Below, piece by piece: positions 1 through 21,903 of a DNA stretch of 21,903 nucleotides (position 1 is the first letter of the stretch; every line of letters begins with the position of its first letter). The position numbers and the translations under genes were made by a program. Source of the stretch: a virus; IMG/VR virus record IMGVR_UViG_3300023284_000324, positions 1-21,903 of that record. One strand, written 5' to 3'. The notes below the pieces were generated by a model. That model was not told the DNA's origin. It did no database searches and was given only the letters and a program-made list of their open reading frames with translations.

Positions 1-222
1 GATACCTATGTAGCGCATTCGGTAACAGGACAGGTCAATGTGACACTGACCCCGGCAACACAAAATAGGCCCGTTGCGGTAACAAGCACAGCAATTACCA
101 TCAATGGTACGGTAGCTGATGGTGCAGAACTCCATGGATCGTGCGAAGTGGATGCAACTTTGACGACTTCGGCACAGATGACTGATTTTCGCGCCCAGGC
201 TACGGCAGTAGTGAAATTCTGA
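1..222 (+). CDS. C-terminal end of an unrecognised beta-rich protein (5' partial)
   Basis: The reading frame is open from the first base of the window to a TGA at 220-222, so the gene begins upstream; an ATG at 40 is in frame but is most likely internal. The visible 73 residues are rich in Thr, Ala and Val with alternating polar/hydrophobic residues, as expected for beta strands, and they lack charged clusters or membrane segments. No family is recognised. It lies 28 bases ahead of two host-surface or adhesin-type genes and the tail fibre, so a tail or virion surface role is plausible by context only. It could equally be the tail of an unrelated structural protein. Confidence 0.6.
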   Translation, partial: DTYVAHSVTGQVNVTLTPATQNRPVAVTSTAITINGTVADGAELHGSCEVDATLTTSAQMTDFRAQATAVVKF

Positions 223-250
223 TTATCGTAATGATGAAAAGAAGATCTCT

Positions 251-1000
251 ATGCGCTTGATTTATTCATTCATATTAATTGCTCTGCTGTTTTTTCCATC
301 ATGGGCGATGGCGGCGGGGTGTACGTCTGACACAAACGCTGAATTAAATATTTCTAGTGAGGCCACATCTCATACCATGTCGTTTACTATAGCCGATAAC
401 ACTAACCGATATTTGGGCGTGTTTATCACCTATGGTGCTGGAACAACTATAACAATTAGCGACGTTGATTGGAACACATCAGAGGCTATGACTTCAAGAG
501 TCTCAGCAGTGGTAGATGAAGTGGGGCTTGACTATCACGGTGAATACTTTGATCTGGTTAATCCAACAAATGGGACGCATGATATTACGTTTACAACCAG
601 CGCAAATGCTAAACCATACATCGTAGCCTATTCTATTTATGAAGTTGACCAAACTACACCGCGCCTTGATACCGATAAAGTAGATGATGGCAATGGCACA
701 TCCTCAACGCTAACACTAACTGATGATACAGATTGTGTTATGGGCGTGTTGGATATGTTGACGGCGCGAGATTTGGTGACAGGACTATCAACAGGGGAAG
801 GGGCCGATCAAACAGTAAACCAATTTATAGAGCCAAACAGCACCAGCCTTGATGTTGCATCGTCTTCTCAAAATGGCTCAGACGATGGCGTTATGTCATG
901 GTCTTGGACTAATGCACACTTCTTTTTGCAAGTAGCTGTGGCCCTACAAGCTGCGCCAGTTACTTCAACTAGGCCGAGAGCTGTGATAACAATTCAATGA
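251..1000 (+). CDS. Secreted-type beta-sandwich protein of unknown function, signal peptide
   Basis: 249 residues. The N-terminus is a clear Sec signal peptide: Met-Arg, a hydrophobic core (IYSFILIALLFF), then Pro and an AMA-A cleavage site near residues 20-22. The mature part looks like one beta-sandwich: hydrophobic strands, a 'Gly-Thr-His-Asp-Ile-Thr-Phe' strand near residues 113-119, and a 'Val-Asp-Gln-Thr-Thr-Pro' turn near 136-141. The same pattern occurs in beta-jelly-roll domains of phage and bacterial surface proteins; this is recognition by eye. The ribosome site is weak (AAAAGAAGA about 7 bases ahead). Its stop overlaps the next start as ATGA at 997-1000, so the two are probably translated together. 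A signal peptide is unusual for a virion protein, so it may act in the periplasm or on the cell surface rather than in the particle. Confidence 0.8.
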   Translation: MRLIYSFILIALLFFPSWAMAAGCTSDTNAELNISSEATSHTMSFTIADNTNRYLGVFITYGAGTTITISDVDWNTSEAMTSRVSAVVDEVGLDYHGEYFDLVNPTNGTHDITFTTSANAKPYIVAYSIYEVDQTTPRLDTDKVDDGNGTSSTLTLTDDTDCVMGVLDMLTARDLVTGLSTGEGADQTVNQFIEPNSTSLDVASSSQNGSDDGVMSWSWTNAHFFLQVAVALQAAPVTSTRPRAVITIQ

Positions 1001-3237
1001 AAAAGTTTCTTTCCTTCATGTTTGCCTTATTGCTTTTTCCTGCTGTCGCCAACGCTGATCCTGCTGTTGGTGAAACTTTCTATGTTGGAAAGGGCGCGGG
1101 GGATTTAGATTCTAACTCTTGCGCTACAGCACAAACGGACGCTGACGGTTCTAGAAAGGCATTGCCTGACGGTGTAAATGGGGCCATTAGCTGTATTGAT
1201 GGACCTGGAGATATTGTTGAACTTCGGGCTGGTACTTATAGCCAAGATTTATTTAACTGGAAGCTTGGACTTGAGGGATGGAACAAAGCCGGAGTATCTG
1301 GAAACCCGATAACTATTAGAGGCGCAGCCGGTGAGACGGTTGTTGTCGGAATGTTAAATATTAACAAAACTGTAGCTCATGATTGGTGGGTATGGGACAA
1401 CCTAACATTTAACGGCACCCTGACAGGAGCCAATAATGGATTCAACACAGTTTTCACTGGTTTAATGAACAATGTAGTTATCAAAAATTCGATCATTCAA
1501 AACGGCCCTCGCATGTGTCTTCAAGGCAAGGGAACATTTAACTTGATTACTAATGTAGAGATAAAAGATTGCGGGGTAGAAGGAGTTCCTCATTTCGATT
1601 ATGGCGTTTATTGGTCAGGTGCGGACACTATTTTTGAGTTCATTGATATGCACGATGCTGCGGGTTTTGGATTTCATATTTTCGATTCTGGATCAAACGA
1701 TGTGGCTCGTAATACTGTCCGTTATTCTACGATCCGCAATGTTGGTGGAACCGAACCGGCCAATGCAGCAATCATAATCAGTACAGGGCCAGATAATAAA
1801 GTCTATTCTAACCTGATTTACGACAATCATCGGGGTGTCCAAGTGGACTATCGCTGTCATGATTGCCAAGTGTATAACAATACAATTTTTAGTAATAATG
1901 GTGTTGCGTCCAACGGCATAGCAATCGGAGTCAGCGGCGGAAGTGATGATGTAGTTGTAAAAAACAACATCATTTATAGTAATGGCATAAATGGGATTGA
2001 TGATAATGGCACAGATACTATATTTACCAATAATCACTGTGACACAGCTATAGAAGGATGTGGTACTACGACTGGTTCTTCAGGTGATCCCTTATTCACG
2101 AATGAAGGGGCTAAAGATTTTACCTTGCAAGCAGGGTCGCCTGTATTGGATAAAGGTGCAACGCTTGGCGCACCATTTAACCTTGATTATCTAGGCGTTT
2201 TGCGCCCTCAAGGGGCCAGCTATGATATTGGTGCTTACGAACGGATTACGGCAGCAGCAACTTGGGAACTGGTTATTGACAGTACAAATCCAGCTAGTGC
2301 AGTAGCAATGACGGTTTCTCCTAATAGCAATGATGGTGATTGCACAGGAGATACCCCAATTACATCACCTAATTGTACCTACAACGATACCGTCGTCGTA
2401 ACTATCGTTGCAGAAAATCCAGAGGGGGCAGGTAATGACTTTACCTCATGGGTAGGTTGCAACTCCGTCGTTACTGTTACCTGTACTGTAACGATGCTTA
2501 GTAACAGAACAGTGACCGCAAATTATAGCACTCCAAGCGGAACGGGAGTTGCAAACTGGCAATGTGATGAAGGTTCTGGAACGACCTGTGCGGATTCAAG
2601 CCCAAATACTAACACTGGAACATTTGCCGGTCCTGGTGGATTGCCAACTTGGAGCACTCATCGTGGCGTGAATGTAGTCTTGTTCGATGGAGTGGATGAC
2701 CAAATTAATGTAGCTGCTCATGCAACACTGAGTTTTAATGTAACAAACGCATTTACGTGGCGGGCAACCGTATTACCATCTTCCGTTGTACTATCAGGGC
2801 AGAGAATTGTAATTGCTAATAACTCCAATACGCTGACCTGGGGTATCATGGCTTACGATCATACGGCCTGCGGCCCCGGATCAACAACAGGTTTTTTTAA
2901 AAGCACCGGGGATATTTTCTTCAATGTCTGTGATTTAAACCCCCTAAGTGCAACTGTACCTACCCGATTAGGAATCACCTATGATGGAGAGACACTTACG
3001 ATGTATAAGCAAGGTGTAGTAGTGGCAATTAGTACACCAAGTGCGGTAATTAAGGCGTCTAGTACAGGAACCGTAACTATTGGGGTACGTGCATCGGGCA
3101 ACTTTTTTGCGGGTAAAATTTGGAATGTCATTCTCGATGACAATGCACTAACACCTACTCAAATGCTTGCGGATGCACCGTCTCGATCAGCGTCCGGGGG
3201 TAATATAGTTTTTGGTGGAAAGTTTGGAATGGAGTGA
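997..3237 (+). CDS. Beta-helix / LamG adhesin-like protein with signal peptide
   Basis: 746 residues in several parts. Residues 1-20 form a Sec signal peptide (Lys-Lys, hydrophobic core, Ala-Asn-Ala cleavage site). Residues about 25-415 are a right-handed parallel beta-helix of pectate-lyase/PbH1 type: many short Asn- and Gly-rich coils such as 'VYNNTIFSNN' and 'VVKNNIIYSN', ending in the typical closing motif 'GSPVLDKG ... RP ... YDIGAYE'. Residues about 420-510 resemble the bacterial surface repeat with 'FTSWVGC ... CTVTM ... RTVTANY'. Residues about 513-746 match a LamG/concanavalin-like fold ('LFDGVDDQINV'). Such modules bind or cut polysaccharide, so a capsule- or LPS-targeting spike or a secreted glycan-binding protein is likely. 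No catalytic residues could be assigned. The start overlaps the upstream stop (ATGA) and has no strong ribosome site, suggesting translational coupling. Confidence 0.82.
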   Translation: MKKFLSFMFALLLFPAVANADPAVGETFYVGKGAGDLDSNSCATAQTDADGSRKALPDGVNGAISCIDGPGDIVELRAGTYSQDLFNWKLGLEGWNKAGVSGNPITIRGAAGETVVVGMLNINKTVAHDWWVWDNLTFNGTLTGANNGFNTVFTGLMNNVVIKNSIIQNGPRMCLQGKGTFNLITNVEIKDCGVEGVPHFDYGVYWSGADTIFEFIDMHDAAGFGFHIFDSGSNDVARNTVRYSTIRNVGGTEPANAAIIISTGPDNKVYSNLIYDNHRGVQVDYRCHDCQVYNNTIFSNNGVASNGIAIGVSGGSDDVVVKNNIIYSNGINGIDDNGTDTIFTNNHCDTAIEGCGTTTGSSGDPLFTNEGAKDFTLQAGSPVLDKGATLGAPFNLDYLGVLRPQGASYDIGAYERITAAATWELVIDSTNPASAVAMTVSPNSNDGDCTGDTPITSPNCTYNDTVVVTIVAENPEGAGNDFTSWVGCNSVVTVTCTVTMLSNRTVTANYSTPSGTGVANWQCDEGSGTTCADSSPNTNTGTFAGPGGLPTWSTHRGVNVVLFDGVDDQINVAAHATLSFNVTNAFTWRATVLPSSVVLSGQRIVIANNSNTLTWGIMAYDHTACGPGSTTGFFKSTGDIFFNVCDLNPLSATVPTRLGITYDGETLTMYKQGVVVAISTPSAVIKASSTGTVTIGVRASGNFFAGKIWNVILDDNALTPTQMLADAPSRSASGGNIVFGGKFGME

Positions 3238-3262
3238 CCTTAAAGCATGAAGGTAAAAACTA

Positions 3263-4960
3263 ATGTCTGTAAATGAAGTAAATCCACCACGCAATAATTA
3301 TGTAGGCAATGGTGCGACTACGGTGTTTGCCTATACCTTTCGTATCTTAACTAGTGCTGATATTGAGGTACAAGATGCTGGTGTAGTAAAGACACTAACA
3401 ACGGACTACACTGTAAGTGGTGTTGGAGATGCAAGCGGTGGAAGTGTAACCTTTTTAGTTGCTCCATTAAATTTAAATAATGTTGCGTTACTGCGAAAGG
3501 AAAAGATTGATCAGCAAACAGCTTATGTTGAAGCTAACGCATTTCCCGAAGCATCCCACGAAAATGCCGTAGATAAACTAACAATGATTGCTCAACAGTT
3601 TGTCGAAATCTTTGGTAGGTGTCTACAAGTGCCAAAGAAATCTCTCAAGACTGATTTAACGGTTCCAGATCCAAGTTCATTGGCGCTTCTCCAGTGGAAT
3701 ACAGCATTGACTGGTTTGCAGAATGTAGCAATCGCGGATCTTACAGCAATCTCTCTTGTCATCCCAGATCCAATGACAGCGGGTAGCGTGATCTTTGCCA
3801 GCGGTGCAAAGGTGATGGCCCAAGACAACGCTAATCTCTTTTACGACAACGTCAATAATCGTCTAGGACTTCTGACCGCTGCGCCGGAAGTAACGCTTCA
3901 TCTTGGCGCTAACCCGCTTGTGGCTACAGCCAACTTTACTGGAGCAAAAACCAATACGCGCATCGAAAGCATTGCTGGTACGGCAGTTTCTCCCCACGGA
4001 ACTCAAGACCCTGTTGCCATTTTTCAGAAAGTAAGTAACTCAACCGGAACAACCGGAGTAAACCAAACAGTCTATATTTCCATCGACAAGACTACTGATC
4101 TGGCAAACCATAGAGCAACCGGCCTTTTTGTGGAAGCGGTTGATTCGGGTGGAGATGCTGGTGGTAGCCCCATCAGTTATGTTGAGGGTATTCGATCTCA
4201 TGGTGTACTTCTCGCCGCTGATGGCAATGCCCTTGGTGGGTTGTTTATGGCCGGAACAGCCGCAGCTATTGCCTATGATTTTCTCGTTGGGATAGAAGGC
4301 GAGGTTCGTAACCAAAGCGGTGCTGAAGTTGGCGCAACATTTAACAAAAACAAATTCGCCGCATCTTTCCTAGCTTCTAGTCTTGGAACCGAAACGGCTG
4401 ATGCAGGGTTTGTCACCAACCCATTTAACACGGCAGGATCATTATTTCGTGAAGGTTTCTTGGTTGCCGAAGATAGCGTAACCGAGGCGGCTTTTAGGTC
4501 CAGGGCCGCAACTGTATTCGGCTTGGACCTTCAACAGGGAAGTCAATCTACCGCTGCAATTTTGATTGATAACAACACACCTTTTATGGTGCGTAACAAT
4601 GCTGACGCGGCTAACCTGGATGTTTTGAAGGTAAGTGCTGCTGATGCTTTAACTCTTGGAACTGGCACCGCAAACACTATCATCCAGCCAACCAGCGGAA
4701 ACCTTGGCTTGGGTGTAACTGCATTTGGTACAAGCGCTGATGGAGTCATCGGGATAAACGCCGATGGTACTATACCATCTACTTCGCCCGCTGGAATGAT
4801 TCAAATCTTTGCTGATGATAGCTCGGATGGTGCCGCTAATGCTACTCTTGCCCTGCGTACGGAACAGGCGGTAGAAACCATTGGAACATTCACGGCAAGT
4901 CATAAATTAAAGATTTGGATTAACGGTGTAGAGTATTGGTTTCAACTTGATGCAGTTTAA
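3263..4960 (+). CDS. Tail fibre protein with T7-type N-terminal attachment domain
   Basis: 565 residues. Residues about 8-125 match the T7 gp17 N-terminal fibre domain: 'YVGNGATTVFAYTF' near the start, a 'TTDYTVSGVG' strand, and 'PEASHENAVDKLTMIAQQ' near residues 96-113, which lead to the tail-attachment region. This part docks the fibre to the tail. The rest is a shaft and tip: 'LFYDNVNNRLGLLT' and 'GNLGLGVTAF' are of the short strand-turn repeats common in phage fibres, and the C-terminus ends 'HKLKIWINGVEYWFQLDAV', a form seen at fibre tips. No intramolecular chaperone (S74) domain is visible. An AAGGT ribosome site lies 8 bases before the ATG. It is the host-recognition protein best supported by family resemblance. 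Confidence 0.9.
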   Translation: MSVNEVNPPRNNYVGNGATTVFAYTFRILTSADIEVQDAGVVKTLTTDYTVSGVGDASGGSVTFLVAPLNLNNVALLRKEKIDQQTAYVEANAFPEASHENAVDKLTMIAQQFVEIFGRCLQVPKKSLKTDLTVPDPSSLALLQWNTALTGLQNVAIADLTAISLVIPDPMTAGSVIFASGAKVMAQDNANLFYDNVNNRLGLLTAAPEVTLHLGANPLVATANFTGAKTNTRIESIAGTAVSPHGTQDPVAIFQKVSNSTGTTGVNQTVYISIDKTTDLANHRATGLFVEAVDSGGDAGGSPISYVEGIRSHGVLLAADGNALGGLFMAGTAAAIAYDFLVGIEGEVRNQSGAEVGATFNKNKFAASFLASSLGTETADAGFVTNPFNTAGSLFREGFLVAEDSVTEAAFRSRAATVFGLDLQQGSQSTAAILIDNNTPFMVRNNADAANLDVLKVSAADALTLGTGTANTIIQPTSGNLGLGVTAFGTSADGVIGINADGTIPSTSPAGMIQIFADDSSDGAANATLALRTEQAVETIGTFTASHKLKIWINGVEYWFQLDAV

Positions 4961-4974
4961 CTAAAAGGAGCTTT

Positions 4975-5118
4975 ATGGCAAAGACAATCGAACAAACTTT
5001 GAAGGATTATATGGGTGAATTGATATTCCAAAATATTGTCCTGACACAGAAGTTATCAGAGGCCAAGGAGACTGAGGAGGCCAAGAAAGGAGTAATTGAT
5101 GGCAAAAGTAAATCATAA
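4975..5118 (+). CDS. Small predicted coiled-coil protein (47 aa), unknown function
   Basis: A 47-codon gene begins at ATG 4975 with an AAAAGGAG ribosome site a few bases upstream and ends at TAA 5116-5118. The product begins MAKTIEQTLK, has a hydrophobic heptad-like helix 'ELIFQNIVLTQKLSEAK', and a charged Lys/Glu tail, so a short helical oligomerising protein is likely. Short proteins of this type often follow phage fibre genes, but I cannot assign a function. It lies in the T7 position of holin and small terminase; it has no membrane segment and is too short for a usual small terminase. Its last 20 bases overlap the next gene, and its 3' end carries that gene's ribosome site. Confidence 0.72.
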   Translation: MAKTIEQTLKDYMGELIFQNIVLTQKLSEAKETEEAKKGVIDGKSKS

Positions 5119-5314
5119 TACCAAAGAGCTTGCTATTGCAGCCGCCGTGACTGACGGTGGGGTAGAATATGATGACATCACTGTATATGAACGCCCTGTG
5201 CAAGGACCGCTTCCTTCTACTAAAGAAGCCGTGTACATGATTATACAAGTACGTGCCGAGAAATGGCAAGTGCTCAAGAGCGACGCTTCGGGTGTTTGGA
5301 CAGAAACAGCTTAA
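5099..5314 (+). CDS. Small protein of unknown function (71 aa)
   Basis: I chose ATG 5099 because GGAG at 5089-5092 stands 6 bases ahead; a TTG at 5096 directly before it is in frame but sits too close. The 71 residues begin MAKVNHNTKE and contain 'VTDGGVEYDDITVYERP' and a C-terminal strand pair 'AVYMIIQVRAEKWQVL'. This looks like a compact alpha/beta or beta protein without signal peptide, membrane segment or metal site. It overlaps the preceding gene by 20 bases and precedes the large terminase. The position would suit a small terminase, yet no DNA-binding helix-turn-helix is apparent. I do not recognise it. Confidence 0.65.
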   Translation: MAKVNHNTKELAIAAAVTDGGVEYDDITVYERPVQGPLPSTKEAVYMIIQVRAEKWQVLKSDASGVWTETA

Positions 5315-5338
5315 TGCAGGGTTGGGAATCACACATTT

Positions 5339-6811
5339 GTGCAAGTTGACTCACGCGAAGAAATAACCATAGACTACGTGCCGGGGCCGACTGCCAAGCG
5401 TTTCCATAACTCCAACGCCCGCGTCAAGCTGGCTTGGGGGCCGGTTCGTACAGGTAAATCGGTAGCGGCGTGTTGGCGGCCTTTCTTGAAGGCGGAGCAG
5501 TTAGCCAAAAAAGGTATTGCACTCCGAACTTTAATAATGCGGGACACTTACCGCAACCTTGAGGATACTACACTCAAGACTTGGATGGAGTGGTTTGGTA
5601 AATGTGGTATATTAAAACGTCGCCAGAGTGTAACTGACTTTCTATTCAAAACGCCAAGCACACCGGCTGACATATGGCATGAGGTATTATTCAGGCATGG
5701 ACAAACAGCATCAGACGCATCAAGCTTCCTCTCAAGCGAATATGGAATCATCTTTCTCGAAGAGGCAGCACCGGCTTTTACGCCTTCGGGACTTGTTTCC
5801 CCTGGGATTGCGGAGGAGGTTTTCGACCTCGCGCTTACCAGACTTGTCCAAACAGGAGTCGAAGACCCAGAACTCTTAATTACCTGCAACCCGCCTACGC
5901 CACAACATTGGGTAAATAGGCGGTTGATAGCAGCGGAACCCGAAGACCTTCGCGAGCGTAAATGGGCGCATTTTTTCTTTCCGCAAAAGGAGAACGAACA
6001 TAACCTACGAAAGGGGTATTATGATGAACTCAGGCTCCAACTCAAAGGCAAAGATCATATCCTTAGAAGGTTTGTGGAAGGAGAAGTCGTCGCCATCTAC
6101 CCAGGAATGCCCGTATTCTCAGGCGACTTTAAACAATCTACTCATGTACGCGACGAACTCTTGGCTGTCCCAAAACAAGACATCATATTTGGATTCGACG
6201 CTGGAGAAAGCCTTACTCCGGCAGCCGTATGGCTTCAGATTGATACTAGAGGAAGAATCTTAGTTTTGCGTGAACTCCAAGCCGGGTACACCGACGATAG
6301 ACTTAACGTAGGCATAGGCACGGCGGAGTTTGGAAAGCAAATAAAACTTATAACGCAGACTTACTTCCCGACAAACACACCGGGGTTAGTATATGCGGAC
6401 CCGGCAGTTAATCACAAGCAACCGAATGACATGAAAACAGTTGCACAAATCTTGGAAGCACAAGGTTTCGTAATCCAAGCCAGCGAAATAGATATTGCAT
6501 CCAGAGTCGAAAGCATACGTGAGAAGTTACAACAAAACATAGGTGGTGAACCGGCGATTTTATTCTCGCGCTCTGGATGCCCAATACTCATTGAGGCGTT
6601 AAGTGGGGCTTACCGTTATCGAACTACTCTCGACGCCACTCGCGTCACAGGCGCTAAGCCCGTGAAGGATATGTATAGCAACCCTGTAGATGCGCTAGGT
6701 TACGCACTTGCAGTGTTGGCTCCAGCCGGGCAGTTTACCAAAGCGTTTGGCTTGAGTGTTAAGCCAAAGGTAAATTCAGACTTCACATTATTTTCAGGAA
6801 GGAGTATATGA
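5339..6811 (+). CDS. terL: Terminase large subunit (packaging ATPase/nuclease)
   Basis: 490 residues. It pumps phage DNA into the procapsid at the portal and cuts it. The ATPase half has Walker A 'GPVRTGKS' at residues 34-41, Walker B 'IIFLEEA' at 137-143, and a coupling motif 'LLITCNPP' near 179-186. The nuclease half shows the expected acidic residues: Asp287 in 'GFDAG', Glu312 in 'RELQ', Asp354 in 'YADPA' and Asp451 in 'NPVDALGYA'. The N-terminus 'IDYVPGPTAKRFHNS' is the usual adenine-binding lead-in. The start is GTG 5339: an in-frame stop lies at 5312-5314 and no other start codon falls between them. The ribosome site is poor (TTGGGA about 11 bases ahead). Its stop overlaps the next start, and the portal gene follows directly. 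Confidence 0.95.
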   Translation: MQVDSREEITIDYVPGPTAKRFHNSNARVKLAWGPVRTGKSVAACWRPFLKAEQLAKKGIALRTLIMRDTYRNLEDTTLKTWMEWFGKCGILKRRQSVTDFLFKTPSTPADIWHEVLFRHGQTASDASSFLSSEYGIIFLEEAAPAFTPSGLVSPGIAEEVFDLALTRLVQTGVEDPELLITCNPPTPQHWVNRRLIAAEPEDLRERKWAHFFFPQKENEHNLRKGYYDELRLQLKGKDHILRRFVEGEVVAIYPGMPVFSGDFKQSTHVRDELLAVPKQDIIFGFDAGESLTPAAVWLQIDTRGRILVLRELQAGYTDDRLNVGIGTAEFGKQIKLITQTYFPTNTPGLVYADPAVNHKQPNDMKTVAQILEAQGFVIQASEIDIASRVESIREKLQQNIGGEPAILFSRSGCPILIEALSGAYRYRTTLDATRVTGAKPVKDMYSNPVDALGYALAVLAPAGQFTKAFGLSVKPKVNSDFTLFSGRSI

Positions 6812-6978
6812 TGGGATTATTCAGTGGGCCCCCCGATATACCGAAACAAAAAGACCCGAACAAGGAAGCCGAAGCGAAAACAGAGGCAGAGAGACAGACA
6901 CGACTAACTAGAGCGCGGCGTGGAATCAGCAGCACAATCGCCACATCCGGTTCTGGGTTAAGGCGTACTTTAGGTTAA
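6811..6978 (+). CDS. Small conserved-type virion-module protein (55 aa)
   Basis: A short gene between terminase and portal, overlapping the terminase stop. Two ATG codons are adjacent (6808, 6811); AAGGAG at 6799-6804 is 6 bases from 6811 and only 3 from 6808, so 6811 is preferred. The product begins MGLFSGPPDIPKQKDP, continues with a charged helix rich in Lys, Glu and Ala, and ends with 'RARRGISSTIATSGSGLRRT'. Small proteins of this layout (short hydrophobic start, Pro-rich link, charged helix, 'ARRG ... TI.TSG' tail) occur next to portal genes in many podophages. Their role is unknown to me; a minor head or connector component is a guess. Confidence 0.75.
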   Translation: MGLFSGPPDIPKQKDPNKEAEAKTEAERQTRLTRARRGISSTIATSGSGLRRTLG

Positions 6979-6981
6979 TCA

Positions 6982-8613
6982 ATGCCGCTACACGCAGAAA
7001 AATATCTCAAGCACCGCGAAAGCCTACTCAAAGATCGGGCGTTATGGGAACCAGTTTGGCAAGAAATTTCCACGTTTGAATTTCCTCGACGACTCTTTAC
7101 TCTGGGCTTGCGTCAACCGGGGGCAAAGCAAAACAACGAGATGGTTGACTCCACGGCAGGGTTTGCTGGTGAAGTCTTAGCCGCATCATTACTAAGCGGT
7201 CTCACCAACCCAGCACAGAAATGGGCAGGACTACGGCTTACCGACGAAGAAGAAATGAAGAATAACGACACTCGCCGGGTTTTAGAACTTGCTACACTTC
7301 GTTTGCTCAATGCCTTCAAATTATCGAATCTAACCACCGAGCTAGGCGAGTTATATTTGGACCTGGCATTTTTGGGTATCGGTGTTGTCTTCTTGGGCGA
7401 AAAAGAGAAAGGCAGGGAGCTGATTGCAAACTTCCGAGGCTTCCGCTTTCAAGCCTTTCCAGTTGGTTCGTTTGTCATAACTGAAGATGGCTTCGGTACT
7501 GTCAATGGTATATACCTTTCGATAACCATGACCCATGAAGCGGCTGCATTACGTTGGGGTGCCGAAAAACTATCCTCCACAGCAAGAGAAGTCTTGAGTA
7601 AAACACCCAATAAACCCCTTGAAATAATTCATGGCGTTGTAGACAAGGAGTTGGCACCGGACGCAAAAACCAAGCTTCCTTGGGTTTCTTTGTGGATTGA
7701 AATAAAAAAGAAACACGTGATTGAAGAAGGCGGGTTTGATGAATTTCCTTATTTAGTTCCCCGTTGGCAAAAAACCAGTGGTGAAACCTATGGTCGAGGA
7801 CCGGGCTACACGGCATTACCGGATGTGCGCTCTCTTAACAAACTAGTTGAATTGAAACTAAAAGCTCTAGCCCTTACTACTGGACCACCCCAAAAGGCAA
7901 AGTTAAACAGCATCCTGGGCGCGGTGGACTTCGCACCCTTTGGATTAACCATGATGCGTAACCCGCAAACTGACATGGTTCCGTTAGAGCTACGTGCTGA
8001 CTTACGTTCCGCGACAGAGGAATCCAACGAATGGCGTGGGTCAATCCGCAGGACATTTTTTGTGGAGGAACTCCTGCAACTACTTGCCCGCGAAACCCCG
8101 GCGATGACAGCCACGGAAGTCCAGGTTAAGTTACAGTTATTGCAGCAAATCCTCGGCCCAGCTTTCAATAGGCTTAACAACGAATTGCTAAAGCCGTTGG
8201 TAAAACGCGGTTTGAATATAATGCGTCGTGCTGGAGCCATGCCAGAATTAGCGGACCTGGACGATGACGAAATGCAGATTGAATTTGAGGGTCCGTTGGC
8301 GCGGGGTCAGCGCGGTCAAGAACTCTTGGCGATTGAACGTACCCTAGCAGTGGGACAAAATTTATTTACCATTGACCAAACAATAGTCCACTCCTTTAAT
8401 ACACCTGAGATTCTACGGCTAACTCAGGAGATTTCCGGCGCACCGGCTACTATGTTACGCGAAGACGAAGATCGTGATGCCAGAGTTGCCCAAGAAAAAG
8501 AAAATCAAGCACGTGCCGCAGCGGTTGAGCAACTAGCCAGGGGTTCGGAGGCGGCAAAGAACATAGCGCCGCTTGTCACAGCTACACAGAAGGGAAGTAG
8601 TGCTAACAGATAA
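6982..8613 (+). CDS. Portal protein (head-tail connector, T7 gp8-like)
   Basis: 543 residues, close to the 536 of T7 gp8. The portal dodecamer is the DNA gate of the head, the docking site for terminase and later for the tail. Family features seen: an N-terminal helix pair 'LKHRESLLKDRALWEPVWQEISTFEFPRR', then 'DSTAGFAGEVLAASLLSGLTNP' near residues 56-77, 'YLDLAFLGIGVVFLGE' near 123-138, and the 'YGRGPGYTALPDVRSLNKL' stretch near 270-288, which is characteristic of head-tail connectors. The C-terminal 'MTATEVQVKLQLLQQILGPAFNRLNNELLKPLV' helix is the crown-type region, followed by a charged Ala/Glu-rich tail. It starts 3 bases after the preceding stop and overlaps the start of the next gene by 14 bases. 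Confidence 0.93.
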   Translation: MPLHAEKYLKHRESLLKDRALWEPVWQEISTFEFPRRLFTLGLRQPGAKQNNEMVDSTAGFAGEVLAASLLSGLTNPAQKWAGLRLTDEEEMKNNDTRRVLELATLRLLNAFKLSNLTTELGELYLDLAFLGIGVVFLGEKEKGRELIANFRGFRFQAFPVGSFVITEDGFGTVNGIYLSITMTHEAAALRWGAEKLSSTAREVLSKTPNKPLEIIHGVVDKELAPDAKTKLPWVSLWIEIKKKHVIEEGGFDEFPYLVPRWQKTSGETYGRGPGYTALPDVRSLNKLVELKLKALALTTGPPQKAKLNSILGAVDFAPFGLTMMRNPQTDMVPLELRADLRSATEESNEWRGSIRRTFFVEELLQLLARETPAMTATEVQVKLQLLQQILGPAFNRLNNELLKPLVKRGLNIMRRAGAMPELADLDDDEMQIEFEGPLARGQRGQELLAIERTLAVGQNLFTIDQTIVHSFNTPEILRLTQEISGAPATMLREDEDRDARVAQEKENQARAAAVEQLARGSEAAKNIAPLVTATQKGSSANR

Positions 8614-8878
8614 ACCAAAAGGCCACACGGATGAGTATAAAGAATCGGCGCAGCGAATATTCAACACCCCCGACGGCAGAATTGTGCTGCGTTATTTATT
8701 TGCTCGGTATGTCGTGGGGGAAAAATTTCACCTTGACGGTTGCATGAATGCGAAAACAACGGCTGAACGAGATTTGGTACTGAACTTAGTAGAAGACATT
8801 TATGAAGACACAGAAAAAATGCTGGCTTATGTTGAACGGCTGCAACAAACTGCATTCGATTCCCAACATACTAACTAA
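8600..8878 (+). CDS. Small Bbp19-like virion-module protein (92 aa)
   Basis: The frame is open from a TTG at 8573, but GTG 8600 has AGGGA at 8591-8595 about 4 bases ahead and removes a basic lead-in, so I prefer GTG 8600. The product begins MLTDKPKGHT. The core 'ESAQRIFNTPDGRIVLRYLFARY ... AERDLVLNLVEDIY' follows the pattern 'F.tp.Gr.vL..L ... A.r..vl.l...i' of the small Bbp19-type proteins coded beside portal genes in podophages such as Bordetella phage BPP-1. Its role there is not well defined; a head-tail or packaging accessory is inferred. The C-terminus is a helix with a Glu/Gln-rich end. It lies between portal and scaffold and overlaps the portal gene's 3' end. Confidence 0.72.
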   Translation: MLTDKPKGHTDEYKESAQRIFNTPDGRIVLRYLFARYVVGEKFHLDGCMNAKTTAERDLVLNLVEDIYEDTEKMLAYVERLQQTAFDSQHTN

Positions 8879-8891
8879 AAGGAGATAATTT

Positions 8892-9719
8892 ATGCCGCCC
8901 GAAGAAACACTTTCGACTAAAGGAGAACCGGAAACCCCGGCCCCAAAAGTTGAAGAGGAACCAAAACCTGCCGAACCCACATGGCGAGACACATTACCCG
9001 ACGACCTCAAAGGGTCAAAGTCGCTGGAAGACTTCAAAGATGTCCCAGGATTAGCAAAATCCTATGTAGAGCTAAAAAAGCACGCTGGCGGATCAGTCAA
9101 GATGCCACAGGCCACAGATGATGCAGAAACCTGGAGTGCGTTCTATACTAAACTTGGCAGACCCGAAGCATCCAAAGATTATCAACTAACCGGAATAGAC
9201 AAACTTGAAGAAGCCGACGTAACCAAGTTTAAGGACTCGATGTTCGGCATAGGTTTATCGCAGCACCAAGCAGACGGGGTTATAAAACACTTCACCGAAG
9301 TCGTCGTACCGCGTTTGGCTGAAGACCGCTGGACACAAGAACGAGGCCAAGCTGCAATTCAGCAAATATGGAAAACTCCAGAGGAAGTGGAGGAAAAATC
9401 GGGGCTAGCCCAACGTGCAGCTAGGAGAATTGGTACTGAATTCGGGGTAATGCTAGAAGAAACCAGTGTAGGCAACCATCCTGTTATGCTTAAATTCCTT
9501 GCGGAGTACGAGTCCACACATAAAGAAGACGGTGGGCCAGGAGGCGGGAGTCATGTTGACAACAGCGGGCGGGAAGCAGCCAAAACCAGGATTGCCGAGA
9601 TAAAGAATGACAGAACCCACCCGTATCACAAAGGCGATAGAGAAGCAACCGCCGAGATGACCGAGCTATACAAGACTGCTGCTGGTGGTACGGGCAGGAT
9701 TTTGTTAGAGGTAGGATGA
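8892..9719 (+). CDS. Capsid scaffolding (assembly) protein
   Basis: 275 residues, slightly shorter than T7 gp9. Scaffold molecules fill the procapsid, drive coat assembly and leave before packaging. The composition fits: a Pro/Glu-rich acidic N-terminus (residues 1-35), then 'LPDDLKGSKSLEDFKDVPGLAKSYVELK' near 34-62, 'WSAFYTKLGRPEASKDYQL' near 79-97, a central helical region rich in Glu and Lys, and a charged C-terminus 'RTHPYHKGDREATAEMTELY'. The 'klGrPe...dYql' pattern is typical of podovirus scaffold proteins. It has an AAAAGGAG ribosome site before the ATG. Its stop overlaps the next start as ATGA at 9716-9719. The order portal-scaffold agrees with T7. Confidence 0.87.
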   Translation: MPPEETLSTKGEPETPAPKVEEEPKPAEPTWRDTLPDDLKGSKSLEDFKDVPGLAKSYVELKKHAGGSVKMPQATDDAETWSAFYTKLGRPEASKDYQLTGIDKLEEADVTKFKDSMFGIGLSQHQADGVIKHFTEVVVPRLAEDRWTQERGQAAIQQIWKTPEEVEEKSGLAQRAARRIGTEFGVMLEETSVGNHPVMLKFLAEYESTHKEDGGPGGGSHVDNSGREAAKTRIAEIKNDRTHPYHKGDREATAEMTELYKTAAGGTGRILLEVG

Positions 9720-9901
9720 ACCAAACTGTTGAACCTGGGGATAGAATCGTTGACAAGTATTTAGAGAAAAACAAACACTTGCCGCAATTCAGAAAAGAAC
9801 CATACAAGGGCGGGCTGATTAAGTTCCGTTTCTGCAAACTGTGTGGTTCTCGACTTACGGCAGGTGAGGAGTTTCGTAACCACATGAATAGGCATGAATA
9901 A
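9716..9901 (+). CDS. Small protein with a classical C2H2 zinc finger (61 aa)
   Basis: The C-terminal 25 residues form a complete C2H2 finger: Cys40-x2-Cys43-x12-His56-x3-His60, with hydrophobic Leu47 and Phe53 at the positions that pack the finger core and a basic helix 'EEFRNHMNRH'. Residues 1-35 are a charged, probably flexible or helical segment ('DRIVDKYLEKNKH'). Classical fingers bind DNA, RNA or protein and are uncommon in phage structural modules; a single finger with a basic lead could bind nucleic acid or a protein partner. The start ATG overlaps the scaffold stop and has a GAGGTAGG-type ribosome site, so it is translated with the scaffold. The function is unknown. Confidence 0.8.
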   Translation: MNQTVEPGDRIVDKYLEKNKHLPQFRKEPYKGGLIKFRFCKLCGSRLTAGEEFRNHMNRHE

Positions 9902-9915
9902 AGGAGGAAATTTTT

Positions 9916-10206
9916 ATGGTTCCAGCAGATTTTAGATCACTAGTATGTGAAAAGTGCGGTGATTACGCCGCTACTTACGGTAAGTTTTGCGGTGATTGTA
10001 TTGTCGAACGCGGCGAGACACCACTAGATTATGACGCCGGGTTAAAGGTGCGTGCGTTACAACGGCAACGCGAAGAGAAAGAAGGCAAAATTACTACTGA
10101 AATGGTAGACCTAGCACACCTTGAAATGGAACAACACAAGGAGGAGTTGGGGGAAGTTGGACCAAAGTTTACTAAAAAGGAAGTGGTGGACAAAGAAGTA
10201 AAGTGA
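9916..10206 (+). CDS. Small zinc-ribbon protein with charged tail (96 aa)
   Basis: Residues 11-28 carry a treble-clef/ribbon-type metal site: Cys11-x2-Cys14-x10-Cys25-x2-Cys28. The rest is a strongly charged helix rich in Glu and Lys ('ALQRQREEKEGK', 'HLEMEQHKEELGE') ending in a Lys/Glu tail. The gene has the strongest ribosome site of the region (AAGGAGG ending 8 bases before the ATG), implying abundant product. It directly follows another zinc-site gene and overlaps the next gene by four bases (GTGA at 10203-10206). No enzyme motif is present. A structural or nucleic-acid/protein-binding accessory in head assembly is inferred from context only. Confidence 0.8.
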   Translation: MVPADFRSLVCEKCGDYAATYGKFCGDCIVERGETPLDYDAGLKVRALQRQREEKEGKITTEMVDLAHLEMEQHKEELGEVGPKFTKKEVVDKEVK

Positions 10207-10547
10207 AAAAACTATTAATGATAGCATTTTTATTTATCGCGTTGCTCGCCGGAGGAAAGGGACTTTGGGCGTCATTAGTCTTCCCTGTCCACACACCCGT
10301 TAACGTAACCACCACAACTACTCAAGTTCTGGCGGCGAAGGCCGGGCGTAAATTCCTGCATTTAATCAACGACTCTGACACGGTGATTTACTGTAAGATT
10401 GACGGCAACCCAGCTATATTGAATGAAGGCGAACGGCTTAACGCAAATGGTGGAAACCTCTTCATGGATATTATCGTACCAGACAAGGTTGTTAATTGTA
10501 TCCATGATGGCACAGGCAACAAAGTGATTCTAGCAACAGAGGGGTAA
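10203..10547 (+). CDS. Signal-peptide protein with decoration-like beta domain (114 aa)
   Basis: Starts at GTG 10203, overlapping the previous stop. The first 23 residues read as a signal peptide or membrane anchor: MKKLLMIAFLFIALLAGGKG, followed by Ala-Ser near 23-24. The mature part is a small beta-sandwich with 'GRKFLHLINDSDTVIYCKI', 'GNPAILNEGERLNANGGNLFM' and 'VVNCIHDGTGNKVILATEG', an arrangement seen in small phage head or fibre decoration domains. The two Cys residues (in 'IYCKI' and 'VNCIH') could form a disulfide after export. The gene lies between scaffold and capsid genes, a place held by no gene in T7. Whether it joins the virion or is exported cannot be told from sequence. Confidence 0.75.
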   Translation: MKKLLMIAFLFIALLAGGKGLWASLVFPVHTPVNVTTTTTQVLAAKAGRKFLHLINDSDTVIYCKIDGNPAILNEGERLNANGGNLFMDIIVPDKVVNCIHDGTGNKVILATEG

Positions 10548-10551
10548 GAGT

Positions 10552-11133
10552 ATGTGGAAAGCGATAGCAACATGTTCTATTATTCTGCTTGCTCTAATGG
10601 CTGTCCAAGTACCCGCAGGATTTCTGGGTGGAGGCGAAGGTGAAACGATTTATGCTCAACTTTCGAGTTCCATAGACCAAGAACCAACAGACACAAATCC
10701 AACAGTCATCACTTACAACATCCAAGATGCCATTAAAGGTCTTACGCATTCAACAACAGTAAATGCAGGGGAGATCACTATAGACACAGCAGGGATATAC
10801 TTCATCTCACCCCAACCGCAAGTTGGCAAAGACTCTGGTGGTGCGAAGGTAGGCTTTGATATGTTCTTGCAAGTTGACAGAGGCTCCGGTTTTGTGGATG
10901 AGGCCAACTCAAACATCAAACTCACCATCAAAGATGCTGATATTACGGATGTTATTATATCTGCATTTGCTGTTCAACTAAACGCTGGAGACAAGTTTCG
11001 TATGATGCAAGTAGTAAGTAATTCTGGTGTTGGCATGGGGTTAAAAAACACCGGCCCGGTAGTGGGACCGCCAACAATGCCACGAACTCCGGCGATAATC
11101 TTTACCATGCACAGAATAGGTGGAACAACATAA
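10552..11133 (+). CDS. Signal-peptide protein with jelly-roll-like domain (193 aa)
   Basis: 193 residues starting at ATG 10552 four bases after the preceding stop. The first 23 residues are hydrophobic ('CSIILLALMAVQVPAGF'), a signal peptide or anchor. The rest resembles a C1q/TNF-type jelly roll: 'GLTHSTTVNAGEITIDTAGIYFISPQPQVG' near residues 63-92, a Gly-flanked 'DMFLQVDRGSGFVDEANSN' strand, 'VQLNAGDKFRMMQVVSNSG', and a closing 'PAIIFTMHRIGG' strand. In phages such domains form capsid fibres, decoration trimers or receptor-binding tips. It forms a pair with the preceding gene (both signal peptide plus beta domain), just before the non-coding leader of the capsid gene. Confidence 0.78.
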   Translation: MWKAIATCSIILLALMAVQVPAGFLGGGEGETIYAQLSSSIDQEPTDTNPTVITYNIQDAIKGLTHSTTVNAGEITIDTAGIYFISPQPQVGKDSGGAKVGFDMFLQVDRGSGFVDEANSNIKLTIKDADITDVIISAFAVQLNAGDKFRMMQVVSNSGVGMGLKNTGPVVGPPTMPRTPAIIFTMHRIGGTT

Positions 11134-11162
11134 ACAATAAAAAAGTAGCGGACTTACGCATC

Positions 11163-11298
11163 GGGCTTGCAAGAGCAGCGGGAGCTTGCAAACAACCCAC
11201 TAACACGCTAGCTAGGCCCTTCTGGATAACTTAGCGCGGGTTTCATGTGACCTTAACACATGGCGTTCTATCCACGATGTAGTAGGTTTCCCCTACTA
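11163..11298 (+). ncRNA. Candidate structured RNA leader, three stem-loops
   Basis: Stem 1: GGG 11163-11165 with CCC 11196-11198, then TTGCAAG 11167-11173 with CTTGCAA 11185-11191, loop of 11 bases. Stem 2: TGGATA 11223-11228 with TATCCA 11269-11274; CGC 11235-11237 with GCG 11263-11265; CATGTG 11244-11249 with CACATG 11257-11262, loop of 7 bases. Stem 3: TAGTAGG 11280-11286 with CCTACTA 11292-11298, loop of 5 bases. These account for 32 base pairs in 136 bases, all canonical. An alternative pairing CGCTA 11206-11210 with TAGCG 11232-11236 competes with part of stem 2, as in a switch. No U-run follows, so a simple terminator is unlikely. An RNase processing site, stability element or regulatory leader are options; I do not recognise a known RNA family. 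Confidence 0.5.
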
Positions 11299-11338
11299 AT
11301 TCGCATTGGATTGGTCAATAGAATGAATACAAACCCAT

Positions 11339-11344
11339 AGGAGG
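11339..11344 (+). promoter_or_regulatory. Strong ribosome binding site of the capsid gene
   Basis: AGGAGG stands 7 bases ahead of ATG 11352, an almost perfect anti-Shine-Dalgarno match at ideal spacing. It fixes the capsid start and suits a protein needed in hundreds of copies per particle. Confidence 0.85.
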
Positions 11345-11351
11345 AATAAAA

Positions 11352-12215
11352 ATGAGTTTTCAAGTAACTGAAACTTTTGTTCAACAGTACGGCGATAACG
11401 TCCTTTTGCTCTCGCAGCAAATGGGTAGCGTTCTTGCTAGTATGGTTCGAACCAAAGACCGAGTAACAGGAAAGCGCGTTTCTTTTGAACGGTTGGCAGC
11501 TACTACGATGCAAAAGCGTACCTCACGGCACGCACCCATGCCTCAAGTAGACAGTGTTCACACTAGACGTTGGGCAAATTTGGAGGAACAAGATTGGGCA
11601 GACCTAATCGACAGCGAAGACGAGCTTAAAATGCTTGTCTCTCTGCAATCTCCATATGCGATCAACGGTGCGTGGGCAGCTGGACGTACTAAGGACGACA
11701 TTCTTATTACTGCCCTGCTTGGTTCAGCCGTAACAGGCGAAGAAGCGGGTGGAACTCAAGCTCTCCCAGCGGGCCAGAAGGTAGCAGCAGCTTCGGCTGG
11801 ACTAACCCTAGCGAAAATCCGTGCGTCGAAGAAAATTAAGAACAAAGCAAATGTTCTTAAAAGCGACCAGGTTTTCGTTCACAATGCAGAGTCCCTTGAT
11901 GACCTGCTTGGTGATTCAACCATTACAAGCGCAGACTTCAACTCTGTGCGTCTGCTCATGAATGCGGAAATAGATACATTCATGGGTTACAAGTGGTTGC
12001 CCACTGAGCAACTTACCATCATCACAGGAACAACTCGCGCAAACATTGCGTTTCAACGTAATGCCATCGGCCTTGCCGTTGGTAGGGACATCACGCCGTT
12101 TGTTGATACCAGAGTCGATCTAGCGGGCAGACCTACCCAAGTCTACATAACCCTTTCTCTTGGTGCAGTACGCATCGAAGACGAGGGCGTAGTCGAGGTA
12201 GCAGTTGTCGAATAA
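11352..12215 (+). CDS. Major capsid protein
   Basis: 287 residues. The location after scaffold, strong ribosome site, and overall pattern identify the coat protein; it resembles the HK97-fold coat family of podophages that lack detectable similarity to T7 gp10. Seen: N-terminal arm 'SFQVTETFVQQYGDNVLLLSQQ', a basic loop 'DRVTGKRVSFERL' near residues 37-49, 'DSEDELKMLVSLQSPYAINGAWAAGRTKDD' in the helix region near 87-116, then 'LTLAKIRASKKIKNK' (spine-type helix) and 'DQVFVHNAESLDDLLGD' of the A-domain, with 'INAEIDTFMGYKW'-like strand, and a C-terminal beta end 'VRIEDEGVVEVAVVE'. No signal peptide. Followed 10 bases later by a decoration-like gene, so the two are probably one transcript. Confidence 0.88.
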   Translation: MSFQVTETFVQQYGDNVLLLSQQMGSVLASMVRTKDRVTGKRVSFERLAATTMQKRTSRHAPMPQVDSVHTRRWANLEEQDWADLIDSEDELKMLVSLQSPYAINGAWAAGRTKDDILITALLGSAVTGEEAGGTQALPAGQKVAAASAGLTLAKIRASKKIKNKANVLKSDQVFVHNAESLDDLLGDSTITSADFNSVRLLMNAEIDTFMGYKWLPTEQLTIITGTTRANIAFQRNAIGLAVGRDITPFVDTRVDLAGRPTQVYITLSLGAVRIEDEGVVEVAVVE

Positions 12216-12225
12216 GGAGTAAATA

Positions 12226-12699
12226 ATGGCTGAAGTTAAGTCTGATGTAGTAACATTACTGGATGGTACAAACCCTTCAACTAATGTTATCGATGTTACT
12301 CTTTTAAAGGGAACTGCGCATATCGCCCCCTTTAACTACGATCCTGGCGCTACTATCGTCGCATCCGGCGATACGGTTCTGCTGACGGAGCTTCCTGCGG
12401 GGGCGCGTGTCTGGGGTATCTATGTTGTCCATGATGATCTTGATGGTGGTGGTTCTACTACTACCTATGACATCGGGGATGCCGTAGATGATGACAGATA
12501 CGTTTCTGCTATTACTGGTGCGGCACAAACTGGTGCCTGGTTAGCCTTACGAAGCGAAGATGCAAATCTCGCTGACAAGGTTCTAGGTATTGGATTTAAG
12601 CATACTGCAGTGACAAGGATTGTACTCCTGGTCAACACACTTGCTTGGGTAGCTGACGCTCAGTTTAGTGGATTTGTCCTCTACAGTTCTATCAACTAA
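12226..12699 (+). CDS. Head decoration-like structural protein (157 aa)
   Basis: 157 residues, beta-rich, no signal peptide. Recognisable pieces are 'HIAPFNYDPGATIVASGDTVLL' near residues 32-52, 'ELPAGARVWGIYVVHDDL' near 54-71 and 'TTTYDIGDAVDDDRYVSA' near 77-94, ending 'AQFSGFVLYSSIN'. This pattern is common in phage structural proteins coded directly after the coat gene. A role in binding or stabilising the capsid surface is inferred from family pattern and position. It has a GGAG ribosome site and starts 10 bases after the capsid stop. A strong hairpin follows its stop. Confidence 0.75.
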   Translation: MAEVKSDVVTLLDGTNPSTNVIDVTLLKGTAHIAPFNYDPGATIVASGDTVLLTELPAGARVWGIYVVHDDLDGGGSTTTYDIGDAVDDDRYVSAITGAAQTGAWLALRSEDANLADKVLGIGFKHTAVTRIVLLVNTLAWVADAQFSGFVLYSSIN

Positions 12700-12708
12700 G
12701 CCTAGTTG

Positions 12709-12763
12709 TAGGTAAGAGAAACCGAGCCTGGGAAGCCGAAACAACCCCCAGGCTCCATACCTA
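12709..12763 (+). terminator. Two-part hairpin after the capsid cassette (terminator or processing site)
   Basis: The inner stem GAGCCTGGG 12724-12732 pairs perfectly with CCCAGGCTC 12747-12755 around a 14-base loop. An outer stem TAGGTA 12709-12714 pairs with TACCTA 12758-12763; the side bulges are 9 and 2 bases. T7 has its main terminator at the same place, directly after gene 10. No T-run follows, so it may attenuate rather than stop transcription, or be an RNase cleavage or 3'-end stabilising site. It could also be a DNA-level palindrome. Confidence 0.6.
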
Positions 12764-12778
12764 AAGCCATTGGAGTTT

Positions 12779-12997
12779 ATGCCTGTGGATTTAGGTATGA
12801 AAACATTCACCGTAGAAAGTGGCGAACCTTTTGATATACCGAAACATGGACACCACACCACCATATGCTGCGATTGTGGCTTGGCTCACTTGGAACGTGT
12901 CGAGAAAACCGAAAAAGGCTTTACCATAACTGTATGGAGAGATAACTTTGAAACACTTAGACAACATAAGCTAAAAAGGAAAAAGAAGAAAAAATGA
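12779..12997 (+). CDS. Small His/Cys metal-site protein with basic tail (72 aa)
   Basis: I chose ATG 12779, 3 bases after GGAG at 12772-12775; in-frame GTG 12785 (9 bases from the site) would shorten it by two residues, and TTG 12770 lacks a ribosome site. The core 'KHGHHTTICCDCGLAH' (His25, His26, Cys30, Cys31, Cys33, His37) looks like a zinc site; the same motif occurs in small podophage proteins of unknown function. A beta strand 'GFTITVWRDN' follows, and the C-terminus is a run of Lys/Arg (KLKRKKKKK), suiting nucleic acid binding. The purine-rich codons of that tail provide the ribosome site for the next gene, whose ATG overlaps this stop (ATGA 12994-12997). Function unknown. Confidence 0.78.
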   Translation: MPVDLGMKTFTVESGEPFDIPKHGHHTTICCDCGLAHLERVEKTEKGFTITVWRDNFETLRQHKLKRKKKKK

Positions 12998-13623
12998 GTT
13001 TGCTGAATGAAATAAGCGTTGTTAACTCGGCATTAGCAGATGTCGGAAACCCGGCTATTGCGTCGTTCTCGCCTTCTGATGGTACTCTAGCCAGTGATAT
13101 TGCAACGCTAAAGTATGAATCCCTGCGTGACTCGACATTAAGCATGGCATGGTGGGGGTTTGCTCGTCGGTTTGCAACACTTGCTGCATTGACGGCTACA
13201 GATAATCCTACGTTTGGTTTCACGAACGGTTTTGGGCTTCCATCAGATTACATCGTAATCGTCCGTACTGAAGACAACGAAAACTTTCAACTCTATGATA
13301 CAGGAACGGCTACAGCACTAGCCTCCAACTCCAGCGAGGTTAAGATCGAATACATTGCAAGGATTACAAACACTACCCGTTGGGATGATTTGTTTACCCA
13401 AGCTATTACTACCGGTCTGGCTTCGTCATTCGCGTTAGGCTTACTTCACAATAGTAAATATGCTGATGGACTTCTTGCGAAATACGAAAGGTTAGTAGAA
13501 CTGGCGGGTGTCATCAATGGCAGAAATGACAACAACCCTAAATTTGTCGAATCTAATATACTGCTGGAAGTGCGTGGATTACCAACACGCAGACCCGATA
13601 AGGTATTACAGCCGCCGTATTAA
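12994..13623 (+). CDS. Tail tubular protein A (T7 gp11-like, adaptor/gatekeeper)
   Basis: 209 residues against 196 in T7 gp11. It forms the dodecameric ring under the portal and joins head to tail. Family features: N-terminal helix 'LLNEISVVNSALADVGNPAI', 'YESLRDSTLSMAWWGFARRFATLA' near residues 44-67 (the conserved 'aR.a.L' part), 'GFGLPSDYIVIVR' near 79-91 and the C-terminal helix 'ALGLLHNSKYADGLLAKYERL'. The start overlaps the preceding stop as ATGA. A small lipoprotein-type gene then separates it from tail tubular B, whereas in T7 gp11 and gp12 are adjacent. Confidence 0.92.
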   Translation: MSLLNEISVVNSALADVGNPAIASFSPSDGTLASDIATLKYESLRDSTLSMAWWGFARRFATLAALTATDNPTFGFTNGFGLPSDYIVIVRTEDNENFQLYDTGTATALASNSSEVKIEYIARITNTTRWDDLFTQAITTGLASSFALGLLHNSKYADGLLAKYERLVELAGVINGRNDNNPKFVESNILLEVRGLPTRRPDKVLQPPY

Positions 13624-13625
13624 TT

Positions 13626-13817
13626 ATGAAAAGTTTAACCATACTATTGCTACTACTCACCGTTGGCTGTGCGGCTTCTCCACGTGTAAACATCGACAAG
13701 CGTGTAATCGTTATTGGAAACTGTAACAAAGTCACGTACACCACAAAGGCCGAAGTAATAACCGATGCCGAAACGGAACAAACCATCAGCCCGAAGACTG
13801 ACTTCAAGTTAAAATGA
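13626..13817 (+). CDS. Putative small lipoprotein (63 aa)
   Basis: MKSLTILLLLLTVGCAASPR is a lipoprotein signal: a positive residue, a hydrophobic core and a Leu-Thr-Val-Gly-Cys lipobox with Cys15 as predicted lipid-attachment residue. The mature part is about 49 residues, beta-prone ('NIDKRVIVIGNCNKVTYTT') with a second Cys. It lies 2 bases after tubular A and overlaps tubular B as ATGA at 13814-13817. A short lipoprotein could be an outer-membrane spanin subunit, a superinfection-exclusion lipoprotein, or be carried to the membrane during DNA ejection. No partner inner-membrane spanin and no Pro-rich stretch are visible, so the spanin idea is weak. Confidence 0.7.
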   Translation: MKSLTILLLLLTVGCAASPRVNIDKRVIVIGNCNKVTYTTKAEVITDAETEQTISPKTDFKLK

Positions 13818-16468
13818 GCACAAAATATGGACAGTTTAGCTTTGTCGGCGGTGAAATAAGCCCACGGCTTCATGATCGCATTGACTTAGAAAAGTATTAC
13901 CAAAGTGTAGATATACTCGAAAACTGTATAGCCACACAACATGGCGGGGCAACCCGACGTGCTGGTACCAGGTTTGTTGCGCAGACAAAAGATAATAACA
14001 ATGTTCGGTTGTTACGGTTTGAGTTCTCCACAATCCAGACTTATATACTTGAGTTTGGCGACCTTTACATGCGTGTGTATAAGGATGGCGTGCAAGTAAA
14101 CACTGCATCCACGGATACAATTACGGCAGCAACCGCTGCTACTCCCGTTGTTATCACAGCAACAAACACTCGCTCTAACGGTGATGAAGTTAATATAACC
14201 GGCGTCGTGGGCATGACCGAGCTGAATGGTAGAAACTTCAAGATTGCCAATGTTACAGGTACTACTTACGAACTTACTGACTTAAACGACGTAAATATCA
14301 ATGGCACAAGTTATACCGCCTACACCAGTGGAGGTACGGCCACGTTGGTCTTTACGCTTGTCACGCCGTTTACATCGGCACAAATCCCTGACCTACAATT
14401 TACCCAAAGTGCTGACACGATTTTCGTGGCTCATAGCGCCCATGCCCCACAACGCTTAGTCCGTACAGGCGACGCCACGTGGGTAATTTCCGCGCAGGGC
14501 TTAGATCCACCGCCAAGCGCCGAACAAGGCCTGGACTTAGCAACCGACATGGGTTACGGCGCTAACACAGGCACGGCAGTTGCCTTCCGTACTGACGCTA
14601 GTGTATTCGAGCCTTCTGACGTAGGCCGGTTTATCAAAGCCGGTGCGGGCCGTGGTACTATCACAGCAGAGAGTGGTGACACGGCGACCATCAATATTCT
14701 AAATGCGTTCACCAATAACGACGCAGCGGGACCGGGTACGGCAAGCATATCCAATGTCTCTACTACTGTCGATACTACGGTAGCACACGGTGCATCAGCC
14801 GGGGATTACATAATTATCACCAGCGGCGGATCAAACAAAGACATCAGACGTATTGAGAGCATAACAGACACGGATACATTTGTAGTAGATGCAAACTTCA
14901 CGGCTCTTGATGCAGCCGCAACTTGGATATTGCATACGGCTACTGCCTCTGGTGCTTGGACATTAGAAGGCACACCAAATACTACTTGCAACCCAAACGC
15001 AAAAGGCACAAAGCAAAGCGATGTTACATTAACAATAGGCGCTGATGGCTGGCGTGACCCGGCGGATATAGGCAAATTTGTTAAACTCTCTAACGGCATC
15101 GTGAAGTTACATACGATAACAAGCAAGACCGTCGCTAAAGGCACCGTCCTCCGTGTACTGGATGACAGCACTTCTGTACCTGCTGGGGAATGGACACTGG
15201 AAGCTGAGTCGTGGACCGTAGCAAATGGATTCCCCGAAAGCCTCACGCTTGCAAAGCAAAGTTTAGTCTTTGCAGCTAATACTGATAGGCAAAATGCCAT
15301 ATGGGGTAGTGCCAAAGGCGACTTCTCAGATTTTGGTGTGGGCGTAGATGATGATGACTCATTTGAATTTGACATGGCTTCACCACTTGTGGACGTTATC
15401 CAATGGATTCACCCGATTGAGGATATATTCTTGGGAACAGTAGGCGGCGAGTTCCGACTTCATGGAGCTACTAACCAAGCAATCACGCCTACTAGTGTAG
15501 ATATTGACAATGAAGATGATCGAGGCAGCGCCAAGGAGCAACCTTTAAGAGTGGGCAGTTCGCTAGTATTCATAAACCGTTCAAGGAACAGATTGATTGA
15601 ACTTGCGTTTAACCTGGACGTGGATTCATTTATCTCCGGGGATTTAAACATACTCGCGGATCATTTGACTGACTCAAGCACAAAAACCATACAGCAAATT
15701 GCATTACAAAAAGAACTATTCCCCATTATCTGGGCACCCATTAATGACGGAACGCTGTTGGCTTTAACGATCCTACGAGATCAAAACATAGTTGGTTGGG
15801 CGAGAGAAATTATAGGCGGTACTTTTAGTGGCGGGCAAGCCGAAGTAGAAAGCGTTGCGGTTATTCCTCACTGGACCAAACCAGACGATGTTGCATTCCT
15901 GGTCGTGAAGCGTACCATTGAAGGAGTTACGAAAAAATACATAGAGTATTTTGACAGCACCCTCAACACTGACTCTGCCGTGACAACTACAGGAACCGAC
16001 TTAACGAGCATGGGCGGGCTGTTCCATCTTGAAGGACAAAGTGTACGGATTGTGGCTGATGGTGGACTGCAACCAGCGCAGGTCGTGACAACAGGCAAGA
16101 TTACACTTACTGACAAACCAGACACGGTTGAGGCCGGGTTGAATTACGATTCAAAAATAGTAACTTTACGCCCTGAACTTCCGATTGGAACAAACCGAAC
16201 GTCGTTACAGGGTGTCACCATGCGCTGGAGTGAAATTAACGTTATGGTGTTTGAAACAAACAGCATGTTAGTGAATGGTGAGCAAGTATTGTTTCGTAAA
16301 CTAACTGACATAATAGGCACCGGAATACCACTCTTTACCGGCAGGAAGCGCATACAAATTGCAGGCATAGACGAAAACGCAAAGCTTACATTCGAGCAGA
16401 AAGACCCATTACCTATGACACTCAATGGATATTTTGGCTTGTTGCATATTGGCGATGACATCAAGTAA
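13814..16468 (+). CDS. Tail tubular protein B (T7 gp12-like nozzle) with inserted FCCH-like domain
   Basis: 884 residues against 794 in T7 gp12. It forms the hexameric tail nozzle. Diagnostic start: 'YGQFSFVGGEISPRLHDRIDLEKYYQS' then 'LENCIATQHGGATRRAGTRFVA' at residues about 5-56, followed by 'RLLRFEFSTIQTYILEFGDLYMRVYKDG' at 65-92. After this, residues about 107-177 look inserted: 'TPVVITATNTRSNGDEVNITG', 'MTELNGRNFKIANVTG', 'YTAYTSGGTA', the pattern of a small FCCH-like beta domain seen in other phage tail proteins. The C-terminal part carries 'SLVFINRSRNRLIELAFNLD', 'IQQIALQKELFPIIWAPINDGTLLALTILRDQNIVGWAREI' and 'YIEYFD', all typical of the nozzle family. Stop overlaps the next gene by 14 bases. 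Confidence 0.93.
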   Translation: MSTKYGQFSFVGGEISPRLHDRIDLEKYYQSVDILENCIATQHGGATRRAGTRFVAQTKDNNNVRLLRFEFSTIQTYILEFGDLYMRVYKDGVQVNTASTDTITAATAATPVVITATNTRSNGDEVNITGVVGMTELNGRNFKIANVTGTTYELTDLNDVNINGTSYTAYTSGGTATLVFTLVTPFTSAQIPDLQFTQSADTIFVAHSAHAPQRLVRTGDATWVISAQGLDPPPSAEQGLDLATDMGYGANTGTAVAFRTDASVFEPSDVGRFIKAGAGRGTITAESGDTATINILNAFTNNDAAGPGTASISNVSTTVDTTVAHGASAGDYIIITSGGSNKDIRRIESITDTDTFVVDANFTALDAAATWILHTATASGAWTLEGTPNTTCNPNAKGTKQSDVTLTIGADGWRDPADIGKFVKLSNGIVKLHTITSKTVAKGTVLRVLDDSTSVPAGEWTLEAESWTVANGFPESLTLAKQSLVFAANTDRQNAIWGSAKGDFSDFGVGVDDDDSFEFDMASPLVDVIQWIHPIEDIFLGTVGGEFRLHGATNQAITPTSVDIDNEDDRGSAKEQPLRVGSSLVFINRSRNRLIELAFNLDVDSFISGDLNILADHLTDSSTKTIQQIALQKELFPIIWAPINDGTLLALTILRDQNIVGWAREIIGGTFSGGQAEVESVAVIPHWTKPDDVAFLVVKRTIEGVTKKYIEYFDSTLNTDSAVTTTGTDLTSMGGLFHLEGQSVRIVADGGLQPAQVVTTGKITLTDKPDTVEAGLNYDSKIVTLRPELPIGTNRTSLQGVTMRWSEINVMVFETNSMLVNGEQVLFRKLTDIIGTGIPLFTGRKRIQIAGIDENAKLTFEQKDPLPMTLNGYFGLLHIGDDIK

Positions 16469-16898
16469 CATAACCCTCACGCCGTTTAAGGCAGAGCATA
16501 TAAAGCATGTACGATTATATGATGAGGTCAACCGAGGACAAATTGCCGAGGCCGCACAGTATTATGAAAGCGCCGGTATAAGTTTCACGGCTTTGACTCC
16601 AGACGGAAAAATCATCGCCTGTGCGGGCGTGATACCTTTCTGGGTCGGAGTAGGCTCTGCTTGGTTTGGTCATTCAGGACTTGCTATTGATTACAAACTA
16701 ACAGGGATAAAGTTTATCAAATCAACATTGGATGAGATAATGCAAAACACAGGCTTATGGCGTGTCCAAGCGTTTGTTAATGCTGACAGTGAACCAGACC
16801 AGAAATTCTCTAAACTGCTGGGTTTTACTTGCGAGTCACGGATGAAGAAGATGCGGGCAGATAAAGGTGATTACTTGATGTATGTTAAGGTGATATAA
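16455..16898 (+). CDS. GNAT-like small virion-module protein (T7 gp13-like)
   Basis: I chose ATG 16455 (147 residues) because the fold begins there (first strand 'NITLTPFKAEHIKHV'); an in-frame ATG at 16425 would add ten residues of Cys-rich read-through from the tubular B frame. The sequence follows the GNAT fold: 'ISFTALTPDGKIIACAGVIPFW' (strands 2-4), a 'KFIKSTLDEIMQNTGLWRVQAFV' helix-strand, and 'KFSKLLGFTCESRMKKM' (the 'kLlGF' motif). The usual acetyl-CoA pyrophosphate loop (Q/RxxGxG/A) is not obvious, so it may be a non-catalytic relative. Position between gp12-like and gp14-like genes and length (T7 gp13: 138 residues) support the equivalence. It shares one base with the next gene (TAATG). 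Confidence 0.75.
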   Translation: MTSSNITLTPFKAEHIKHVRLYDEVNRGQIAEAAQYYESAGISFTALTPDGKIIACAGVIPFWVGVGSAWFGHSGLAIDYKLTGIKFIKSTLDEIMQNTGLWRVQAFVNADSEPDQKFSKLLGFTCESRMKKMRADKGDYLMYVKVI

Positions 16899-17461
16899 TG
16901 GGACTCGAAACACTTATAGCTGGAGTTACGGCTGGGCTTTCTGGAGCTACTGTTGGTAGCGTGGCGGGTGCGGTAGGGATTGCCGAAGGAATAGGATTGA
17001 CTATTGGTTCTACGCTGGCAACGCTGAGTAGCCCGTTGGTAACTACCGTTGGAATCCTTGGACAAGCAACTACGGGAATCATTGGCGGGATTCAAGATGC
17101 TTCAGCCGCCGAGCAAATTGCAAAATTGCAAGCAAAGTCCATAAAAGAAAAAGCGGCAAGTGATGCGAGAGCCTTGGGGCGAACCGTAAGTTCTACGCTT
17201 GCTCAACAAAGCTCTAGCTTTGGATCGGGTAACGTGGTGATTGGCACCGGATCATCTAAAACACTAACGCTTGAAACTATACGAGAAGCTAGACTACAAT
17301 TTGAAGACATTCTTTTGGGTAAGGGAAACTTACTTAGTTCAAACCGAGTCATTCAAGACTTGCGAGTAAGCAGAGCACGTAGGTCGGCGTTTAGTTCGGC
17401 CACTGGCGGCCTTCTCGGAATTGGTACATTAGCAACCAGACTTAAAAAGCGGATACCATAA
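16898..17461 (+). CDS. Internal virion protein B-like (T7 gp14-like, ejection protein)
   Basis: 187 residues, near the 196 of T7 gp14. The first 70 residues are Gly/Ala/Ile-rich and hydrophobic ('LIAGVTAGLSGATVGSVAGA', 'VGILGQATTGIIGGIQ'), suited to insertion into the outer membrane during DNA ejection. Residues about 70-105 are a charged helix ('EQIAKLQAKSIKEKAASDARALGR'). The later part 'SSSFGSGNVVIGTGSSKTLTLETIREAR' near 107-134 is a pattern common in gp14-type proteins. It starts within the previous stop (TAATG) and ends the same way into the next gene. Order and size support the call; similarity to T7 itself is low. Confidence 0.78.
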   Translation: MGLETLIAGVTAGLSGATVGSVAGAVGIAEGIGLTIGSTLATLSSPLVTTVGILGQATTGIIGGIQDASAAEQIAKLQAKSIKEKAASDARALGRTVSSTLAQQSSSFGSGNVVIGTGSSKTLTLETIREARLQFEDILLGKGNLLSSNRVIQDLRVSRARRSAFSSATGGLLGIGTLATRLKKRIP

Positions 17462-18834
17462 TGGCAGAAGCACCACGACTACCATCGAGACAAGGCGGGA
17501 GCGTTCTGCAACTTCCCTTTGCTCCGACTAAATCAGGCACTAAACCAAGTAATGTATTTAAAGACCTAGCGGAACTCAGCTTCCAACTATTGCAACGAAG
17601 CGAAGAGATACAAGCCCAAACCGATGCCCGCGAGTTTGCTGAGTTAAGCGCCCAATATGATAGCGCCATTAGAAATGTATCTCTGGAAGCATCTCAGCAA
17701 CCCAACGAAAACTTTGAACAGCTTTTTGTTGAGGGTATGTCGAATGCACAAAAAGTCTTTCTTGGCAACACCACGAATGAACGTGTCCAACAACGACTCC
17801 AAGATCACTTTGATGTAAGGTCGCCTGGGCAAATCGTCGATGCCCGCATTGTCCAAACTAGCATACAACTTGAGCGGGAAGCCGTTGGTATTTTACGCAC
17901 GGGCCAGATATTTGCCGAGAAGATAGCACGAAGCACAAGTGAAGTAGATAATGAACGCGATAGGGCATTGTATGAAGCACTAGTAACCTCCGGTGAATCG
18001 CGAAACGTGTTTGATCCTAAAGGTGCCCAAAGAGCTAGAGATGATTTTAAACATGCGATTGAAATAGAGAAAACCAAAGCCGAGAAGCAACTAAAAGCCG
18101 AAGTAAAGGTTGCTACTGAACAGCAAGAATCAACTGTTGTTGAAGGCATAATAAACAACACTCTTGACCCGCTTGACATTCTAGGGCAGAATTTCATAAC
18201 GGCTAAAGATAAATTATTCTACTTCGGCCAAGCCACGAAGGTAGTTAGTCCAAAGACCGACTCGGCGTTGGCTATTGGTATTGAGGATCTCTTAACCGCG
18301 CCAGTCAAAGACGAAGAAGAGAAGTTTACTCGTGCCGAGACTGCCAAGGACTTAATTATTGAAGCGGCTAAAAACAACCAACTCACCGTTGGTGACGCTA
18401 CCAGAATGTATGGTCGAGCTAATAAAGTTCTACGTGGGAATGAGTTGGACAAAGACCGTTGGTTTCGAGATACAGACAAGTGGCTAAAGGAAACCTTTGG
18501 TTTTAGCAGCGCCACAGACAGGTTTCTTAACCCAGAAGGGGCTGATATTTTTTGGGATATTCATTTTCAGCTAGTCCGCGAGCAAGAAACTAAAGGACTT
18601 TCTGGTGAAGCCATCCTTGACCGAGCCAAACAATTAGCCAAGGGTAGGGCTATTGACTTTGCAACAGGCGACTTGACTTCAGCTCTTATTGACTTTGACT
18701 TCCTGCCCCCGGCAAGTTCTATTAAAGCCGGTGAAGTTTTCACTTTAGAAGAAACCGGCAGGAATTGGCGTGTGGTCAACGGCAAGTGGGAACAAGTCAG
18801 TTGGGATGGTAGCAAGTGGGTTGAGGTACAATAA
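17461..18834 (+). CDS. Internal virion protein C-like (T7 gp15-like)
   Basis: 457 residues, shorter than T7 gp15 (747). Mostly helical and charged: 'VFKDLAELSFQLLQRSEEIQAQTDAREFAELSAQYD' near residues 37-72, 'HAIEIEKTKAEKQLKAEVKVATEQQES' near 198-224. The N-terminus 'RLPSRQGGSVLQLP' is unstructured. The C-terminus has a Trp-rich beta unit: 'RNWRVVNGKWEQVSWDGSKWVEVQ'. No glycosidase motif is visible. Position between gp14-like and giant gp16-like genes identifies it as the middle ejectosome component, inferred from order and composition. Junctions on both sides are TAATG (17459-17463, 18832-18836), giving tight translational coupling. Confidence 0.75.
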   Translation: MAEAPRLPSRQGGSVLQLPFAPTKSGTKPSNVFKDLAELSFQLLQRSEEIQAQTDAREFAELSAQYDSAIRNVSLEASQQPNENFEQLFVEGMSNAQKVFLGNTTNERVQQRLQDHFDVRSPGQIVDARIVQTSIQLEREAVGILRTGQIFAEKIARSTSEVDNERDRALYEALVTSGESRNVFDPKGAQRARDDFKHAIEIEKTKAEKQLKAEVKVATEQQESTVVEGIINNTLDPLDILGQNFITAKDKLFYFGQATKVVSPKTDSALAIGIEDLLTAPVKDEEEKFTRAETAKDLIIEAAKNNQLTVGDATRMYGRANKVLRGNELDKDRWFRDTDKWLKETFGFSSATDRFLNPEGADIFWDIHFQLVREQETKGLSGEAILDRAKQLAKGRAIDFATGDLTSALIDFDFLPPASSIKAGEVFTLEETGRNWRVVNGKWEQVSWDGSKWVEVQ

Positions 18835-21800
18835 TGCCCTTAATTCCCGCTGTTCCACCCAAAGGCTCGGCTACTTTACCAGTAAGCCCAATCGACACTA
18901 TATCTCTGGTGCCTTTCCCTGTTGCCCCGCCGCCTACAACTACGCTTTCCGCCCCACGGTTGTTCTCAATAGACGAACATACCGGCAGACAAATCCTCAC
19001 CATACAACAAGCCCCCGAACCAGGAATACTTCAAAGTGTACGCGAATATCTCGGTATCCGCCCGCCTAAGTCCACCCCGTTAGACCTACTCGCCATTGAA
19101 ACCGGCGAACGCCCTTTTGACATCCGTGAACGAGTCTTCGGTACGGGTCGAGAAGAAGAACTACGCCGTGTGGTTGCTCAGTTTACGTCTGGTCTAACCG
19201 GCGGGATAACTGATCTTGTTGAGGGCTTCGATGCCAAGCCGGAAACACTTACTGGTTCTGTCGCTGGGGCCGCCGCTGGTTTAGCCGGGTTTCTCGCCGG
19301 TCCAATCAAACTGTCCAAAACAATACTCGGTTCGCGTCTACTCCCAACTCACAGTGGACTCCGCGGCGTGTCAGAAATTCTTACCCTAGGTGGAGCCAAT
19401 TTAGGTTTAGCCTCTGGATTAGCCGCCATTCTTCCTTCTTTCCAAAACAATGATACTGCTGGTGAGGCTGCGCTGGATGTGCTTAAAAGTACGGCAGTTG
19501 GCACATTGACTGGTGTGGTATACTCAACAGGTGGTGCCATTAACAACAAAGCTTTACGAACCTCCGTAATGTTGGTAGTCATGGATATGATACGGTCTGC
19601 TCCTCAAGGCGAGTTCTTCACCGCTGATGACGTTCTACGTGGTGTTATGGATGGAACCATTCCACCTGACCAACTTGGTGAAGCTGCTTTTGGGTATCTT
19701 ATGGATACTTATTTTGCATTGAAAGTTTCTAACATGGCAAAGCAACTCCAACAAATTGCTAAGACCAACATCGTTGCCGCCGAACTCTCCAAGCTTGGCG
19801 TCGAGAATGTCGAGACAATAATACTTGAATCTGCTAGACGGGGTGATACAATGGTGCCTCCGCATGATGGTATTACGCAGCAAGAAACGGCAAGGTCATT
19901 CGGTACAGAGAAAGGCTTGAAGGACTTTGCTGAAGTCACAAAAGGCAAGACAGAGTTAAAGGATGCCATCGAAGTAGAGAAAATGTTCAACAACGCCGAT
20001 GCCGAATTGCAAACATTACGCAGCGGCAAGTTAAAGCAAGTCAGGCAAGCAGTCGCCCGTACCGTAGTTGATGTGTCAGCAGAAGTTAAGAAAGAATTAC
20101 TGGAGAGTGCGGGCGAAGAAGGCCGTGAAGCTGTGATCCGCCACGATCTTATCCGTGGGTCTAGCATGAAAAGTAATCTGCTCTCCAACGAAGCAAGCAA
20201 GCGAGTAGGTTATAATGAGTTAAACAAAGCCGAGCAGAAATTGCTTGATAGAGTAGTACAAGCCCGTCGAGTTGTTGCCATAGACAAGAACACATTACGA
20301 GTCCAAAGAGAACTTATTGAAGAACTTAAAACTGCTGCCGTCAAAATAGAGATACAACTTAACCAAGCGGGTGCCGACCCAAAGGGAGCAAAGGGACGTA
20401 AACGTCTAGCGGATAGTTTACAAAGAATACAGAAAGTCCTGGTTGAAGACTTGCAAACCATTGTCGGCAAGCAAGGTAAACCCAAGAAAGCAACCAAAGA
20501 AGAAGTAGAAAGTGCAGATGCCAATGTTCTAGAGCAATCAAATGTTATACGAAAAGGTGTGCTGGATCAACTTGAAAAGACACAGAGATCCCTGCGGAGG
20601 TTAATAACAGGCAAGCAAGAGCCGGAAGTTGACGTAGTTTCTGAAGCCGAGGCCGGAGCAAAACCCAAAACTCTAAACCCTCTACAAGACTTAGTAAAAA
20701 CACAGACAGCTTTGTTAAAGGCTTTCAAAGAAAAGAATGAATTCAATATAAAACATCCTGGGGGATTAAGCGGTAAGCAGAATCAAAACTACCTGAGTGC
20801 CATCGAGAAAATAAATCCTGATTTGTTTAAAAGGGTCAACAACAATGCAGATAAGTTTTTCGTTGAAATGAAAAAGATCCTAGTTGAGAATGAAGAAGAG
20901 GGGTTTATAACCGAGGAAGTCTTTACCGCTCTGAATAAAGCCGGAGACTACTCACCCCGCCGATTTATACAACACCTTGATCCAGACAAACTAGAACCAT
21001 CAAGGGAAGGCAAGGTCATCACCGTAGCAACTTCAGGAATGAAACGCCTCAATGAAGGTTCGGAACGTGTGCTGGAAAACAAATCAGAACTGCTGCTAAG
21101 AGAAGTGATTGCACGTTTTGAACATCGTAAAGCCCGCAACGAAGCCAATGTCGCACTCGCTCGCGTGGCTGTGGAAATACCAGAGAATGGAATTGTTCAA
21201 ATCTTGAAGAAAGACGCAAAACCACCAGAAGGCATGGAAGTTATATCAGTCATGCTTAAAGGCAAACAAGTACGCATGGCAATGCCTCGCGAGTTGGTAG
21301 TCCAGTGGGTAGAATCCGATCCTGCTATCACAAGCCAACTTGCTAACATTATAGGCTGGGTATCAGGTGCCCGTGTGCTGAAGGCTATGGCAACCGGCTT
21401 GAATCCTGAGTTTGCATTGACAAACTTTCCCAGAGACATTATGCACGTATGGCTTACAACCAATGAATACTCACCGCACTTCCCGGTATTCTTAAAGCAA
21501 ATAGCTGGCGACCTCAAGGCGGTCTCCAAGGACGTTATTACCAGAACCGGCGAGTATCGAGATTACATACTTGAAGGCGGCGGTATGCAATTCTTGACCA
21601 ACCAAGGATTGGTTACTGGTAAACTCAAGGGTGCCCTCCGAGATGCAGAAAGGGTTTTAAGCTTTGCCGGGGAAACCTCTGAATTATGGGTACGTGTGGC
21701 TCTACGTCACCGGGCTATAGAAAACGGCGCGGCTCCACATGAAGCTACCTGGGTTGCACGAAACTACCTAGACTTCTCACAAGGCGGATCGGCTGTCAAA

Positions 21801-21903
21801 GCACTAGATGTTGGTTTTCCTTACCTCAACGCCTCAGTTCAAGCAACGCGTGGTATACTTCGTGAAGGCAAAGCCAACTTCGGTTCGACGATTTGGAAAT
21901 TCG
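18834..21903 (+). CDS. Large internal virion protein (T7 gp16-like position) with LPD38-like region, 3' partial
   Basis: The frame is open from ATG 18834 to the window edge (at least 1,023 residues). Residues 1-45 are Pro-rich. Residues about 137-200 are Gly/Ala-rich and hydrophobic ('LTGSVAGAAAGLAGFLAGP', 'LTLGGANLGLASGLAAILP'), possibly membrane-inserting. The middle (about 290-700) is charged and coiled-coil-like. From about residue 838 it reads 'RVLKAMATGLNPEFALTNFPRD', then 'DYILEGGGMQF', 'GETSELWVRVALRHRAIENG' and 'RNYLDFSQGG', matching by eye the large polyvalent protein-associated domain 38 (LPD38). No N-terminal lytic transglycosylase domain, as T7 gp16 has, is visible. It probably forms the channel that carries DNA through the envelope. 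Confidence 0.82.
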   Translation, partial: MPLIPAVPPKGSATLPVSPIDTISLVPFPVAPPPTTTLSAPRLFSIDEHTGRQILTIQQAPEPGILQSVREYLGIRPPKSTPLDLLAIETGERPFDIRERVFGTGREEELRRVVAQFTSGLTGGITDLVEGFDAKPETLTGSVAGAAAGLAGFLAGPIKLSKTILGSRLLPTHSGLRGVSEILTLGGANLGLASGLAAILPSFQNNDTAGEAALDVLKSTAVGTLTGVVYSTGGAINNKALRTSVMLVVMDMIRSAPQGEFFTADDVLRGVMDGTIPPDQLGEAAFGYLMDTYFALKVSNMAKQLQQIAKTNIVAAELSKLGVENVETIILESARRGDTMVPPHDGITQQETARSFGTEKGLKDFAEVTKGKTELKDAIEVEKMFNNADAELQTLRSGKLKQVRQAVARTVVDVSAEVKKELLESAGEEGREAVIRHDLIRGSSMKSNLLSNEASKRVGYNELNKAEQKLLDRVVQARRVVAIDKNTLRVQRELIEELKTAAVKIEIQLNQAGADPKGAKGRKRLADSLQRIQKVLVEDLQTIVGKQGKPKKATKEEVESADANVLEQSNVIRKGVLDQLEKTQRSLRRLITGKQEPEVDVVSEAEAGAKPKTLNPLQDLVKTQTALLKAFKEKNEFNIKHPGGLSGKQNQNYLSAIEKINPDLFKRVNNNADKFFVEMKKILVENEEEGFITEEVFTALNKAGDYSPRRFIQHLDPDKLEPSREGKVITVATSGMKRLNEGSERVLENKSELLLREVIARFEHRKARNEANVALARVAVEIPENGIVQILKKDAKPPEGMEVISVMLKGKQVRMAMPRELVVQWVESDPAITSQLANIIGWVSGARVLKAMATGLNPEFALTNFPRDIMHVWLTTNEYSPHFPVFLKQIAGDLKAVSKDVITRTGEYRDYILEGGGMQFLTNQGLVTGKLKGALRDAERVLSFAGETSELWVRVALRHRAIENGAAPHEATWVARNYLDFSQGGSAVKALDVGFPYLNASVQATRGILREGKANFGSTIWKF

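Follow-up and report, generated by a model that had tools for sequence, protein, structure and literature searches.

Structural genes and the capsid leader

The DNA analysed here, referred to as the window, is a stretch of 21,903 bases from the viral record IMGVR_UViG_3300023284_000324. It carries the structural genes of a podovirus which, by family, encode a tail fibre, the large terminase, the portal protein (PF12236), a scaffold-like protein, the capsid protein (PF19821) and tail tube proteins; a DNA-level similarity search of a phage collection with the window yielded no match. A preliminary description of the locus had placed a structured non-coding leader in front of a presumed capsid gene, and the identity of that gene is confirmed by its match to PF19821. 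The same description had referred to the only long gap of the window, which is true in substance, as the longer stretch at 4961-5338, between the tail fibre and terminase genes, lacks a long ORF, holds two ATG-led short ORFs and is not truly non-coding. The features of the capsid region are the following.

11134-11351, + strand: non-coding leader of the major capsid gene, 218 nt between the ORFs at 10552-11133 (193 aa) and 11352-12215; no tRNA found
11163-11198, + strand: unit 1, consisting of outer helix GGG/CCC, C, inner helix TTGCAAG/CTTGCAA and ACAA; recognised by the unit finder, its loop recurring in relatives
11211-11235, + strand: unit 2, consisting of outer helix GCTAGG/CTTAGC, C, CC-TTCT-GG and ATAA; recognised by the unit finder and a covariance model
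11244-11262, + strand: hairpin CATGTG/CACATG
11265-11324, + strand: predicted helix GTTCTAT (11265-11271) / ATAGAAT (11318-11324), enclosing the next hairpin; pair probability 0.93 for the outer five pairs
11280-11298, + strand: hairpin TAGTAGG/CCTACTA; not found conserved
11339-11344, + strand: AGGAGG, the ribosome-binding site of the capsid gene, identified from the sequence
11352-12215, + strand: major capsid protein, PF19821 (E 2.6e-67) / phrog_3437
12226-12699, + strand: probable virion structural (decoration-like) protein, by position and a weak match to phrog_8455 (E 0.0042)
12705-12767, + strand: strong two-part stem-loop closing the capsid unit (z -3.84, 0 of 200 shuffles)

In the window, the region separating the scaffold gene from the leader (9716-11133) contains three or four small ORFs, compared to at most two in annotated relatives; the leader remains with the capsid gene. 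No family match was found for the small ORFs; two of them show Cys/His-rich, zinc-finger-like patterns, and two have signal-peptide-like starts (114 and 193 aa).

Three consecutive stems had been proposed for the gap. In folding of the full 218 nt, the first (GGG/CCC plus TTGCAAG/CTTGCAA) forms with pair probabilities of 0.62-0.87 and the third (TAGTAGG/CCTACTA) with a probability of about 0.97. About half of the interrupted second stem forms in the full-gap ensemble, namely CATGTG/CACATG (about 1.0), while its TGGATA/TATCCA part (11223-11228 with 11269-11274) was rejected, having a probability of 0.01 and being absent from the conserved structure of the relatives. The CGCTA/TAGCG pairing, which had been described as a competitor of the second stem, forms as GCTAGG/CTTAGC with a probability of about 0.5; it is the conserved, minimum-energy pairing of unit 2. 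A two-state switch is accordingly not supported, as the first arm of the switch stem is the improbable and non-conserved one. The minimum-energy structure of the 218 nt contains both units. At the site of the 11244-11262 hairpin, relatives possess, as judged by eye, a differently built hairpin followed by UUAAA.

Folding energy alone was rejected as an uninformative test: the gap is close to shuffled sequence (z -1.53, with 15 of 200 shuffles equally stable), and a smaller piece of it gave z -1.03. The preliminary description had offered two measures by which it might be judged, folding energy and compensatory changes in related phages. As the energy of the gap is near that of shuffled sequence, the observation would fall on the first, whereas covariation decides in its favour. 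Likewise, the statement that the stems are more than chance fails with respect to energy and holds with respect to conserved structure, since none of 5000 dinucleotide shuffles of the gap contains two units.

A conserved RNA unit in capsid leaders

Comparison with relatives demonstrated that the gap carries a conserved structured RNA element, which is a larger finding than first described. In each unit, a wobble pair, C·A or U·G, and a bulge of three nucleotides, Y-A-R or in some cases Y-A-C, connect two helices; the order of parts that recurs in the leaders of relatives is outer helix, C, inner helix, A[CU]AA and again outer helix. One to three copies occur per leader, with loose spacing. In the window, the wobble pair and Y-A-N bulge between two helices are present directly upstream of the capsid gene and on the same strand.

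For the statistical analysis, viral contigs, bacterial genomes and phage records served as sources of capsid relatives, mostly of 24-48% identity, which gave 68 dereplicated leaders. An assumption-free tally of all 1x4 internal loops in these leaders placed C/AUAA, C/ACAA and C/AUAC on top, followed by C/ACAC and U/GUAG, with each leading combination expected at most 0.1 times in shuffles. A unit finder was defined by the patterns C/A-Y-A-(A,C) and U/G-Y-A-(A,G); as it was designed after some of the same loci had been viewed, the unbiased tally, a selection of sites by loop alone and database-wide patterns with a scrambled control serve as its checks. In the usual strand order, it recognised 69 units in 48 of the 68 leaders, where shuffles gave 1.0 and the reverse strand none; the density was 4.2 per kb in leaders and 0.12 per kb elsewhere in the loci. 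Strand-swapped units were found as well (13 versus 1.06 expected), indicating that the motif is independent of which helix bears the hairpin loop. About 20 of the 68 leaders gave no unit when the usual strand order was required, and in several capsid relatives (HTVC010P type, Vibrio 1.257.O) no unit was recognised in the leader.

Among the 16 possible pairs closing the Y-A-N bulge, C·A occurs 31 times and U·G 13 times, each versus about 2 expected, and C-G only once; thus, wobble-pair geometry appears to be required. On a tree of the capsid proteins the C and U kinds are interspersed, at least three changes for the U kind being forced by well-supported branches, and of the two rows nearest to the window, one is of the C kind and one of the U kind. 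The C-type sequence GGATAAC was also considered as a DNA -10-like element; this was rejected, as U-type units (GGGUAGC) do not fit.

Covariation was assessed on 52 sites picked by loop sequence alone, with re-dealt flanks as the control. At these sites the four outer pairs form in 45, 49, 36 and 38 cases, versus 25, 21, 19 and 18 expected, and the occurrence of G-U pairs points to RNA. In 21 gap-free aligned units, 96% of the cells pair, compared to 69%, with 34 double changes and a covariation score of 0.738 versus 0.174, all slid controls remaining at or below 0.1. Each of the four outer pairs in this set shows changes on both sides, while the two inner pairs are invariant because the set was selected for them. 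The search for compensatory changes that had been suggested for related phages was hence passed strongly. Since the loops did not line up with one another in a MAFFT alignment of the leaders, a covariance model of the entire leader was given up in favour of a 21-nt model of the unit. Built without the window, this model found its best match in the whole window at 11213-11233 (E 0.0067), the next having an E value of 0.51. Chance stem-loops in an ordinary gap, with which the near-shuffled folding energy would agree, can hardly be the explanation: this reading is refuted by the unit counts including the two-unit shuffle test, by the overwhelming covariation in relatives and by the scrambled loop, which had no match in the scan described below.

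Linkage to capsid genes and transcription units

Exact-pattern scans of IMG/VR, unrestricted to capsid genes and with some contigs counted twice, gave about 200 sites among the matches listed, nearly all directly before a capsid gene. Sites directly before a gene of the PF19821 capsid family accounted for 45/45, 121/127 and 30/32 of the matches listed for the patterns, and the eight exceptions among them comprise four that reach the contig end (including both of those from the last pattern), one before a truncated capsid gene and three before a scaffold gene. The database-wide scan with a scrambled-loop control pattern returned 0 matches. In the three related contigs with a scaffold gene (L232, L244 and L275), this gene encodes a coiled-coil protein and is followed by a capsid gene of another family (phrog_9953); it is preceded by a U-type unit, with a hairpin resembling an intrinsic terminator immediately upstream. 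In the complete genome of Pelagibacter phage Baldr, the model had two significant matches, both within the capsid leader. Carriers of the element include phages of Pelagibacter, Pseudomonas, Stenotrophomonas, Yersinia, Alteromonas and others.

The initial impression that no known RNA class is represented agrees with the Rfam results: none of the 4227 families matched the window or 27 relatives at the gathering threshold, and four leaders scanned with permissive settings likewise produced nothing credible. No description of the leader element was found in the open-licence literature searched. Structured leaders that act in cis are a known kind of element in phage mRNAs, while this RNA and its loop appear to be new. 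The Rfam scans of the window and of the relatives' leaders also gave no match to a ribozyme family, so a self-cleaving RNA, which had been one of the early suggestions, is not supported. An RNase III-type processing site had been suggested as well, and the hairpins of T7 that are cut by RNase III have asymmetric internal loops, too. However, the conserved inner helices often comprise only 2 bp, as in unit 2 of the window and in many relatives, and are too short for an enzyme that requires about one helical turn or more. Cleavage of either type is therefore unsupported and in our view very improbable.

A promoter-like score was elevated in front of the leaders (mean z 1.09, standard error 0.16), and in many relatives a sigma70-like -10 element ends 5-17 nt before the first unit, the best case being Alteromonas phage ZP6 (L130) with TTGACA-17-TATAAT. 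Ahead of the leader in the window itself, the search gave no sigma70 promoter (z -0.34), although sigma70 may not be the promoter type of the host, and the Pseudomonas relatives likewise lack a sigma70-type promoter before the leader. Of 16 cases checked, including the window, 13 have a stem-loop or intrinsic terminator downstream of the capsid gene or of its accessory gene. This layout suggests that the coat protein has an mRNA of its own, headed by a structured 5' leader, much as in the T7 gene 10 transcription unit with its promoter, 5' stem-loop leader, capsid gene and terminator. The two share the scaffold-capsid gene order, an own promoter (in relatives) and a closing terminator or stem-loop downstream of the capsid gene, and differ in that the relatives use sigma70-like promoters where any are seen. 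To our knowledge, the T7 gene 10 leader lacks a wobble-plus-bulge unit.

Possible roles in capsid expression

The stems vary freely while the loop is fixed, and the units occur in one to three copies with loose spacing, which speaks for a recognition site and not a mere roadblock. A regulatory role in capsid expression is the leading explanation. It might be hypothesized that the capsid mRNA starts with a conserved structured 5' leader holding one to three units, that these units are probable docking sites for a putative RNA-binding protein, and that, bound or unbound, they would set the amount of coat protein in cis via translation or mRNA lifetime, in the manner of T4 gene 32. We regard the core of this proposal, that a protein docking on an operator in cis would determine the translation or lifetime of the coat mRNA, as evenly poised between right and wrong. 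In T4, the gene 32 protein attaches to a structure lying 67 nt ahead of the start codon, from where it extends over the ribosome site (PMC3014915). The units described here end 30-110 nt upstream of the start codon, and so do not themselves cover the ribosome site, which counts against the proposal, as do the leaders in which no unit was recognised and the negative promoter search in the window. In the T4 and RB69 gene 32 leaders, too, a structured element is located some 50-70 nt ahead of the start codon, and marine relatives of the present element also have UUAAA nearby; in contrast, a pseudoknot and an unstructured A+U tract are used there, and a repeated bulged stem-loop before a major capsid gene here (PMC3014915).

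The rivals are ranked with feedback by capsid or scaffold protein first, plain stabilisation second and put-like antitermination third. In autogenous feedback, capsid or scaffold protein would bind the units and repress its own mRNA when assembly lags. The element occurs almost only before capsid genes, at one place per genome where this was checked, and in phages of unrelated hosts, and for such a near-exclusive position across hosts a co-inherited phage protein is the simplest partner. The repeated identical loops would suit cooperative binding, and T4 gene 32 provides a precedent (PMC3014915). However, in the three contigs mentioned above the same unit stands before the scaffold and capsid genes belonging to a second capsid family that is unrelated in sequence, which argues against the PF19821 capsid protein as the only ligand. 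Moreover, we know of no RNA binding by the PF19821 capsid family, which also weighs against feedback, so that we consider it possible but would sooner expect it to be wrong. MS2- and PP7-type operators of RNA phages are bulged hairpins linked to the coat gene, with a single-A bulge. They might serve as a model of recognition, although the coat proteins are unrelated and the operators have no homology to the element. The more specific proposal of an RNA operator that senses capsid assembly, with free capsid or scaffold protein of tailed phages docking on a hitherto undescribed wobble-plus-bulge motif in its own mRNA, we judge unlikely; if true, it would represent a feedback switch on coat supply common to marine, soil and prophage podoviruses.

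Alternatively, the 5' leader and the 3' stem-loop might together confer a long lifetime on the coat mRNA, the parallel being T7 gene 10 between its promoter and terminator. The position of the first unit near the inferred 5' end in many relatives, the strong stem-loop or terminator after the capsid unit (the 13 of 16 cases given above, and the window) and the need for coat protein in the largest amount are all consistent with stabilisation, which we nevertheless hold to be rather doubtful: a mere 5' stem requires no conserved wobble pair and Y-A-R bulge, and here evolution has freed the stems and fixed the loop. With its position just after a promoter and its bulged stem-loops where the transcript begins, the leader resembles the putL and putR elements of HK022 (PMC9378689). 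Nascent put RNA binds the zinc-binding domain of the RNA polymerase beta' subunit. In a put-like processive antitermination the nascent leader would bind RNA polymerase and allow read-through of the late operon, a universal partner of this kind being suited to function across hosts. In contrast to the element, put RNAs belong to early operons and comprise about 70 nt with two stem-loops, while the capsid-leader unit varies in number and spacing, has another conserved loop and was found in leaders of the capsid operon only and not at other operons. In addition, an intrinsic terminator directly follows the capsid gene in several phages. Antitermination thus appears improbable.

Structured regulatory RNAs have rarely been described for morphogenesis genes of double-stranded DNA phages, and the present element is old, widespread and absent from Rfam. 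Should the regulatory role be confirmed, marine phages that are very abundant would have a general point at which the dosage of coat protein is controlled; the unit would provide a small 3D motif of RNA whose definition rests on strong covariation, with C·A exchanged for U·G, and a sequence signature marking the capsid gene in metagenomic contigs.

Additional structures were observed in some leaders. Marine leaders (L014-L036 and similar) have a second conserved hairpin and UUAAA between two units, followed by a small hairpin with a CGUU or CGUA loop, with a partial counterpart in the window. The unit-less leaders of HTVC010P-type Pelagibacter phages (L118, L120, L122-L125) share a stretch of the form GAACCTTACTG...CAAGAAGGAATAGACT...TTTAAAT, which may represent a different leader RNA located partly within the preceding ORF. 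In leaders from Pseudomonas, Stenotrophomonas and Yersinia (L008, L098, L101-L105, L108, L109, L129), a near-invariant GTCGGGAAACCGAC-like hairpin precedes the first unit, in some of them directly after a terminator, and is possibly a promoter or processing signal.
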